In this document: positions 1 to 64,000 of the stretch, one piece after another | Numbering within the stretch: the stretch's first letter is position 1 | Layout of the letters: every line of letters begins with the position of its first letter | DNA from: Candidatus Zixiibacteriota bacterium | GTDB lineage: Bacteria; Zixibacteria; MSB-5A5; GN15; FEB-12 | DNA: 64,000 nt | Reading direction: 5' to 3' | Assembly: GCA_017999435.1 (NCBI GenBank) | Contig: JAGNLV010000005.1 | Span: 1-64,000, forward strand | Position numbers and translations under genes: made by a program | Notes under the pieces: model-generated | The model's input: the letters and a program-made list of their open reading frames with translations, nothing else | Database searches by the model: none | Told to the model about the DNA's origin: nothing

Positions 1-892
1 TAAGTCTTACTTAACGTTCAAAGGTGCCACAGATACAAAACAGAAGCATAATTCATACACAACTGTTTCCCTAGACCGATCATAAACTACATCAACACAC
101 AAAATTGTCAAGAACTTTCTTCAACAAAATACACAAATCACTAAATACGGTGAGATGTAGTAATAAAACCTCGCAATCACCTAAGCGAGCTCTCGCCCCG
201 GCGCCTACCCCAGAGCCGAACTAGTATCGCGGCCCCGACCGTCAAATTGGACCGAGCAAAACCGGCGTACCCAACCGCTAGCGACAGCCGACCGGGCTCG
301 GGTATCTATACGCCTGGTATTCTGGCGAACCTGGCGCCACCGAACTGACCGGACGGACAAAGGCGGGGTGAAGGCCTCAGAGCGGAAGCATGGGGCGCCC
401 TCCTCGCGAGGCAGATTGTGACGATAGTCACAATCTGCCCGGTAACGACCCTCTGCGAGGCAGGGTCGATCATAGTGTTGCCCATCCATGAAATCACCGC
501 CTGACGTCGGCCCCACTATTGGCGCCCGCCCCCTAAAAGCGAGGGGGACCGACGCCTGCTGTTGCCTCATTTCGCCCGTCCGGGTCGGCCCCGCCGAGCC
601 GGACCGTTTCGCCTCTTGGGGTCGCCGTGATACGGTTAAGACATCCTCGCTGCCGGAGTCGCCCGCCGAAGGGCGACCCTAACCTGAGCGACCTCCCGGT
701 ACCGGCATCGGGCAGCCCGGCACCACCCCTTTGATGATCCTCTCATGATGGCCGGGAGTTGCCCCCTCACGGAGATGCCTCGGGGAATGACTGTGGATAA
801 AATTTATCTGACCGGCTCGCGACACTTCGATCCGCGGCCTCTTAAGGTCCCGACTGTGTCATAGATGACACGCCGGCTGAGGGTCAGAAAGA
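1..892. other. Gene-free region with AT-rich left edge
   Basis: No convincing gene is visible on either strand. Bases 1 to about 190 are strikingly AT-rich compared with the rest of the window, and composition switches abruptly to GC-rich at about 190. The short open frames in the GC-rich part have arginine-rich, low-complexity translations and no ribosome binding site. Two hairpins are visible: a 13-bp perfect stem at 410-439, and a 7-bp stem at 658-677 (gtcgccc/gggcgac). The AT-rich edge could be the end of an inserted element or a regulatory region for a gene to the left of the window; neither can be decided here. Confidence 0.5.
410..439. repeat. Perfect 13-bp inverted repeat
   Basis: The arms ggcagattgtgac (410-422) and gtcacaatctgcc (427-439) are exact reverse complements around a gata loop. 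A related sequence, gcgaggcag, occurs just before the left arm and again near 455-463. No T-run follows on either side, so an intrinsic terminator is unlikely. It could be an operator, a REP-like element or an RNA hairpin. Confidence 0.6.
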
Positions 893-929
893 GCCCCGTC
901 ATTGGTTGCTCAAGAGCCAATGACGGGGC
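893..929 (-). terminator. Terminator after the amidohydrolase pair
   Basis: A perfect 13-bp stem (gccccgtcattgg at 893-905 with ccaatgacggggc at 917-929) has an 11-nt loop. Read on the minus strand it is followed by a short pyrimidine run (tctttct). It lies 33 bases past the stop codon at 963, so it probably ends the 5349-963 transcript. Confidence 0.7.
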
Positions 930-962
930 CGCAAATGGCCGATAGAAGATCCGGACACCCGG

Positions 963-2282
963 TCACCGGGCCCGGTATTTCTGGTAGAGCTCGGTGTGTT
1001 TCGAACTCAAATCCACCGCCCGGCCGTCGATGAACTCCATCCGAACGCGAGCCCGAAGCGGGTCCAGAAGGTCGCCGTCGGACACCACCAGCGTGGCGCG
1101 CTTCCCGACCTCCAGGGAGCCGAGCTCGCCCTCGATCCCCAGAATCTCAGCCGAGGTCAGCGTGAGGGACCGGAGAGCCGCCTCCCACGGCAGTCCGAAG
1201 CCGACCGCCTGGCCGGCCTGGAAGGGGAGATTCCGGACCCCGGTCGCCCCGCCCCCGGCCGAAAAACAGAACTCCACCCCGGCCTGGTGAAGGAGGGCGG
1301 GGATTTTGTAGTTGAGGTCGTAGTCGTCGTCCTCCCGCATCGGGAGGCGCTGCGTCGGTCCGAATATAACCGGGATGCCGTTGTCCCGGAGCAGGGGGGC
1401 CATCTTCCAGGCCTCCCGTCCGCCCACGAGGATCATCCGGAAACCGTACTCCCGGCAGAGGGCCACCGCCTGATCGATCTGCCGGTAGTCATCGGCATGC
1501 ACAAAGAGCGGCATCGTGCGGTCGAACAGGGGGAGGAAGCCTTCCCAGCGGGAATCGACGGGGATGGCATAATCGGCCGTTTTGGCGAGATAGTAGGCGC
1601 GGGCCTGGTCGAATACCCCGCGGAGCTGCGCCTGCTCCTCCTGTCGGGCTTTTTTCTGCTCCTCGACCGACTCTTCCATCCACCACTCCGAAGTGGTCGA
1701 CGCCCGCGGCCAGCTCAGGTGGAGCCCAACGACCGGCCGCACCAGCGCGTCCTCGACTGTCCAGCCGTCCAGATTGACCAAACTGGACCGTCCCATCACG
1801 AGTTGGCCGCCGGGCACGATCAAGGCCGTGGTGATGCCGTTGGCGCGAACGGTCGGGATGATCTCGGAGTCCGGGTTATACGCCGCGTAGGCTTTCAGTT
1901 CGCCTTTGGCCAGGCCCCGCTCCTGCGTATCCTCGGTGGCGCGGACCGCGCCGATTTCGGACAGACCGAGAGTCGAGTGCGGGGCGATCAGGCCGGGGTA
2001 GACGTGCAGCCCGGTGACGTCGATGACCTGGGCGCCCTCCGGCGCTTCGAGGTTCCGCCCGATGGCCGTGATGCGCCCGGATTCGAACAACAGGTCCGCC
2101 CCGTCCATGACGCCGTTCGCCACCGTGAAGAGCTTGCCGTTCCGGAGCAGAATCGGGCGATCCTGCGGCGGGCCGGGGAGATAGTCGTGGGCGGCTCCGC
2201 TGACAGCAAAGGCGACGAGCATGGCGGCCGCAACACCCGTCGTCCGCAGCCGCTCCCGGAGAGGTCTACCGGTGTGCTTCAC
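963..2282 (-). CDS. Exported amidohydrolase-family protein (short partner)
   Basis: 439 aa. A GTG start is preceded by GGAGG at 5 nt. The N-terminal hydrophobic stretch (about residues 15-31) looks like a signal peptide, so the protein is probably periplasmic. The usual amidohydrolase layout is visible: a small N-terminal beta domain with 'ILLRNGKLFTVANG', a barrel entry at 'VYPGLIAPHSTLGL', and a C-terminal 'GSLEVGKRATLVVSDGDLL' typical of imidazolonepropionase/dipeptidase-like members. The barrel entry has PHST where active enzymes carry HxH, so the first metal-binding pair looks incomplete. The start lies inside the end of the upstream gene (17-nt overlap), so the two are co-transcribed and probably translationally coupled. 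Substrate unknown; the family fits peptide or cyclic amide hydrolysis. Confidence 0.8.
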   Translation of the reverse strand: MKHTGRPLRERLRTTGVAAAMLVAFAVSGAAHDYLPGPPQDRPILLRNGKLFTVANGVMDGADLLFESGRITAIGRNLEAPEGAQVIDVTGLHVYPGLIAPHSTLGLSEIGAVRATEDTQERGLAKGELKAYAAYNPDSEIIPTVRANGITTALIVPGGQLVMGRSSLVNLDGWTVEDALVRPVVGLHLSWPRASTTSEWWMEESVEEQKKARQEEQAQLRGVFDQARAYYLAKTADYAIPVDSRWEGFLPLFDRTMPLFVHADDYRQIDQAVALCREYGFRMILVGGREAWKMAPLLRDNGIPVIFGPTQRLPMREDDDYDLNYKIPALLHQAGVEFCFSAGGGATGVRNLPFQAGQAVGFGLPWEAALRSLTLTSAEILGIEGELGSLEVGKRATLVVSDGDLLDPLRARVRMEFIDGRAVDLSSKHTELYQKYRAR

Positions 2283-5200
2283 GGGCGCCTCCTTCTGTCG
2301 AAGATAACCCGCCGTCGGGCGGCGGACCCGGCCGTCCGCGCGGCGGCCGCTTGGGCGACCCGCCTCCGGAAGCCCGCAGTACTTTCTGAATCAACCGCTG
2401 CTTCTCTGTCTGAAGCTGCTCCCGGAGCAGGCTGTCGGTGGCCAGGTCGAAGAACTTCCGACCGTCCACCCACGTCTGCTCCGCCCGGGCATATATGGAG
2501 AGGGGGTTGTCGCTCCAGATGACAAAGTCGGCGTCCTTGCCCACCCGCAGGCTTCCGGTCAAGTCATCCACACCGAGGAGCCGGGCCGGATTGATCGTGA
2601 CCATTTTGAGCGCCTCTTCCGGCTTCATCCCGCCGTACATGACCGATTTGGCCGCCTCCTGGTTCAGGTGGCGGGCCAGCTCCGGGCTGTCGGAGTTGAT
2701 CGCCACCACCACGCCCTTTTCGCTCATGAGGGCGGGGGAGTGGGGGATTCCGTCATAGGTCTCGAACTTGTATGCCCACCAGTCGGGGATGCTGCCCACG
2801 CCGACGCCGGCGTCGGCCAGCTCGCGGGCGATCTTGTAGCCCTCGAGACCATGGGCGAAAGACTGGAGTTCGAGGTCAAACTCCTGGGCGAGGCGGATCA
2901 TCATGAGCATCTCCGGCGCCACGTATCCGTGACAGTGGATCGCCATCCGCCGGTGGAGAACGTCGGCGAGGGGCTCAAGCTGCAAGTCGCGGCGCGGGGG
3001 AATGGTTCGCTCCTGCTCGCTCTTGCCGAGGCGGCGGAAGCGGTCCCAGCGCTGCTCGTAGGCCTGGGCGGCCAGAAACGCATCGCGTATGATCGCGTCC
3101 ACGCCCAGCCTTGTCTGCGGATAGCGGATGGTGAAGCGCTCCCCCCAGCCGCTCTGTTTGACGTTTTCGCCGAGGGCGAACTTAATTGCCTTCGGCGCGG
3201 CCGCGAACACCAGGCTGTCCGCCGGGAGCCCCCAGCGCAGCTTGATGGTGGCCGCCTGTCCGCCGATCGGGTTGGCCGATCCGTGGAGCAGGCGCGAGGC
3301 CGTCACGCCGCCGGCCAGTTCGCGGTAGATGTTCAGGTCGTCCGGATCGAGGATGTCGGCGATCCTCACCTCGGAGGTCACGGCATGGGTTCCCTCGTTG
3401 ACGTCGCCGTCAATTGCGATGTGCGAGTGTTCGTCGATAATCCCCGGCGAGACGTGTTTCCCGGCGGCATCGATCACCGCCGCCCCCGAGGGCGACTCGA
3501 GGTTGCGGCCGAGCGCGGCGATCTTGCCGCCCCGCACCAGCATGTCGGCGCCCTCAAGTACGCCGGCCTCATCCGACGTCCAGATGGTCGCGTTGCGCAC
3601 GAGCACGTCCTGCGGGACCGGCACCGATTCCAGACCGTAGGCCCGGTTGGGGTAGGTCAGGCGGGACACAAACGGCTCCGGTTCGGGCGCGGGGGACGGC
3701 GCCCCGGCGGTGTCTTTTTCCGCTGCTAGCGGGGCGGTGCGGACCGCCTGCCATTCGCTGCGCCGGCCGTCCGGGAAGGCCACGAATCCCCGAAGCGAGT
3801 CTCCGAACAGCCGCCCAGAGAACCGGCAGACTCCGGGCTTCCCCCAGAGGCTGTCGGCCCGGAACGTAATGCGGTCGCGGGCGGCTTCAATCTCGCCCAG
3901 CTCCACGGAATCGGAGCCGGCCACCAGTCGGCCCGCGAGTTTCGATGGTGCACCTTCCAGGGCGAGTGTCGCGCTGTCCGCCGCAGTTCGCAGTTGCCAC
4001 TGACCCCGGTATTCCCCCGGATGCAGCGGCTCGAACTCGTATTTCTGGCCGGCCGCCCAGACGGCCAGGATGCGCGTCGTGTCGGCGAACAGGTCGCCGC
4101 TGCACACAACGAGGTTGGCCAGCTTCCCCGGTTCGAGGGTACCGACATACCGGTCTACTCCGCAGAGCCGCGCAGGGACCGTCGTAAGCGCTCTCAGGGC
4201 CGTTTCCGGGGGCAGACCGTACCGCACGGCCGTGCGGACGCGGGAGAGGTATTCGGAGGGGTCGTCCAAGCCGGCCGCGGTGAAAGCAAACGGGATCTTT
4301 TCCTGGGCCAGGCGCGCGGCGTTGCCGGGGGCGCGCTCCCAGTGCCGGAGATCCTCCAGGGTGACCTCGAGTTCGTCCTCCAGAGAGCCCACTTCCGGCG
4401 CTTCCGGGTAGTTGACCGGAATGATCAGCTCCACCAGCTCACCGCGGATTTCCTCAGCCCGCTCGTATTCGCACCCGCTGCCGACACAAATGAAGGTCCG
4501 CCCGAACTCCCGGGCAAGCCGTGCGGCCCGGATGATTTCTTTGTCATCGGCCGCCACGAAAATCATGGTGTCAGCCTGCCGTCCCAGAGCCTCGATGGCC
4601 GCGTTGAATTCGGGCATTTCCTGACCGGGGTTGCGTTCCCAGGCCGCCCGCGCGGCCCGATACCAGTCTACGTCGAGCAATGTTTGCCGAATCAGGGCGA
4701 TAGCCCCCATTTGCGAAGAGGGGTAATCCTGCGCCGATGAGCCCTTGTAGAACGACAGCGCCGGATAGGAGCGGGCCCGCAGCACCTGATTGTTGGGCAG
4801 CCCCTGCCGCAGGAGAACCACAGCCGGGCGTCCCCGGAAGATTCCCTCCTGTCGGGTCGTTTGCGTCACCGTGATGCCCGCCCCGAGGTACTTCTGGGCC
4901 GCCGTCGAGTCGGGTCGGAAGGAATCGACCCAATCGATCTCGGCGCGGATCGCCTCGTTCCAGGCGCTGCCGCCGATCCGGTCAGCCTCATACTTGGGAC
5001 CGCCCCAGGCGATTCGGCCGCCCTGGCCGTGTCCCTCTTCCTCGGCGAGCAGGCCGTAGTCGGAGTGGGGATCGATGAATCCGGGGTAGACCACGCGGCC
5101 GCCGAGGTCAACCACCAGCGCTCCCTCGGGTACGCGCGCCGACCGGCTGACCTCGCGGATGACACCGTGCTCGAACACGATCACCGCCGAATCGATCGTC

Positions 5201-5349
5201 CGGTCGGGGGAGATGACGACGCGGGCGTTGACCAGGGCTGTGAGATCCGGCGTATGATCGCGAATGCCCAGCTCCGGGGTGGTGCCGGAGGCGGCGAGCA
5301 CGCTGCCGGCACACAGCGCGAGAATTATGACCGAGTGATTTGACTTCAT
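2266..5349 (-). CDS. Exported double-domain amidohydrolase
   Basis: 1027 aa with an N-terminal signal peptide (residues 1 to about 20). It contains two amidohydrolase modules in tandem. The first (about residues 35-430) enters its barrel with 'VYPGFIDPHSDYGL', again lacking the canonical HxH. The second (about residues 585-990) has 'SPGIIDEHSHIAIDG' with the intact H-S-H pair, later histidines in 'MAIHCHGY' and 'FAHGLEGY', and 'AINSDSPELARHL' for the catalytic aspartate region. It ends in a proline/glycine-rich tail. The region between the modules (about 430-560) has a beta-rich look. ATG start with GGGAG 7 nt upstream. Paired with the overlapping 439-aa protein; similar long/short amidohydrolase pairs are known in Bacteroidetes-type genomes. 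Probably only the second module is catalytic. Confidence 0.82.
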   Translation of the reverse strand: MKSNHSVIILALCAGSVLAASGTTPELGIRDHTPDLTALVNARVVISPDRTIDSAVIVFEHGVIREVSRSARVPEGALVVDLGGRVVYPGFIDPHSDYGLLAEEEGHGQGGRIAWGGPKYEADRIGGSAWNEAIRAEIDWVDSFRPDSTAAQKYLGAGITVTQTTRQEGIFRGRPAVVLLRQGLPNNQVLRARSYPALSFYKGSSAQDYPSSQMGAIALIRQTLLDVDWYRAARAAWERNPGQEMPEFNAAIEALGRQADTMIFVAADDKEIIRAARLAREFGRTFICVGSGCEYERAEEIRGELVELIIPVNYPEAPEVGSLEDELEVTLEDLRHWERAPGNAARLAQEKIPFAFTAAGLDDPSEYLSRVRTAVRYGLPPETALRALTTVPARLCGVDRYVGTLEPGKLANLVVCSGDLFADTTRILAVWAAGQKYEFEPLHPGEYRGQWQLRTAADSATLALEGAPSKLAGRLVAGSDSVELGEIEAARDRITFRADSLWGKPGVCRFSGRLFGDSLRGFVAFPDGRRSEWQAVRTAPLAAEKDTAGAPSPAPEPEPFVSRLTYPNRAYGLESVPVPQDVLVRNATIWTSDEAGVLEGADMLVRGGKIAALGRNLESPSGAAVIDAAGKHVSPGIIDEHSHIAIDGDVNEGTHAVTSEVRIADILDPDDLNIYRELAGGVTASRLLHGSANPIGGQAATIKLRWGLPADSLVFAAAPKAIKFALGENVKQSGWGERFTIRYPQTRLGVDAIIRDAFLAAQAYEQRWDRFRRLGKSEQERTIPPRRDLQLEPLADVLHRRMAIHCHGYVAPEMLMMIRLAQEFDLELQSFAHGLEGYKIARELADAGVGVGSIPDWWAYKFETYDGIPHSPALMSEKGVVVAINSDSPELARHLNQEAAKSVMYGGMKPEEALKMVTINPARLLGVDDLTGSLRVGKDADFVIWSDNPLSIYARAEQTWVDGRKFFDLATDSLLREQLQTEKQRLIQKVLRASGGGSPKRPPRGRPGPPPDGGLSSTEGGAREAHR

Positions 5350-5477
5350 GATGATGCTCCCAGTTGCCTCGACCTGCAGTACGGCGAACCGCCTGCGCCA
5401 GAGTTAGGATGTCGCGGCAATATGTCGGGAAACACGGCCGATGGCAAGCGGCAAACGGTTCCGACGGCCCGCGTGCG

Positions 5478-5505
5478 AAAACGCCGCCGGCGGCGGCCGG
5501 CGGCG
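5478..5505 (-). terminator. Terminator after the SBBP/dockerin gene
   Basis: The 9-bp GC stem cgccgccgg (5482-5490) / ccggcggcg (5497-5505) is followed on the minus strand by TTTT (complement of 5478-5481). It lies about 47 bases beyond the stop at 5552. Confidence 0.6.
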
Positions 5506-5551
5506 CGAAGTCTGTTGCAGTGGAGGACCGGCGATCCCGGCCCCCGCGCCT

Positions 5552-8500
5552 CTATGGGCAGTCGGCCGGCGGGGGGCCGCCCTGGAAGAGGTAGGCGGTC
5601 AGCGCCGTCAGGTCGGACACTCCGATGGTTCCGGAGGAATCCCCGTTGATGTTGGCCTCCTCAAGACAGCCCGGCGTCGGCCCGCCCTGGAAAAGGAACG
5701 AGATCAGGAATGTCACATCGGCAATGGAGATGTTGTCGGCCGCGTCGCCGTTCACGTTGCCTCGCCGGGGGGCCACGCAGCACCCGGCGTCGCACGCGTC
5801 GCCGATGCCGTTGCTGTCGGCATCGGCCTGCGACGGATTATAGGTGTACGGGCAGTTGTCCGTCGGGCAGGTGTTGGCCGGGTACCCGGGGTTGCCGTAA
5901 CCGTCGCCGTCCGTATCCGTGCACGGATCGCAGGCGTTGCCGAGGCCGTCGGCGTCAATGTCGGCCTGGTCGGGATTGCCCACCGTCGGGCAGTTGTCGC
6001 AGGCGTTACCAAGGCCGTCGCTGTCGTCGTCGGCCTGCCCGGCGTTGGCGCGCGCCGGGCAGTTGTCGCAGCTGTCCGGCACGCCGTCGGAGTCGCCGTC
6101 CTGGGCATCGTCAAACCCGGGGCACAGGTCGCACCCGTCGGCGACGCCGTCGCCGTCCGTATCGACGTTGTCGTTAAAGCCGGGACAGACATCGCAGCCG
6201 TCGGGCACCCCGTCGGCATCGGCATCGAGGCTGTCGTCGAATCCGGGGCAGACGTCGCAGAGGTCGCCCGCGCCGTCGCCGTCGGCATCCGCCTGGTCCG
6301 GGTTGGCGACCAGCGGGCAGTTGTCCGTGGGGCACTCGTTTTCGGGGTGGCCGGGATCGCCGAACCCGTCGCTGTCAGTGTCCACGCATATCCATTCGTC
6401 GATCGCCAGCCGCAGGACGAACATGTCGTACCCGCCGCCGTGGGTCCCCTGGATGGCGTTGACGGTCGGAAACGTCGTGCTGCTGGTATACCCGCCGATG
6501 TAGGCATTCTGCCCGGTGTCGACCGCCACCGCGTAGCCGAAATCCAGCGCCCCGGAGCCGAGGAAAGTCGAGTACACGAGGGTGTCGCCGGGCTGGCCGA
6601 AACAGGTCGCGAAAGCATCGGCGCCGGCCGCGAACGTGCTGTCAACGGCCGCGCGCGTGGGAAAATTCGGGGAGAAGGTGTTGCCCGTGACATAGGCGAA
6701 CCCCAGGTAGTCGACGTCAATCCCCGCCCCGAGATCGTTCCCGCTCCCGCCGAGGTAGGTGCTGTAGGCGAGGCTGTTCCCGGACGGGCCGAGCTTGGAC
6801 GCGAAAGCGTCCAGATAGGCGTTGTGCGTCGCGTCGAAGGGCGCGACGACGGGGAAATCCGTCGAGAGGGTGTAGCCGGTGACAAAGGCATTGTCCGCCG
6901 AGTCGAGGGCGATGGCCAGGCCGGCGTCATCCGCCGCTCCGCCCAAAAACGTGCTGTACACCAGCCCGCTGCCGGCGGCATTGAAACGCGTCACAAACAC
7001 ATCGCCGGCCGAGGATCCGCCGGCGTTCGTGGCGTCGTAGGCCGAGAGAACCGGGAAATCTGTCGACAGCGTGTAGCCGGTCACGAATGCTTCGCCCGTA
7101 CCGTTCACTGCTGTCGCCAGCGCCGCGTCGTTGGCGCTGCCGCCCAGAAACGTGCTGTACACCCGGGGGCCCGTCGGCGAGAACTTGCCCAGAAACGCCT
7201 CCTGCGTGCCGCCGAACACGTTGTCAAAGGGCGACCCGGAGAGGGGGAAATCGGATGACTCGGTTCGCCCCACGACATACAGATTGCCGGAGTTGTCCAC
7301 AGCAACGCCGTTGGCCACGTCCGAGGCGGTTCCCCCGAGGTACGACGCCATCAGAAGGGCGTCGCCGCTTGCCGACAGCCGCAGCAGCGCGGCGTCGTCG
7401 CCGCCCGCGAGCGCCCCCTGGGAGGCGCTCACGACCGGGAAATCGCTCGAGGACGTCTGTCCGACCGCGCAGGCCTCGCCGGCGCCGTTGACCGCGACAC
7501 CGTAGGCCCGGTCATCCCCCGTGGCCCCGCCGATGAAAGTGCTGTAAATCAGCGAGTCCCCCAGCGGCGAAATCTTCGTCACGACCATGTCGTAACCGAA
7601 TGTCCCCCCGCCGTTGTAGCTGCCGTCGTACGCGGCCTTGACGGGGAAATCAACCGACGAGGTGTACCCGGCCGCGTAGGCATTGCCGTCGGCGTCGATC
7701 GCGAGACTCCGGCAGTAATCGTTCGATGCGCCCCCGAGCATCGTGGAATACTCGACCACCGGGTCAATGACAAGGGGGAGGTCCGGGTTGTAACCGGCCG
7801 GCAGCCGGAACCCAAAGGTGTTGTCTCCGAGAATTACAAATTGGGCCGGCACGGCCAGCCGCGACGATCCGGAGAGCTGGTAGACGACCGGCGCGTACTC
7901 TTCGATCCGGCCCCCGTCGGTTTCGATTACCAGACGGCCGTCGGCGGCGATCACCGTCCGTTCCGCGCCCTGCACCGCGATACGGATGCGGGACGGATCG
8001 GCATGCGGGTCGATGTGGAAATCATACTCCAGAGCGTTTCCTGCGGCGCGGTACACCAGATCGATGCCGTCGTACAAGTCTTCAAATGCAACCGCCCCGA
8101 ATTGCGGCACGTGGGTGCGCCAGTCTGCGGGATCCGCGCCCACGAGGTAGTGGCGCAGGCCCGGCATTGGCTCGCGCCCGACCACGGCCGGCGCCGGATT
8201 CGCCCCGGCGAAAGAGACCCTCACCAATCGGTAGGTGAAACGCGCGGCTTCGCCGGCCGGGTAATACCCGTAGCGGGAGAGATCGTCCGGAGGCGGCGTT
8301 CCCTCCGCGGGTTCGATGAATTCATAGAATACTTCGTTTCCGGCAACCCAGACAATGGCATCGCCGTTCTCGGCCCGAAACGTCACCGGCGCGGCGTACT
8401 GGCCCACGTTGGGGACGAACGCCAGGGAAGCGGCCGCGAGTGTGATTCCGATCGGCAGGTCGGCGGAACGATCGGGCAGCGGCGCGGACGCGTACAGTCC

Positions 8501-8593
8501 ACCGGTTGCGGCGGCCGCGAGCGCAACCACATATCCCGATAAGACTGTCAGTGTGAATTTGGCCCTCCGGGCCAAAAACCGGCAGTTTGTCAC
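5552..8593 (-). CDS. Secreted SBBP-repeat / thrombospondin-3 / dockerin protein
   Basis: 1013 aa. GTG start, with GGAG about 8 nt upstream, and an N-terminal signal/anchor segment (about residues 14-35). Residues 55-285 form an unassigned N-terminal beta domain. Residues about 285-640 hold seven SBBP-type beta-propeller repeats, each of the form 'STFLGG..DD......G....TGYT.S.DFP'. Residues about 730-935 are thrombospondin type 3 calcium-binding repeats rich in DxDxDG and 'CDNCP'. The C-terminus is a tandem dockerin-like module with two copies of 'FLFQGGPxP'-type ends. The protein is probably calcium-rich, extracellular and held at the surface by the dockerin-like tail. No catalytic motif is visible, so an adhesive or structural role is inferred. 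Confidence 0.85.
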   Translation of the reverse strand: MTNCRFLARRAKFTLTVLSGYVVALAAAATGGLYASAPLPDRSADLPIGITLAAASLAFVPNVGQYAAPVTFRAENGDAIVWVAGNEVFYEFIEPAEGTPPPDDLSRYGYYPAGEAARFTYRLVRVSFAGANPAPAVVGREPMPGLRHYLVGADPADWRTHVPQFGAVAFEDLYDGIDLVYRAAGNALEYDFHIDPHADPSRIRIAVQGAERTVIAADGRLVIETDGGRIEEYAPVVYQLSGSSRLAVPAQFVILGDNTFGFRLPAGYNPDLPLVIDPVVEYSTMLGGASNDYCRSLAIDADGNAYAAGYTSSVDFPVKAAYDGSYNGGGTFGYDMVVTKISPLGDSLIYSTFIGGATGDDRAYGVAVNGAGEACAVGQTSSSDFPVVSASQGALAGGDDAALLRLSASGDALLMASYLGGTASDVANGVAVDNSGNLYVVGRTESSDFPLSGSPFDNVFGGTQEAFLGKFSPTGPRVYSTFLGGSANDAALATAVNGTGEAFVTGYTLSTDFPVLSAYDATNAGGSSAGDVFVTRFNAAGSGLVYSTFLGGAADDAGLAIALDSADNAFVTGYTLSTDFPVVAPFDATHNAYLDAFASKLGPSGNSLAYSTYLGGSGNDLGAGIDVDYLGFAYVTGNTFSPNFPTRAAVDSTFAAGADAFATCFGQPGDTLVYSTFLGSGALDFGYAVAVDTGQNAYIGGYTSSTTFPTVNAIQGTHGGGYDMFVLRLAIDEWICVDTDSDGFGDPGHPENECPTDNCPLVANPDQADADGDGAGDLCDVCPGFDDSLDADADGVPDGCDVCPGFNDNVDTDGDGVADGCDLCPGFDDAQDGDSDGVPDSCDNCPARANAGQADDDSDGLGNACDNCPTVGNPDQADIDADGLGNACDPCTDTDGDGYGNPGYPANTCPTDNCPYTYNPSQADADSNGIGDACDAGCCVAPRRGNVNGDAADNISIADVTFLISFLFQGGPTPGCLEEANINGDSSGTIGVSDLTALTAYLFQGGPPPADCP

Positions 8594-8835
8594 TTGTTAC
8601 TCCGGATGTCGATCTGCAACGAAACTACAAAGAAAGAGATGTCAATGCACTTACACTTCCAATAAACGCCGCGACCCTCCGCTTGTCAAGTCCAAATCCG
8701 GAATCGGCCGCAGGCCCAACACATATGCCTAGATTCGACAGACTCCGCGCCGGGGTTTATCGTTGCCGGCCCGCTTTTTTCCGAGGCGTCCCTGTATACG
8801 CAGTAATACGGAATGGACGCCGCGCTCCCGAAGGT

Positions 8836-11800
8836 CTATTGCGCACGATGCCGGCCGTTTTCGCAAATCGGCGGGGGTCCGCCCCGAAACAAAAATCCGA
8901 TAAAATAGGTCAGGTCGCCTACCGTCGGAAGTCCCCCGGAACCGTCGATGTCCGCGGCTGCCATGTCCGCCGGCGGCGGGCCGCCGCGGAAAAGGAAATT
9001 GACGAAATAGGTAAGGTCCGCCACGTTCGGCGTCCCGCCGTTCCCGGTGAGGTCCCCGCACACGTACTGGGGGGGGAGCGTCACGTGCACCGTCGCCGGC
9101 ACCGACCACGGGCTCTCGTCGGGATCGTTGCTGGTCACCAGCAGGATCAGGCCGTAGCTGCCGGAGCCAAGATTCGCCGTCGTGATTGTCAGGGCGAGCG
9201 TGTCGGCCCCGCCCGGGTCGACCGACCCGGCCGTCCGCTCCAGCGCCAGCCACTGGGAGGGATTGGTGAAGAGAATGGCCAGCGAGTCTTTCAGATAGGG
9301 CGTCAGGTAGGCCACCTCCAGCCCGTCGGCGCCCGCGGGGTTCTCAATCCCCACCGCGCAGCTGGCAACGTCGAAACCCGGCGCGATCGACAGGTACTGG
9401 TAGACGATCGACCCGTCCGGATACAGGATCACTTCAGCGTTCACCACATCCCCGGCGCCGGCCAGGTACTCCGGATACGCGGAGAACTGGATGACGCAGC
9501 GGGCCGGCGTCGCGTCGACATACACGGCCGCCCCCGGGTTGGCCCCGTCGGTGGGATTCAGATCATCCCATAGCCAGGCCAGCAGGGCGTTCGGCGCGGT
9601 AGTGTCGGGGAGGTGCCTCTTGAACCGGCTGTTCAGACTTATCGGTGCGAACCCGATGATTCCGTTCGATCCCACAAAGAGCGTCGAGTACGTGCTGTCG
9701 TAGAAGGGGAAATCGAAGCCGATCGCATACGGCCCGCTGAACGAATCATCGGTCAGCGTGCCGATGATGTTGATCCCGGTGGTGCTTGCCTCAATCCAGG
9801 CAAAGGTCGGCCCGGCCGGCTCATCGGAGTCGACCCAGAAATACCCGTAGGCGTCCGGGCCTCCGGCATCACGCGTCACCGGCGCTCCGATCCGGGGATC
9901 CTCGCCGCCCTTGGGCTCGGCGTAGTCGTCGAACCCATCCGGATAGGACCGCAGCGCCGGCTCCAGGCCATCTTCTGCTGCCAGGCGCGCGAACGGCAAC
10001 GTGGCCGTCGCGGGGACCCGGCTGAGCGAGTAGTCCAGCCCGCCCAGCCCCTCATTTTCGATAATCAGGTGCGCGGCCGCCGAATCCCCCTGCTCGAGCG
10101 TCACCTCAATGGCGGCCGGGGCCACGGCGATGTCCGGGGCGTAATCGATGCGGATATCGTCAATGTACCAGTGGTCGCAGTTGGCGCAGGAACCGAACGA
10201 GCGCAGCCGCAGCTGGAACCCGCTGTGCAGGGCCGCCGGGACCAGGGGGATCACCCGCTGTGCGAAGTAGTTCATGGCGCCCCCGCCCCCCGCCAGTTGA
10301 TCGAGCTGCACCCACTGCCCGACCGATGTCTTGTACTCCAGCCACAAATCCTCGCCCGCTTCCGGCGGGTCGCTCGCCGCCCGCTGGTAATAGAAGGAGA
10401 GATTCGCCTCGCCGACCGCGCTCAGGTTGAGCACCTGGCTGACAACCGTGTCGATCCCGCCGTCGAGGTCAAGCGCGTACGGCGGGGTCGGGGGATCCAC
10501 CGCCGACGCGGTGACCGTGGCCCCCGAATTCTGCGGCCACCGGAAGGCGATGAGGGTATCCTCGGGGAAGCTCTCGTACCACGGGAATCCGCCGGGCGGT
10601 CCGCTCGAGACCGTTTCAAGGGCGGCGGTGTCGGCTACCGACGTGTTGCTCAGCGAGACCACGCGCACCCGGGCGGCGCTCGCGTCGTTGGCGGCCGCGT
10701 CGGCCGGGATGGGCACTTTCGCGGCAAACCGGCTCGAGTCTCCGCTGGGGACGAAATCGGTCACGGTAATAATCCCCTGGCCGAGCGAATCGTAGGCCGC
10801 GACCGGCCACCCGCCGAGATCCTCGGCGAACAGGTGGTAGCGGTCCGTGTTGAGCCCCCGGTTGTGCACCGTCACCAAGTACATTACCGTGTCGCCGGCG
10901 AACCCGTACTGCCGGGACTGCGGCGGTGTCACGCGAACGGCGTAGGCCGGCGGCGGCCCGACATACACGTCGTCGACAAACCAGTCGTCGAACACGCCGA
11001 TTGTGCCCGTGCAGCGCAGGCGCAGACGGAAGCGCCGGTGGAAGGCGTCCGCGGGTAGCGAAAACTCCACCTCCTCGAACGTCGTCATGTCGGGATCGGC
11101 GCCGAGGTGCTGGCGGATCAGGCGCCACGTGCCGGTCGAATCGAAATACTCGACCACGAGATCGTCGCCGGCTTCCGGCGAATCTCCGCCCCCGGTCCGC
11201 TGGTAAGCGTACCCAACCATGGCGGCCGTCTGCCCCCGCAGATCGATCGCCATCGAGAGTACCGTATCCGCGCCGTACCGGTTGCCGTCGAGGTTGAGGC
11301 TGTAGGGCGGCGAGGGTTCCGCGAGCCCGGCCTCGCTGATCTCGGCTTCGACCACCCCCGCCCACCTGGAGGAATCGAACGCGGCGGCGGCGAATTCCTC
11401 GCTGAACGGAACGGCGAGGGCCGGTCCGTCCGACACCGTCACCGCGGCGCCGGCAGCGGTCACCGCCGGATTCGCCGTCGAGAGGACGGCCATTACCGCC
11501 GTGTCCGCCGCCAGATAAGTGCTGGCGGGGATGAGCACGCGGACCTTGACTTTCACCGAATCTTCCGCCCCCACCGCCCCGGTCGCGCTGATCGGGCCGG
11601 CCATGGTGCTGTCGAAAATCTGGGTCACCCACTTCGCCTGTCCGATCCCCAGGGTGTAGTCGTCCGCGCGCAGCCCCGTGTTGACCACCCAGAGGTCAAA
11701 CCACATCGTGTCGGACACCAGCCCCGTCTGCGTCTGCCAGTCGGGGCGCACACTCACCGCGTAGTCGATCACCCGGAACGTGAAGATGTCGGTGGTGTCC

Positions 11801-13470
11801 GCTTTTCCCTCCACGTCCGCCGCGGTCAGATAGTAGCGGATCGTCGTGCCGGGCGGCTGGGCGGGAATGGCGCCGCTGTACTGGACTCCGCCGGCCGGGG
11901 AAAGGATCGCGCTTGTCCACACGCTCGCAATCTCGTAGTGCAGGCGCAGCGAATCCGGCGCCAGAGTCGTGTCCGACGTAATCTGGGCGGCGACCGCGTA
12001 ATCGTTCACGGTATCCCGGGTGTCCGCGAGCGGTTGGTGGACGATCGTCACGCCGGTCGGGATGGCCTGCACCAGCACCGCCGCGGTGCGAAGGTTGAGC
12101 CGTCCGCCCGTGACCGTCACGCCGGTGAGCGACCCGATCGAGTCGACGCCGTCCAAGATAGCCTGGCGGATAAGCAGGGCTACCGAGTCGGGGCGCCGCC
12201 GCGCCAGGTCGATGACCACGGGGGAGGCTGCGCTGTACATGAACCCGACTGCCCCCGCGACATGGGGGGAGGCCATCGACGTCCCCGTCTTGTTCCCGTA
12301 CCCGCCTCCGAGCAGCGTGGAGTAGACCGAGGTCCCGGGTGCGCCCAGGTCGATCGAGGCGGCGCCCCAGCCGGCCCCGCTGTTGCGCACGTCGCTGGAG
12401 GTTGTGTTGGTCACCGCAATCAGGTAGTCGCTGGGGCAGGCGGTGGGGACGTCGCCGTTTGCGTCGATGTCCATGCCGATGTTGGCGGTGGCCGCCGCGC
12501 TCAACACGCCGTAGGCCCCGAGCGAGTCAAACATGGCGCACCAGACAGGGAAATTGACCGGGTCGCCGTAGTCCACGCCGAACGAGGAATTGGTCGCCAC
12601 CACGAACGCTCCGAGCGCGCCCTCCGATTCGTTGTACTGCGCCCGCATCTCCAGGGCGTAGGCGTACGCGGCCACCACCGTCGCCTCGGAAGTCGAGGAC
12701 CCGGCGATCGGCATCACCTTCACCTGCCAGTTGACCCCGCTCACCCCCGCGCCGTTGTTGCCGATGGCCGCGGCGATCCCCGCCACGTGCGTTCCGTGGT
12801 CGCTCGCCGGCAGCGTCCCGTCGTTCGAGTACGCATCCCAGCCGTCGTAGTCGTCGATATACCCGTTGCCGTCGTCGTCAATCCCGTTCGCGGGCGTTTC
12901 ATGGGTGTTCTTGAAAAAGGAGATGTCGGGGTGGTTCAGGTCGTACCCGCGGTCGACAATGGCGATCACAATCTGATCCCCGTCGGCCGTCGTCCCGGAG
13001 GTCGTCAGATCCCAGGCCTCGGGAGCGTCAATATCGGCATCCGCAACCCCTCCCGTCTGGCCGGTGTTGTGCAGCGCCCACTGCTGGCCGAACGAGGAGT
13101 CGTCGGGGAAGGTCGAGCGGAGGGCCACTTCATGATTGAACTGGCCGAGCTCGACCGCGGGATGCCGCCGCACCCGGGCGAGCACCTCCTCATGCGCAGC
13201 CGTGTCCTTGTGCCCGTCGGCGCGGTATTCGTAGAGCCAGATGTTCAGGCGGCGCGAGAGCAGTTGCCGGGGCCGCAGGTCGAGGGCGGCGAAATCCGAA
13301 GCCAGTTGGCCGGCGGCTTTGGCCGAGGACAACTGCAGAATCATCTCTCCCGGCACAAAGACCGGTTCCCGGGTTTCTGCCTCCGCCGTCCGAGCGGCGG
13401 AGGCCAGGATGAGAATGACCAGGATGAGGGTCGCCGAGAGGGGGAAGTGCCGGCCTGTGTGCGCGCGCAT
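8836..13470 (-). CDS. Secreted subtilisin-like (S8) peptidase with dockerin tail
   Basis: 1544 aa. ATG start with GAGG at 6 nt; signal peptide residues 1 to about 30. The S8 catalytic domain shows Asp near residue 173 ('AIVDRGYDLNHPDI'), His near 225 ('DHGTHVAGIAAAIG') and Ser near 398 ('GTSMASPHVAGA'). Then follow long beta-sandwich regions: two jelly-roll-like segments ending in 'WFVDDVYVG' and 'WYIDDIRID', a segment with 'VGSNGIIGFAP' and 'LLAWLWDDLNP', a BACON-like strand region, and two dockerin-like repeats ending 'FLFRGGPPP'. The 'SNGI...WDDLNP' segment is related to one in both C25 peptidases at 31999-42462. The whole catalytic triad is present, so this should be an active extracellular endopeptidase. 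Confidence 0.92.
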   Translation of the reverse strand: MRAHTGRHFPLSATLILVILILASAARTAEAETREPVFVPGEMILQLSSAKAAGQLASDFAALDLRPRQLLSRRLNIWLYEYRADGHKDTAAHEEVLARVRRHPAVELGQFNHEVALRSTFPDDSSFGQQWALHNTGQTGGVADADIDAPEAWDLTTSGTTADGDQIVIAIVDRGYDLNHPDISFFKNTHETPANGIDDDGNGYIDDYDGWDAYSNDGTLPASDHGTHVAGIAAAIGNNGAGVSGVNWQVKVMPIAGSSTSEATVVAAYAYALEMRAQYNESEGALGAFVVATNSSFGVDYGDPVNFPVWCAMFDSLGAYGVLSAAATANIGMDIDANGDVPTACPSDYLIAVTNTTSSDVRNSGAGWGAASIDLGAPGTSVYSTLLGGGYGNKTGTSMASPHVAGAVGFMYSAASPVVIDLARRRPDSVALLIRQAILDGVDSIGSLTGVTVTGGRLNLRTAAVLVQAIPTGVTIVHQPLADTRDTVNDYAVAAQITSDTTLAPDSLRLHYEIASVWTSAILSPAGGVQYSGAIPAQPPGTTIRYYLTAADVEGKADTTDIFTFRVIDYAVSVRPDWQTQTGLVSDTMWFDLWVVNTGLRADDYTLGIGQAKWVTQIFDSTMAGPISATGAVGAEDSVKVKVRVLIPASTYLAADTAVMAVLSTANPAVTAAGAAVTVSDGPALAVPFSEEFAAAAFDSSRWAGVVEAEISEAGLAEPSPPYSLNLDGNRYGADTVLSMAIDLRGQTAAMVGYAYQRTGGGDSPEAGDDLVVEYFDSTGTWRLIRQHLGADPDMTTFEEVEFSLPADAFHRRFRLRLRCTGTIGVFDDWFVDDVYVGPPPAYAVRVTPPQSRQYGFAGDTVMYLVTVHNRGLNTDRYHLFAEDLGGWPVAAYDSLGQGIITVTDFVPSGDSSRFAAKVPIPADAAANDASAARVRVVSLSNTSVADTAALETVSSGPPGGFPWYESFPEDTLIAFRWPQNSGATVTASAVDPPTPPYALDLDGGIDTVVSQVLNLSAVGEANLSFYYQRAASDPPEAGEDLWLEYKTSVGQWVQLDQLAGGGGAMNYFAQRVIPLVPAALHSGFQLRLRSFGSCANCDHWYIDDIRIDYAPDIAVAPAAIEVTLEQGDSAAAHLIIENEGLGGLDYSLSRVPATATLPFARLAAEDGLEPALRSYPDGFDDYAEPKGGEDPRIGAPVTRDAGGPDAYGYFWVDSDEPAGPTFAWIEASTTGINIIGTLTDDSFSGPYAIGFDFPFYDSTYSTLFVGSNGIIGFAPISLNSRFKRHLPDTTAPNALLAWLWDDLNPTDGANPGAAVYVDATPARCVIQFSAYPEYLAGAGDVVNAEVILYPDGSIVYQYLSIAPGFDVASCAVGIENPAGADGLEVAYLTPYLKDSLAILFTNPSQWLALERTAGSVDPGGADTLALTITTANLGSGSYGLILLVTSNDPDESPWSVPATVHVTLPPQYVCGDLTGNGGTPNVADLTYFVNFLFRGGPPPADMAAADIDGSGGLPTVGDLTYFIGFLFRGGPPPICENGRHRAQ

Positions 13471-13797
13471 GGAATACCTCAGAGTCGGGTGTGACGATTT
13501 GCCCGTCCGGCCACATCGGCAACGCGGTCGTTGGCGGTCGTTCGGCGGATGCGGTCCGACGTACTTCTCCGGGTCGGTACTACACTACAATCTACGTGCT
13601 TGCCGGTCGATGTCAACACCTTTGACCGGCGGCGCGGGCGGCAATAATGGATTGCCGCCGCCGACGGCGGCCGGTCGCCCGGGGGGGAGGTCCTCCCGGG
13701 ATTGCCGCGGCTCCCGGCCGCACAGTTTCTGTCGCTCGCCGTCTGCTTCCTGCCGTACCTCTTCCTCATCAATCCCTCCTGATGATCGGAGCGCCGC
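13471..13797. other. Intergenic region with a possible membrane-protein fragment
   Basis: This lies between the divergent subtilase start and the SLC13 remnant. On the plus strand, an open frame from a stop at 13645 to a stop at about 13783 ends in a hydrophobic stretch (AQFLSLAVCFLPYLFLINPS) that resembles the last transmembrane helix of a membrane protein. It has no plausible start and may be debris of a lost gene. No clear promoter was recognised for either neighbour. Confidence 0.3.
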
Positions 13798-14556
13798 ATG
13801 TGGAGCCGTTGGAAAATGCGCATCGGCCTTATTCTTGGTCCGGCTGCGGCCCCGGGCCTCCTGGCGCCGGCCGATCTCCAGCCCGGCCACCCGGCCGTCA
13901 CCGCCGCCGCCGCGGTCGCTGTCCTGATGGCCGTCTGGTGGATCACGGAGGCCATTCCCATTCCGGCCGGCGCCCTTCTGCCGATCGCCCTGCATCCGGT
14001 CCTGGGGATCATGAAGGGGGACGCCGTGGCCGCCAAGTACGTCAGCAGCGTCATCTTCCTCTTTATCGGCGGATTCATCGTGGCCCTTGCCATGGAGCGG
14101 TGCGGTCTCCACCGGCGCATCGCCCTGCGCATCATCACCCTCATCGGCGCCTCCCCCCGCTGCCTGCTGGCCGGCTTCATAGCCGCCACCTTTGTTCTGT
14201 CGATGTGGATTTCCAACCCGGCGGCGACGATGATGATGATTCCGATTGCGATGGCCATTGTGCTGAAGGTGGAGGAAGGCGCACCGGGCGCTCCGACCGC
14301 CAGGTTCGCCGCCGTTGTCTGGGCCGTCCTCACCGCCTTGTATGCACCGTCCGCCGGCGAGCTAAAGGAGGGAAAGGAAATCTTTGCGTGGTTGGGATCT
14401 CTACGTTGGCTCGGCCGGCGCCGCGGGGAGGGCCAACGAGAAATCAGGGTGGAAAAAGCACGGGACCGGTTCGGCTTCTGTAACCTGCTGTACGCCAATA
14501 CGGAAGGCTCTTGCGAAGAGGCGGCGGCGAACGCATGGAACCCAGTTTCTCCGTGA
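13798..14556 (+). pseudogene. Truncated SLC13/DASS anion symporter
   Basis: The open frame encodes 252 aa. Residues 1-160 match the N-terminal half of divalent-anion:sodium symporters: 'AVWWITEAIPIPAGALLPI', a helix with 'FLFIGGFIVALAMERCGLHR', and 'LSMWISNPAATMMMIPIA', which corresponds to the conserved SNT-type sodium/substrate motif. After 'VLKVEEG' the similarity stops and the remaining ~90 residues are polar and arginine-rich. Full-length members have about 450-500 residues and a second half with another SNT motif, which is absent. A ribosome-binding-like GGAG precedes the ATG. Most likely a deletion has removed the C-terminal half and the gene is dead or dying. Confidence 0.65.
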
Positions 14557-14625
14557 CAGTCTGCCGTCGAGCGTATAAATTGGAGCTTTCATGCTGTGTG
14601 TTCAACCTCAGGAGGTTTCGGTTCG

Positions 14626-16755
14626 ATGAAGCTCTCACACTCGCTGGCTCTCATTTTGATCGCGGTCGCCCTTGTCGCCTCGGCCGCGTTGGCCCAGGAA
14701 ACGGCCGTCGCACCGCATGCCCCGGTAGCCGCCATGATCCCGCGCGTCGACACTGTGAACGGCAATATCGTCCGCATTGACGACTACTACTGGCTCCGCA
14801 ACCGCGGGGACTCGGCTGTTATGGCGTACCTCGAAGCCGAGAATGCCTACACTGAGGCCTGCATGGCGCACACCGCGCAGCTCCAGGAGGACCTCTACAA
14901 GGAGATGCGCGCCCGCATCAAGGAAACCGACATGAGCGTGCCGGCCCGCTACATGGACTACTACTACTACGCCCGGACAGAGGAAGGCCGGCAGTACAAC
15001 ATCTACTGCCGCAAGAAAGGCTCGCTGGAGGCTCCGGAGGAGATCATTCTCGATGTGAACAGGCTGGCCGAGAATTTCGACTACTATCAGGTCGGCGCTT
15101 TCGAGATCAGCCCCGATCAGCAACTGCTGGCCTACACCTTCGATACCGCCGGCAGCGAGGTGTACACGCTGGTGGTCAAGAATATGCTCACCGGCGATTA
15201 CTTCAGCGACACCCTCCCCAATGTCTCGGCTGTCGCCTGGGCCGGCGACAACCTCACGCTATTCTACACGGTCGAGGACGAAACCCGGCGGCCCTACCAG
15301 CTCTTCCGCCACAAGCTGGGCGCCGCGCCGGCCGAGGACCGGCTGGTCTATCACGAACAGGATCCGGCCTTCTACGTCGGCGTGGGGGAGACCCGCAGCC
15401 GGCGGTACCTGATGATGATGATCGGCAGTCAGATCACGTCCGAGGTCTGGTATCTGCGGACCGACAATCCCGAGAGCGACTTCACGCTCTTTGCGCCCCG
15501 CGAGCAAGGGGTGGAATATTCCGTCGACCACCAGGGGGACAATTTCTACATCACGACGAACAAGGATGCGGTCAATTTCCGCCTGCTGCGCACCCCCACG
15601 GCTGACCCGTCGCCGGCCAATTGGACCGAGGTCATCCCGGCCCGGGATTCGGTGAAACTGGACGGCGTCGACTGCTTCAAGGACTATCTCGTCGTCTACG
15701 AGCACGACCGCGGTCTCCCCATGGTCCAGATCCGGACCGTGAGCGACGGCGCCGTGCACTACATCGCCTTCGACCAGCCGATCTACTCGGTCTATCCGAA
15801 CCGCAACCCGTCGTACGATGCGTCGAAGCTCCGCCTCAATTTCCAATCGCTCATCACGCCGAGCACGATCTTTGACTACGACATGGATTCGCGCAAGCGC
15901 ACCACGCTGAAACAGGAGGAAGTGCTCGGCGGCTACAACCCCGAGGACTACGCCCAGGAGCGGGTGTGGGCGACGGCACCGGACGGCACACGGATCCCCA
16001 TTTCCATGTGCTACCGGAAAGGGATGGTGAGAGACGGTTCCCACCCGCTCTACCTGTACGGTTACGGCGCTTACGGCATGACGATGGAGCCCTGGTTTTC
16101 GGCCAACCGGCTGAGCCTGATCGACCGCGGTTTCATCTACGCCATCGCCCACATCCGGGGCGGGGGATACCTCGGGCGGCCGTGGTACGAGGACGGCAAG
16201 ATGCTGCGCAAGCGCAACACCTTCACCGATTTCATCGCCTGCGGCGACTACCTGGCCGAACAGGGCTACACCGCGCCCGACCGAATGGTGATCTCGGGGG
16301 CCAGCGCCGGCGGCCTGCTCATCGGCGCGGTCGTCAACATGCGCCCCGACCTGGCGGCCGTGGCCATCGCCGATGTCCCGTTTGTCGACGTCATAAATAC
16401 CATGCTCGATGAGTCGATCCCCCTGACCGTGATCGAGTACGAGGAGTGGGGCAATCCCCATGACCCGGCCTACTACGATTACATGATGTCCTACTCGCCG
16501 TACGACAACGTCACCGCGAAGGATTATCCCGCGATGCTCGTCACGGCAGGGCTGAACGACCCGCGCGTGCAGTACTGGGAGCCGGCCAAGTGGACGGCGA
16601 AACTCCGCGCCACCAAGACCGATGACCACGTTCTGCTGCTCAAGACTAACATGGGGGCGGGGCACGGTGGGGCCTCCGGCCGCTATGATTACCTGAAAGA
16701 GGTTGCCCTGGAGTACGCCTTCATTCTCGACCAGCTCGGCCTGACCGGGCCGTGA
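14626..16755 (+). CDS. Prolyl oligopeptidase family (S9A) peptidase, exported
   Basis: 709 aa from the ATG at 14626, chosen because AGGAGG lies 9 nt upstream and a clean signal peptide follows (MKLSHSLALILIAVALVASA). An in-frame ATG at 14596 has no such site. A seven-bladed propeller covers about residues 80-450 and an alpha/beta-hydrolase domain the rest. Catalytic residues are Ser near 560 ('SGASAGGLLIG'), Asp near 645 ('GLNDPRVQYWEPAKW') and His near 680 ('GAGHGGASGRYDYLKE'). 'YGYGAYGMTMEPWFS' and 'HIRGGGYLGRPWYEDGK' are standard S9A (oligopeptidase B/PEP) blocks. It should cleave short peptides in the periplasm. A terminator follows at 16833. Confidence 0.95.
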   Translation: MKLSHSLALILIAVALVASAALAQETAVAPHAPVAAMIPRVDTVNGNIVRIDDYYWLRNRGDSAVMAYLEAENAYTEACMAHTAQLQEDLYKEMRARIKETDMSVPARYMDYYYYARTEEGRQYNIYCRKKGSLEAPEEIILDVNRLAENFDYYQVGAFEISPDQQLLAYTFDTAGSEVYTLVVKNMLTGDYFSDTLPNVSAVAWAGDNLTLFYTVEDETRRPYQLFRHKLGAAPAEDRLVYHEQDPAFYVGVGETRSRRYLMMMIGSQITSEVWYLRTDNPESDFTLFAPREQGVEYSVDHQGDNFYITTNKDAVNFRLLRTPTADPSPANWTEVIPARDSVKLDGVDCFKDYLVVYEHDRGLPMVQIRTVSDGAVHYIAFDQPIYSVYPNRNPSYDASKLRLNFQSLITPSTIFDYDMDSRKRTTLKQEEVLGGYNPEDYAQERVWATAPDGTRIPISMCYRKGMVRDGSHPLYLYGYGAYGMTMEPWFSANRLSLIDRGFIYAIAHIRGGGYLGRPWYEDGKMLRKRNTFTDFIACGDYLAEQGYTAPDRMVISGASAGGLLIGAVVNMRPDLAAVAIADVPFVDVINTMLDESIPLTVIEYEEWGNPHDPAYYDYMMSYSPYDNVTAKDYPAMLVTAGLNDPRVQYWEPAKWTAKLRATKTDDHVLLLKTNMGAGHGGASGRYDYLKEVALEYAFILDQLGLTGP

Positions 16756-16832
16756 GCGGAGGAAGCGGCCTGGGCGCAAACCGGAGGGCCGGGGACCCGA
16801 CCGGGGCGCCCCGGCGCAGTCGTCAGGCAAAC

Positions 16833-16875
16833 AAGAAACTCGCCCGGGCGGGGACACCGCGGGCGAGTTTCTTTA
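16833..16875 (+). terminator. Terminator after the prolyl oligopeptidase gene
   Basis: A perfect 14-bp stem (aagaaactcgcccg at 16833-16846; cgggcgagtttctt at 16860-16873) ends in a T-rich tract. The bases between it and 17050 hold no gene I can support; one 76-codon frame from 16887 is preceded by GGGGAGG but has no recognisable product. Confidence 0.85.
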
Positions 16876-17049
16876 GGGGAGGTCTCATGAAGCGACGGCA
16901 GTATAATAGGCCTTATGGATCAAGTCAATCTTTTTTTGCACCAAAACGCGACTTTTTTTATCCCCTCGTCGCGCCGGTCCCGGACAGCAAACCAAGGCAC
17001 GTATCCTATTGCGTCACAAACTATTGCGTTGTCGTGTGGCCGTCGAAAG

Positions 17050-17087
17050 AAAGGAAAACGGCGCTCCCCAGGCGGGACAGCGCCGTT
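17050..17087 (-). terminator. Terminator after the small membrane protein gene
   Basis: The stem aacggcgct (17057-17065) / agcgccgtt (17079-17087) is followed on the minus strand by TTTTCCTTT. It lies about 22 bases past the stop at 17109. Confidence 0.8.
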
Positions 17088-17108
17088 AAGGTCCATCGGA
17101 GAATGACC

Positions 17109-17468
17109 TCAGACTGATCCCTGCGGCGGCCGCTCGAGCCGCCCGAGGTGCCGCTGGGCGACGGCGAAGTAGATGAGGAATCCGATCCCGGCCAGGACAA
17201 GCATCAGCCCGAACACGCCCCCATCGTCAAACATGTCCGGATTCATGTAGCCGACCAGCAGCGCAATCCCGAGCCCGACCAGCACCATGCCCCACTTCAG
17301 CGACGACAGCCGGGCCAGTTCCGCCTCCCGGAGAAGGAAACGCTGCGCCTTGTCATCCACCGGTCCCTTCTCGAGGATCTGGCGCCGGAGCTTGTAGTCC
17401 AGCACCAGTTTGACGATGACGACGCCGGTCCCGAAAATCACCAGCGGGATCAAGACATCGGTCCACAT
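17109..17468 (-). CDS. Small two-helix membrane protein (DUF6249-like)
   Basis: 119 aa from the ATG at 17468, which has AAGGAGAG about 6 nt upstream; a longer in-frame start at 17552 lacks a site. A first transmembrane helix lies at about residues 4-22 ('DVLIPLVIFGTGVVIVKLVL'), then a charged cytoplasmic stretch, then helices at about 60-77 and 85-103. Size, layout and position next to an ECF sigma/anti-sigma pair fit the DUF6249 family, which often neighbours such pairs. The gene is divergent from the sigma factor and shares its upstream region, so it could be a target of that sigma factor. Function unknown. Confidence 0.7.
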   Translation of the reverse strand: MWTDVLIPLVIFGTGVVIVKLVLDYKLRRQILEKGPVDDKAQRFLLREAELARLSSLKWGMVLVGLGIALLVGYMNPDMFDDGGVFGLMLVLAGIGFLIYFAVAQRHLGRLERPPQGSV

Positions 17469-17557
17469 AAATACTCTCCTTGCATCGCGTTTCCGTCCTG
17501 TCTGACCGATTCGACCGCCCGGCGCGGCGTTTTGTTGCACCGGAGAATGCATTTTCT

Positions 17558-17585
17558 TTGATGCAACACCGCGGCCGCCTATACT
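17558..17585 (+). promoter_or_regulatory. Promoter for the sigma/anti-sigma operon
   Basis: TTGATG (17558-17563) and TATACT (17580-17585) are separated by 16 bases and end 14 bases before the ATG at 17600. This is a good sigma-70-type match. The short leader leaves little room for a strong ribosome binding site. Confidence 0.55.
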
Positions 17586-17599
17586 GTCTTTAGGTATGT

Positions 17600-18199
17600 A
17601 TGGAGCAGGCTGCGCCGGACAACCGGTCCTTAATTGAGGAAATCCTCCGCGGCAGCCAGGCGGCGTTCCGGACGTTCGTGAGCCGGCACCAGCGGCTGGT
17701 CAGCCACATTGTTTTCCGGATGGTGGCGAATGCCGCCGACCGCGAGGATGTCTGCCAAGACGTGTTCCTCAAGGTTTTCCACAACCTCGGCAGCTTCCGC
17801 CATGACGCCAGGGTGTCGACGTGGGTGGCCCGGATCGCCTACAACGCGTGCATCGACCACCTGCAGAGGCGGAAGATCCCGCTGCTGGAAGATCTGGCCG
17901 GCGAGGACGGATCGTCGCCGCTGGAGACGATCGCCGATCCGGCGGAAGGGGCGGATGCGGCGGCTGAGACGCGCGACCTGTTTGCCCGGGTGCAGGCGGA
18001 GATGGCGTATCTGCCGCCGCAGTATCGGGCGATCCTCACGCTGTACCATCTCGACGAGATGACGTACGAGGAGATCGTGGAGATCACCGGCCTGCCCATG
18101 GGCACGGTGAAGAACTACCTGTTCCGGGCGCGCCGGCAGTTGCGCGACCGGCTGTTGACGAAATACCGAACGGAGGACATATGGTTGACAGGCACATGA
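17600..18199 (+). CDS. ECF-type RNA polymerase sigma factor
   Basis: 199 aa. Sigma region 2 covers about residues 20-95, with 'DREDVCQDVFLKVFHNLGSF' and 'STWVARIAYNACIDHLQRRK' matching regions 2.2-2.4. Region 4 covers about residues 135-185, with 'LPPQYRAILTLYHLDEMTYE' and the helix-turn-helix 'EIVEITGLPMGTVKNYLFRARRQL' split across it. The protein directs RNA polymerase to a dedicated promoter set under control of the anti-sigma factor encoded next, which overlaps it by 19 nt. No extra C-terminal domain is seen. The regulon and the signal cannot be read from this window; envelope or redox stress are common for this class. Confidence 0.95.
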   Translation: MEQAAPDNRSLIEEILRGSQAAFRTFVSRHQRLVSHIVFRMVANAADREDVCQDVFLKVFHNLGSFRHDARVSTWVARIAYNACIDHLQRRKIPLLEDLAGEDGSSPLETIADPAEGADAAAETRDLFARVQAEMAYLPPQYRAILTLYHLDEMTYEEIVEITGLPMGTVKNYLFRARRQLRDRLLTKYRTEDIWLTGT

Positions 18200-18729
18200 C
18201 CGACGACGAGATGCAGGCGTATCTGGAGACCGGGACGTCGGCGCTCGACCAGGTGTTCGAGTCCCACCTTGCCGAGTGCCGCGACTGCCGGGAGCGGGTG
18301 GAGAGCTATCGGGCCCTCTTTGCGGCGCTCGGCCGGGATCCCGGCTGGGTGTTGTCGCCGGGGTTCGTCGGGGCGGTCGAGGCGCGGCTGGCCGCGGACC
18401 GGGCTGCCGGCGCCAAGCGGCGCTGGTACCACGCCCTCTGGTGGCTGGGAGGGATGGCGGCGGCGTTCGGGGCCACGGCGTACTTCATGGGGCTCGGCAC
18501 TTTCACAGGCTATCTGCGCGGGGTGTTCGAGCCGTCCCTGCAGCATGGGACACGCGCGTTCAACAACGCCCGCCAGGCGGTCGGAACGCTCGAGGGGGTG
18601 CCGCAGTCGGTGGCTGGGGACGGCGGCAATACGCTCATAGTGGTAGGGATCTGCCTGCTCATTCTCGCAGCCGTGGCCGGGGCCGATCACCTGATCTTTC
18701 GCAGCCGCCAGGCCAAGTTCTGTCTCTGA
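18181..18729 (+). CDS. Anti-sigma factor with zinc-finger motif
   Basis: 182 aa. The ATG at 18181 has GGAGG at 4 nt and lies inside the end of the sigma gene, which implies coupled translation. The N-terminal part has 'HLAECRDCRERVESY', an HxxxCxxC zinc-binding anti-sigma (ZAS) motif. Hydrophobic segments lie at about residues 85-103 ('WWLGGMAAAFGATAYFMGLG') and at about 155-172 ('IVVGICLLILAAVAGA'), so it is probably an inner-membrane anti-sigma factor holding the sigma factor at the membrane. The short C-terminal tail gives no hint of the signal sensed. Confidence 0.88.
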   Translation: MVDRHMTDDEMQAYLETGTSALDQVFESHLAECRDCRERVESYRALFAALGRDPGWVLSPGFVGAVEARLAADRAAGAKRRWYHALWWLGGMAAAFGATAYFMGLGTFTGYLRGVFEPSLQHGTRAFNNARQAVGTLEGVPQSVAGDGGNTLIVVGICLLILAAVAGADHLIFRSRQAKFCL

Positions 18730-18787
18730 CGATCCCGCCCGCCAAGAGGCCGAGTCCGAACCGGGCCGACGAGGCCGGCGCGACCGG

Positions 18788-20689
18788 CTATTTCAGGTAG
18801 TACGCGTTGGACAGCCGGAGAATGTCGTTGATGAGGGAGGCGTTGAGCGAGGCTCCGGGCAGTTCGTTGAGCGATGTGTCGGTAATATCGAAAGTGCGGT
18901 CGAAGTTGATGCTGGTGATGCGATCAGGTTCGAGCACGGCGAAGTTGTCCTCGCTGCCGACCAGCAGCCAGCCGCGTCCGGCGGCGTCGGCGAGGTTGCG
19001 GCCGATGCTGTAGTCGCCGACAGGGTTTTGGCAGCGGAACAGACGCTGCATGAGAGTCGGTACAATGTCGAAATGGCTGGTCCAGTGGCGAGCGACGGGT
19101 GGTTGGGCTGCGGGCGCCGACAGCGAATCGGTCGGCCGCAGGGAATCGGGCCAGCGGATGATCAGCGGGACGCCCAGCTGGGCGCGCGAGTAGTTGCCGT
19201 TGTGCCCCCAGTAACCCTTGCCGTTTTCGTTGAATTCCTGGCCGTGGTCGCCGGTGATAATCACGACCGTGTTTTCAAGCAAACCGTGCGCCTCGAGGTC
19301 GGCCAGAACGAGGCCGACGAGCGAGTCTTCGAAGTAGGCCACGTTGCAGTAGAGGTTCCAGAAGGGGGCCGGGTCGGTGTCCTCGCCCAACGCTGAGTAC
19401 TTGGCGTGGGTCCAGGCGGGCTGAAAGGGGCCGGTGAAATCGTCCGGGTGGCTGATCGAGTGGAGGGCATCGTAGAAGAGAAAGCCGAAGAAGGGGGGGG
19501 CGCCGGTGGAGGCGGCATAGTCTTCAGTGAACGCGAGCCAGTCTCTGGTAATCTGAAGGTCGCGGTCGTGCGCGCGCTCGCCGGGGACGCGGAGGGGAAT
19601 GCCCGGGACGCCGGCGAACACCGTCTGATCGAAAGGCGGGCTGACGAGACTGGCCGAGGTGAAGACCCCGAACCGATAGCCGCAGGCAAGCAGGTGGTTA
19701 ATGAATACCGGGCGGATCTTGGCCGCGAGCACCTCATACCAGTAGGTGCCGGGGAGGCTGTAGAACAACGAGAAGATGCCCGTGCGGGTCCCATTGGAGC
19801 CGCTGTAGTGGTTGCGGTACTGCTCCGCCGAGGCGGCGAAATGCCAGAGGCGCGGCGTGACGAGCGAGTCCAGCGCCCGGTAGTTCCAGGAGTCGAGCAG
19901 GATGAGCAGAATGTTGGCGCCGGAGCCACAGTCGGCGCGGAGGGGGGCCAGCGGGTAGCGGAGGTACTTGCGGGACTCATCGGCGCCGGCGGCCAGAGCG
20001 AGCTGGTTCTGTTCCGGCGACGCCCAGCCGTGTTTGATGAAAAAATCGTTGGCGGTGGCGGGGAAGTAGAGCGGGTAGAAGCGCGAGGCCCGGGTGATCG
20101 AGCGCGAGCCGTTGGCGGCCGCCCAGGCATGGACGGCGTGGCCGGCCAGCATCATCAGGAGCACCGCCGGGACCGCCCAGCGGGCGACGCGCAGGGGACG
20201 CCACCACTGTCCGCGCCACACCCAGCGGAAGAGGAACAGTTCGAAAAGGATTCCGAGAACGAGCACGGTCGCGACGAACGCGTACTCCGAGGGGTGAAAT
20301 TCATAGATCTCCGCGCCGGCCCCGCCGAAAAGCAGCTCGAGGGTGAAGCGGTTGATGTGGAAGCGGTAGAGGTTGAACACGTGAGTGTCCAGAGCCAGCA
20401 GGCCGAGGGTAAGCGCGGCGATCAACGCCCCCCACGGCAGCAGCACGCCGCGGCGCGGCACGAGGAGCGCCACCGGGGCATAGAGCGCCAGCCAGGGGAT
20501 GAAAACCAGGGCCACAAAGTGGCTGAGGGTCACGATGGCGATGTACAGGTAGGCCCCGAGGCCCGCGATCGCGGTAAAGTGGACCATGTAGCGGGTCGCG
20601 ATGAGGATGGCGAACCCGGCGTTGATCAGGAAGAACCAACTGCCGGCGCGGAGAGCATCGCGGCGGGGTGTCGGAGACACGGTCTGCAT
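18788..20689 (-). CDS. YejM/PbgA-like inner-membrane sulfatase-fold protein
   Basis: 633 aa. Five hydrophobic segments fill residues 15 to about 185. The loop 'LDTHVFNLYRFHINRFTLEL' followed by 'LFGGAGAEIYEF' closely resembles the DUF3413 region of enterobacterial YejM/PbgA/LapC. Residues about 255-600 form an alkaline-phosphatase-fold domain: 'NILLILLDSWNYRALDSL' at its start, 'GSNGTRTGIFSLFY' near the nucleophile position, and 'VVIITGDHGQEFNENGKGYW' for metal-site residues. In E. coli this protein controls LPS synthesis through LapB/FtsH/LpxC and binds cardiolipin or LPS rather than hydrolysing sulfate. A similar envelope role here is inference. It is the first gene of a minus-strand unit with no partner overlapping it. 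Confidence 0.85.
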   Translation of the reverse strand: MQTVSPTPRRDALRAGSWFFLINAGFAILIATRYMVHFTAIAGLGAYLYIAIVTLSHFVALVFIPWLALYAPVALLVPRRGVLLPWGALIAALTLGLLALDTHVFNLYRFHINRFTLELLFGGAGAEIYEFHPSEYAFVATVLVLGILFELFLFRWVWRGQWWRPLRVARWAVPAVLLMMLAGHAVHAWAAANGSRSITRASRFYPLYFPATANDFFIKHGWASPEQNQLALAAGADESRKYLRYPLAPLRADCGSGANILLILLDSWNYRALDSLVTPRLWHFAASAEQYRNHYSGSNGTRTGIFSLFYSLPGTYWYEVLAAKIRPVFINHLLACGYRFGVFTSASLVSPPFDQTVFAGVPGIPLRVPGERAHDRDLQITRDWLAFTEDYAASTGAPPFFGFLFYDALHSISHPDDFTGPFQPAWTHAKYSALGEDTDPAPFWNLYCNVAYFEDSLVGLVLADLEAHGLLENTVVIITGDHGQEFNENGKGYWGHNGNYSRAQLGVPLIIRWPDSLRPTDSLSAPAAQPPVARHWTSHFDIVPTLMQRLFRCQNPVGDYSIGRNLADAAGRGWLLVGSEDNFAVLEPDRITSINFDRTFDITDTSLNELPGASLNASLINDILRLSNAYYLK

Positions 20690-20754
20690 AGGGTGAGATA
20701 ATCGTAGGGCGAAAGGAGGGGGAAGTCAAGGCGGTTGTGACGCGCGCGGGCCGG

Positions 20755-20790
20755 GGCGTGCGGACGGCCGGCGAGGGCCGACCGCACGCC
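20755..20790 (-). terminator. Terminator-like hairpin after the serine hydrolase gene
   Basis: ggcgtgcgg (20755-20763) pairs with ccgcacgcc (20782-20790), and the inner bases ggcc/ggcc can pair as well. It sits 10 bases past the stop at 20801. There is no strong T-run, so its termination efficiency is uncertain. Confidence 0.45.
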
Positions 20791-20800
20791 GCCGCCCCGT

Positions 20801-22963
20801 TCACTTGTTCTGCGTGTCCTCCGCGGTTCGTTTCTCGGCGCTGAAGACGCCGTTGGGCTGCTTGAAGCGAAGACCGGTAATCCGGCCATCCTTGGCGCGG
20901 TCGAACGCGACACTGTACCCGGACAGGTCTCTGAAGGTGAATTCGTCATTCCGGTAGGGCAGGAGGGTGTAGGTCGGCTGGCCGGGGACAGTGACAGTCA
21001 GGCGGTCGGCCTGGATGGCGACGGTCACAGCAAGTTGCTCCAAGAGGTAGTCGCCGGTGAACTGGGCCAGGTAGGCGGGTTCCGAGAGGCGGCTGTCCGG
21101 CCGGCGGACGAATTCGATAGGCGGGAGAGTCGGTTCGAGAACGACGCTGAGGCGGTCGATGTCGCCGAAGGTGTTGGTCGAGAAGGAGAGGAAGGACCGC
21201 GCTTTCTTGTCGGCCAGCGGCTCATCGATCATGCGGAAAACATCGTAATGCCAGTGCTCCAGATCCGACTCGAGGGAGTGCAGGACAGCGCGGAGGTGCT
21301 GGTCCTTCCGGGGAACGCCGGCGAGGCTCACCGTAACGACGCCGTAGCCGGGGTGTTCGTACTCCCCCGCGTAGGCGCTGAGGTCGTGCGAGGGTTTGGT
21401 GTTCGGGACGCGGTCGGCGGCCGCCTGGGCCTCGGTTCCCCGGCTGCTGTCGGCGGCGGCGAGCTGGGTCAGGGCGCGCCGATGGTAGTCGACCGGCTCA
21501 AGGCCGAGGAGGAGGTCATCGACGTAGTTCGCGACGATCGAGGGGAGGGGCGTGCCGTTCTTGTTGGTGAGGATGACCAGGCCGAGCCGGTCGTCCGGGA
21601 GGAACGACGCGAGGGCGGAGAAGCCGTCGATGTTGCCGCCGTGGTGGACGCGGTAGTGGCCGCGGTAGGACTCGATGAACCAGCCGAGACCGTAGCTCGT
21701 GAGAATGGTCTCATGGTAGCGGCCACCGGCGCGATCGAGGGAGACGCAGGGGGAGTGCATCTCAATCATCTGGCCTTCGCTCACCAGTCGCACCGTGTCC
21801 CGGAGGCCGTTGGCCAGGTGGAGGCGGATCCAGTTGACCATCTGATCGACGGAGGAGTTGATGGCGCCGGCCGGGCCGATCGCCTCGATCGGACGGTACG
21901 GCATGAGCGCCAGGGTGTCGTTCTTCTCCTCGTAACCGCGGGCAAACTCGGGCGCCTTCTCCAACTCGGCGATCGAGAAGTTTGAGTTGGTCATGCCGAG
22001 GGGGAGGAAAATGCGGGCGCGGACAAACTCCTCCCAACTGGTACCGGCGACCCTGCCGACCAGATACCCGGCCGTCATGTACATCAGGTTCTGGTACTGG
22101 AATTCGCTGCGAAAGTCCTTGCTGAAGTCCAGGTAGCGCAGACGGCGGTACATCTCCTCGCGCGTGCAGTCGGAGCTGTACCACATGAGGTCGTGGCGCG
22201 GCAGGCCGATGCGGTGGGTGCAGAGGTCGCGCACGGTCGCCTGGTCGGTGATCTCGGGGTCGGAGAGGCGGAAATCGGGGAGGTAGTCGCGCACCCGGCC
22301 GTCCCACTCCACCAGCCCGGAGTCGACGAGCATGGCGAGGGCGGTAGTCGTGAAAGCTTTCGTGGAGGATCCGATGGGGAACAGGGTGCGGGGGGTGACC
22401 GGGAGGTTGTTCTCGCGGTCGCGCAGACCAAACCCCTCCATCATCAGCACACTGTCGTCCTTGACGATCGCAATGGCCAGGCCGGGGACTTTCCAGGGGG
22501 CGAGCGCGGTGTCGATGAACGAGCGGATCCGGGCGAGGTTGTCCGCCAGAGCCGCGGCCCGCGCCTGCCGGGCAGCCACATCGAGGCGGGTCATGGAGAA
22601 GGGGAACGCCTGGCCGCCCTGGGTGAAGTTACCGGCGACGGCGCCGGAATCAGCGGCGAAGGCGCCGCGGAAGACCGGGGCGCCGGGAATTCCGGCGAGG
22701 GCGAAGATGAGGGAATCGTCGGTGACGATGATGCCCTCGACCGGCAGGTCGGCGGCGTTCTGGGCGGGGATGTCGACCACGGCGGCCCAGGCGCCGGCGG
22801 AATCCCGGCTGAATTCCACGGTGAAAGCGAGGGCAGAACCGGGGATGTCGATCGAGCCCTCCCACCCGCCGCTCGGATCAGCGGCGCGAACACCCGAGGC
22901 AAGGCACACACCGGCGAGCGCCGCGAGAGCGCTCGCGCGAAGGCGGTTGCGAACAGCAGACAT
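20801..22963 (-). CDS. Exported class C beta-lactamase-fold serine hydrolase
   Basis: 720 aa from the ATG at 22963, which has GGAGG at 5 nt; an in-frame start 30 nt earlier lacks one. Signal peptide residues 1 to about 27. Residues about 30-145 are a beta domain of unknown role. The beta-lactamase/D-aminopeptidase domain begins at about 150, with the SxxK nucleophile in 'FPIGSSTKAFTTTALAML' near residue 200 and 'HRIGLPRHDLMWY' further on. 'SYGLGWFIESYRGHYRVHHGGNIDG' (split over residues ~425-450) includes the third catalytic block, HHGG. The C-terminal 200 residues include a DUF3471-type lipocalin-like domain. Likely a periplasmic D-stereospecific peptidase or esterase; the substrate cannot be predicted. 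Confidence 0.85.
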   Translation of the reverse strand: MSAVRNRLRASALAALAGVCLASGVRAADPSGGWEGSIDIPGSALAFTVEFSRDSAGAWAAVVDIPAQNAADLPVEGIIVTDDSLIFALAGIPGAPVFRGAFAADSGAVAGNFTQGGQAFPFSMTRLDVAARQARAAALADNLARIRSFIDTALAPWKVPGLAIAIVKDDSVLMMEGFGLRDRENNLPVTPRTLFPIGSSTKAFTTTALAMLVDSGLVEWDGRVRDYLPDFRLSDPEITDQATVRDLCTHRIGLPRHDLMWYSSDCTREEMYRRLRYLDFSKDFRSEFQYQNLMYMTAGYLVGRVAGTSWEEFVRARIFLPLGMTNSNFSIAELEKAPEFARGYEEKNDTLALMPYRPIEAIGPAGAINSSVDQMVNWIRLHLANGLRDTVRLVSEGQMIEMHSPCVSLDRAGGRYHETILTSYGLGWFIESYRGHYRVHHGGNIDGFSALASFLPDDRLGLVILTNKNGTPLPSIVANYVDDLLLGLEPVDYHRRALTQLAAADSSRGTEAQAAADRVPNTKPSHDLSAYAGEYEHPGYGVVTVSLAGVPRKDQHLRAVLHSLESDLEHWHYDVFRMIDEPLADKKARSFLSFSTNTFGDIDRLSVVLEPTLPPIEFVRRPDSRLSEPAYLAQFTGDYLLEQLAVTVAIQADRLTVTVPGQPTYTLLPYRNDEFTFRDLSGYSVAFDRAKDGRITGLRFKQPNGVFSAEKRTAEDTQNK

Positions 22964-23100
22964 GAGGTCCTCCACAACGAGAATATGGGTCACAGCCTGT
23001 CCTTAAGGACAGACGGAGGAAATGTTTGCGATGTTGCGCGGGGAACGCAAGAGCATTCGGCGGGGAAGAGGCCGCTTTGCACGCCGACGCCGTCCACCGC

Positions 23101-23124
23101 AATAAAAAGCCGGCGCGCGCCGGC
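23101..23124 (-). terminator. Terminator after glnA
   Basis: The self-complementary gccggcgcgcgccggc (23109-23124) is followed on the minus strand by TTTTTATT. It lies about 70 bases past the glnA stop. Confidence 0.65.
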
Positions 23125-23194
23125 AGCCGGCGGGGAGGGAAAGACCGGCCACCGGCATTCCGCAGCCGGCGAAATCAGCGCTATTTATACAACA

Positions 23195-24607
23195 TCAGGT
23201 GTTGTAGTACAACTCAAATTCGTGCGGTGTGGGACGAATTTGTATCTGGGCGACTTCTTTTCGCTTCAGGGCAATCCAGTTTTCCACCAGGTCGCGGGTA
23301 AAGACCCCCCCCTGGAGCAGAAAGTCGCAGTCGTTCTCCAGGGCATCCAGCGCCCCCGTCAGGGTGGTGGGCAGCTGGTGGTGGGCCTTGAGTTCCTCGG
23401 GCGTGAGGTGGTCGGCGTTGCGGTCGAGGGGGGCGCCCGGGTCGAGTTTGCGCTTGATGCCATCCAGCCCGGCCATGAGCATGGCCGCATAGGCAAGGTA
23501 GAAGTTCATGGTGCCGTCCGGGGGGCGGAACTCAAAACGCATCTTCCGCGGATCACGCTGGTAACCGGGGATGCGGATACAGGCAGTCCTGTTTCCCATC
23601 GAGTAAGAACCGATGATAGGGGCTTCGAAACCGGGCACCAGGCGCTTGAACGAGTTCGTCGACGGGTTTGTAAAGGCCAGCAGGGCATCGACATGCTTCA
23701 GCAGACCACCGACAAAGTGCAGGCCGGTCTCGGAGAGCATCGCCGGGCCGTTCTTGTCGTAGAACAAGGAACCGTTGGCATCGGCAAGGTACTGGTGGAC
23801 GTGGAGGCCGGAACCGGGTTCGTTGAAGAGCGGCTTGGGCATGAAGGTGGCGGATTTGCCGCGGCGGAAACAATGGTTCTTGATAATGTACTTCACGAGC
23901 ATCGACAGGTCGGCCATGCGGCGGAGGGGAGAAAACTCCACCTCGATCTCGTGCTGTCCGCCGGAACCGACCTCGTGGTGGTGGTACTTAAGATGGACGC
24001 CGACATCCGCAAGCAGGACCGCGAGTTCCGAGCGCAAGTTAAAGGTGCGGTCCATGGGCGGAGCGATATGATACCCCTTCTTGTGGGGAATCTTGAAGCC
24101 GAGGCTCTCCTCGTCGGCCGCCGCGCTCCAATCGGCTTCGACCGAGTCGAGGTGGTAGAAGGCGCTCTCGGCCCCCTGGAAGAAGTTGACCTTGTCGAAT
24201 ACGTAGAACTCGAATTCCGGGCCCAGAATGCACTGGACGCCGGGGAAGGCTGCCTGGAGGAAACGCTCGGCGTCGGCTGCAACCCGGCGGGGGTTCCGGG
24301 AGTACGGGAGGATCCGGTCCGCCGATTCCATCACGTCCCCGATCATGGAGAGCGTCGGACGGTCGAAGAAGGGGTCCATGAAGGCGGTCGCGGTGTCGGG
24401 GATAAGGATCATGTCGCCGCGCTCGATCGAGGAGAAACCGGGGAGGGAGGAGCCGTCGACGCCGACGCCCTGTTCGAAGAGGCTGGGTTTCAGCGCGGCA
24501 ATGGGAAGGGTCATGTGATGCCACACACCGAGAAGATCGCAGAATTTCAGGTCAAGGAACTCCGCCCGGTGTGATTCGGCAAGTTTTTGCAGTTCGGCCA
24601 GATTCAT
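23195..24607 (-). CDS. glnA: Glutamine synthetase, type I
   Basis: 470 aa, the usual GSI length. The ATG at 24607 is chosen because AAAGGACG lies 4 nt upstream. The enzyme makes glutamine from glutamate, ammonia and ATP. Family blocks seen: 'PGFSSIERGDMILIPD', the metal-binding 'GPEFEFYVFD', 'HHHEVGSGGQHEIEVEFSPL', 'KPLFNEPGSGLHVHQ', 'NRTACIRIP' and 'RKMRFEFRPPDGTMN'. The C-terminal 'DRNADHLTPEEL' aligns without gaps to the adenylylation loop (DKNLYDLPPEE) of enterobacterial GlnA, but Asp replaces the modified Tyr397. Control by adenylylation is therefore unlikely. A strong promoter is visible at 24649-24678. Confidence 0.96.
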   Translation of the reverse strand: MNLAELQKLAESHRAEFLDLKFCDLLGVWHHMTLPIAALKPSLFEQGVGVDGSSLPGFSSIERGDMILIPDTATAFMDPFFDRPTLSMIGDVMESADRILPYSRNPRRVAADAERFLQAAFPGVQCILGPEFEFYVFDKVNFFQGAESAFYHLDSVEADWSAAADEESLGFKIPHKKGYHIAPPMDRTFNLRSELAVLLADVGVHLKYHHHEVGSGGQHEIEVEFSPLRRMADLSMLVKYIIKNHCFRRGKSATFMPKPLFNEPGSGLHVHQYLADANGSLFYDKNGPAMLSETGLHFVGGLLKHVDALLAFTNPSTNSFKRLVPGFEAPIIGSYSMGNRTACIRIPGYQRDPRKMRFEFRPPDGTMNFYLAYAAMLMAGLDGIKRKLDPGAPLDRNADHLTPEELKAHHQLPTTLTGALDALENDCDFLLQGGVFTRDLVENWIALKRKEVAQIQIRPTPHEFELYYNT

Positions 24608-24648
24608 GTATCGTCCTTTCTGCCTTACGAGCTTGTGATACAATTCAC

Positions 24649-24678
24649 ATTATATGACATCGCGCCGGTATCTGACAA
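24649..24678 (-). promoter_or_regulatory. glnA promoter
   Basis: On the minus strand, TTGTCA (complement of 24673-24678) and TATAAT (complement of 24649-24654) are 18 bases apart. The -10 box lies 41 bases before the glnA start. No NtrC or GlnR box was recognised. Confidence 0.65.
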
Positions 24679-24720
24679 GGAGATTCTTTCGCCGCGCGGC
24701 ATACCGCGAGAGGCGGCGGG

Positions 24721-24751
24721 CAAAGAAAACCGGCGGGTCGGAACCCGCCGG
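24721..24751 (-). terminator. Terminator after the 871-aa exported protein gene
   Basis: The perfect stem ccggcgggt (24730-24738) / acccgccgg (24743-24751), with a 4-nt loop, is followed on the minus strand by TTTTCTTTG. It also separates this gene from the glnA promoter. Confidence 0.85.
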
Positions 24752-24777
24752 CTGGGAATGTCCATGGGGCGAGGGTC

Positions 24778-27393
24778 TCACATGATGATGGCGACTTTGC
24801 CCATCTGGGTGTTGCCCTCTTCGTCCTCCACCGTCCAGTAGTACAGACCGGACACGACCATCTGCGTGTTGCGCGTGATCAGATCCCAGGAATCATGGGA
24901 CGCATTGGGATCGCTCGGATCCATGTCGTGCTTGATCTCGCGCACCAGGTCGCCGTCGAGCGTGTAAATCCGGATCGTGCACTTGGCCGGCAGATTGGCA
25001 AAGTGCAGGTCGCGCACCCGGCTGTCGGGCCGGTTGATGTCGTCGGCGCCGCGCCCCTCGAAGCCCAGAGCGCGGTACCCGCCGTCCGATCGATACGGGT
25101 TCGGGTACACGATGACATCGAGATTCTCCTGCTCCACGGCCTGCGCCGTAGCCAGCGGGTAAGCCATCTTCGAACCGACCGTCTTGGAGGTCTCCAGCGA
25201 CGACAGGCCGGAGGAGGGCGAACCGTAGTCGAACGCCGTCACGTTCACGTAGTACGGGACGGTGGGGAGGAGCGAGTCGATGATGTACTCGTACTCGAAA
25301 TACTTGAAGAAGCCGTCGGGAGTCAGTTCGCTCGGATCCGCCTCGGAAGGAATCAGGCTGGAGGGGTAAGGTTGATCCGGGTAGATTTTGTGGATGCCCT
25401 TCAGGTTGGTCAGATCCGACACGTTGTAGTCCTGCGCGGCGAAGTAGTACTGGGGGAAGCGCGGATCCGGGTTCACGGCCGGCGTGTAGGCGCGCGAGAA
25501 GGTCCACGCACCCGGGTCGAGAGTGGGATCCTGGAAGAGAGCGCGCAGGGAGTCGAGCGTATAGGGCGGGTCGTTGAGCTGCCAGCCCTTGTCCAGATCG
25601 TAGTCCCACTTGTTGAAGTCGTGCCGGTCGTAGGACGCCAGCACGCTGAAGCTGGTCTCCCGGTTGTCGCGGCCGAGGTAGATCCGGTAGCCTTCGAAGT
25701 CATTCAGGCCGGAGAAGCGGTCAACCCCGGTTTCGGAGGCCTTGCCGTTGAAGCGGACCCGGATTTGGCCGACCTTGGGTTCAAGCCAGATGCGCGGGGC
25801 ATCCGGCGGCCGGGCGCCGCGGAAGTCGGGGATGCCGTCGCCCATGTAAGCGACTACCTCCCACTGCGCACCCGGCGCATTGGCGGCCGTCGTGTCGCAG
25901 TCCTCCAGGCAGATGCGAGACCCGTCGGGCAGGGTCGCCATGCAGCGAAACTTTCCCGAATAACCGTCGCTGTCGCTGTCGACGCCGGGGTTGTCATAAA
26001 TCCAGGAGGCCCAGGTGGCGTTTTCGGCCAGCGAATCGAAATAGAGGTTGGAGTAGTAGAGAACCGGATCGGCCAGGAGATTGTCGCCGTTATCGGGATC
26101 CCGATGGAGATCGGCCCCGGCCACATAGGCGAATGAAAGCGGCAGCTTCTGTCCCTTGCGAATGTTGAACGGTCCGAAGGAGAGCAGGTAGCGGGTATCG
26201 AATCCGTCGGCGATGTCCGGCGCGAGCGCCGAGGGCGGCTTAATCCAACTGGGGTCGCCCTCGCGGATCGTGTTGGTAAAGATCTGGTCGTAGTCGAACT
26301 CGCGGTTCCGGAGCGAGTAGTAGCGGTTGCGGTCGCCGACCGGGGTGCCGGTGCCGCCGGTCCGGAAGTCACGGTAGGGTTCTTTCCAGCGTCCGACCGA
26401 GTCCTTCTCGCGCGGGCCGAAATCGAGCGCGGCATTGCCGTTGCTCACCCACCAGTTGAAAGAGACATCGAGCGTGTCGGCGGGGGTGCGGACGATGCGG
26501 GTGCCGGTGACGTGCGGCGTGGACTGAATCCCCTCGCCGGCGTTGAAGTCGCCGTCGTTGTCCGCGATCCAGGCGATGTACACGGTGTCGTTGTACTCGC
26601 AGCGCATGCGCCCGTATTCCCGCGGATAGGTCACGAGGAAGCCGCAAATGTCGTCGGCAAACCCTTCGTTGTCCTGGCAGTTATCGCACACGTCGGCATC
26701 CACATAGACGCCCATATACACGTTGCGGAGGTCGATGTTGCCGATATTTTTGATTTCGTAGTCGAAGAGGATGATGTCGTCGGCATAGTCATAGGACCAC
26801 GCATAGGAACGCTGGGTGACCTGAATGTTCAGCGGCCGGTGGGCGGTGCCATCCTCCTCGGCATCGGCCAGGATCGTGGAGGTGTCGGTATAGAGCGCAA
26901 TGAAATCCTGTTCCGAGACGGCATTGACGTACTCCTCCGACTCGGGGTCGATAATCGAGCGGCGGACAGTATTGCCGAAAGGTTCGTCATTGGGGAAAAA
27001 CTGCCGGACATCGCTCCAGCCCTCCGAACCGGTCGACACAAGGGTGTCGCGGCCGAGGACGGCGCCGATCCAGAAGGCGGCCGAGAACATATACATGGCG
27101 CCCGTGCCCTTGGGGTACTGGCAGCCGCCGGGCGGAGGGGTTTGGCCCGTGAAGCAGTCCGGAGCGTCGCTGGGCACGGAGAATTCCGAACCGAAGGTTC
27201 CGTTGTTGTTGACGGCCAGGACGAGGCGGCCGACGTTGTGCAGGGTCATGCAGTAGGCCGGGCTGCGGCTGGCCATGGGCCGGTTGTACCCGCGGCCGGA
27301 AAGGCCGCCGTCGTCACGGGCCTCCGCGGAACCGGATATCAGCAACAGGCCTGCGGCAAGGGCGGCAGTGATAGTGAGCACTCTTCGCAACAT
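24778..27393 (-). CDS. Large exported protein with C-terminal sorting-type domain
   Basis: 871 aa from the ATG at 27393, preceded by GGAAGG; an in-frame ATG 12 nt earlier lacks a site. The signal peptide covers about the first 25 residues. The bulk of the protein is a beta-rich secreted region with repeated 'DNxGD/DADxDG' type calcium-like motifs and no catalytic signature that I recognise. A fibronectin-like segment ending 'VPYYVNVTAFDYGSP' precedes the C-terminus. The last ~75 residues ('CTIRIYTLDGDLVREI', then 'SGLYYWTVEDEEG' and 'QMGKVAIIM') have the FlgD-Ig/type IX secretion C-terminal layout. Proteins of this kind are common in FCB-group genomes and often lack assigned function. Surface or secreted location is likely. 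Confidence 0.75.
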   Translation of the reverse strand: MLRRVLTITAALAAGLLLISGSAEARDDGGLSGRGYNRPMASRSPAYCMTLHNVGRLVLAVNNNGTFGSEFSVPSDAPDCFTGQTPPPGGCQYPKGTGAMYMFSAAFWIGAVLGRDTLVSTGSEGWSDVRQFFPNDEPFGNTVRRSIIDPESEEYVNAVSEQDFIALYTDTSTILADAEEDGTAHRPLNIQVTQRSYAWSYDYADDIILFDYEIKNIGNIDLRNVYMGVYVDADVCDNCQDNEGFADDICGFLVTYPREYGRMRCEYNDTVYIAWIADNDGDFNAGEGIQSTPHVTGTRIVRTPADTLDVSFNWWVSNGNAALDFGPREKDSVGRWKEPYRDFRTGGTGTPVGDRNRYYSLRNREFDYDQIFTNTIREGDPSWIKPPSALAPDIADGFDTRYLLSFGPFNIRKGQKLPLSFAYVAGADLHRDPDNGDNLLADPVLYYSNLYFDSLAENATWASWIYDNPGVDSDSDGYSGKFRCMATLPDGSRICLEDCDTTAANAPGAQWEVVAYMGDGIPDFRGARPPDAPRIWLEPKVGQIRVRFNGKASETGVDRFSGLNDFEGYRIYLGRDNRETSFSVLASYDRHDFNKWDYDLDKGWQLNDPPYTLDSLRALFQDPTLDPGAWTFSRAYTPAVNPDPRFPQYYFAAQDYNVSDLTNLKGIHKIYPDQPYPSSLIPSEADPSELTPDGFFKYFEYEYIIDSLLPTVPYYVNVTAFDYGSPSSGLSSLETSKTVGSKMAYPLATAQAVEQENLDVIVYPNPYRSDGGYRALGFEGRGADDINRPDSRVRDLHFANLPAKCTIRIYTLDGDLVREIKHDMDPSDPNASHDSWDLITRNTQMVVSGLYYWTVEDEEGNTQMGKVAIIM

Positions 27394-27808
27394 ATACCTT
27401 CCCATCGGATTAAACCGTTTTACCTGACAGACGCACAGGACCGCTCAGGCGTTTAATCGCATTATGCAAAGTCACACACGGGGTAAACTAATGTCGGTAC
27501 ATCGGATAAAGCAAGGAATTTCGGCGAAAAAAACCGCCCTCTCCGGAGGTCCGACCGCCCGGCTGCCCATCGGTCTGAAATGTTTGCCAAATGGACGTTT
27601 AGACGAGTTCGGGGGATCGCAGATTCTGCCGGGCCGGGACGTGCAAACTCCGCAGGGCGCCGTCGCTCCCAACGCCTCTGGCCGCCAATGTCCGGGTCCG
27701 CCAAAAACCCCCGTGCAAACACCGAGTCGTTGCGGCCGGGCGTTGAAACCCCGATATTGCGGATCGTTAACGAACCGCCGGCGCGTGGGGGAATTGCGGA
27801 GCCGATGA
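27394..27808. other. Divergent intergenic region
   Basis: This 415-base gap separates the minus-strand exported protein from the plus-strand TauE operon. A possible minus-strand -10 element (CATAAT, complement near 27460-27470) lies upstream of the exported protein, but its -35 is weak. Several short frames on both strands have no ribosome binding site or recognisable product. I see no RNA gene here. Confidence 0.4.
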
Positions 27809-28708
27809 GTGACTGAGTTTCCGGTCAGCGGCGTCGAGACCTGGTGGTGGTTGCCATCGCTGGTGGCTTTCTGCGTGTCAACGCTGACTTCGACCGGCGG
27901 GCTGTCGGGGGCATTCCTCATGCTGCCCTTTCAGGTGAGCGTGCTAGGCTTTACCGGGCCCGGAGTCACGCCCACGAACCTCCTGTACAACGTGGTCGGC
28001 ATACCGAGCGGCGTCTACCGGTACGGGCGGGAGAAACGGATGCTCTGGCCGCTGGCTTGGGCGATCGTGATCGGGACCATGCCCGGCATGGCGATCGGGA
28101 CGGTCATCCGCGTGACCCTGCTGCCGGACCCGTCGGCGTTCAAAGTGTTTGCCGGATTGGTGCTCGCCTTTGTCGGCGTACGGTTGCTCCGCGATGTGGT
28201 GCGTGGGGAAGGCGCAAGGCCATCACCGCGGGGCAACGGGGCGGGGCGGTTCGAGGTCTCGGGGGGACGGCTGACGAAGCTCACTGTGGAGTACGATTTC
28301 GGGCGCCAACGATACACGGCCTCAACTCCGAAAATCCTCCTGCTGAGTTTCCTGGTCGGCGTGGCCGGCGGGGCTTACGGGATCGGCGGCGGCGCGGTCA
28401 TTGCGCCGTTTCTGGTCTCGGCCTTCGGTCTGCCCGTCTACACCGTGGCCGGGGCCGCGCTCTTCGGCACTTTTGTCAGCTCGGCGGCCGGTGTGGCCAT
28501 GTTCTGGCTGATCGACCTCTCCGGGTTGACCGGCAGCACGGCGGCCCAGCCGGACTGGCTGCTGGGTCTGGCCCTGGGGATCGGCGGGGCCTTCGGGACG
28601 TATACGGGAGCGCGGCTGCAGAAGCGGGTGCCGGCGCGGGGCATAAAGGCGCTCCTGACAGCGTTCCTGCTGTTTGTCGCCGGGCGGTACATAGTGGAAG
28701 CTTTCTGA
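27809..28708 (+). CDS. TauE/SafE family (TSUP) membrane permease
   Basis: 299 aa. GTG start with GGAG about 8 nt upstream. Two hydrophobic halves, each of about four helices, are separated by a basic loop near residues 130-170; this is typical of TSUP transporters. Conserved blocks are 'TSTGGLSGAFLMLP' in the first half and 'GGAYGIGGGAVIAPFLVSAF' in the second. Members export or import sulfite, sulfonates or other small organic anions, and the substrate here is unknown. It starts a tight plus-strand run: the next gene begins 17 nt after its stop. Confidence 0.88.
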   Translation: MTEFPVSGVETWWWLPSLVAFCVSTLTSTGGLSGAFLMLPFQVSVLGFTGPGVTPTNLLYNVVGIPSGVYRYGREKRMLWPLAWAIVIGTMPGMAIGTVIRVTLLPDPSAFKVFAGLVLAFVGVRLLRDVVRGEGARPSPRGNGAGRFEVSGGRLTKLTVEYDFGRQRYTASTPKILLLSFLVGVAGGAYGIGGGAVIAPFLVSAFGLPVYTVAGAALFGTFVSSAAGVAMFWLIDLSGLTGSTAAQPDWLLGLALGIGGAFGTYTGARLQKRVPARGIKALLTAFLLFVAGRYIVEAF

Positions 28709-28725
28709 CACAACAGGGTCACGAT

Positions 28726-29166
28726 ATGGATGACACGATTGCGAAATTCGCCTCCCCGGCGCCGATTGCCGTGGTGGGCGCAACCGACGAGACGCGGAAA
28801 TTCGGGGGCTACCTGTACCGCGAATTGAAGCGGCAGGGGTACCGGGTGTACCCGGTCAATGCGCGGAGAGCGGAGGTCGACGGGGACCGGGCGTACCGGT
28901 CGCTGCGGGATATCCCCGACGACGTCGAGGGAGCGGTGGTCGCAATCCGTCCGGACCGGGCGGGGGAGGTGGTGGCGGACGCTCTTGCCCGCGGCATTCG
29001 GCGCATCTGGTTTCAGCAAGGAGCGGATTTCACCGAGGCGGCCCGCACGGCCCGAGAGGCAGGCATGGAGACGGTTGTGGGGAAGTGCATTCTGATGTAT
29101 GCCGGAAAGGCCCGCGGCGTGCACCGGTTTCACGCGGTGCTCGCCAGGCTCTTCGGGCGGTACTGA
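28726..29166 (+). CDS. CoA-binding domain protein (YccU-like)
   Basis: 146 aa. A single Rossmann-type CoA-binding fold, with 'PIAVVGATDETRKFGGYLYR' at the N-terminus and 'GYRVYPVN' for the second strand. 'IWFQQGADFTEAARTAREAG' followed by 'VVGKCILMY' is the standard C-terminal part. These small proteins resemble the N-terminal domain of succinyl-CoA ligase alpha and bind CoA or NAD-like ligands; their physiological role is largely unassigned. Its place between a permease and an acetyl-CoA-dependent acetyltransferase fits a CoA-linked role, but this is inference. Confidence 0.88.
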   Translation: MDDTIAKFASPAPIAVVGATDETRKFGGYLYRELKRQGYRVYPVNARRAEVDGDRAYRSLRDIPDDVEGAVVAIRPDRAGEVVADALARGIRRIWFQQGADFTEAARTAREAGMETVVGKCILMYAGKARGVHRFHAVLARLFGRY

Positions 29167-29186
29167 AAATCAGACGGAGGACGCGC

Positions 29187-30443
29187 GTGGCGACGGAGAT
29201 TCGGGAAATTGAGGACCGCGACCTGGACGCCTTCATTCGCCTCCAGATCGACGCCTATCCGGGGCTGGGTATGATCTACGAGCGGGACCGGGAGAAACTC
29301 CGGCAACGGATCGCGGAACGGCGCCAGGATGTGCGCGTGACCCTCTATGGAAGCTACCGGGGGAACCGCCTGGTCGGGTGCATGCGGGTCCATGACTACC
29401 GGATGAATTTCCGCGGTGCGCTGGTGGCGGCGGGCGGGCTGGGCGGAGTGGCGGTGGATCTGACGGTCAAGCGCGAGGGAGTGGCCGGCGGCATGGTCCG
29501 GTTTTACCTCGACAAGTATGCGGCCGCCGGCGCGCCGATGGCGGTGCTGTGGCCGTTCCGGCCGGACTTCTACCGCAAGATGGGTTTCGGGTACGGCGGC
29601 AAGAAATACCGCTACACGATTCTGCCCGAGACGCTGCCGCACGCGGCCGGCAAGGGCCACCTGGCCCACGGGGAGGAGAGGGATTTCGCCGCCATGACGC
29701 GCTGCCATAACCGGCTGCTGGCGCTACGGACCGGCATGCTGGACGAGACCGAGCTGTCGCTTCGCCAGACGGTGGGGGCGGCCGGCGGAGGGCGCGCAGT
29801 CGTGTACCGCGACGGGCGCGAAGTGCGCGGCTTCATGGTCTATCGCTTTCGCCCCGGGGCGCCGGGCAATTTCGTCAGCAACGATCTCTGCGTGGAGGAG
29901 TGCCTGTACGAATCTCCCGAAGTGCTGGCGGAGTTCCTGGCCTTTCTCCACAGTCAGCGCGATCAGGTGCGGCGGGTGATTTTGGACTTGCCCGATCCGA
30001 ATTTCCACTACGCGCCGGTCGATCCGCGCAACGGTTCGGAGGGCCTTTACGCCTCGGTGTACCACGAGGTGGCCGCCTGCGCCGTGGGGCCGATGTACCG
30101 CGTCCTCGACGTGCAGTCGCTCCTGGCGGCGGCGTCGGAGGCGAAATTCGGGCCGGGCGAGGCAACCGTGGCGTTTACGCTGGCCGACCGGTGGTGGGGA
30201 AAAACCGCCGGGACGACCGCCATCCACTTCTGCGAGGGCAGAGCCGCAGCGGCGCCGAAAAGGAAGTGCGACGTGGCGGTTGAAATGGAGGTCGCCGATT
30301 TCTCCTCTGTGATATTGGGGGCGGTGCGGCTGTCGCAACTGGTGGATTACGGCCTGGCACGAGTGTCGAAGCGCAAATCTGCAGAGGTTGTCGACAGCAT
30401 CCTGGCCGCCGCCCAGCCGCCTTACTGCTTCTCAAGATTCTGA
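29187..30443 (+). CDS. Eis-like GNAT N-acetyltransferase
   Basis: 418 aa from the GTG at 29187, which has GGAGG at 6 nt; the frame extends upstream but overlaps the previous gene. Eis-type layout: an N-terminal GNAT domain with 'LVGCMRVHDYRMNFRG', 'AAGGLGGVAVDLTVKREGVA' (the acetyl-CoA loop region) and 'VLWPFRPDFYRKMGFGYGG'. A second GNAT-like domain follows, then a C-terminal SCP2-like domain (about 300-415). Eis proteins acetylate lysines or aminoglycosides and are often hexameric; the substrate here is unknown. It is the last gene of the TauE operon and is convergent with the dockerin gene at 30512. Confidence 0.88.
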   Translation: MATEIREIEDRDLDAFIRLQIDAYPGLGMIYERDREKLRQRIAERRQDVRVTLYGSYRGNRLVGCMRVHDYRMNFRGALVAAGGLGGVAVDLTVKREGVAGGMVRFYLDKYAAAGAPMAVLWPFRPDFYRKMGFGYGGKKYRYTILPETLPHAAGKGHLAHGEERDFAAMTRCHNRLLALRTGMLDETELSLRQTVGAAGGGRAVVYRDGREVRGFMVYRFRPGAPGNFVSNDLCVEECLYESPEVLAEFLAFLHSQRDQVRRVILDLPDPNFHYAPVDPRNGSEGLYASVYHEVAACAVGPMYRVLDVQSLLAAASEAKFGPGEATVAFTLADRWWGKTAGTTAIHFCEGRAAAAPKRKCDVAVEMEVADFSSVILGAVRLSQLVDYGLARVSKRKSAEVVDSILAAAQPPYCFSRF

Positions 30444-30488
30444 CGCGCGTTCCGCGGTCCGCCCGACGTCACGATCCCTCAAGCCGGG

Positions 30489-30508
30489 GCGGCGGCGACC
30501 GCCGCCGC
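30489..30508. terminator. GC hairpin between convergent genes
   Basis: gcggcggcg (30489-30497) pairs with cgccgccgc (30500-30508) between convergent stop codons at 30443 and 30512. The loop is only 2 nt as drawn, so some terminal pairs must open. No T-run is present, so termination is only suggested. Confidence 0.3.
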
Positions 30509-30511
30509 CGC

Positions 30512-31816
30512 TCAACACGGCGCCGGGGCCGGACCGCCGCGAAAGAGGTACGCGACCAGGAAGGTCAAGTCGGCGATCCCGATCTCGCCGTCGGCGTTGA
30601 CATCCGCCTCGGCCATCACGGGAGGCGCGGGGCCGCCCCGGAAAAGGTAGGCGACAAAGAACGTGATGTCGGCCACGTTGACCAGGTCGTTCAGGTAACC
30701 GTCGATATTCCCCCGGATGCCGGTGCAGATGTCGAGGACTTCGCAGGCGTCGCCGGTGCCGTCGGCGTCGCTGTCCTCCTGGAGCGGGTTGTAGTGGCCG
30801 GGGCAGTTGTCGGCGGCGCCGCAGATGCCGTCCCCGTCAGCATCGTTGGAAGGATCGGTCGGGCAGGGATCGCACAGATCGCCGAGGCTGTCGGAGTCGG
30901 CGTCGGCCTGTGAGGCATTGGACACGGCCGGGCAATTATCGCAGGCGTCCGCATAACCGTCGGCATCGGCGTCCTCCTGGCCGGGATTGGGATCATTCGG
31001 GCAGTTGTCGCAGGCGTCGCCGAGGCCGTCGCCGTCGGTGTCGAGCTGGCCGGCGTTGGCGACCGCGGGGCAGTTGTCATACTGGGCGCAGATCAGGTCG
31101 CCGTCGGAATCGTCGCAGCAGGCCAAAGAGCGGGCCTCTCCGCCTACCCAGAAGAAGGGGAATCCGGGATCGTAAACCCAGAAGATGTTCCAGGCGTACC
31201 AGGCGGTGTCGTAGAACTGGAAGGCGTCGCAGAGGGCCGGGGAGGAATCGGTGTCCCACATGATGGAGGGGAGACGCAACGAGGTGGTGTCGGTGTACCT
31301 GATGCCGATGAAGAAGGGTGCGTCGAAGCAGCAGGGAGAGGGGAGAGGGACGGTGCCGACCTGCGGGAACGCGAAAGAGGCGGAGTCGCAGGCAGCCGAA
31401 ACCGAGCACAGCAGAGCGCCGGGACCGTCGCACGGATCCCCGGACGGGGCCAGGGCGTAGACGACCACCTCGAGCTCAACCGGCCACTTGTAGAGACGGG
31501 AATCAATGTAGGACGGCGGGTCGAGGAGCGTGAAGGACAATTCGGTGATGCCGAAGGGATAGGTGGAATCGGCGGCACAGGAAGTCGGGTCGAAGTAGAC
31601 GATCGTCTGCTGGCCGGCAGTGAATGACGAACTGTAGCCGAGAACGGAATCGTCGGGATTATGGCGGAAGAGCAGGCAAGTGTCCGTGCTGCGGCCCAAT
31701 CGGTCGAACTGCACCTGGCGATCCGGGCGGAATGTCTCCCAGCCGGTTTCCGGGGCGCCGAAGGCGGCGCTCGCAGTGCACAGGTACAGGCAGGCGAAGG
31801 CAAGACATTTGGACAT
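30512..31816 (-). CDS. Secreted thrombospondin-3 repeat / dockerin protein
   Basis: 434 aa. ATG start with GGAGG 6 nt upstream; signal peptide residues 1-20. Residues 20 to about 235 form an N-terminal beta-sandwich domain with several cysteines, without a recognised family. Residues about 238-360 are thrombospondin type 3 repeats of the form 'DTDGDGLGDACDNCPND', which should bind many calcium ions. The C-terminus is a pair of dockerin-like repeats, both ending 'FLVAYLFRGGPAP'-like. Related in its second half to the protein at 5552-8593. Likely extracellular or surface-bound; no enzymatic motif. Confidence 0.82.
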   Translation of the reverse strand: MSKCLAFACLYLCTASAAFGAPETGWETFRPDRQVQFDRLGRSTDTCLLFRHNPDDSVLGYSSSFTAGQQTIVYFDPTSCAADSTYPFGITELSFTLLDPPSYIDSRLYKWPVELEVVVYALAPSGDPCDGPGALLCSVSAACDSASFAFPQVGTVPLPSPCCFDAPFFIGIRYTDTTSLRLPSIMWDTDSSPALCDAFQFYDTAWYAWNIFWVYDPGFPFFWVGGEARSLACCDDSDGDLICAQYDNCPAVANAGQLDTDGDGLGDACDNCPNDPNPGQEDADADGYADACDNCPAVSNASQADADSDSLGDLCDPCPTDPSNDADGDGICGAADNCPGHYNPLQEDSDADGTGDACEVLDICTGIRGNIDGYLNDLVNVADITFFVAYLFRGGPAPPVMAEADVNADGEIGIADLTFLVAYLFRGGPAPAPC

Positions 31817-31949
31817 TGGCAGCCTCCAGTGTTACGTGGCCCCGCCGCCGGCAGGAGTTTCGGCGGCGACGTGCGGCCAGAGCAACGGTGTACGCATTCA
31901 GTATACCTTGTGCCGCGGCAGGGCACAAGCGAAAATGCGGGCAAGCGAA

Positions 31950-31980
31950 CCCCCGCCTCAGCAGTCGGCTGAGGCGGGGG
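31950..31980 (-). terminator. Hairpin after the first C25 peptidase gene
   Basis: A perfect 13-bp stem (cccccgcctcagc at 31950-31962; gctgaggcggggg at 31968-31980) lies 18 bases past the stop at 31999. The minus-strand tail is ttcgcttg, only weakly T-rich. Confidence 0.6.
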
Positions 31981-31996
31981 TGAGTAGAAAAGCTGC

Positions 31997-34900
31997 TATC
32001 AATGGCAGATGGGAGGCGGACCGCTGCGGAAGAGGAAGGCGACCAGGTAGGTGAGGTCGCCGATGGCGATGGCGTCGCCGCCCTGGCCGTCGCAGTCGGC
32101 GGCGGCGAGCACCGGCGGCATCGGGCCGCCGCGGAAGAGGAAGGCCACCAGGTAGGTCAGGTCGCTCACCTTCGGGCCCGTCCCGTCGCCGTCGACGTCA
32201 CCGCACACCCAGCTGCTCACCGTCAGCGTCACCGGAAGCGTCGCCGTCGGCAAGAGCGGGTCGTTGGTCGTCACCGACACCTGGCCGGTGTACACCCCGG
32301 CCTCCAGCTCCCCCGCATCCAGGTGCACTACCACCTCGGCGGTCCCGTACGGCTCCACCGTCCCCCCGCTCGGCTCCGCCCACAGCCACCGCACCACGCT
32401 CAGCGTGATCGCCAGGTTGTCGTGCATGTACGGACCGTTGTACACCACCTGCAATCCGTCCGTCCCGCTCGCGTTCTCCATCCCCACGGTCGCCCCCGAC
32501 AGTCCCTCCGCGTCCGTCCCCGGATCCATCGTCTGGTACTGCAGCGTGATCTTCCCGTTCGCCCACAAAATCGCCTGGAAATTCAGGCTCCCCGTCCCCG
32601 ACGGGTACAGGTAGTTCCGAATGTCCACAAAGCTCACGATGAACCGCCCCAGGCTCGCATCCTGGTAGTAGTAGATCTGGCCACCGTTCGACGGATTCAG
32701 GTCGTCCCACCACAGCGCCAGAAGGTTGTTCGGCACCGCCGCCGTCGGAAGCCCCGTGTTCACCCGCGCCGTCGATCCCGACCCAAACGTCAGGATCCCG
32801 TTCGACCCGATGTACACCGCGCTGTAGCTCGAATCGTAGTAGGGAAAGGCAAAACCCAGATCCAGCGCCCCGCTCATCGCATCGTCCCCCAGCGCCACCG
32901 CCGTCCCCACCCCGCTGATGTCCACCCACGAAAACGCCGGACCACCCGGATCGTCCGAATCGATCCAGCTGTACCCGTACGTGTCCGGGCCCCCGTGGCT
33001 CCTGCCCCCCGCCGCGTAGAACGGCTGCTCGCCGTCACCCTTGTCATCCCCCGCCGACCGGTACCCCAGAAGCACCGCCGTCTCCGCCGCCGCCGCCGCG
33101 CTGGCCGTCTTCGGAAGATCGAACGCCTGGCAGGTCAGGTTGTACACCAACCGCCCCGCACCGCTGTTGCTGATCGTGAACGGCACCTCCACCGAATCCC
33201 CCGGACTCGTCGCCGCCGCGATCTCCGCCACGCTCAACTGCGCCGCCGGCGCGTATATGTACAAGTACACCGGCAGGCTCCCCGTCGCGTGCGCCGGATC
33301 GTCCGACGTGTAGTTCAGCGCCCCGTTGTACGCCCCCGGCGCCAATCCCCCGCAACTGAATGTCACCGCCACCGCCGCGCTGTCCGACGGGTTCACCGTG
33401 ATCGCCCCGCTCGGACAACTCAGCCACGGCAGGCTCTCCGTGAACGTGATGTGCAAGACCCCCAGACCCGAGTTGCGCACCCAGATACTCTGCTCCGCCA
33501 CGTCCCCCGTCGCCAGGCTGTCCGTCAACCCACCCGCGCTGAACTCCACCCCCGGCGTGTGAACGTGCAGGCGCACCGTGATGTCACCCGACGCGTGCAG
33601 GTTGTCGTTCGTCGTGTAGTGCAACAAACCCACGTGGTCCCCCGGCGCCAGGCCCTCCGTCGTGATCGTGAACGGAAACACCAGCGAATCCCCCGCCGGC
33701 ACGTAGTTCTGTTCCGTCCCGCACACCAACCACGACACCATCGGCACAAAACGGATCCGCAGCGTCCCGTCCCCCGTGTTGTACACCTTCACCCCCTGCG
33801 ACGAACTCCCCCCCGCCAACAGACTGTCGCTCACCTCCGTCTCCGGAAGCACGCACACCGCCGTCCCCCCCGTCGCCTGGTTGTACCCCTTCAACTCCAC
33901 GTCGTCAAGGTTCCACCCGCAGTAGTTCCAGCTCCCGTCCGTCGTCCCAATCCCAAAACGAATCTGGAAATCCGCATTCTCATCCGCGTACGCCGACACG
34001 TCGTAGTACGACTCCGTCCAGCTCGTCTCGTCGGTCGACGCCGCGTTCGTGAACAACTGCACCCAGCTCGTCCCGTCGTACACCTGCAGGTACACGTGGT
34101 CGTACGACGGACTCTCAATCCCCAGCCAGTGCCAGTACCGCAACTGCACCCCCGTGTAGTCCGCACAGTCGATCACCGGCGACGTCACCCAGTACGTCGT
34201 CGTCAAACCCCCCGCGTAGTCACCACCCGTCCCCGACGTCAGGTCGTTCCCCAGCACCCCGTTGTCGCTCGTCGCCGTGTGGTCCACGCTCGGATCCGGA
34301 CCCCCGTAACTGTCGCTCCCCGTGCCCCCCGTCGCCGCTCCAATCGTCCACTCCCCCGAACCCCCGAGGCCCGTCCACCCCTGGTTGTACGAAAAATCAT
34401 CCGTGAAAAACGCCACCCGATCCCCCACAATCAGGGTGAACGACAGCACCGCCGTGTACCCGTTCGCACCCGTCACCGAAAGACTCACCGGCACGCCGTA
34501 CCCCATCGGACACGACGACGACGCGCTCACCGTGTACACGTCACCACCGTTGCTCGCCACCCCCACCAGCGAATCCAGCCACCCATACGTCCCCCCGCCG
34601 TCCACCACCGTCACGTAGCTGTCGCTGACCCCCAGATCGGCAACCACCCCAAACGCCTCGCCCGTCCCCGCGTTCGTCAACGTCACCGTCAGATCCACCG
34701 TCTCCCCGGGATCCAATATCCCGTTGCTGTTGCCCGAAACGTCGTTGATCGCCACCTGACCAAAACCCACCTCCGGCGCGTGCACCTTCACCGTGAAGTT
34801 CCCCGTCCACGTCTCCCGGTTCGTCCCCGTCACCGCCAACGTGAACACCACATTGTGACCGTCCGGCGTCCCCGCGTCCAGACTGAACCCGTACCCGTCC

Positions 34901-35100
34901 GCCACATACCCCGTCCCGTTGTCCCCCGCGATCGTCCCGTACGACTCCACACCGTCCGTGATCGTCACGTACGTATCCGATGTCGTCAACGACGCCTCCA
35001 CATTGTACGCCGCGTCCGGACCCACGTTCTTGATCTGAACCCCCATCGTGAAACTCTCCCCGCCATCCACCACACCGTTCCCGTTTCCAGATACCTCGGT
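31997..35100. repeat. 3.1-kb direct repeat, copy 1
   Basis: This segment and 37256-40359 appear identical base for base at a constant offset of 5259. The identity begins at 'tatcaatggcag' around the stop codon and ends at 'atacctcggt'. All long open frames in every reading frame within the two copies have the same translations, which is what exact DNA identity predicts. It encodes the C-terminal ~1030 residues of each C25 peptidase. Confidence 0.93.
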
Positions 35101-37134
35101 CAGGGTGTTCGTGTCATAGAGGCAGTAGGGACCGTCGGGCGTAATGACGGTCAGCTCGACCTCGTAGGGGATGCGGTTGTGGGCGGTAACCGTCAGGGTC
35201 ATGTCGTTGCCGATGGGGAGTTCCGGGGGCAGCGCGAGGGAGGCGTTGCCGCCGGCATCGGTGTAGGCGGTCGCGTAGATCTGCCCGTTGTAGGTGAGGG
35301 CGCAGAGCGCGCCGGACACGCCGGCGACGGTCACGGCCATGCTGCTCCAGCCGACCATGATGACGTCCGAGTGGGAGACCGCCAGGGCGGTCGGCGCGAG
35401 CGTGCGGAGCATGACCGAGGGATCGCCGAAGATGTGCCAGGTGTCGTATATCTCGATGCCGTCGGCCCCGTTGAGGTCGATCATTTTACAGGAGCCGTTA
35501 AAGCAGAGGCCGCCGACAGTCAGTTTGGCTTCGGCGACGAGGAGGTCGTTGATCTCGTCCTGTCCGTCCATGGGAGGATTCCAGGACTGATTAATCGACG
35601 ACATGTACGCGGCCAGCGCGCCTGAGGGATTTCCGTTATGTGTGGCGCGCAGCCAGGCTTCGCCGAAGCAGGTGGTGCCGCCGAAGTCGCCGTTGACGCA
35701 GGCGACGCTGAAGATCACCGGCAGCAGATTGTCATTGACGAGGCTGTTGACGTTGCTGTTGCTGAAGCCGGTGGTGGACCAGGCGGTAGTGGATCCGTGG
35801 CCGACGTAGTTGACTACGCCGCGGCCGGCGTTAAGGGCCGTGGCCACAGCCGACGCGCTCGCTCCCGGGTCGTAGATCTGATCGACCGACGTGTAGTTGT
35901 AGGCGAGCAGGTCGTTGCGGATCAGGTTCATGTGCTGGTAGTCGTATTCGCCGAAGTGCCCGGGACCTTCGGAGGACGCGATGCCCGTAGCCTGCACGTA
36001 CATGTCGGCGCCGGCCGGGTTCATCTCATACATGAGCGTGCGCTGCACCTGGGTCTGGACCTGGGCGTCGGTCTCCGCCGAGAAGCGGCCGACCAGAATT
36101 TCCGGGTAGGAGTCGCCGCCGGCGAGTTTCGCGTAGCTCGGGTCGGACTCGCCGCCGGAGGCGGAGGGAGACGCGACCTGGGCGGCGTCGCCGACGAGGA
36201 GGAGGAAAGCGAGGTTGGTGGAATCGTAGAAAGCCTGGACGAAGTTCTTGATCGAAGCGGCATTGTTGCCGATAGCGGCGACATTGACCATCGTCGTCTT
36301 CATGCCCTTTTTCGTCTTCCAGTCCACGAGCGGCTGCATGTCATCGGCGAACTGCCCGTAGGTGATGATGAGCATGTCGCCCGCTTCGGCCACGGGAGTG
36401 TACTTGCCCACAAAGGCATCGAAATTGATGAAGTGCCGGCGATAGGTGAATTCGAAATCGGCGACCGGACGGCGGGCCATGCCGGGGGAGTCCAGGACAT
36501 TGATCCGGCCCGGGCCGGTAACGCGGATTTCGATGGACACCGATGTGTAGATGCGCAGAATTTTGGTCGCCGGGTTGTACTGGATCGGGTTGACCTCTAC
36601 GACCAGGCCGCGGTGGTCGCGCAAGATGTAGGGCTCGCCGAGCGCGGCGAGGTCGGCCGGAGCGAACCGGTCGAGCGAATAGGCCGGTCCGAATTCGAAG
36701 GGCACGTCGCTCGGAAGGACCGTGCGGAGCAGATTCCCCTTGGACGGGGCGACGAGCACGTTTTCGATGTCGACGTAGTCGGCCGAGAGGACCGTGACGC
36801 CCATTTCGGCGTCAGCGGGAATGATGATGCTCCTCCGCAGGGAGGGGAGAGCCGGCTCCCCTTTGGCCAACTGGACGGCCTCGTCGGGAAGCGTGATTTC
36901 GTAGTAGGTTTCGCCGCCGATGGTATACGGCGTTTTCTCGTAGGCGCCGATCGAGTAGGAGATGACGGTACGGACCGGGCCGGACTGCTCGACCGTGACG
37001 GCAACCGGGTCGCCCGCGGCTGCGCCGGGCAGGGCGACGAGTTCGGTTTCGCCGGACGGGCCGTAGGGGCCGGCAAGCAGGGGAGAGGCAAGCAACAGGA
37101 GTGCGAGCGCCGTGGACACAAGTAATGCTCTCAT
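31999..37134 (-). CDS. Gingipain-type (C25) cysteine peptidase with dockerin tail (copy A)
   Basis: 1711 aa. ATG start with GAGGA at 4 nt; signal peptide residues 1 to about 21. Residues about 30-235 are a C25 propeptide-like domain. The catalytic domain (about 250-590) shows His near 446 ('VNYVGHGSTTAW') and Cys near 477 ('IFSVACVNGDFGG'), the C25/caspase-like dyad. Next come an Ig-like domain, two CARDB-like blocks beginning 'EVSGNGNGVVDGGESF', a jelly-roll domain ending 'WNLDDVELKG', two BACON-like strands, the 'SNGILTFGSG...WDDLNP' segment, and two dockerin-like repeats ending 'FLFRSGPPP'. Everything from about residue 680 is identical to the neighbouring paralogue. Active extracellular endopeptidase is likely. 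Confidence 0.9.
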   Translation of the reverse strand: MRALLVSTALALLLLASPLLAGPYGPSGETELVALPGAAAGDPVAVTVEQSGPVRTVISYSIGAYEKTPYTIGGETYYEITLPDEAVQLAKGEPALPSLRRSIIIPADAEMGVTVLSADYVDIENVLVAPSKGNLLRTVLPSDVPFEFGPAYSLDRFAPADLAALGEPYILRDHRGLVVEVNPIQYNPATKILRIYTSVSIEIRVTGPGRINVLDSPGMARRPVADFEFTYRRHFINFDAFVGKYTPVAEAGDMLIITYGQFADDMQPLVDWKTKKGMKTTMVNVAAIGNNAASIKNFVQAFYDSTNLAFLLLVGDAAQVASPSASGGESDPSYAKLAGGDSYPEILVGRFSAETDAQVQTQVQRTLMYEMNPAGADMYVQATGIASSEGPGHFGEYDYQHMNLIRNDLLAYNYTSVDQIYDPGASASAVATALNAGRGVVNYVGHGSTTAWSTTGFSNSNVNSLVNDNLLPVIFSVACVNGDFGGTTCFGEAWLRATHNGNPSGALAAYMSSINQSWNPPMDGQDEINDLLVAEAKLTVGGLCFNGSCKMIDLNGADGIEIYDTWHIFGDPSVMLRTLAPTALAVSHSDVIMVGWSSMAVTVAGVSGALCALTYNGQIYATAYTDAGGNASLALPPELPIGNDMTLTVTAHNRIPYEVELTVITPDGPYCLYDTNTLTEVSGNGNGVVDGGESFTMGVQIKNVGPDAAYNVEASLTTSDTYVTITDGVESYGTIAGDNGTGYVADGYGFSLDAGTPDGHNVVFTLAVTGTNRETWTGNFTVKVHAPEVGFGQVAINDVSGNSNGILDPGETVDLTVTLTNAGTGEAFGVVADLGVSDSYVTVVDGGGTYGWLDSLVGVASNGGDVYTVSASSSCPMGYGVPVSLSVTGANGYTAVLSFTLIVGDRVAFFTDDFSYNQGWTGLGGSGEWTIGAATGGTGSDSYGGPDPSVDHTATSDNGVLGNDLTSGTGGDYAGGLTTTYWVTSPVIDCADYTGVQLRYWHWLGIESPSYDHVYLQVYDGTSWVQLFTNAASTDETSWTESYYDVSAYADENADFQIRFGIGTTDGSWNYCGWNLDDVELKGYNQATGGTAVCVLPETEVSDSLLAGGSSSQGVKVYNTGDGTLRIRFVPMVSWLVCGTEQNYVPAGDSLVFPFTITTEGLAPGDHVGLLHYTTNDNLHASGDITVRLHVHTPGVEFSAGGLTDSLATGDVAEQSIWVRNSGLGVLHITFTESLPWLSCPSGAITVNPSDSAAVAVTFSCGGLAPGAYNGALNYTSDDPAHATGSLPVYLYIYAPAAQLSVAEIAAATSPGDSVEVPFTISNSGAGRLVYNLTCQAFDLPKTASAAAAAETAVLLGYRSAGDDKGDGEQPFYAAGGRSHGGPDTYGYSWIDSDDPGGPAFSWVDISGVGTAVALGDDAMSGALDLGFAFPYYDSSYSAVYIGSNGILTFGSGSTARVNTGLPTAAVPNNLLALWWDDLNPSNGGQIYYYQDASLGRFIVSFVDIRNYLYPSGTGSLNFQAILWANGKITLQYQTMDPGTDAEGLSGATVGMENASGTDGLQVVYNGPYMHDNLAITLSVVRWLWAEPSGGTVEPYGTAEVVVHLDAGELEAGVYTGQVSVTTNDPLLPTATLPVTLTVSSWVCGDVDGDGTGPKVSDLTYLVAFLFRGGPMPPVLAAADCDGQGGDAIAIGDLTYLVAFLFRSGPPPICH

Positions 37135-37210
37135 GGGGTCCTCATATCTTCTAAGAGTGCTTGGCGGAAAGCGCGTGTGTCATGCCTGGTTACCTGTTCC
37201 TCTTTGCGCC

Positions 37211-37238
37211 GCCACCCCGGCTGTTGAGCCGGGGTGGC
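37211..37238 (-). terminator. Hairpin between the two C25 peptidase genes
   Basis: A perfect 12-bp stem (gccaccccggct at 37211-37222; agccggggtggc at 37227-37238) with a 4-nt loop lies between the stop of copy B and the start of copy A. No T-run follows on the minus strand, so it may be an attenuating or RNA-stabilising hairpin rather than a terminator. Confidence 0.5.
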
Positions 37239-37255
37239 AGGTATTCGCAGCAGAT

Positions 37256-40200
37256 TATCAATGGCAGATGGGAGGCGGACCGCTGCGGAAGAGGAAGGCG
37301 ACCAGGTAGGTGAGGTCGCCGATGGCGATGGCGTCGCCGCCCTGGCCGTCGCAGTCGGCGGCGGCGAGCACCGGCGGCATCGGGCCGCCGCGGAAGAGGA
37401 AGGCCACCAGGTAGGTCAGGTCGCTCACCTTCGGGCCCGTCCCGTCGCCGTCGACGTCACCGCACACCCAGCTGCTCACCGTCAGCGTCACCGGAAGCGT
37501 CGCCGTCGGCAAGAGCGGGTCGTTGGTCGTCACCGACACCTGGCCGGTGTACACCCCGGCCTCCAGCTCCCCCGCATCCAGGTGCACTACCACCTCGGCG
37601 GTCCCGTACGGCTCCACCGTCCCCCCGCTCGGCTCCGCCCACAGCCACCGCACCACGCTCAGCGTGATCGCCAGGTTGTCGTGCATGTACGGACCGTTGT
37701 ACACCACCTGCAATCCGTCCGTCCCGCTCGCGTTCTCCATCCCCACGGTCGCCCCCGACAGTCCCTCCGCGTCCGTCCCCGGATCCATCGTCTGGTACTG
37801 CAGCGTGATCTTCCCGTTCGCCCACAAAATCGCCTGGAAATTCAGGCTCCCCGTCCCCGACGGGTACAGGTAGTTCCGAATGTCCACAAAGCTCACGATG
37901 AACCGCCCCAGGCTCGCATCCTGGTAGTAGTAGATCTGGCCACCGTTCGACGGATTCAGGTCGTCCCACCACAGCGCCAGAAGGTTGTTCGGCACCGCCG
38001 CCGTCGGAAGCCCCGTGTTCACCCGCGCCGTCGATCCCGACCCAAACGTCAGGATCCCGTTCGACCCGATGTACACCGCGCTGTAGCTCGAATCGTAGTA
38101 GGGAAAGGCAAAACCCAGATCCAGCGCCCCGCTCATCGCATCGTCCCCCAGCGCCACCGCCGTCCCCACCCCGCTGATGTCCACCCACGAAAACGCCGGA
38201 CCACCCGGATCGTCCGAATCGATCCAGCTGTACCCGTACGTGTCCGGGCCCCCGTGGCTCCTGCCCCCCGCCGCGTAGAACGGCTGCTCGCCGTCACCCT
38301 TGTCATCCCCCGCCGACCGGTACCCCAGAAGCACCGCCGTCTCCGCCGCCGCCGCCGCGCTGGCCGTCTTCGGAAGATCGAACGCCTGGCAGGTCAGGTT
38401 GTACACCAACCGCCCCGCACCGCTGTTGCTGATCGTGAACGGCACCTCCACCGAATCCCCCGGACTCGTCGCCGCCGCGATCTCCGCCACGCTCAACTGC
38501 GCCGCCGGCGCGTATATGTACAAGTACACCGGCAGGCTCCCCGTCGCGTGCGCCGGATCGTCCGACGTGTAGTTCAGCGCCCCGTTGTACGCCCCCGGCG
38601 CCAATCCCCCGCAACTGAATGTCACCGCCACCGCCGCGCTGTCCGACGGGTTCACCGTGATCGCCCCGCTCGGACAACTCAGCCACGGCAGGCTCTCCGT
38701 GAACGTGATGTGCAAGACCCCCAGACCCGAGTTGCGCACCCAGATACTCTGCTCCGCCACGTCCCCCGTCGCCAGGCTGTCCGTCAACCCACCCGCGCTG
38801 AACTCCACCCCCGGCGTGTGAACGTGCAGGCGCACCGTGATGTCACCCGACGCGTGCAGGTTGTCGTTCGTCGTGTAGTGCAACAAACCCACGTGGTCCC
38901 CCGGCGCCAGGCCCTCCGTCGTGATCGTGAACGGAAACACCAGCGAATCCCCCGCCGGCACGTAGTTCTGTTCCGTCCCGCACACCAACCACGACACCAT
39001 CGGCACAAAACGGATCCGCAGCGTCCCGTCCCCCGTGTTGTACACCTTCACCCCCTGCGACGAACTCCCCCCCGCCAACAGACTGTCGCTCACCTCCGTC
39101 TCCGGAAGCACGCACACCGCCGTCCCCCCCGTCGCCTGGTTGTACCCCTTCAACTCCACGTCGTCAAGGTTCCACCCGCAGTAGTTCCAGCTCCCGTCCG
39201 TCGTCCCAATCCCAAAACGAATCTGGAAATCCGCATTCTCATCCGCGTACGCCGACACGTCGTAGTACGACTCCGTCCAGCTCGTCTCGTCGGTCGACGC
39301 CGCGTTCGTGAACAACTGCACCCAGCTCGTCCCGTCGTACACCTGCAGGTACACGTGGTCGTACGACGGACTCTCAATCCCCAGCCAGTGCCAGTACCGC
39401 AACTGCACCCCCGTGTAGTCCGCACAGTCGATCACCGGCGACGTCACCCAGTACGTCGTCGTCAAACCCCCCGCGTAGTCACCACCCGTCCCCGACGTCA
39501 GGTCGTTCCCCAGCACCCCGTTGTCGCTCGTCGCCGTGTGGTCCACGCTCGGATCCGGACCCCCGTAACTGTCGCTCCCCGTGCCCCCCGTCGCCGCTCC
39601 AATCGTCCACTCCCCCGAACCCCCGAGGCCCGTCCACCCCTGGTTGTACGAAAAATCATCCGTGAAAAACGCCACCCGATCCCCCACAATCAGGGTGAAC
39701 GACAGCACCGCCGTGTACCCGTTCGCACCCGTCACCGAAAGACTCACCGGCACGCCGTACCCCATCGGACACGACGACGACGCGCTCACCGTGTACACGT
39801 CACCACCGTTGCTCGCCACCCCCACCAGCGAATCCAGCCACCCATACGTCCCCCCGCCGTCCACCACCGTCACGTAGCTGTCGCTGACCCCCAGATCGGC
39901 AACCACCCCAAACGCCTCGCCCGTCCCCGCGTTCGTCAACGTCACCGTCAGATCCACCGTCTCCCCGGGATCCAATATCCCGTTGCTGTTGCCCGAAACG
40001 TCGTTGATCGCCACCTGACCAAAACCCACCTCCGGCGCGTGCACCTTCACCGTGAAGTTCCCCGTCCACGTCTCCCGGTTCGTCCCCGTCACCGCCAACG
40101 TGAACACCACATTGTGACCGTCCGGCGTCCCCGCGTCCAGACTGAACCCGTACCCGTCCGCCACATACCCCGTCCCGTTGTCCCCCGCGATCGTCCCGTA

Positions 40201-40359
40201 CGACTCCACACCGTCCGTGATCGTCACGTACGTATCCGATGTCGTCAACGACGCCTCCACATTGTACGCCGCGTCCGGACCCACGTTCTTGATCTGAACC
40301 CCCATCGTGAAACTCTCCCCGCCATCCACCACACCGTTCCCGTTTCCAGATACCTCGGT
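37256..40359. repeat. 3.1-kb direct repeat, copy 2
   Basis: Second copy of 31997-35100, same orientation, 5259 bases away. The sequence diverges immediately outside: the base before the repeat differs (t versus c), and after 'atacctcggt' the two genes continue with different sequence. Recombination between the copies would delete exactly one C25 catalytic half and leave one intact gene. Confidence 0.93.
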
Positions 40360-42462
40360 GATCGTGCGGGAATCATACACGCAGTACGGGCCATCGGGAG
40401 CGATGACCATGATAGTGGAGATGTAGGGCTGCCGGAACTGGCAGGAGACGACGATATCGACCTCACCGGGGACGCCGAATGCGTCGATCGGCACTTCGAC
40501 CGAGCCGGTCGCGTCGACATAGGCGGCGCCGTGGAGGACGCCGTCCTTGGAAATCCCCACGTAGGAGCCGGGATCAGCCTGTACCGACACCGAGGTGGCG
40601 GTGAGGAGGATGGTCGCCGGGTGGTCGACGTTGTTGACCGAGGGGACCCCCATGTAGGACATCAGGGAGGGGTCGCCCATCACGTGGTAAATCTGCCAGT
40701 AGTAGGCGATCCGGGAGGATCCGGATTCCGTGACCGCCATGTTGCCGGCGAAGATGATGGCGTCGTTGGTCACATAGTGGTGATACACCGCTTCGCCGTG
40801 GTCGTGGAACAGACCGTCGTAAGCGCCCTGGGTGGTCTGCTCATAGGTGGGGCCGGCGCCGACCACCGGACCGTAGCCGACGCCCCAGTAGTAGTCTTCG
40901 TACCAGTAGGTCGAATTGCTGCCGCCGATGTAGCCGATCCCGCCGCGTTCAGGCAGCTGAAGGAAGGCTTCGCCGAAGCAGGGTGTGGAGTAGTCATCGC
41001 CAAAAGTGTTGGAGAGGCAGCAGTTCCCGATGCCGAGGAGGTACTTGTGGTAGTTGGTCAGGCCCGGTATATCGCTTGTGGTGAACGACGGGTCGCCGTG
41101 TCCTTCGTGGCTGCAGTGAGCCGTGTAGTTGTAGAGGCCGACACCTTCGTTGATGGTGTTGATAATCGCGGCTTCCACCGAGCCAGAAGATGCGGGATAG
41201 AGCCAGACATTCGGCGTGATGCCGTGGGCGGCGTTGAAGTAGTAGTTGGTGCCGTAGTTGAGCTGCCCGTTACCGTGGGTGGCGGCATAGGTGCCGTCGA
41301 CACCCGAAACCAAGGTGACCTCGGCCAGGTAGCTCGGATCGGGCATCAGGTATTTTTCGTATTCGAGCGTCTTGTCAATCTGCGGCTGCAGTTGACCGGT
41401 GTTCTGGGCGGAGAAGCGGCCGTAGTAGATTTCGGGGAAGTTGTCGTTGGTGAATTCGCAGAAGTAGAGGTCGGAGATGTGGCCGCTGTAGCCATAAGCC
41501 GGAATCTGCTGGTCATCGCCGACGAAGAGGACAAACGACGGGGCCGGCTTCCCGACCGTGTCGGCGTAGACGCTCTGGATGTAGGTCTTGATCGCCGAAG
41601 TGGTCGAGCCGATCACGTCGGTGTAGGCGACCTGAACCTGGAAGCCCTTCTGGGTCTTCCACTCGATGAAAGGAGCCAACTGAGCTTCGAACATCCGGTG
41701 CGAGACAATCAGGTACCGGACCGGGTACTTGACCAGGTCGTGGCGGAGGTTCGCTTTCTGCTGATCATAGTTCGCAATCTGCCCATAGATGGGCTCGAAG
41801 TAAGGAGAGGCGAGGTTGGAGCGCAATTGATCGGTGAGCACCCAGTCGGCGCCTTCGTAGGTCACATTGACGATCATGTTCTTGTGAACCCGGATGGCGT
41901 GCTTGACGGGGTTGTACTCGATCGGAGAGATCGAGATGAAACCGATGTTGACGGCGCGCATGGCGCCCAGGACCTTCGCCTCGGCCTGCGGGAGTGAGTA
42001 CCACGTGTCCTGGTTGTAGAGAGACACGTTGTACTCGAACGGCACGCTGGCCGGATCGTCGGACTTGGAAATCGAGGGCTGTACCGGGATGAGCACGTTG
42101 GTGATGCCCAGATCGGCCAGCGCGATCTCCTCGACCTCACCGTCAATCACCTCCACGCGCAGGTTCGCCCCGAAGGGGACCGAGAGCAGGCGGTTGACGG
42201 TGGGGAGATCGGGAGCGCCCAGCTCCTGGGAACGGTAGCTCCCGGGGAAACTGAGCAGTGTAAAATCCCCCTGAGGGGTGGTCACATCGTGGAACTGAAG
42301 TTCCCCGAGGCCTATCTCGAGGCGTACGCCGTCCCGATACAAATCTGTCACGGTAGCGTGGTTTGAACTGTTAGCAAGCGTGACGGTTTGAAACCCGGAG
42401 GCGGATGCGGCGAGACAGAGGCATGCAAAGCACGCAGACGCAGTTAGCAAATACCTCTTCAC
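37258..42462 (-). CDS. Gingipain-type (C25) cysteine peptidase with dockerin tail (copy B)
   Basis: 1734 aa from the GTG at 42462, chosen for GGAGG at 5 nt and the signal peptide that follows (MKRYLLTASACFACLCLAAS). The N-terminal half is clearly a C25 propeptide plus catalytic domain but differs strongly from copy A. The His block is 'YTAHCSHEGHGDPSF' (about residue 450) and the Cys block 'LLGIGNCCLSNTFGDD' (about 480), with 'YPASSGSVEAAIINTINEG' before them. From 'EVSGNGNG' (about residue 702) to the stop it is identical to copy A, including the dockerin-like repeats. Both dyad residues are present, so it should be active, perhaps with a different cleavage preference. Confidence 0.9.
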   Translation of the reverse strand: MKRYLLTASACFACLCLAASASGFQTVTLANSSNHATVTDLYRDGVRLEIGLGELQFHDVTTPQGDFTLLSFPGSYRSQELGAPDLPTVNRLLSVPFGANLRVEVIDGEVEEIALADLGITNVLIPVQPSISKSDDPASVPFEYNVSLYNQDTWYSLPQAEAKVLGAMRAVNIGFISISPIEYNPVKHAIRVHKNMIVNVTYEGADWVLTDQLRSNLASPYFEPIYGQIANYDQQKANLRHDLVKYPVRYLIVSHRMFEAQLAPFIEWKTQKGFQVQVAYTDVIGSTTSAIKTYIQSVYADTVGKPAPSFVLFVGDDQQIPAYGYSGHISDLYFCEFTNDNFPEIYYGRFSAQNTGQLQPQIDKTLEYEKYLMPDPSYLAEVTLVSGVDGTYAATHGNGQLNYGTNYYFNAAHGITPNVWLYPASSGSVEAAIINTINEGVGLYNYTAHCSHEGHGDPSFTTSDIPGLTNYHKYLLGIGNCCLSNTFGDDYSTPCFGEAFLQLPERGGIGYIGGSNSTYWYEDYYWGVGYGPVVGAGPTYEQTTQGAYDGLFHDHGEAVYHHYVTNDAIIFAGNMAVTESGSSRIAYYWQIYHVMGDPSLMSYMGVPSVNNVDHPATILLTATSVSVQADPGSYVGISKDGVLHGAAYVDATGSVEVPIDAFGVPGEVDIVVSCQFRQPYISTIMVIAPDGPYCVYDSRTITEVSGNGNGVVDGGESFTMGVQIKNVGPDAAYNVEASLTTSDTYVTITDGVESYGTIAGDNGTGYVADGYGFSLDAGTPDGHNVVFTLAVTGTNRETWTGNFTVKVHAPEVGFGQVAINDVSGNSNGILDPGETVDLTVTLTNAGTGEAFGVVADLGVSDSYVTVVDGGGTYGWLDSLVGVASNGGDVYTVSASSSCPMGYGVPVSLSVTGANGYTAVLSFTLIVGDRVAFFTDDFSYNQGWTGLGGSGEWTIGAATGGTGSDSYGGPDPSVDHTATSDNGVLGNDLTSGTGGDYAGGLTTTYWVTSPVIDCADYTGVQLRYWHWLGIESPSYDHVYLQVYDGTSWVQLFTNAASTDETSWTESYYDVSAYADENADFQIRFGIGTTDGSWNYCGWNLDDVELKGYNQATGGTAVCVLPETEVSDSLLAGGSSSQGVKVYNTGDGTLRIRFVPMVSWLVCGTEQNYVPAGDSLVFPFTITTEGLAPGDHVGLLHYTTNDNLHASGDITVRLHVHTPGVEFSAGGLTDSLATGDVAEQSIWVRNSGLGVLHITFTESLPWLSCPSGAITVNPSDSAAVAVTFSCGGLAPGAYNGALNYTSDDPAHATGSLPVYLYIYAPAAQLSVAEIAAATSPGDSVEVPFTISNSGAGRLVYNLTCQAFDLPKTASAAAAAETAVLLGYRSAGDDKGDGEQPFYAAGGRSHGGPDTYGYSWIDSDDPGGPAFSWVDISGVGTAVALGDDAMSGALDLGFAFPYYDSSYSAVYIGSNGILTFGSGSTARVNTGLPTAAVPNNLLALWWDDLNPSNGGQIYYYQDASLGRFIVSFVDIRNYLYPSGTGSLNFQAILWANGKITLQYQTMDPGTDAEGLSGATVGMENASGTDGLQVVYNGPYMHDNLAITLSVVRWLWAEPSGGTVEPYGTAEVVVHLDAGELEAGVYTGQVSVTTNDPLLPTATLPVTLTVSSWVCGDVDGDGTGPKVSDLTYLVAFLFRGGPMPPVLAAADCDGQGGDAIAIGDLTYLVAFLFRSGPPPICH

Positions 42463-42871
42463 GACGTCCTCCTGGAAAAAACGCGAGTATGATAAGATGA
42501 CTTGATCGCCATTGTATGTACAAACACAGCAAGAACCTGGCGGACGGTTACTGTCGGTCGGATGTACATGTTTTGTATCTACATTATAAGGCATTCAACG
42601 CCGTCTGCAAAGCAAAAAAATCGATATATCGGCCCGTTTGTCGAAGCTCAGCGGGGGGCCGCACCGGCCCGGCCGGGGCCGCCGCTCGCCGGCGCGGGAA
42701 AGGCGACGGCGCCGGCAGAATCACGCCGAATCGTTTGCCAAACAGCCGACATTTTATTATTCTGTCCGGACGCCGGCGGCCCCAGGCGGGGCGGAAGAGG
42801 AATACAGCGTCGGTGAAATCTCGCGTTCCCGGCGGGTTGCCCTGCGGCGGCGCGATTGACAGGTGGTCGCA
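42463..42871. other. Divergent intergenic region upstream of gatE
   Basis: This 409-base gap holds a good minus-strand promoter (42583-42610) for the C25 gene. On the plus side I see no strong promoter for gatE; the GC-rich stretch 42640-42860 contains short frames that look spurious. No RNA gene was recognised. Confidence 0.45.
42583..42610 (-). promoter_or_regulatory. Promoter for C25 peptidase copy B
   Basis: On the minus strand, TTGCAG (complement of 42605-42610) and TATAAT (complement of 42583-42588) are 16 bases apart. The distance to the GTG start is about 120 bases, so a leader RNA of about 110 nt is implied. Copy A lacks an equally good promoter and may be read from here. Confidence 0.5.
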
Positions 42872-44881
42872 ATGGAGACGGAATACATCGCCGGGCAGCA
42901 GACCGGTCCGGTTGACCCGGACGCAAACATCCGGCAGACGGCCGCGCTCGTGCAGTACGTCCCGCGCAACCGGGCGACGCGGGAAACCTATGCGGCGCTC
43001 GGGTTCAAGTGCGGACTGGAAATTCATCAACAGCTTCTTACCCGGAGCAAGCTCTTCTGCCGCTGTCCGGCGGGCATCTACCACCACCGGGATGACTTTG
43101 ACGCCGAGGTCATCCGGCACATGCGCCCGACGCTGTCGGAGATGGGGGAGTACGACGGCACGGCGCTGATGGAAAAGCGGACGAAGAAGAACATCATTTA
43201 CCGGATCAAGGACCGGACCGCCTGCACCTACGAAATTGACGACACGCCGCCGTTTAAGATCGACCGGGAGGCACTGGAAATCGCGATCGAGGTTGCGCTT
43301 CTGCTGAAAACCAACATTGTCGGCGAGCTTCACATAACGCGAAAGCAGTACCTGGACGGGTCGATCCCGACGGGTTTTCAGCGCACGGCGATTGTCGGCA
43401 TCGAGGGGGAAATTCCCCTGGCGGCCAGGAAGGTGCGGATCATCCAGTTAAGCGTCGAGGAGGACAGCTGTCGGGAAGTGTCGGACGTCGCCCACGACCG
43501 GACCTACACGACCGACCGGCTGGGGATGCCGCTGATCGAAACGGTGACATATCCGGACATGCTGACGCCCGACGAAGCGGCGGAAGCGGCCCAATACCTG
43601 CGGTATCTCGCGCGGAGCACGGGTCACGTGCGGACCGGGATCGGGGCGGCCCGAGAGGATGTGAATGTGAGCATCACCGGGGGAACGCGGGTGGAAATCA
43701 AGGGGGTGGCGAAGATCAAGTGGATACCGGAATTGACCCACAACGAGGCGTTTCGCCAGCGGGCGCTGCTGGAGATCGCCCGGATTCTGCGGGAGCGGGT
43801 GGGTGATCCGGCCGCCTGGCGGATCAGCCAGGCGGACCTGCCCTTCGCCGTCTTCGAGCAGCCCTACGCGGTCTGGGCGAGCGCGCGCCAACGCGGGGGG
43901 CGGCTGGCGGTCATCAACCTGCCGGATTTCAAGGGGATACTCTCGTTCTTCACCCAGCCGGGGCAAATGTTTGCGCACGAACTGGAGGGGCGGGTGAAAG
44001 TGATTGCTTGCCTGGAGCGCCCGAATATTGTGCACAGCGAGCAGCCCGACCTGGTGCTCTCGGCGGCCGACTGGGCGGCCGTTTACGAACGGCTGCAACC
44101 GGGGCCGGGGGATGCCCAGGTCCTGGTGTGGGGGCCGCCGGCCGACGTAGCCACGGCAATCGAGACGATCGAAGAACGGTGCCGGATGGCTTTTGACGGC
44201 GTGCCGAACGAAACGCGGAAAGCGCTGCCGGACGGGACGACGATTTTTGAGCGGGTCCTGCCGGGACCGGACCGGATGTACCCGGACACCGACTCGGCGC
44301 CGCTGTCGGTGTCGGAGGAGCTGATCGAGAGACTGCGGAGGCGCCTGCCGGTCGAGGTGGCCGAGCGGATGCGGCAGTTGAGCACCTGGCAGGTGCCGGC
44401 GGACGCACACCGGTATCTGCTGGCCCGCAATCTGACACCGCTCATCGAGCGGATCGCGTCCGATTGGAGCTACGAGCCGCGCTGGGTCGGCAAAGTGCTC
44501 GGCCACGGACTGAAAAACATCGAACGCGAGAATATCTCGGAAGGGGCGCCGCTGGATTATGAACGGCTGTACGGGCTGTTCGCTTTCGTGAAGGAGCAGG
44601 GGCTGGACCGGGAGATCATCAAGGCAATGCTCCCGGCGGCCTACCGCAACCCGCAGGCCGGTTTTGCGGAGATTCTGGAGCGCACGGGATTCCGCCGGCG
44701 AAGCGAGGGCGACCTGCTCGGGCGGATTCCCGGGTTGGTGGGCCAATTCCGAAGGCACCGCCGGTCGGGCCACCCGGAGGCCGCAATCCGGTGGGCGATG
44801 GGCGTGCTGCGGCCGGAGGCGCTGGGGAACCTGTCGTTCGCCAAACTCCGGAAGGCCATCGCCGAGGAGGTGCGGGTATGA
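42872..44881 (+). CDS. gatE: Archaeal-type Glu-tRNA(Gln) amidotransferase subunit E
   Basis: 669 aa from the ATG at 42872 (AGGTGG 6 nt upstream); a GTG 9 nt earlier is possible. GatE is the kinase/transamidase subunit that converts Glu-tRNA(Gln) to Gln-tRNA(Gln), using ammonia from GatD. Diagnostic blocks: 'FKCGLEIHQQLLTRSKLFCR' near residue 45, 'EIDDTPPFKIDREALEIA', 'YLDGSIPTGFQRTAIVG', 'LSVEEDSCREV' and 'NVSITGGTRVEIKGV'. A GAD domain (about 290-430), which is found in GatE and bacterial AspRS but not in GatB, includes 'GPDRMYPDTDSAPL'. The C-terminus has the YqeY-like tail domain. The stop overlaps the gatD start (ATGA), indicating coupled expression. Confidence 0.94.
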   Translation: METEYIAGQQTGPVDPDANIRQTAALVQYVPRNRATRETYAALGFKCGLEIHQQLLTRSKLFCRCPAGIYHHRDDFDAEVIRHMRPTLSEMGEYDGTALMEKRTKKNIIYRIKDRTACTYEIDDTPPFKIDREALEIAIEVALLLKTNIVGELHITRKQYLDGSIPTGFQRTAIVGIEGEIPLAARKVRIIQLSVEEDSCREVSDVAHDRTYTTDRLGMPLIETVTYPDMLTPDEAAEAAQYLRYLARSTGHVRTGIGAAREDVNVSITGGTRVEIKGVAKIKWIPELTHNEAFRQRALLEIARILRERVGDPAAWRISQADLPFAVFEQPYAVWASARQRGGRLAVINLPDFKGILSFFTQPGQMFAHELEGRVKVIACLERPNIVHSEQPDLVLSAADWAAVYERLQPGPGDAQVLVWGPPADVATAIETIEERCRMAFDGVPNETRKALPDGTTIFERVLPGPDRMYPDTDSAPLSVSEELIERLRRRLPVEVAERMRQLSTWQVPADAHRYLLARNLTPLIERIASDWSYEPRWVGKVLGHGLKNIERENISEGAPLDYERLYGLFAFVKEQGLDREIIKAMLPAAYRNPQAGFAEILERTGFRRRSEGDLLGRIPGLVGQFRRHRRSGHPEAAIRWAMGVLRPEALGNLSFAKLRKAIAEEVRV

Positions 44882-46263
44882 CGGAAGATATCCTGAAGGG
44901 ATACCGGGGGGCGGCCCGCGAGGTGCTCGAAAAGTACCGGATTCGGGTCTGGAGCCAGACGGAGATCAACACGACCCGGGGCGGGTTCGCGGGAATTCTG
45001 TTGCCCCGGTCGGTCAACGACGACGAGAACCACCTGGTGCTGAAGCTGGCGACAGGGTACAACATCGGGATCGACGTGGCCACCATCCTGGACATGAAAG
45101 AGAGCGGGTACAAGGAGGCCCACTACAAGATTCCGGAGAAGGAGTTCCCGGTTTCGCCGGGGAAACCGCATGTGAAGCTGCTGGGGACCGGGGGCACGAT
45201 TGCGTCGCGGCTGGACTACCGGACGGGGGCGGTGATTCCGGCCTTTTCGCCGGGGGAGCTGTACGGGGCGGTGCCGGAATTGGCGGACATCTGCAACCTG
45301 TCGACGGAGAAGTTGTTTGCGGTGTTCAGCGAGAACATGGGGCCGTACCAGTACCGGGAGCTGGCCAAAGCGATCGGGCGGGAGATCGAGAAGGGGATCG
45401 ACGGCATCATTATCGGTCACGGGACGGACACGATGCACCACACGGCGTCGGCTCTGGCGTTCATGGTGCAGAACCCGCCGGTCCCGATCGTGATGGTAGG
45501 CTCGCAGCGGTCGAGCGACCGGCCCTCCTCGGACGCGGCCCTCAACCTGATCCACGCGACTAAGACGGCGGCGGAGTCGGACATCGCCGAGGTGATGGTG
45601 TGCATGTTCGGGCCGACCTCCGATGAGTACGCGTTGCTCCACCGGGGCACGCGGGTGCGCAAAATGCACTCGTCGTACCGGTCGACGTTTCGGACGGTGG
45701 GGGACACCCCGCTGGCGATGGTCGACCGGCAGCGGATCACGCCGCTCAAAGACACCTACAACCGGCGTCGGAGGGACCGGCAGGTGAAGGTTCTGCCGTA
45801 TTTCGAGGAGATGGTGGCGCTGGTCTACTACTACCCCAACATGCGGCCGGACATCATCGACTCCCTGCGCGAGAACGGCTACCGGGGGATCGTGATCGCG
45901 GGCACGGGCCTGGGGCACATCAACAAGCCGGTGTACCCGGCGATCGAGCGGGCGGCCCAGGCCGGCATCGCGATCTACATGACGGTGCAGACGCTGTGGG
46001 GGTACGTCCACATGTTCGTGTACGACACGGGGCGCGACCTGATGAGCCTCGGGATCATCCCGGCCGAGAACATGTTGCCCGAGGTGGCGTACATCAAACT
46101 CGGGTGGGCGCTGGGCCAGACGGAGGACCTGAACGAGGTGAAACGGCTGATGCTGACGCCGATCGCCGAGGAGATTACGCCGCGCGAGCCATACAACGGG
46201 TACCTGATTTTCCAGGGAGGCGTCCCCGAAGTGGAGGAGTTCCTGAAGAAGATTCACAAGTAA
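44878..46263 (+). CDS. gatD: Archaeal-type Glu-tRNA(Gln) amidotransferase subunit D
   Basis: 461 aa from the ATG at 44878, which shares ATGA with the gatE stop; the frame is open further upstream but this overlap and the GatD N-terminus favour it. GatD is the asparaginase-like subunit that frees ammonia from Gln or Asn for GatE. Residues about 15-95 are the GatD-specific N-terminal beta domain. The asparaginase-like domain has 'KLLGTGGTIASRLDY' (about 102-117) with the first catalytic Thr, 'GIIIGHGTDTMHHTASALAF' (about 177-196) with the Thr-Asp pair, and 'NLIHATKTA' with the Lys. A plain L-asparaginase would lack the N-terminal domain and the gatE partner. A terminator follows at 46304. Confidence 0.94.
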   Translation: MTEDILKGYRGAAREVLEKYRIRVWSQTEINTTRGGFAGILLPRSVNDDENHLVLKLATGYNIGIDVATILDMKESGYKEAHYKIPEKEFPVSPGKPHVKLLGTGGTIASRLDYRTGAVIPAFSPGELYGAVPELADICNLSTEKLFAVFSENMGPYQYRELAKAIGREIEKGIDGIIIGHGTDTMHHTASALAFMVQNPPVPIVMVGSQRSSDRPSSDAALNLIHATKTAAESDIAEVMVCMFGPTSDEYALLHRGTRVRKMHSSYRSTFRTVGDTPLAMVDRQRITPLKDTYNRRRRDRQVKVLPYFEEMVALVYYYPNMRPDIIDSLRENGYRGIVIAGTGLGHINKPVYPAIERAAQAGIAIYMTVQTLWGYVHMFVYDTGRDLMSLGIIPAENMLPEVAYIKLGWALGQTEDLNEVKRLMLTPIAEEITPREPYNGYLIFQGGVPEVEEFLKKIHK

Positions 46264-46303
46264 GTGAGCGGGGATCTCGGCGCGTGTCAGACCTCAAACG
46301 CCG

Positions 46304-46332
46304 AAAGCCGCCGGCCAGCCACCGGCGGCTTT
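46304..46332. terminator. Bidirectional terminator between gatD and the wlbA-like gene
   Basis: The perfect 11-bp stem aaagccgccgg (46304-46314) / ccggcggcttt (46322-46332) has a 7-nt loop and A/T ends on both sides. It sits between convergent stop codons at 46263 and 46360. Confidence 0.75.
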
Positions 46333-46359
46333 GCTATTGAGGGCAATCGGCCGGGAGCG

Positions 46360-47316
46360 TCACGGGGCGCAGCGGCGGGCGCACGGGTGGGCGTCGTCGT
46401 TGAGACCGACCGGAACCGCCGCGCGCAGGTCATGCACCAGTTCAATCGAGGGGCGGGCGTCCTCGAGGCCAAACCCCCGGCCCGCGAGCGTCTCCCGGTA
46501 CACCAGAGTGTGAAGGTCGGTGAAGCCTTCAGAGAATTCGATCTCCTCGCCGTCGATAGTGATGGAGCGGTAAGTGCGCTGTCCCTTGGCCTTGGCCGAA
46601 TCGGGGAGGTCATCCTGGTTGATCGAGAGAAACCACTGGACGCGGGCGCGGTCGAGTTCGAGGAAACCGGCCGTCTGCAGCGGGTTGGCGAGGTGGACGG
46701 CGGAGCGGCGGACGCCGCCGAAAAACCACATGAGCATGTCGAAGAAGTGAATGCCGATGTTCGTGGCCAAACCGCCGGAACGCTCGATCTGCCCCTTCCA
46801 GGAAACCAGGTACCAGGGACCGCGCGAGGTGATGTAGGTGAGGCGTACGTCGTTCTTGGCGTTCGCCGGCTGCGCCTGGAGACGGGCGCGCAACGCGATC
46901 AGGGCCGGATGGACGCGCAATTGGAGGATCGTGTAGATGCGGCGGTCACTCTCCTCCTCGAGCTCCTTGAGGGCGTCGATGTTCCACGGGTTGAGCACGA
47001 GCGGTTTTTCGCAGATGGCGTTGGCGCCGACCCGGAGGGCGAACCGGCAGTGCGCGTCGTGGAGATAATTGGGGGAACAGATGGAGACGTAGTGCACCGC
47101 CTTCTCGGAACCGAGGCGGCGCAGTTTCTCGATGTGCCGGTCAAAGCGTTCGAACTCGGTGAAGAAGGCGACCCGGTCGAAATAGCCGTCGAGAATGCCC
47201 ACGCTGTCGTGGGGGTCGACGGCGGCGATGAGGCGGTTGCCGGTCTCCTTGATCGCTTTGAGGTGGCGCGGGGCGACATACCCGGAGGCGCCGGTGAGAG
47301 CAAAGTTGTAGGGCAT
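46360..47316 (-). CDS. WlbA/WbpB-like UDP-sugar 3-dehydrogenase (Gfo/Idh/MocA)
   Basis: 318 aa from the ATG at 47316, which has GAGG at 6 nt. The N-terminal Rossmann domain begins 'FALTGASGYVAPRHLKAIKE', and 'HYVSICSPNYLHDAHCRFAL' and 'AICEKPLVLNPWNIDALKEL' carry the EKP signature. These blocks closely match WlbA/WbpB, the NAD-dependent enzymes that oxidise the 3-position of UDP-GlcNAcA on the way to 2,3-diacetamido-mannuronic acid in surface polysaccharides. The usual partners (WbpE aminotransferase, WbpD acetyltransferase, WbpI epimerase) are not in the window, so the pathway must be completed elsewhere or the product differs. Confidence 0.87.
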   Translation of the reverse strand: MPYNFALTGASGYVAPRHLKAIKETGNRLIAAVDPHDSVGILDGYFDRVAFFTEFERFDRHIEKLRRLGSEKAVHYVSICSPNYLHDAHCRFALRVGANAICEKPLVLNPWNIDALKELEEESDRRIYTILQLRVHPALIALRARLQAQPANAKNDVRLTYITSRGPWYLVSWKGQIERSGGLATNIGIHFFDMLMWFFGGVRRSAVHLANPLQTAGFLELDRARVQWFLSINQDDLPDSAKAKGQRTYRSITIDGEEIEFSEGFTDLHTLVYRETLAGRGFGLEDARPSIELVHDLRAAVPVGLNDDAHPCARRCAP

Positions 47317-47429
47317 GGAGTTCCTCAACGTGATTCCGTAACGATCCAGTGGTCTGTCAATCCTCCAATAAACGGCCCCTCGCGGGAGGCGCAAGGACGA
47401 AATTGCGGCGGTCGGGGCGGCCGCCGTCA

Positions 47430-47471
47430 CAAAAAAGCGCCGGGCCATCCACGCAACGCGCGGGTGGCCCG
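47430..47471 (-). terminator. Terminator after the thioredoxin-fold dockerin gene
   Basis: A long stem (47441-47454 with 47458-47471, two G-U pairs, 3-nt loop) is followed on the minus strand by gcgcTTTTTTG. It lies about 53 bases past the stop at 47524. Confidence 0.8.
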
Positions 47472-47523
47472 ACGGATCTTTCAGACCCCGCCGAAGGCGA
47501 TGGTCCGCGGAGTCCGATGCCGC

Positions 47524-48897
47524 TCAGCAGGCGGCCGGGGCGGGACCGCCGCGGAAGAGGTAGTTGATCAGAATCGTGAGGTCCCCGACTTTGATCGTGC
47601 CGTCACCGGAGGTATCGCCGTGGTCGAGGCAGACCGGCGCCACGCCGCCGCGGAAGAGGTAATTGATCAGGGCGGTCAGGTCGGCGACCTTGACGACCCC
47701 GTCGGAGTTGAAGTCGCCGCGGAGCTGGCAGCACTGCGCGTTCACGGTCAGCGGATCTGACCAGGCCGTCTCGGCCAGCCACAGATCGCGCGCCTTGACG
47801 CGGACGTCATAGGCGCCCACGGCCGCCCACTGGTGGGACTGGGAGCACGGGTCGCCGGAGGCGTACGGGCCCTGCCAGGCCGACTGCTCGCCGTCGCCCC
47901 AATCAAACTGGTACCACATCTGATCCCCCTCGGGGTCGGTCACCCCCGTGGTGTACAGATGGGGAGTGCCGATGAGGGGCTCCACTTCGCCGGTCGGCGG
48001 ACCCGGGTTGGCCGTGCCGGTATTGAGCGGCGTCCCCTTCGCGATGGCGTAGTCGACCTGCAGATCGCTGTTGCCCATCCAGGTGACTTTCACGATGACG
48101 TTGGCGCCGCTGACGACGCGGCTGTCGGCGGCGGCGATGGCATTCTGATAGTAGCTGGCGGCGGTGTAGCCACCGATGAGGATCTGGTTGCCGCCGTCAA
48201 GGTAGCAGGTCGGGAAGTAAATGATGTTGTAGGAATCCAGCCGCTTCTGGGCGTCGCTGTTGCGGTCGTCGACCAGAGCCGTATAGATGAAGTTCAGGAC
48301 GCCCTGGTTATAGACGTAGTAGAGCCAGTAGTTCGGATCCGGGCAATACGGACACCAGACCGCCGTGCCTTCCTCGATGAACACGGTGTGGGTGGAGTTG
48401 CCGGAGGTGTTGTTGCTGTCGCAGAAACCGGGGCGGGCGTAGGCCGCCGCTTCCGCGTAGTACGCGTTAAAGACTCCGCCGGACGGCGGATCGCTGTAGG
48501 CGGTGTGCGGGGTGCCCTCAAACAGCACCGCGATCACCATCGCATTCTGCTCCGTCATCGCCCAGGTCGTCCCCTCCCAGAAGCGGCTGCGGACATAGCG
48601 GTCGCCGTCGTTGAGGGCGATGGACGTGTCGAGGGCGATGTCGATGGTGGCGAAGTGGTAGGGGAGTCCGTCGGCGTCGTCCCAGCGCGACTCCGGCTCC
48701 ACGACATAGAGGCGCAGGGCGCCGCTGAAGGGCGCCTTGGGCGATCCGTCGGCGGGCATGATAATCTCGGACGCGTTGTCGGCCACGCGCCCCCTGTTCG
48801 CGACGCTGTAGTTGACAGCGTCTGCGCCGCCGGCCGAAAGGCCGAACAGGCACAACAGCAGCACGGCAAGGGCTGCCTGACGGTTGCGGGTACTCAT
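47524..48897 (-). CDS. Secreted thioredoxin-like / PKD-like / dockerin protein
   Basis: 457 aa from the ATG at 48897 (AAGGA 8 nt upstream), followed by a signal peptide ('ALAVLLLCLFGLSAGGADA'). Residues about 25-155 are an unassigned beta domain. 'VFIEEGTAVWCPYCPDPNYW' (about residues 162-182) carries a CPYC redox motif of the thioredoxin/glutaredoxin type, and 'IIYFPTCYLDGG' supplies the later cis-proline-like region. A PKD/fibronectin-like domain follows (with 'YQFDWGDGEQSAW'), then two dockerin-like repeats ending 'LINYLFRGGxAP'. This could be an extracellular thiol-disulfide protein, or the domain may be only structural. The gene lies 64 nt downstream of the barrel gene, so joint transcription is possible. 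Confidence 0.78.
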   Translation of the reverse strand: MSTRNRQAALAVLLLCLFGLSAGGADAVNYSVANRGRVADNASEIIMPADGSPKAPFSGALRLYVVEPESRWDDADGLPYHFATIDIALDTSIALNDGDRYVRSRFWEGTTWAMTEQNAMVIAVLFEGTPHTAYSDPPSGGVFNAYYAEAAAYARPGFCDSNNTSGNSTHTVFIEEGTAVWCPYCPDPNYWLYYVYNQGVLNFIYTALVDDRNSDAQKRLDSYNIIYFPTCYLDGGNQILIGGYTAASYYQNAIAAADSRVVSGANVIVKVTWMGNSDLQVDYAIAKGTPLNTGTANPGPPTGEVEPLIGTPHLYTTGVTDPEGDQMWYQFDWGDGEQSAWQGPYASGDPCSQSHQWAAVGAYDVRVKARDLWLAETAWSDPLTVNAQCCQLRGDFNSDGVVKVADLTALINYLFRGGVAPVCLDHGDTSGDGTIKVGDLTILINYLFRGGPAPAAC

Positions 48898-48961
48898 TCC
48901 GGGATCCTTTCTCGTCAATCGGACAATCGGTGGTTCTGTTGCCAAGGTACCGTTAACGGCC

Positions 48962-50173
48962 TCACGGCCGGACAAGGATATTGAAGGTCACGGCCGTGGT
49001 CGAATAGTCGAAATTGTCGCGCGTGGAGCGATTGTCAATGTACTCCAGGCCCAGGCTGGGTTCGAGGTACAATCCGCCGCGGAACGTGAACGGGCGCTGG
49101 AGACCAAAATAGAGCCGGGTCATGTCGTCTTCGCGGGCGGTCGCGTCCTTGGGATCCACCCAGCGCGTTTCAATCCGGACGCGGTCGGGGTCGTCGGGGC
49201 GGGGCGTCGGAATGGTGTCCACTACCACCTCAGTCGAGCGCAGGAAGGTCTTATCCCAGTAGCCCAGGCCGCCGGTCAGAATGAAATCGGAAATCACATA
49301 GCTCTTAATGCGCAGTTGCAGCGAGGAGCCGTCGAAGAAACTTGTCCACGGCGACAGGAAGTCGGTCGTGATGCCGAGAACCACGGCTTCGTCGACATCG
49401 AGGAACTGCCGGTAAACGTAGGTGAGGCTGATGCCGGTTTTGTCTCCGAGCGGCCGCGAGACGCGCGGAGAGACGTAGAGAGCACGAAAGTCTCCATCCT
49501 CAAGGAACTTGGTGGCCGGCCACTGCACGCCGGGCGCGGCGTAGGGGTTCTGAAAATCCGGGTTCTTGGCCGCGTCGATCAGAGCAAAGTTGGTCTGGCC
49601 CAGGCCGGCTTCAAGATCGAAGGAGTTACTCCACGGAAGAGCGATGTTGACGCCCGCAAAGAGCTCGTACTGCTCGTAGTCGGCATCGGTCGTGCTGTCC
49701 GGGGTTATGTAGTTCGTGCCGTTGAACTTGATCCCCGATCGGAGGAGGAAGCGGGGGTTGAGCCGGAATCCGACCGAGCCCTTCAAGTAGCCTTCATTGG
49801 TGCTGTAGGAGGAGTACGCGGCCCGATACCGGCGCGCGCTGGTGTTGCCCTCAAGGTAGAAAGTGAGGCGGCCGGCCGGGTCGGTCGGCACCCAGATCAA
49901 GCCGGCGCGCGGGGTGTTGTTGCCGAGGCCGATGACGTTATTGTAGTAGGTATAATCGGTGCCGAGGCTGAGCTGGAGCTGGGGGAGGGGGTACCACCTG
50001 GCGGTGAGGCGGGCTGTGGAGTAAGCATCGTCCTGGGCCGAGGCCTCGCTCAGGAGGTTGTTGGTGTAACCGTTGTTTAGGCCGAATTCGATCTCCGCAT
50101 CCGCGCGCGAGGAAGGGGGATACAGCACGAGCGCCGCCAGAAGAACGGCCGGGCCGAGACAGGCAGGTTTCAC
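48962..50173 (-). CDS. Outer-membrane beta-barrel protein
   Basis: 403 aa from the GTG at 50173; AAAGG lies about 10 nt upstream and a signal peptide follows ('LGPAVLLAALVLYPP' to about residue 25). The rest consists of alternating hydrophobic/polar strands, many starting or ending in aromatic residues, such as 'LQLSLGTDYTYYNNVIGLG', and the protein ends 'AVTFNILVRP', typical of a barrel closing strand. Its position 13 nt after the small exported protein gene suggests an operon. No family was recognised with confidence; a porin or surface-complex partner role is inferred. Confidence 0.75.
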   Translation of the reverse strand: MKPACLGPAVLLAALVLYPPSSRADAEIEFGLNNGYTNNLLSEASAQDDAYSTARLTARWYPLPQLQLSLGTDYTYYNNVIGLGNNTPRAGLIWVPTDPAGRLTFYLEGNTSARRYRAAYSSYSTNEGYLKGSVGFRLNPRFLLRSGIKFNGTNYITPDSTTDADYEQYELFAGVNIALPWSNSFDLEAGLGQTNFALIDAAKNPDFQNPYAAPGVQWPATKFLEDGDFRALYVSPRVSRPLGDKTGISLTYVYRQFLDVDEAVVLGITTDFLSPWTSFFDGSSLQLRIKSYVISDFILTGGLGYWDKTFLRSTEVVVDTIPTPRPDDPDRVRIETRWVDPKDATAREDDMTRLYFGLQRPFTFRGGLYLEPSLGLEYIDNRSTRDNFDYSTTAVTFNILVRP

Positions 50174-50186
50174 GTTTCCGCGCCTT

Positions 50187-50603
50187 TCAGTGGCACACGC
50201 CGCCAACGCACGTGCCGCTGCTGACCGCGCCGGCGCTGATGCCGTTACCGGGACCGAAATTCTCGGCCGAACCAAACCCGCCGCGGTTGAGCGTGAGGCA
50301 GGTCAGGCGGCTGAGCCGTTGGTTGAAAACATCGGAGTTGCGGGCCGCCAGGGCAAACGATGGAGAGGCAAACCGGGTGTCGCCGGAGAAGATGCCGGCG
50401 GTCGAAGCAATCGGCTCGGGCTCGTCCGGGATACCGTCGCGATTGGCGTCGACGAAATTGTCATTGATGCCATCGCCGTCAAAATCGACAAAGAGAATCG
50501 GAGCGGCAGGAGGGGCGGCAGGAACAGGGGCCGGGGTGTCCGTCGCGGATGCCACACTGACGAGTATCGGAAACACAACCGAGAGCACTGAGCGAATTCC
50601 CAA
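50187..50603 (-). CDS. Small exported protein with calcium-loop motif
   Basis: 138 aa from the TTG at 50603, which is preceded by AAAGGAG at 6 nt; the in-frame GTG 33 nt earlier lacks a site. The first 21 residues (MGIRSVLSVVFPILVSVASA and on) are a signal peptide, followed by a proline/alanine linker. 'VDFDGDGINDNFVDANRDGI' (about residues 40-60) is an EF-hand-like pair of DxDxDG loops as in thrombospondin-3/dockerin proteins. The chain ends 'GTCVGGVCH', with CX4CH at the very terminus. The family is unknown. Directly upstream of the barrel gene, so the two may form a surface complex. Confidence 0.6.
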   Translation of the reverse strand: MGIRSVLSVVFPILVSVASATDTPAPVPAAPPAAPILFVDFDGDGINDNFVDANRDGIPDEPEPIASTAGIFSGDTRFASPSFALAARNSDVFNQRLSRLTCLTLNRGGFGSAENFGPGNGISAGAVSSGTCVGGVCH

Positions 50604-50771
50604 AGACGTCTCCTTTCGCGATGCGAGTCTCAGCACAACTCAATTTGCGACGAGCGGATCGCGGCTGTATCCAATACTTGATAATAAGGTACATTTGACC
50701 AAATTCCAAACTATTTCTGGGGTTTTTTGCGGTAGTGCCCCCAATCGCAAAGATTGACGACGCGTAACGGG

Positions 50772-50797
50772 AAAGCCCCTCCGGGGGGAGGGGCCTT
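50772..50797 (-). terminator. Terminator after the cytochrome operon
   Basis: The stem gcccctcc (50775-50782) / ggaggggc (50787-50794) is followed on the minus strand by TTTCCC. It lies about 28 bases past the stop at 50822. Confidence 0.6.
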
Positions 50798-50821
50798 CGC
50801 GCAAAAGCGGGACGAAACCTG

Positions 50822-51937
50822 TCAGTGGGCCGAGAACAGGGAGGGCCGTCCGGCCAAAGCCGGACCGGTATCGCCGGCCAGGTAGGCAATTGCCGACTGG
50901 AGCAGGGCCACCGCGTAGTTGGTGTTGTGAATGCCGTGCGAGCCTTCGCTCTCAACAAACAGGTAGTTCCAGACTGCCCCGGCCGAGTCCGCCGACGTGG
51001 TCACCTCGGGGTCGGGCTCGAGCAGGCCGTCTTCCTCGATCACCAGGCCGGCGTTGAGCAGGAGAACGCCGAGGCTGTCGAGAAGACCGTGGATTTCGTC
51101 CTGAACGCCCTCGGAGGTGCCGTCGTAGTCGTAGTCGATGTCGGCCGGGAAGACGGGGTTGATCGTGGCGAAGGACTCGTGGCAGCCGCCGCAGGAGTTA
51201 GCGAAATTGGTTACTTCTTCAAACATCCCCGGCTCATCCTCGACTTCGACTTCACCGGCGATGTTGAAGGTGTGGCCGCCGACGGGGGCCCAGAGGGCGG
51301 GATCGGCCATGTGGCAGGCGACGCAGCCGTCTTCGATGACGCTGGGGTGGCGGGACGGGCTGTAGTCCCAGTCGTCGTACTCGTACCCGTTGGTGCCGAT
51401 ATACATGTCGGCCTGCGGGCTGCCGTGGGGTCCCCAGTGGGTGCTGCCGAAGGTCTCGGGGTCGGTGATGTAGACGTTCACGCTGCGCCGGGAGTGGTGG
51501 CAGGTCGCACAGAGGTTGGACGCGCCCTCGTCGTACTCGGCGCCATTTTCCAGCGTGACCGCCGTCTCCACGCGGACACCGAACTTGCCCGTGCTGTGCG
51601 GGGCGTGACAGGTGAAGCAGGCGAAATTGGTGAAGTAATCGCCGTCGGCCGGGACGCCGGTGACGAAGGCGACGAAGCCCTCGTTGGTGTGGCAGCGCTC
51701 GCAGCCCTGGGAACCGTTGAGGCGGTTCTCGTTCACCGTGGCGCTGTGGGCGTGCGCGGACAGGTCGTACTGGGCGGCCACCTGAGCCAGGTCAAAATCC
51801 TGATCGCTGTGGCAGTCAAAACAGCCGGCCGCCGGCTGGTTGACCATTTCCACGTCGCCGGTGATTTCCCGATCGCAGCCGGCGACGCACAGGGCAAGGG
51901 CAGCCAGAGCCAACAGAAGCAAGGTCGTGTGTTTCAT
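50822..51937 (-). CDS. Hexaheme c-type cytochrome lipoprotein
   Basis: 371 aa from the ATG at 51937, with GGAGG at 5 nt. The signal peptide ends in a lipobox ('LALCVAGC'), so the mature protein is probably lipid-anchored. Six CxxCH haem-binding sites are present: CFDCH, CERCH, CFTCH, CATCH, CVACH and CGGCH, spread over about residues 38-255; the last ~110 residues lack haem motifs. Third gene of a minus-strand run after a decaheme cytochrome and a barrel. In this context it could be the outer-face electron donor or acceptor of a porin-cytochrome conduit, as OmcA/MtrC or OmcB are elsewhere, though its sequence is not obviously homologous to those. Confidence 0.85.
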   Translation of the reverse strand: MKHTTLLLLALAALALCVAGCDREITGDVEMVNQPAAGCFDCHSDQDFDLAQVAAQYDLSAHAHSATVNENRLNGSQGCERCHTNEGFVAFVTGVPADGDYFTNFACFTCHAPHSTGKFGVRVETAVTLENGAEYDEGASNLCATCHHSRRSVNVYITDPETFGSTHWGPHGSPQADMYIGTNGYEYDDWDYSPSRHPSVIEDGCVACHMADPALWAPVGGHTFNIAGEVEVEDEPGMFEEVTNFANSCGGCHESFATINPVFPADIDYDYDGTSEGVQDEIHGLLDSLGVLLLNAGLVIEEDGLLEPDPEVTTSADSAGAVWNYLFVESEGSHGIHNTNYAVALLQSAIAYLAGDTGPALAGRPSLFSAH

Positions 51938-52008
51938 GGCATCCTCCATGGGAAGACTTCTCTTATTATGCGCAATCATGTGTTCGCTCATTCATCGGGC
52001 CGCGGCGC

Positions 52009-53652
52009 TCACCGCTGGGCGCCGAAATCGTAGACGAGGCTGACCTGGACGACGTTGGCCGTGTAGTACTGGTCATATAGGCCGCCCAGATCGGCGAAGT
52101 CATCGTAATTGTGCGCCGCGTAGACCGCCTCCACCGCGTAGTGCTTGAGGAATTCGTACACGCCGCGCAGGCGCAGGCTGAAGCTCTCGATGTCCTGATC
52201 GAGACGGGTGCGGTAGTATTGGCCGCCGACCCCGACCCGGAAGCCGCGGCAGGGGGCGGTGAGCAGATCGCCGGAGACCACGTGTTCCTCGAACGCGAAA
52301 CAGTCGCCGCCGGCGTTGGCATAGTCGCCGTGGTAGTAGGCGTACGACGCCGACACCTGGCCGTAGCGGGGCAGGTCGGCGGTCAGGTCGGAGGCCACGC
52401 GGACAAAATCAACCTCGGTGGCGATGGTTGTGTCGGAAGCGGTCACGTTGATAATGCCGCCCCCCTCATCGAGCGAGCGGTCGTCCAGGACGCGGTCGCG
52501 GGACTGATGCTCCACCTTGGCCTGCCAGGTGACCCGGGGGTGGCGATACTTCACCGAGGCCCAGCCCCGGGTCGTCTCGTCCTCGCGGATGAGCGGGTCG
52601 CCGGCCCGGGTGTCGAGCATGTCGGCGCCGTAGCCGGCCCGGACCGTCAGCGCGGGAACCGGCCGAATCCATCCGGACACCACGAAACCGTCGGCCCGGC
52701 GCTCGTTGCGGATGTCGTCGTTGTACCGGTAGCGGTAACCGGCGGTGGCGCCGGCGAACGTGCCGAAGCGCTTGTCGCCGAAGACGGCGTGAGTGATGTT
52801 GTCGGTGCTGGCGAGGTCATCGGTGGACCGGGCACGGTTCCACACGGCGTTGTAGCGGACGCCCCACCCGTCGCCGAACGAATAGCGCCCACCGCCCCAG
52901 ACGGTGGTGGCAACCAGACTGTCGTCGCGGGTCGTCAGTGAATGTTCAAAGCGCTGGGCGCCGCCGTGGAGGACGAGCTTTTCAAAACCGGGCACGGGTC
53001 CGTAGGCCGTGAGGCGGTAGCGCCGCGAGGCCCGGTCGGTCGCCGTCAGACTGGGACCGTCCGAAAAGTCCGAGCCGCGGTACTCCAGGGTGGCGAAGCG
53101 GCGATTCCCGCCGACGGTCACGCCCGCATTGTAGAAGAAGTGATCGTAATCGACCCGGTAAGTCGGCAGACCGAGCGGGGGTGCGGCGACCGACTTGACG
53201 ACCGTCCCGTGCTTGTCGACATACCCCAGGCCGCCGAAAAGCTTGAGCCAGGGGAGGGCCTGCAGCCAGCCGTCCGTCCGCGTGGCATTCCGCCGGGTGA
53301 AACGGTCCGCCGTAAAGCTGTAAGTCCGCCGGTACTGGGAGTTGCGGACGGAGAGGCCGAACAGCCGCGCCTTGGTCGCGCCGACCAGGATCGTACGGTC
53401 GTTGAGGGTGACGTTGTCGAGGTCGGCATAGAGGCGCAGGCCGTTGTCGAAGGCATAGTAGAAATCCTTCAGGGAGAGGGCCGCCCCCTCGTAGAGGTTG
53501 TAGGTCGGCTGGAAGACGCCGCGGTTGCCGTCCTCATCGGAGTACACGTACCCGGCGCGCAGGGTGCCGCTGTAGTCGGCCGCGAATGCGGGCGCCGGCG
53601 CAAGCAGACTCACCAGGACAACGACCGCCGGAGTCAGTATGCAGAGCTTCAT
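52009..53652 (-). CDS. MtrB/PioB-like outer-membrane barrel of a porin-cytochrome conduit
   Basis: 547 aa from the ATG at 53652 (GGAGG 6 nt upstream; another ATG 6 nt earlier sits directly on the site). Signal peptide to about residue 23. The mature part is a long series of amphipathic strands with aromatic girdles, for example 'GTLRAGYVYSDEDGNRGVF' and 'GWGVRYNAVWNRARS', and it ends 'VQVSLVYDFGAQR'. Length and repeated-strand layout fit the 26-strand MtrB family, and the flanking decaheme and hexaheme cytochromes support that reading. Such barrels sheath the periplasmic cytochrome so that electrons can cross the outer membrane. The family assignment rests mainly on context. Confidence 0.75.
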   Translation of the reverse strand: MKLCILTPAVVVLVSLLAPAPAFAADYSGTLRAGYVYSDEDGNRGVFQPTYNLYEGAALSLKDFYYAFDNGLRLYADLDNVTLNDRTILVGATKARLFGLSVRNSQYRRTYSFTADRFTRRNATRTDGWLQALPWLKLFGGLGYVDKHGTVVKSVAAPPLGLPTYRVDYDHFFYNAGVTVGGNRRFATLEYRGSDFSDGPSLTATDRASRRYRLTAYGPVPGFEKLVLHGGAQRFEHSLTTRDDSLVATTVWGGGRYSFGDGWGVRYNAVWNRARSTDDLASTDNITHAVFGDKRFGTFAGATAGYRYRYNDDIRNERRADGFVVSGWIRPVPALTVRAGYGADMLDTRAGDPLIREDETTRGWASVKYRHPRVTWQAKVEHQSRDRVLDDRSLDEGGGIINVTASDTTIATEVDFVRVASDLTADLPRYGQVSASYAYYHGDYANAGGDCFAFEEHVVSGDLLTAPCRGFRVGVGGQYYRTRLDQDIESFSLRLRGVYEFLKHYAVEAVYAAHNYDDFADLGGLYDQYYTANVVQVSLVYDFGAQR

Positions 53653-53667
53653 GGGCATCCTCCTCTC

Positions 53668-54615
53668 TTACTCCACGCCGTGGCAGTAACAGGTTTCGGG
53701 GCCGTCGGGCAGATCCGCCCCCAGGTTGGGATCCAGCAGGGAGCGCGTGCTGTACGAGCCGTGGACCTGGGTGTGGCACTCCAGGCACTGGAAGCGCGCC
53801 CCGATCCCCTCGTGGGCGGTCCGGTGGGCGGCGGGGAGGGCATGGCACTGGAAGCAGAGATGGTTGCCCGTCTGCACGAGGAGGCGGTCATTCGGGCTGC
53901 CGTGGGGACGGTGGCAGGCGACGCAGCCGCCGTCACCCTCGGTCGAGAAGGAATTCACCGCCTCGTGCGGGAACGGATGCGGTTCGCTCTCCTGGGGGTG
54001 GCAGCGGTAGCAGGCGGCCGAGGCGCCGTGGCCGTACATCGTCTCGCCGCTCAGCGTGAAGTCGTGGCAGCTCAGGCAGGTGACCATCTGATCCGTCAGC
54101 GGATGGTTGGACCGGTGGCGAAAATCGTTCACCTGGGCGACATGGCACTTGCCGCAGAACGCCGCGCGGTCATCGATGAGCAGCGCCGGCGTCCCGGCGT
54201 GGATGCTGTGGCAGTCGGTGCAGGCGAGATTCAGCCCGGCGTGCGGGTCGATCCCGGCCTGGCCGGAGGCGGTGTGGGGCTGATGGCAGGCACTGCAGAT
54301 TTCCGTCTGTACGGCCGCTGGGGCAGTCGCCGGATTCACAATCGTCTGCACCGAGGGGTCATCGACGTGCGCCGCCGCTCCCCGGTGGCAGCGCGCACAG
54401 GCGAGGTCGGCGGCCGGCTTGTCCGTCTCGGACCGAAGGCGATGGGCCGTGATCCTCAGATGCGCATCGAAACCCTCATGACAAGTCAGACAGGTCTCGT
54501 CATCCACTTGTGTGTCCTGTGTTCGGCCGACGGCGAAGAGGCCCGCCGACAGGAGCACCAGCAGTGGGATCATAAGGCGCTGGAAACGGGCTCTGTGCCC
54601 GTTGGCATCGGTCAT
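53668..54615 (-). CDS. Decaheme c-type cytochrome (DmsE/MtrA-like)
   Basis: 315 aa from the ATG at 54615, with GAGG at 6 nt. A signal peptide covers about the first 32 residues ('IPLLVLLSAGLFAVG'). Ten CxxCH sites are present in regular spacing from residue ~42 to ~290: CLTCH, CARCH, CSACH, CTDCH, CGKCH, CLSCH, CYRCH, CVACH, CFQCH and CLECH. Ten haems in about 320 residues matches the MtrA/DmsE family, periplasmic wires that plug into MtrB-type barrels. It is the promoter-proximal gene; the barrel gene starts 15 nt after its stop. A terminal CYCHG lacks the spacing for an eleventh site. Confidence 0.92.
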   Translation of the reverse strand: MTDANGHRARFQRLMIPLLVLLSAGLFAVGRTQDTQVDDETCLTCHEGFDAHLRITAHRLRSETDKPAADLACARCHRGAAAHVDDPSVQTIVNPATAPAAVQTEICSACHQPHTASGQAGIDPHAGLNLACTDCHSIHAGTPALLIDDRAAFCGKCHVAQVNDFRHRSNHPLTDQMVTCLSCHDFTLSGETMYGHGASAACYRCHPQESEPHPFPHEAVNSFSTEGDGGCVACHRPHGSPNDRLLVQTGNHLCFQCHALPAAHRTAHEGIGARFQCLECHTQVHGSYSTRSLLDPNLGADLPDGPETCYCHGVE

Positions 54616-54666
54616 ATCGCACCTCGAGCGGTTGCTGATAAATGTCATTTCACTGTCATCTGCTTT

Positions 54667-54696
54667 TTTATATCGGTTAGTCGGTTACTAAAGCAA
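54667..54696 (-). promoter_or_regulatory. Promoter for the cytochrome/porin operon
   Basis: On the minus strand, TTGCTT (complement of 54691-54696) and TATAAA (complement of 54667-54672) are 18 bases apart. They lie about 50 bases before the decaheme gene start. The surrounding DNA is AT-rich. Confidence 0.45.
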
Positions 54697-55000
54697 GTAA
54701 AAAATACCTATTTTGCGGCGTTTATCTCGCTCTGTCTGAGGCAGCGCGCGCAGGCGACAGCCGGAATCAGACTCATGGATAATTTGGCCTAACCCATTGG
54801 CTCCTAAGCGCCAACAAGCACGGCCACGCTCCCTGCAGTAATGTCAAGTATAGGATCAACCTCTTGACAAGCAATGTACCGCTTTGTGATGGCCGGCACA
54901 AGTGAAAACAATGAGAATTGACTATTAAAGGCTATCTTGACCAGTTTCAAGGTGATCTTCGACGGTGTCGCGAAGTTCGGGGAAGGTTCGGAGGAAGAGC
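54697..55000. other. Gene-free AT-richer intergenic stretch
   Basis: No gene is visible between the cytochrome promoter and the terminator of the papain-like gene. Possible promoter-like boxes occur on both strands (for example TTGACA near 54864), but none has a gene at a suitable distance. Short frames lack ribosome binding sites. Confidence 0.4.
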
Positions 55001-55033
55001 CAAAAAAGAAAGCGGAGCCGACAGCTCCGCTTT
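55001..55033 (-). terminator. Terminator after the papain-like peptidase gene
   Basis: A 10-bp stem (aaagcggagc at 55009-55018; gctccgcttt at 55024-55033) with a 5-nt loop is followed on the minus strand by TTCTTTTTTG-type sequence. It lies 25 bases past the stop at 55058. Confidence 0.88.
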
Positions 55034-55057
55034 CGCTTGACACATGACTTTCAGACC

Positions 55058-56872
55058 TTATTCGCACATCACGGGAGCCGGGCCGTCGCGGAACATGTAG
55101 GCGACGAGTTTGGTGATGTCGCCGATCCCCACAGCGCCGCTGCAGTCGACGTCGCCCGCCTCCGCCGGATCGGGCGCCGGCCCGCCGCGGAAGAGGAATC
55201 CGACCAGGAAAGTGACGTCGCCGATGGTGAGGCCGGTGCGGCCGTCGCAATCACCCGGCTGCGCCAGCAGCGTGACGCTGCCGGCCAACGGGACGGGGTT
55301 CCAGTCCAACGTCGGCGAGTGGAAAATCGGCGAGAATTGCAGGTAGCCGCTGACATCGAGCGGGGTAACCTGACCGTAGTTGCCCTGCGGCGGAATACTG
55401 AAATAGAGCTTCAGGATCGGCCCCTCGCCGGGCGGCAGGAAGGGTTGGGAGCCGTCGGTCGAAGACAGCAGGAGCAGGGTCGCCTGCTTTGCCTCCGGGT
55501 GGGAGTAGGTGGGGGCGACGGAGGCGAAGTAGTCGGTGCGGCAACCCTCGGTGGACCAGGAGTCCAGTACGAGGTCGACCGGCCCGCCGTAAGTCAGCGG
55601 GAGTGTGATCGACTGGACCGGGGCGTTGTTGCGAATGCAGACCGGGACCTGGATGACGCTGTTCACGGATCCGGCAAGGTGAGCCGGCCGCACGGTGTCG
55701 GCGAGAGCGGCGATGAAGCCGGGCTTGGAGATCTGCCGCAGGCCGCCGAGAGAATCGTACGCGGAGACGGTCACGGTGAAGCTCCCCGGAGTCGTGTATG
55801 TGTGGGCGGTGTACTGGCCGGCGCCGGTGTGGCCGTCGCCGAAATCCCAGGACCAGTCGGTCAGGTTGAGGCCGGAGCGGCCGGAGAAGTTGACCGTCAG
55901 CGGCCCCCAGCCCGACTGGACATCGGCCGAGAAGGACACCCCGCCGTAGTACTCGACATAACACGCGCCGTACCCGACCTGGAGACAGCCGTAGGCGATG
56001 TACATATAGCCGTTGTCCCCCCAGCCCGGTCCCCACGAATTGCGCAGAATCCAGACCCCATAGTCGCCCATGGTGTCATCCCATCCGACGAGCGTCACGG
56101 CGTGGTTGATGGTGCCTTCGGAACAGGCGTTGAACACGCCGCCCGAATAGGCGTGAAAGGGGGAAGTGACGGCGAGGGCCACGGAAATGGGACCGTGCTC
56201 GTAGATGGCCAGTTTCATGGCGCCGACGCTCGGGACGCCGGACTGGGAGTCAATGAAGGCCCAGTCGCGGATCTTGTAGGGGTGAGGGTCCGGACAGGCG
56301 CAGGGAGCGTCGGAGGCCGTGTACGGGTAGTCCTGTTCGAGGACGGCGCCGGAGCTGTCGCAGGCATCCTTGGACCAGCGATGGTATTCGTGGGCGAACC
56401 AGCCGCCGTCGCAGCCCCAGCCCATGCGGTTGCAGCTCACGAGCCACTGCTCGGACAAGTCCACGATGTCGCCGTCTTGAATCTTGATGTTGCACTCGAG
56501 GGGCCCGACGGTCCCGAAAGCCCAGCAACTGCCGCAGCTGCCCTGGTTGCGCACCGGCGGCAGGCCGCCGGCCGTCTCGCGCCAGTCAAAGCGGGGGCGG
56601 AGCGGCCCCTTGTCGTCGAAGGGGACGAACCGCGCGGAGTCGCGCCAACCGGGGGGCTCTTTAAGGCCGCAGAGCTGCTCGAGGGGATACTGGGTGGCCT
56701 CATTCTGGGAGACCTTGAAAGTCCAGCCCTCCCGGGCCGCCTGTTGCTGCATGCGGGCGATGTCCTCGGCCGTGAGCTGAGCGAACGAGGAGGCAGCAAG
56801 AAGGGTGAGAGCCGGAAGGAGAGCGCCAAGGGCGAGATTCCGCCGGCGGAGGAAACGCAACGGGTGTGACAT
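55058..56872 (-). CDS. Secreted papain-like (C1A) peptidase with PKD, cohesin-like and dockerin regions
   Basis: 604 aa from the ATG at 56872 (AAGGA 8 nt upstream). Signal peptide to about residue 31, then a short propeptide. The C1A domain has Cys near 116 in 'PVRNQGSCGSCWAFGTVG', His near 257 in 'GTINHAVTLVGWDD' and Asn near 278 in 'ILRNSWGPGWGDNGYMYI', so the catalytic set is complete. A PKD domain follows ('WSWDFGDGHTGAGQYTAHTY', about 330-350). Next is a ~140-residue segment ('IQVPVCIRNNAPVQSITLPL', 'GEGPILKLYF') that looks cohesin-like. Two dockerin-like repeats close the chain. Cohesin-like and dockerin-like modules on one protein would allow chaining or self-association. Confidence 0.9.
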   Translation of the reverse strand: MSHPLRFLRRRNLALGALLPALTLLAASSFAQLTAEDIARMQQQAAREGWTFKVSQNEATQYPLEQLCGLKEPPGWRDSARFVPFDDKGPLRPRFDWRETAGGLPPVRNQGSCGSCWAFGTVGPLECNIKIQDGDIVDLSEQWLVSCNRMGWGCDGGWFAHEYHRWSKDACDSSGAVLEQDYPYTASDAPCACPDPHPYKIRDWAFIDSQSGVPSVGAMKLAIYEHGPISVALAVTSPFHAYSGGVFNACSEGTINHAVTLVGWDDTMGDYGVWILRNSWGPGWGDNGYMYIAYGCLQVGYGACYVEYYGGVSFSADVQSGWGPLTVNFSGRSGLNLTDWSWDFGDGHTGAGQYTAHTYTTPGSFTVTVSAYDSLGGLRQISKPGFIAALADTVRPAHLAGSVNSVIQVPVCIRNNAPVQSITLPLTYGGPVDLVLDSWSTEGCRTDYFASVAPTYSHPEAKQATLLLLSSTDGSQPFLPPGEGPILKLYFSIPPQGNYGQVTPLDVSGYLQFSPIFHSPTLDWNPVPLAGSVTLLAQPGDCDGRTGLTIGDVTFLVGFLFRGGPAPDPAEAGDVDCSGAVGIGDITKLVAYMFRDGPAPVMCE

Positions 56873-56988
56873 CACTGTCGTCCTTTCGCAGTTCGCGCGA
56901 GCCGGCCACACCGGCTGATCGTCAGGACGCCTCCCCCGGAGGGCGGCGGATCAGCGGCGGCGGCGCGAGGGGACCGTTATTGATTCTT

Positions 56989-57016
56989 AATATACCTGAA
57001 ACCGGGCCTTTGTAAA
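56989..57016 (-). promoter_or_regulatory. Promoter for the papain-like peptidase gene
   Basis: On the minus strand, TTTACA (complement of 57011-57016) and TATATT (complement of 56989-56994) are 16 bases apart. The distance to the start at 56872 implies a leader of about 110 nt, similar to that of C25 copy B. Confidence 0.5.
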
Positions 57017-57219
57017 CAAAAAAGCGGTCCCGTGGGGCGCGGCCAGTTCCTGGCGGCAGCGTAGCCGACCGTTCCACCGCCGCATCGAACAGCGCCGGGT
57101 CCGCCCACAGCCGGCGGCGGCGCGAGAAAGGGCTTGTCTTGGGACCGTCCGCACGGTACTTTCCGCGCTGGTGTGTGATCCCGCAGGCTGCGGACCGGCG
57201 GGGTGAGGAAGGTACCGCT

Positions 57220-57729
57220 ATGACCGACAAACTTCGACCCGTCACAGTCTATGACATTCCCGACAATGCCTTCAAACTGATCGCCGACGACTGGATGCTC
57301 ATCACGGCCGGCGGGCCGGGGGCGTTCAACACGATGACCGCCTCGTGGGGCGGGGTGGGGGAGCTATGGCATCGGAAGATCGCCATCTGTTTCGTCCGGC
57401 CGACGCGCTACACGTATGAGTTCATGAACCGGCACGAGTTTTTCACTCTGACGTTTTTTGACGAGCGCTACCGGGAAGTGCTCAACCTCTGCGGCCGCCG
57501 GTCGGGGCGGGATTTTGACAAAATGGGCGGTATCGGCCTGACGCCAATCGCCTCGCCGCGCGGGTCGGTCTACTTTGCGGAGGCGCGCCTCGTGCTCGAG
57601 TGCCGCAAAGTCTACACGCACGATCTCGACCCGGCGCGCTTTCTGGATCCGGCGATCGAGCAGGAATATCCGCGGCGGGATTACCACCGCATGTACATCG
57701 GGCAGATCGAAACGTGCCTCCGGCGGTGA
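57220..57729 (+). CDS. Flavin reductase-like (FMN-binding split barrel) protein
   Basis: 169 aa from the ATG at 57220, with GAGGAAGG about 7 nt upstream. The flavin reductase fold is shown by 'WMLITAGGPGAFNTMTASWG' near the N-terminus, 'KIAICFVRPTRYTYEFM' and 'EFFTLTFFDERYREVLNLC'. Members bind FMN and reduce flavins or other small substrates with NAD(P)H. This short type often acts as a stand-alone flavoprotein of unknown substrate. The DUF401 permease starts 24 nt after its stop, so they probably form an operon. Confidence 0.87.
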   Translation: MTDKLRPVTVYDIPDNAFKLIADDWMLITAGGPGAFNTMTASWGGVGELWHRKIAICFVRPTRYTYEFMNRHEFFTLTFFDERYREVLNLCGRRSGRDFDKMGGIGLTPIASPRGSVYFAEARLVLECRKVYTHDLDPARFLDPAIEQEYPRRDYHRMYIGQIETCLRR

Positions 57730-57753
57730 GAGCAGGGAGCGGGTGAGAGCCGG

Positions 57754-58938
57754 ATGCTGACGACGTGGCTGGGTTTCGGAATCTCGCTGGCGGTCATTCT
57801 GGCGGTCGCCAGCCGCACCATGCCGGCGGCCTTGCTGGCCGGGGCCTTCGTGCTCGGCCTGACCACCCTGCCGTGGAGCGTGTTCGCCGACCGCGTAACC
57901 TTCACCCTCACCGATCCGGCGGTGCTCCTCTTGGCGGCGGCGATGGCCATGGTGCCGATGATCGGCGGGGCGATGCGGCAGAGCGGGCAGGTGGACGCGC
58001 TCGTGCGCAACCTGCGCGTGCGCCAGCGCTGGCTGCTGCCGCTGTCGGCCTCGATGATGGGGCTTCTGCCGATGCCGGGAGGCGCGCTGCTCTCGGCGCC
58101 GATCGTGGAAAAAGCGGGCGGCGGCGTCCCCGACGAGTTGAAGGCGGCGATCAACAACTGGTTCCGCCACCTCTTCATTCTGATCTATCCGCTCAGCCCG
58201 GCCCTGATCGCCTCGTCGAAGATCGCCGGCGTCGATGTCTACGCGGCCATGCTGCACCTGCTGCCGGGCTCGCTGCTGTCGGTGGTGCTGGGGTACTTCT
58301 TCTACCTCCGCCAGGTGAACGGGCCGACGCGCCGAGAGGGGCGGTTCTCGTGGGCGGAACTGGCGCTGCCGCTGGCCGTGGTGCTCGCGGCCCCGGTGCT
58401 CGATTTCACGCTCAAGCGGGCGGCCGGCCTCGGGAACCTGGCGACCGTGATCGGCACGGTGACGGCGTTCGGGCTGTCGGCGGGACTGAGCCGGGAGCGG
58501 ATCGATCTGACGGCGTTGACGCGGCGGGCGCGGCCCTGGAATTTTGCCCTCATAATCATCGGCATGTTCCTCTACGTAAACGTCTTCGTGGCCTCGGACA
58601 TTCGGGAGTTGATCGCGGCGCTCCCGCTGCCGACGCTGATTCTCGCGCTGGCCGCCGGATTCGGGCTCGGTTTCGGCACGGGCCGGGTGGACCTGTCGTC
58701 TTCGATCATCTTCCCCATCTACCTGGCCGGCGCGGGGTCGGTGACGCCCTCAGTGTTTGCCCTGATTTACGCGGCCGTGTTTTTCGGATACATGATCTCG
58801 CCGGTCCACCCCTGCCTGGTGGTCACCAGCGAGTATTTCAAAGTGCCGGTGCGGAAGATTATGCGGCGGCACGCCGCGCCCACGGCCGCCGTGCTGGGGA
58901 TTGTGCTGACGATCGCCGGTGTGCTGCTGGCGCAGTGA
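57754..58938 (+). CDS. DUF401 family integral membrane protein
   Basis: 394 aa with about ten hydrophobic segments. 'GLLPMPGGALLSAPIVEKAG' near residue 105-125 and 'NNWFRHLFILIYPLSPALI' are characteristic of DUF401, a family related to ion-transporter (GntP/DcuC-like) permeases. 'IYAAVFFGYMISPVHPCLVV' near the end mirrors a second re-entrant loop. The substrate is unknown. ATG start with GGGAG and GGGTGAG upstream; the gene is followed by a strong terminator at 58958. Confidence 0.85.
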   Translation: MLTTWLGFGISLAVILAVASRTMPAALLAGAFVLGLTTLPWSVFADRVTFTLTDPAVLLLAAAMAMVPMIGGAMRQSGQVDALVRNLRVRQRWLLPLSASMMGLLPMPGGALLSAPIVEKAGGGVPDELKAAINNWFRHLFILIYPLSPALIASSKIAGVDVYAAMLHLLPGSLLSVVLGYFFYLRQVNGPTRREGRFSWAELALPLAVVLAAPVLDFTLKRAAGLGNLATVIGTVTAFGLSAGLSRERIDLTALTRRARPWNFALIIIGMFLYVNVFVASDIRELIAALPLPTLILALAAGFGLGFGTGRVDLSSSIIFPIYLAGAGSVTPSVFALIYAAVFFGYMISPVHPCLVVTSEYFKVPVRKIMRRHAAPTAAVLGIVLTIAGVLLAQ

Positions 58939-58957
58939 CGGCCAAAGAGGTAAGATC

Positions 58958-58984
58958 AAGAGGCAACCTTGGCGTGCCTCTTTT
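58958..58984 (+). terminator. Terminator after the DUF401 gene
   Basis: The stem aagaggca (58958-58965) / tgcctctt (58975-58982) ends in TTTT at 58981-58984, about 20 bases past the stop at 58938. Confidence 0.78.
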
Positions 58985-59026
58985 CGTCATAAATGGCTAA
59001 AGCGGTTCGTACTTTCCGGAGGTTCA

Positions 59027-62000
59027 ATGCGATCATTCATCAGTGCTCTGGCGCTCGCGCTCTTCATCGGCGCGGCGGCACAGGCGGAGGAAGCCCGGCT
59101 GCTGCGGTTTCCGGCAGTGCACGGCGACAACGTGGCGTTTGTCTACGCCGGGGACATCTACACGGCGCCGCGGGCCGGCGGGGCGGCCACGCGGCTGACC
59201 AGCCATCCCGGACTGGAAATCTTTCCCCGGTTTTCGCCGGACGGCGCGAAGATTGCCTTCACCGGGCAGTATGACGGCGACATGGCCGTGTACGTGATCC
59301 CGGTCGCGGGCGGCCAGCCGCAGCGGCTGACCTGGCACCCCGGGCTCCAGCGCACGAGCGAACGCATGGGGCCGGAGAACGTGGTCATGGGCTGGAACCG
59401 CGACGGATCGAAGGTGCTGTTCCGATCGCGGAAAGAATCGAAAAGCGACTGGGAGGGGAGGACTTACCTGGTCGATCTGAAAGGGGGAATGCCCGAACCG
59501 CTGCCGATGGCGTCGGCGGGGTTCACCAGCCTGTCGCCGGACGAACGCAAAGCGGCCTACTGCCCCATCTACCGGGATTTCCGCACCTGGAAACGCTACA
59601 AGGGGGGAATGGCCCAGGACGTGTGGATCTATGACATGGAGAAGAATGTCTCGGAGAAGATCACCGACTGGGAAGGTACGGACAACGTGCCGATGTGGTA
59701 CGGCGACCGGATTTACTTCAACAGCGACCGCACCGGCAAACTCAACCTGTACCGCTACGACCTGACCACCGGGCAGGTCACGCAGGTGACGTCGTTCACC
59801 GAGTACGATGTCCGGTGGCCGAGCCTCGGCGACGACGGGATTGCATTCGAGAACGGCGGCTATCTCTACGTGCTCGACCTGCCGGGGGAGAAGGTAGCCA
59901 AGGTATCGGTGGAGGTGATCTCCGACCGGCACGCGATGCGGCCGGAGATCATGGAGGTGTCGGACAAGATCGGCGATTACGATATCGCACCGAACGGCAA
60001 GCGGGCGGTGTTCGCGGCCCGCGGGGACATCTTCACCGTGCCCGCCAAGGAGGGAAACACCCGGGCGCTCCTGGCCCGCTCGGAGGCGCGGGAGAAATCG
60101 GTCCGGTGGTCGCCCGACGGCAAGTGGATTGCCTTCTACTCGGACATCAGCGGCGAGGAAGAACTGTATCTGGTGGCGCACGACGGAAGCGACACCGTGC
60201 AACTCACCAGCGGCAACCGGATGCAGCGGAACGATCCCGAGTGGTCGCCCGACAGCCGCATGCTCGCTTTCGTCGATATGACCGAAGCGATCTGCTGTGT
60301 CGACGCCGCCACCGGCCGCGTGGAGACGATCGACTCGGCCGAGTTCGGCGGACTCGGCGGCCTCGCCTGGTCCCCCGACAGCCGCTACCTCGCCTACAAC
60401 AAGGCGCCCGGCGTGAATCGGATCCGCACGATCTTCATCTACTCCTTTGACGACCGGCGCAGTTACCAGATCACGCCCGGCTTCACCCACGACTACTCGC
60501 CCGTGTTTTCAGCGGACGGCAAGTATCTCTTCTTCATCTCCGAGCGGAACTTCAACCCGATCCTCGGGTCGTACGAGTTCTCATTCGTCAACCAGGCGAT
60601 CGAGGATCTGTACCTGATCATTCTCCAGAGCGACGGCGCGTCGCCGTTCCGGCCGGGACAGGACGAGGGAATCGCGGAGAAGACCGAGGCGGGCGCGGGA
60701 GGCGAGCAGGAGAAGAAGGGGAAAGACCGGGACGGCGGGCCGCCGCCGGAGCCGGTGAAGGTCCGGATCGACATCGAGGGAATCTTCGACCGGCAGGTCG
60801 CGTTCGACCTCCCGGCCGGCAACTACGGCAACCTGGCGGCCCTCGACGGCGCGGTGCTGTACATGTCCTTCCCCATCCGCGGGCTGCGCGGTCCGGTCAC
60901 CCACGACGATCGGACGCTCCACAAGTACGACCTGAAGAAGAAGAAGGACTATGAATTCGCCAGGGATATCGGCGGGTACCGCCTGAGCGCCGACCGCAAG
61001 TGCCTGCTGGTCGACAAGGACCGGTCGTATTTCATCGTCGGGGCTGACGGCAACCAGGCCGACCTGTCGGAAGGGCGGCTCGATCTGTCGCACCTGAGCA
61101 CCCGGGTGGACCACGTCGCCGAGTATCGCCAGATGCTCCGCGAAGTCTGGCGCGGAGAGCGCGATTTCTTCTACGACCCCGCCATGCACGGCGTCGACTG
61201 GGACAAGATGTGGGACCGCTACGCCGCCCTCCTGCCCTATGCGGCGAACCGCTATGACCTGACCTATGTGATCGGCGAGATGATCGGCGAGCTGGCCTGT
61301 TCGCACACCTACACGGGGGGCGGAGAGTATGCGGAGATCCCGCGCGGGAAAGTCGGGCTGCTGGGTGCGGATTTCGCCGTCGACAAAATCTCGAACCGCT
61401 ACCGGATCGCGCGGATCTTCCGCGGGGAGAATTTCGACGACGACCTGCGCTCACCGCTGACGGAACCGGGGGTCAACATCCGGGAAGGGGAGTATCTTTT
61501 GGCGATCGACGGCCGGGAACTGACGGCGGACATCGACCCCTACCAGCTGACCGAGAACAGCCTGGGCCAGCGGGTCACGCTGACGGTCAACAGCCGTCCG
61601 ACGCGCGCGGGGGCCCGCGACGTGCAGGTGAAACCGATCGCATCGGAGGGCGCGCTGCGCTACTTCGCCTGGGTCGAAGACAACCGTCGGTACGTCGATT
61701 CGGTCTCCGGCGGCCGGGTCGGATACCTGCACATTCCCGACATGGATTCCTACGGGCTGTACCGGTTCACGAAGATGTTCTACTACCAGATGCGCAAGCC
61801 GGGGCTGATTATCGACGAGCGCTGGAACGGCGGCGGGTTCGTCTCGGGGTTGATTCTCGAGCGGCTCCGCCGGACGCTGGCGGCGGCGGGCAAAGGCCGC
61901 TACGGCAGCAACTGGCCCGATCCGGGCGACGCGGTGCACGCCCACATGGTCATGCTCATGAATGAATTCTCCTGCTCCGACGGGGACTACTTCCCGTATT

Positions 62001-62314
62001 TCTTCCGCGAGTACAAACTCGGCCCGCTCATGGGCAAGCGGACCTGGGGAGGCGTGATCGGGATTGACGGATTCAACCGTCTGATCGACGGCGGCTACTT
62101 CACGGTGCCCGGGTTCGGCATCTACAATCTCCAGGGAGAGTGGGTGATGGAGAATGTCGGGGTGACCCCGGATGTCGAGGTCGACAACCTCCCCGAGCGG
62201 CTGGTCGCGGGGTACGACGATCAGCTCGACCGGGCGATCGAGAATGTTCTCCAGCGGCTGCAAGAGGATCCCAAGACGATCCCGGCGGTCAAGGGTTCGC
62301 CGACGCCGCGCTGA
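59027..62314 (+). CDS. Exported tricorn-like S41 peptidase
   Basis: 1095 aa from the ATG at 59027, with GGAGG at 4 nt; the frame is open upstream but that part would read through a terminator. Signal peptide to about residue 18. Residues about 20-600 are WD40/TolB-like propeller repeats ('FPRFSPDGAKIAFTGQYDGD', 'VRWSPDGKWIAFYSDISGEE'). A tricorn C1 region, a PDZ domain (about 765-865) and an S41 catalytic core follow. Catalytic candidates are Ser-His in 'GELACSHTYTGGGEY' (about residue 757) and Ser in 'MNEFSCSDGDYFPYFF' (about 983), with 'IIDERWNGGGFVSG' as the oxyanion region. Unlike cytoplasmic archaeal tricorn, this copy should act in the periplasm on peptides released by surface proteases. 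Confidence 0.93.
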   Translation: MRSFISALALALFIGAAAQAEEARLLRFPAVHGDNVAFVYAGDIYTAPRAGGAATRLTSHPGLEIFPRFSPDGAKIAFTGQYDGDMAVYVIPVAGGQPQRLTWHPGLQRTSERMGPENVVMGWNRDGSKVLFRSRKESKSDWEGRTYLVDLKGGMPEPLPMASAGFTSLSPDERKAAYCPIYRDFRTWKRYKGGMAQDVWIYDMEKNVSEKITDWEGTDNVPMWYGDRIYFNSDRTGKLNLYRYDLTTGQVTQVTSFTEYDVRWPSLGDDGIAFENGGYLYVLDLPGEKVAKVSVEVISDRHAMRPEIMEVSDKIGDYDIAPNGKRAVFAARGDIFTVPAKEGNTRALLARSEAREKSVRWSPDGKWIAFYSDISGEEELYLVAHDGSDTVQLTSGNRMQRNDPEWSPDSRMLAFVDMTEAICCVDAATGRVETIDSAEFGGLGGLAWSPDSRYLAYNKAPGVNRIRTIFIYSFDDRRSYQITPGFTHDYSPVFSADGKYLFFISERNFNPILGSYEFSFVNQAIEDLYLIILQSDGASPFRPGQDEGIAEKTEAGAGGEQEKKGKDRDGGPPPEPVKVRIDIEGIFDRQVAFDLPAGNYGNLAALDGAVLYMSFPIRGLRGPVTHDDRTLHKYDLKKKKDYEFARDIGGYRLSADRKCLLVDKDRSYFIVGADGNQADLSEGRLDLSHLSTRVDHVAEYRQMLREVWRGERDFFYDPAMHGVDWDKMWDRYAALLPYAANRYDLTYVIGEMIGELACSHTYTGGGEYAEIPRGKVGLLGADFAVDKISNRYRIARIFRGENFDDDLRSPLTEPGVNIREGEYLLAIDGRELTADIDPYQLTENSLGQRVTLTVNSRPTRAGARDVQVKPIASEGALRYFAWVEDNRRYVDSVSGGRVGYLHIPDMDSYGLYRFTKMFYYQMRKPGLIIDERWNGGGFVSGLILERLRRTLAAAGKGRYGSNWPDPGDAVHAHMVMLMNEFSCSDGDYFPYFFREYKLGPLMGKRTWGGVIGIDGFNRLIDGGYFTVPGFGIYNLQGEWVMENVGVTPDVEVDNLPERLVAGYDDQLDRAIENVLQRLQEDPKTIPAVKGSPTPR

Positions 62315-62338
62315 AAGCGACCAACTCCCGCCGTATCC

Positions 62339-62368
62339 GCGGCCGCTGCCCGGCGGGGCAGCGGCCGC
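62339..62368. terminator. Bidirectional hairpin between convergent genes
   Basis: A perfect 13-bp stem (gcggccgctgccc at 62339-62351; gggcagcggccgc at 62356-62368) with a 4-nt loop lies between the stops at 62314 and 62384. T-runs are lacking on both sides. Confidence 0.55.
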
Positions 62369-62383
62369 AACGGTGAAGCGCGG

Positions 62384-63283
62384 TCACCGGCCGAACATGA
62401 CGAGAAACGCGCCGCCCACGCCGAGGATGATGCCGAGCGTGCGCATCGGGGTCACTCGCTCGCCGAGGAAGAGGGCGGCAAAGATGAACATGAAGACGTT
62501 GGACGTCTGATTGAGGGCGGCGGCGATCGAGGCCTGCGTCAGTTTCATGCCGGCCAGCCAGAGGAGGGTGGAGACGTAAGCGCCCATGAACGAGCCCGAT
62601 AACGTGTACGCCCAGCGGTGGACGGAGAGCACGGAACGGACGATCTCGCGGCGGCGCGGGTGGAAAGCCAGGACGACCAGCAGCACGGCCGCACCGCCGA
62701 TCATGCGCATCTCGGTGACCCACAACAACGGCGAGCGCTCCAGCAGCGGCTTGACCGCGACCAGGCTGGTGGCCGTGCAGGCCACCGCCAAGGCCCCCAG
62801 AAGCACTCCTTTCACGAGACGGGCGCGGGGAAGATCGGCGTGCGACTCCCCCGTCACGCTGACGACCCCGGAAATGATCATGGCGACGCCGGCGAGCTGC
62901 GGCAGCGCCAGACGCTCGGCGAGAAAGAGCATGGACAGGGCGATGACGAAGGGACTGTAGAGGCAGTCGACGACGGCGAAACGGCCGGCGCCGATGGCGT
63001 TGAGGCTGAAGAAGAAGATCGTGTCGGCGATCCCGATGCCGAGTGCCCCGGAGCCGAGCACCAGCAGGTAATCCCCCGCCGGAACGGAGCGAAAGAAGGT
63101 CTCCCGGGAGAGCCCGATGGTGGGGACGAACAGGAGGGCGGCCAGGAGGACTTTGAACAGATTGAGTCCGATGGGGTGGACGGTCTCGCCGCTCTTCTTG
63201 AACAGGATGACGGCGCAGGCCCAGGCGATCGCGGTGAGAAGCGAGAGGGCGGGACCGAGATAGTTGGCCGGCATGTCGATCAT
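62384..63283 (-). CDS. EamA-type drug/metabolite transporter
   Basis: 299 aa from the ATG at 63283. The frame stays open to 63406, but that would run into the tRNA gene, so a start at 63283 or at the ATG 9 nt later is required; neither has a strong ribosome binding site. Ten hydrophobic helices form two EamA repeats: 'LGPALSLLTAIAWACAVILF' opens the first and 'LLGALAVACTATSLVAVKPL' the second. The C-terminal helix pair ends 'ILGVGGAFLVMFGR'. Such permeases export or import amino acids and other metabolites; the substrate is unknown. Confidence 0.86.
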   Translation of the reverse strand: MIDMPANYLGPALSLLTAIAWACAVILFKKSGETVHPIGLNLFKVLLAALLFVPTIGLSRETFFRSVPAGDYLLVLGSGALGIGIADTIFFFSLNAIGAGRFAVVDCLYSPFVIALSMLFLAERLALPQLAGVAMIISGVVSVTGESHADLPRARLVKGVLLGALAVACTATSLVAVKPLLERSPLLWVTEMRMIGGAAVLLVVLAFHPRRREIVRSVLSVHRWAYTLSGSFMGAYVSTLLWLAGMKLTQASIAAALNQTSNVFMFIFAALFLGERVTPMRTLGIILGVGGAFLVMFGR

Positions 63284-63368
63284 GGGAGTCAAAGGTAACC
63301 GACGGAAGAACCGGGGACAAGCGGGAAAGGCGCTCCTGCCGCCGTCGAGAACCGTGCGCTGCGAGAAA

Positions 63369-63452
63369 TGCCGGAGGCCGGACTCGAACCGGCATGGTGT
63401 TGCCACCGGGGGATTTTGAGTCCCCTGCGTCTACCAGTTTCACCACTCCGGC
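63369..63452 (-). tRNA. tRNA-Leu (anticodon CAA)
   Basis: On the minus strand the 84-nt sequence begins gccggag and ends ctccggc plus the discriminator A, a perfect 7-bp acceptor stem. The anticodon arm is gggga-ctCAAaa-tcccc, giving anticodon CAA for UUG. A class II variable arm (near cggtggcaacaccatg) and the T-arm ccggttcgagtccgg are present. The 3' CCA is not encoded. It lies 74 bases downstream of the penicillin-binding protein gene. Confidence 0.93.
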
Positions 63453-63526
63453 AGAGCGTGAGCCAATATCCGGCGCGGGCGCCGGTCTGTCAAGATGGAA
63501 TCGGTGCGCGGCCGGGCGCGCAACTG

Positions 63527-64000
63527 TCAGAAATGTGTCCGGTCCTCGCTCGTGTCGACATCCGGCGCGGCCGGGCGGCGGGCCGCCGCGCCTGCGGAGT
63601 AGCGGCCGGATGACGGGTGCAGGCGGCAGCGCTGCGTGGGCTGGCTGTCGGCCGTGAATATCTCGGTCCGCACGTCGGTGCAGCGGTCGGTGGCCAGCTC
63701 GCCGGATTCGAGGCAGACGTCGGCGTGTACGATCCCCTCCGGCTCCTCGAAATCAAGGATGGGGAGGGTGTCGTGGGCGGCCATCATGAACTCCGTCCAG
63801 ATCGGAACGCCGTTCTTGGCGCCGTCCTGGCTGCGGCCAAGCGAGGTTTTGACGTCGAAACCGACCCAGGCGCCGGCCGTGATCTGGGGCGTGAACCCGA
63901 TGAACCAGTTGTCGCAGAAATTGTTCGAGGTCCCGGTCTTGCCCGCGGCCGGGCGGGTGAAACCGCGCGAACGGACCCCGCGCCCCGTGCCCGCGTCGAC
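63527..64000 (-). CDS. Class A penicillin-binding protein, C-terminal part
   Basis: 157 codons are visible; the gene continues past the right edge, so only the end of the transpeptidase domain is seen. 'AAGKTGTSNNFCDNWFIGF' contains the KTGT active-site motif of penicillin-binding transpeptidases, and 'AGAWVGFDVKTSLGRSQDGA' with 'PIWTEFMMAAHDTLP' is the standard PBP1A/1B C-terminal block. A tail follows with 'VCLESGELATDRC', frequent in PBP1A. The protein polymerises and cross-links peptidoglycan at the outer face of the inner membrane. Whether the glycosyltransferase domain is present cannot be seen. Confidence 0.88.
   Translation of the reverse strand, partial: VDAGTGRGVRSRGFTRPAAGKTGTSNNFCDNWFIGFTPQITAGAWVGFDVKTSLGRSQDGAKNGVPIWTEFMMAAHDTLPILDFEEPEGIVHADVCLESGELATDRCTDVRTEIFTADSQPTQRCRLHPSSGRYSAGAAARRPAAPDVDTSEDRTHF

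Follow-up and report, generated by a model that had tools for sequence, protein, structure and literature searches.

The stretch of DNA analysed here, at its full length of 64,000 nucleotides (hereafter the window; positions 1 to 64,000 of contig JAGNLV010000005.1 from a Candidatus Zixiibacteriota bacterium), carries on its forward strand two overlapping genes, gatE and gatD. The former extends from an ATG start at 42872 to a stop at 44881 (42872..44881; 669 amino acids) and the latter from an ATG start at 44878 to a stop at 46263 (44878..46263), the stop of the first and the start of the second sharing an ATGA overlap (44878..44881) that is read straight from the sequence. A GAGGAGG motif sits shortly 5' of the gatD start, and the two genes are likely to be translationally coupled via the overlap. 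The product of gatE exceeds the cut-offs of the GatE equivalog models NF003107 (476.8 bits; cut-off 456) and TIGR00134 (388.2 bits; cut-off 319.6), its score with the GatB model TIGR00133 (116 bits) being far under the cut-off of 314.8. Concerning GatD, it scores above the cut-offs of TIGR02153 (498.6 bits; cut-off 324), NF003217 (507.6 bits; cut-off 310) and the GatD_N family PF18195 (40.2 bits; cut-off 25.7), and a profile search found the asparaginase-type domains PF00710 and PF17763 in it. The assignment of the two overlapping genes to GatE and GatD, proposed in an earlier note on this DNA, is thus borne out. The GAD domain that the same note ascribed to GatE fared less evenly, since neither Pfam GAD (PF02938) nor GatB_YqeY (PF02637) gives a score in the window's GatE; the putative GAD region nevertheless aligns unbroken to GatE from Pyrococcus abyssi (1ZQ1), PF02938 and PF02637 score in 8 and 10 of 20 GatE relatives, respectively, and the region is probably a diverged GAD.

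The nearest solved structures are the GatDE enzymes of P. abyssi and Methanothermobacter thermautotrophicus. In the alignment, H52, E196 and E223 of the window's GatE correspond to H15, E157 and E184 of the M. thermautotrophicus GatE, which we take to be residues of the Mg/ATP site, and are invariant in 46 relatives; likewise, T107, T183, D184 and K262 of GatD correspond to T101, T177, D178 and K254, presumably the catalytic (amidase) residues, and are kept in all 64 aligned relatives. The mean column identity of the group of GatE sequences to which the window's protein belongs (clade I, see below) is 61% over 46 sequences from several phyla. An AlphaFold model of GatE (pLDDT 81.6), with a helical, confidently predicted C-terminal region, had as its top PDB matches in a fold search 1zq1_C (E 7e-33) and 2d6f_D (6e-32), GatB being weaker and AspRS chains also being returned with weak E-values; the predicted fold is thus like that of archaeal GatE. 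The two genes form an intact pair and, by family membership, a true GatDE.

The genome with the window (3.50 Mb in 7 contigs, 98.2% complete) has its closest named relatives, among the matches listed, in Candidatus Zixiibacteriota of the FCB group. The surroundings of the pair are bacterial, in line with the earlier note; C25 peptidases, a dockerin protein and a multihaem cytochrome-like protein flank it. The GC content of gatE (0.651) and gatD (0.638) is close to that of the window (0.648), a composition that gives no sign of a recent archaeal transfer; an old one is possible. It should be mentioned that a perfectly identical direct repeat of 3104 bp (31997-35100 and 37256-40359) forms the 3' parts of two adjacent genes on the reverse strand, of which at least the first (31999-37134) encodes a C25 (gingipain-like) peptidase; the repeat may be a recent duplication, a gene conversion or an assembly effect.

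The window's genome encodes a full-length GlnRS (TIGR00440, 707 bits; cut-off 425.8), an AsnRS (TIGR00457, 594 bits; cut-off 342.6) and bacterial GluRS, AspRS and LysRS, each above its own cut-off. In the profile search of the 3.50 Mb, the sole protein with a GatB_N domain was GatE, no GatB being found, and GatCAB was called absent on this ground. The ideas that GatDE supplies a missing route to Gln-tRNA in this genome, or acts beside GatCAB for Asn-tRNA, are accordingly not upheld, the former because of GlnRS and the latter because of AsnRS and the absence of GatB. Also seen was an AsnRS paralogue of 366 aa that lacks the anticodon-binding part and falls under the AsnRS cut-off (L037:1405-2502; G000:C1, about 1192407); it may be an asparagine synthetase related to AsnRS.

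Among the 43 tRNAs found in the window's genome, both tRNA-Gln isoacceptors have U1-A72, G2-C71, G3-C70 and G73, i.e. the identity set of bacterial GlnRS (PMC9976931). The pair A1-U72, which the earlier note had suggested looking for, is present in neither tRNA-Gln gene, this being a feature of the host and not of the enzyme sequence. The pair U1-A72 in tRNA-Gln was also seen in Marinifilum and in two further genomes (G120 and G127), and G73 occurs on tRNA-Gln in the Zixibacteria. For archaeal GatDE, the reported recognition elements are A1:U72 and the D-loop of tRNA-Gln (PMC9499178), and recognition by the bacterial GatE must hence differ if tRNA-Gln is its substrate. Two other features were considered and set aside: G1.U72 with A73 in tRNA-Glu(CUC) appeared odd and proved ordinary among these lineages, recurring in G120 and G127 and, on tRNA-Glu(UUC), in Marinifilum; and the position of Thermus GluRS R358 is uninformative as a readout of GluRS discrimination, being Arg in every GluRS examined, including those of genomes lacking GlnRS.

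Within the phylum, GatE exceeds the curated cut-off in 69 of 132 genomes and is found in 81 (about 61%) at E < 1e-30, the latter criterion letting in contig-end fragments. For Zixibacteria at least 90% complete, GlnRS was present in 54 of 57 genomes with GatE and in 13 of 26 without it (Fisher p 6e-6, with the genomes taken as independent and without a species tree), the corresponding counts of genera with and without GlnRS being 38 and 2 for GatE-positive, and 8 and 6 for GatE-negative ones (p 0.0024, also without a species tree). GatDE is therefore dispensable, since half of the near-complete genomes without GatE have GlnRS. Of the 13 genomes without both GatE and GlnRS, 12 have GatB, and their lack of the two is thus not merely incompleteness; the presence of GatE and that of GatB are mutually independent. 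One Zixibacterium MAG, G120 (94% complete, 130 contigs), has gatE, gatD and one GluRS, with neither GlnRS nor GatB detected in it; it may depend on GatDE alone, unless glnS, given the fragmentation into 130 contigs, was left unassembled.

A scan of GTDB gave at least 586 GatE relatives, the best 80 of which are all in records titled bacterial and span, in addition to Zixibacteria, Bacteroidales and other Bacteroidota, Aminicenantes, Cloacimonadota, Neomarinimicrobiota and Calditrichota. The best 80 include single-contig chromosomes and the isolates Marinifilum flexuosum DSM 21950 and Perlabentimonas gracilis, in both of which both subunits pass the equivalog models. GlnRS was above its cut-off in 43 of the 46 named genomes with bacterial GatE taken from these 80, covering several phyla, and GatB was present in only four of the 40 that were tested for it. 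By clustering, gatD adjoins gatE in 69 of the 80 loci, many of the remaining ones lying at a contig end or having a start that the simple gene caller overlooked; no other recurrent neighbour gene was found around the 80 loci. Bacterial GatDE is thus no lone transfer, but a lineage-level feature over several phyla. Of the two possibilities raised in the earlier note—horizontal transfer or a bacterial lineage that uses GatDE—a lineage keeping GatDE is supported by this spread in the phylum and beyond, and the GC content gives no indication of a recent archaeal transfer.

Several particular loci deserve mention. One stretch of 11 kb (L095:208-11352, in G130) contains gltX, glnS, gatE and gatD, this being the sole linkage of gltX/glnS with gatE/gatD among the 80 loci; the glnS is also seen in G129/G130. 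A 1172-aa open frame there, considered as a GatE fusion, is really a read-through antisense to glnS. Two loci of family f17 from the more diverse set of GatE sequences described below as clade II (L011 in G120 and L012 in G122) have the reversed order, with gatD upstream of gatE, and several other loci of that clade have no gatD within about 1.5 kb. A search of plasmids returned just GatB homologues and one haloarchaeal GatE, the latter unannotated and with an interrupted frame (L170:2887-4850; Natrinema thermotolerans plasmid record CP031304.1).

The evolutionary tree was rooted on GatB, to which the branch is long, and contained three archaeal GatE sequences only. All GatE sequences form a single clade versus GatB (support 100/100), and the window's GatE is located outside the GatB clade, which excludes the placement within GatB that the earlier note had named as refuting. 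The three archaeal sequences cluster together (100/98), as do the bacterial ones (90/94), the latter forming their own clade beside the archaeal sequences, a topology that both ancient inheritance and ancient transfer fit. The window's GatE belongs to clade I (100/100), with sequences from Zixibacteria, Bacteroidota and others, clade II being a second, more diverse set within the phylum. Members of different phyla interleave in clade I, which suggests that GatE moved among bacteria within it.

The alignment also revealed fixed differences between bacterial and archaeal GatE, e.g. GSIPTGFQRT versus GSN--GFQR. The bacterial loop RKQYLDGSIPTGFQRT stands against the archaeal RK-V-DGSN--GFQR and resembles RKNYFYPDLPKGYQIS of GatB, the stretch at RKQYLDGSIPTGFQ in bacterial GatE being similar to RKNYFYPDLPKGYQ of GatB. 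Since GatB enzymes read U1-A72 (PMC4206432), the GatB-like loop may enable the bacterial GatE to read U1-A72 tRNA, which is to be taken as a lead, not a demonstration.

Because the enzyme looks intact and selected, its chemistry has likely been retained. GatD would hydrolyse glutamine or asparagine with release of ammonia, and GatE would bind the tRNA, use ATP to activate the gamma-carboxyl group of Glu-tRNA(Gln) and amidate the activated Glu-tRNA(Gln) to Gln-tRNA(Gln). The hosts already have GlnRS, hence GatDE is most likely not their main supply of Gln-tRNA; Glu-tRNA(Gln) could arise through imperfect specificity of GluRS or GlnRS, and GatDE would turn this mischarged product into the right Gln-tRNA(Gln). 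We infer the activity, the substrate and the backup or repair role, and consider it an even call that the pair is a working GatD-GatE heterodimer of the bacterial clade that amidates Glu-tRNA(Gln) beside GlnRS, whether as a second route or for repair. Such a route would explain why GatE is lost mostly where GatCAB, without GlnRS, handles Glu-tRNA(Gln), and the presence of GatB in nearly all genomes without both GatE and GlnRS fits that pattern. The broader proposal—that a clade of bacterial GatDE present in several phyla recognises tRNA-Gln with U1-A72 and acts alongside GlnRS, giving two routes to Gln-tRNA(Gln) or a repair of mischarging, with a few lineages such as G120 maybe using GatDE alone—is put forward tentatively, at just under an even chance.

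The alternative that survives best, although unlikely, is that the bacterial GatDE has been re-purposed, i.e. that it has kept tRNA binding and the amidation of an acidic residue but applies them to another tRNA or to a non-translational purpose. It would agree with GatE accompanying GlnRS instead of replacing it, with a tRNA-Gln devoid of the archaeal determinant, with C-terminal domains so diverged that PF02637 and PF02938 give no score in the window's GatE, and with the fixed differences such as the one around GSIPTGFQRT. The retention of every catalytic residue checked and of the overall architecture speaks against it, as do the GatB-like loop, suiting a U1-A72 tRNA, and the lack of a recurrent neighbour around the 80 loci pointing to another pathway. 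Quite improbable is the reading that these bacteria, like archaea, make Gln-tRNA mainly through GatDE, GlnRS being secondary or inactive: the gene content of G120 would suit it, although glnS may simply be unassembled there, and it conflicts with a GlnRS that, in the window's genome and in almost every other, is full length and far over the cut-off, and with the bacterial GlnRS identity elements in both tRNA-Gln isoacceptors. That gatE and gatD are left over from an archaeal gene transfer, decaying and without present use, is very hard to maintain, for despite the patchiness of GatE in the phylum and its being missing from some genomes with GlnRS, the frames are intact, the clade-I sequences are conserved as given above with full catalytic sets, and the GC content of the pair fits the genome. 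A chimeric contig or archaeal contamination, a concern the earlier note had raised itself, is next to inconceivable, no support for it having been found and the pair lying between bacterial flanks on one contig, recurring in many independent bacterial genomes (81 of 132 in the phylum at E < 1e-30, in addition to isolates and single-contig chromosomes) and having a GatE apart from the archaeal ones in the tree.

With regard to the literature, a 2022 review describes GatDE as nowadays restricted to archaea and uses this as a basis for inferring the state in LUCA and early bacteria (PMC9499178), and reviews state that no bacterium has both Gln-tRNA routes; in the open-access papers searched, no discussion of bacterial GatDE was found. 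Since the NCBI models are passed, automated annotation would already call the proteins GatE and GatD, and therefore it is the pattern of bacterial GatDE occurrence that is new here, not the protein names. If the second or repair route beside GlnRS holds true, these organisms would be the first among bacteria in which Gln-tRNA(Gln) is made by two routes, or in which mischarged Glu-tRNA(Gln) is repaired enzymatically. The cultured bacteria with both GlnRS and GatDE make the statements on archaeal restriction and on the absence of dual routes testable, and the questions raised are why an amidotransferase is kept beside GlnRS, how GatE reads U1-A72, and whether bacteria inherited or acquired GatDE.

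Compared with archaeal GatDE (P. abyssi 1ZQ1 and M. thermautotrophicus 2D6F), the window's pair has in common both subunits, the domain order, the pairing of the genes, the Mg/ATP and amidase residues and the fold. It differs in residing in a bacterial host with GlnRS and with tRNA-Gln carrying U1-A72 rather than A1-U72, in a GatE from a separate clade with fixed sequence differences, and in having gatE ahead of gatD as an overlapping pair. With bacterial GatCAB, the window's GatE shares the homologous GatB_N catalytic domain, and the GatB loop RKNY..LPKGYQ resembles the RKQY..IPTGFQ loop of the window-type GatE; GatCAB, however, has GatA where the asparaginase-type GatD is found here. A further parallel is offered by Bdellovibrio, Deinococcus and Thermus, in which GatCAB is kept beside GlnRS and AsnRS and is tied to tRNA-dependent Asn synthesis (PMC4206432): there, too, an amidotransferase persists despite both direct synthetases, although in the window's genome, with GatB absent, that amidotransferase is GatDE.
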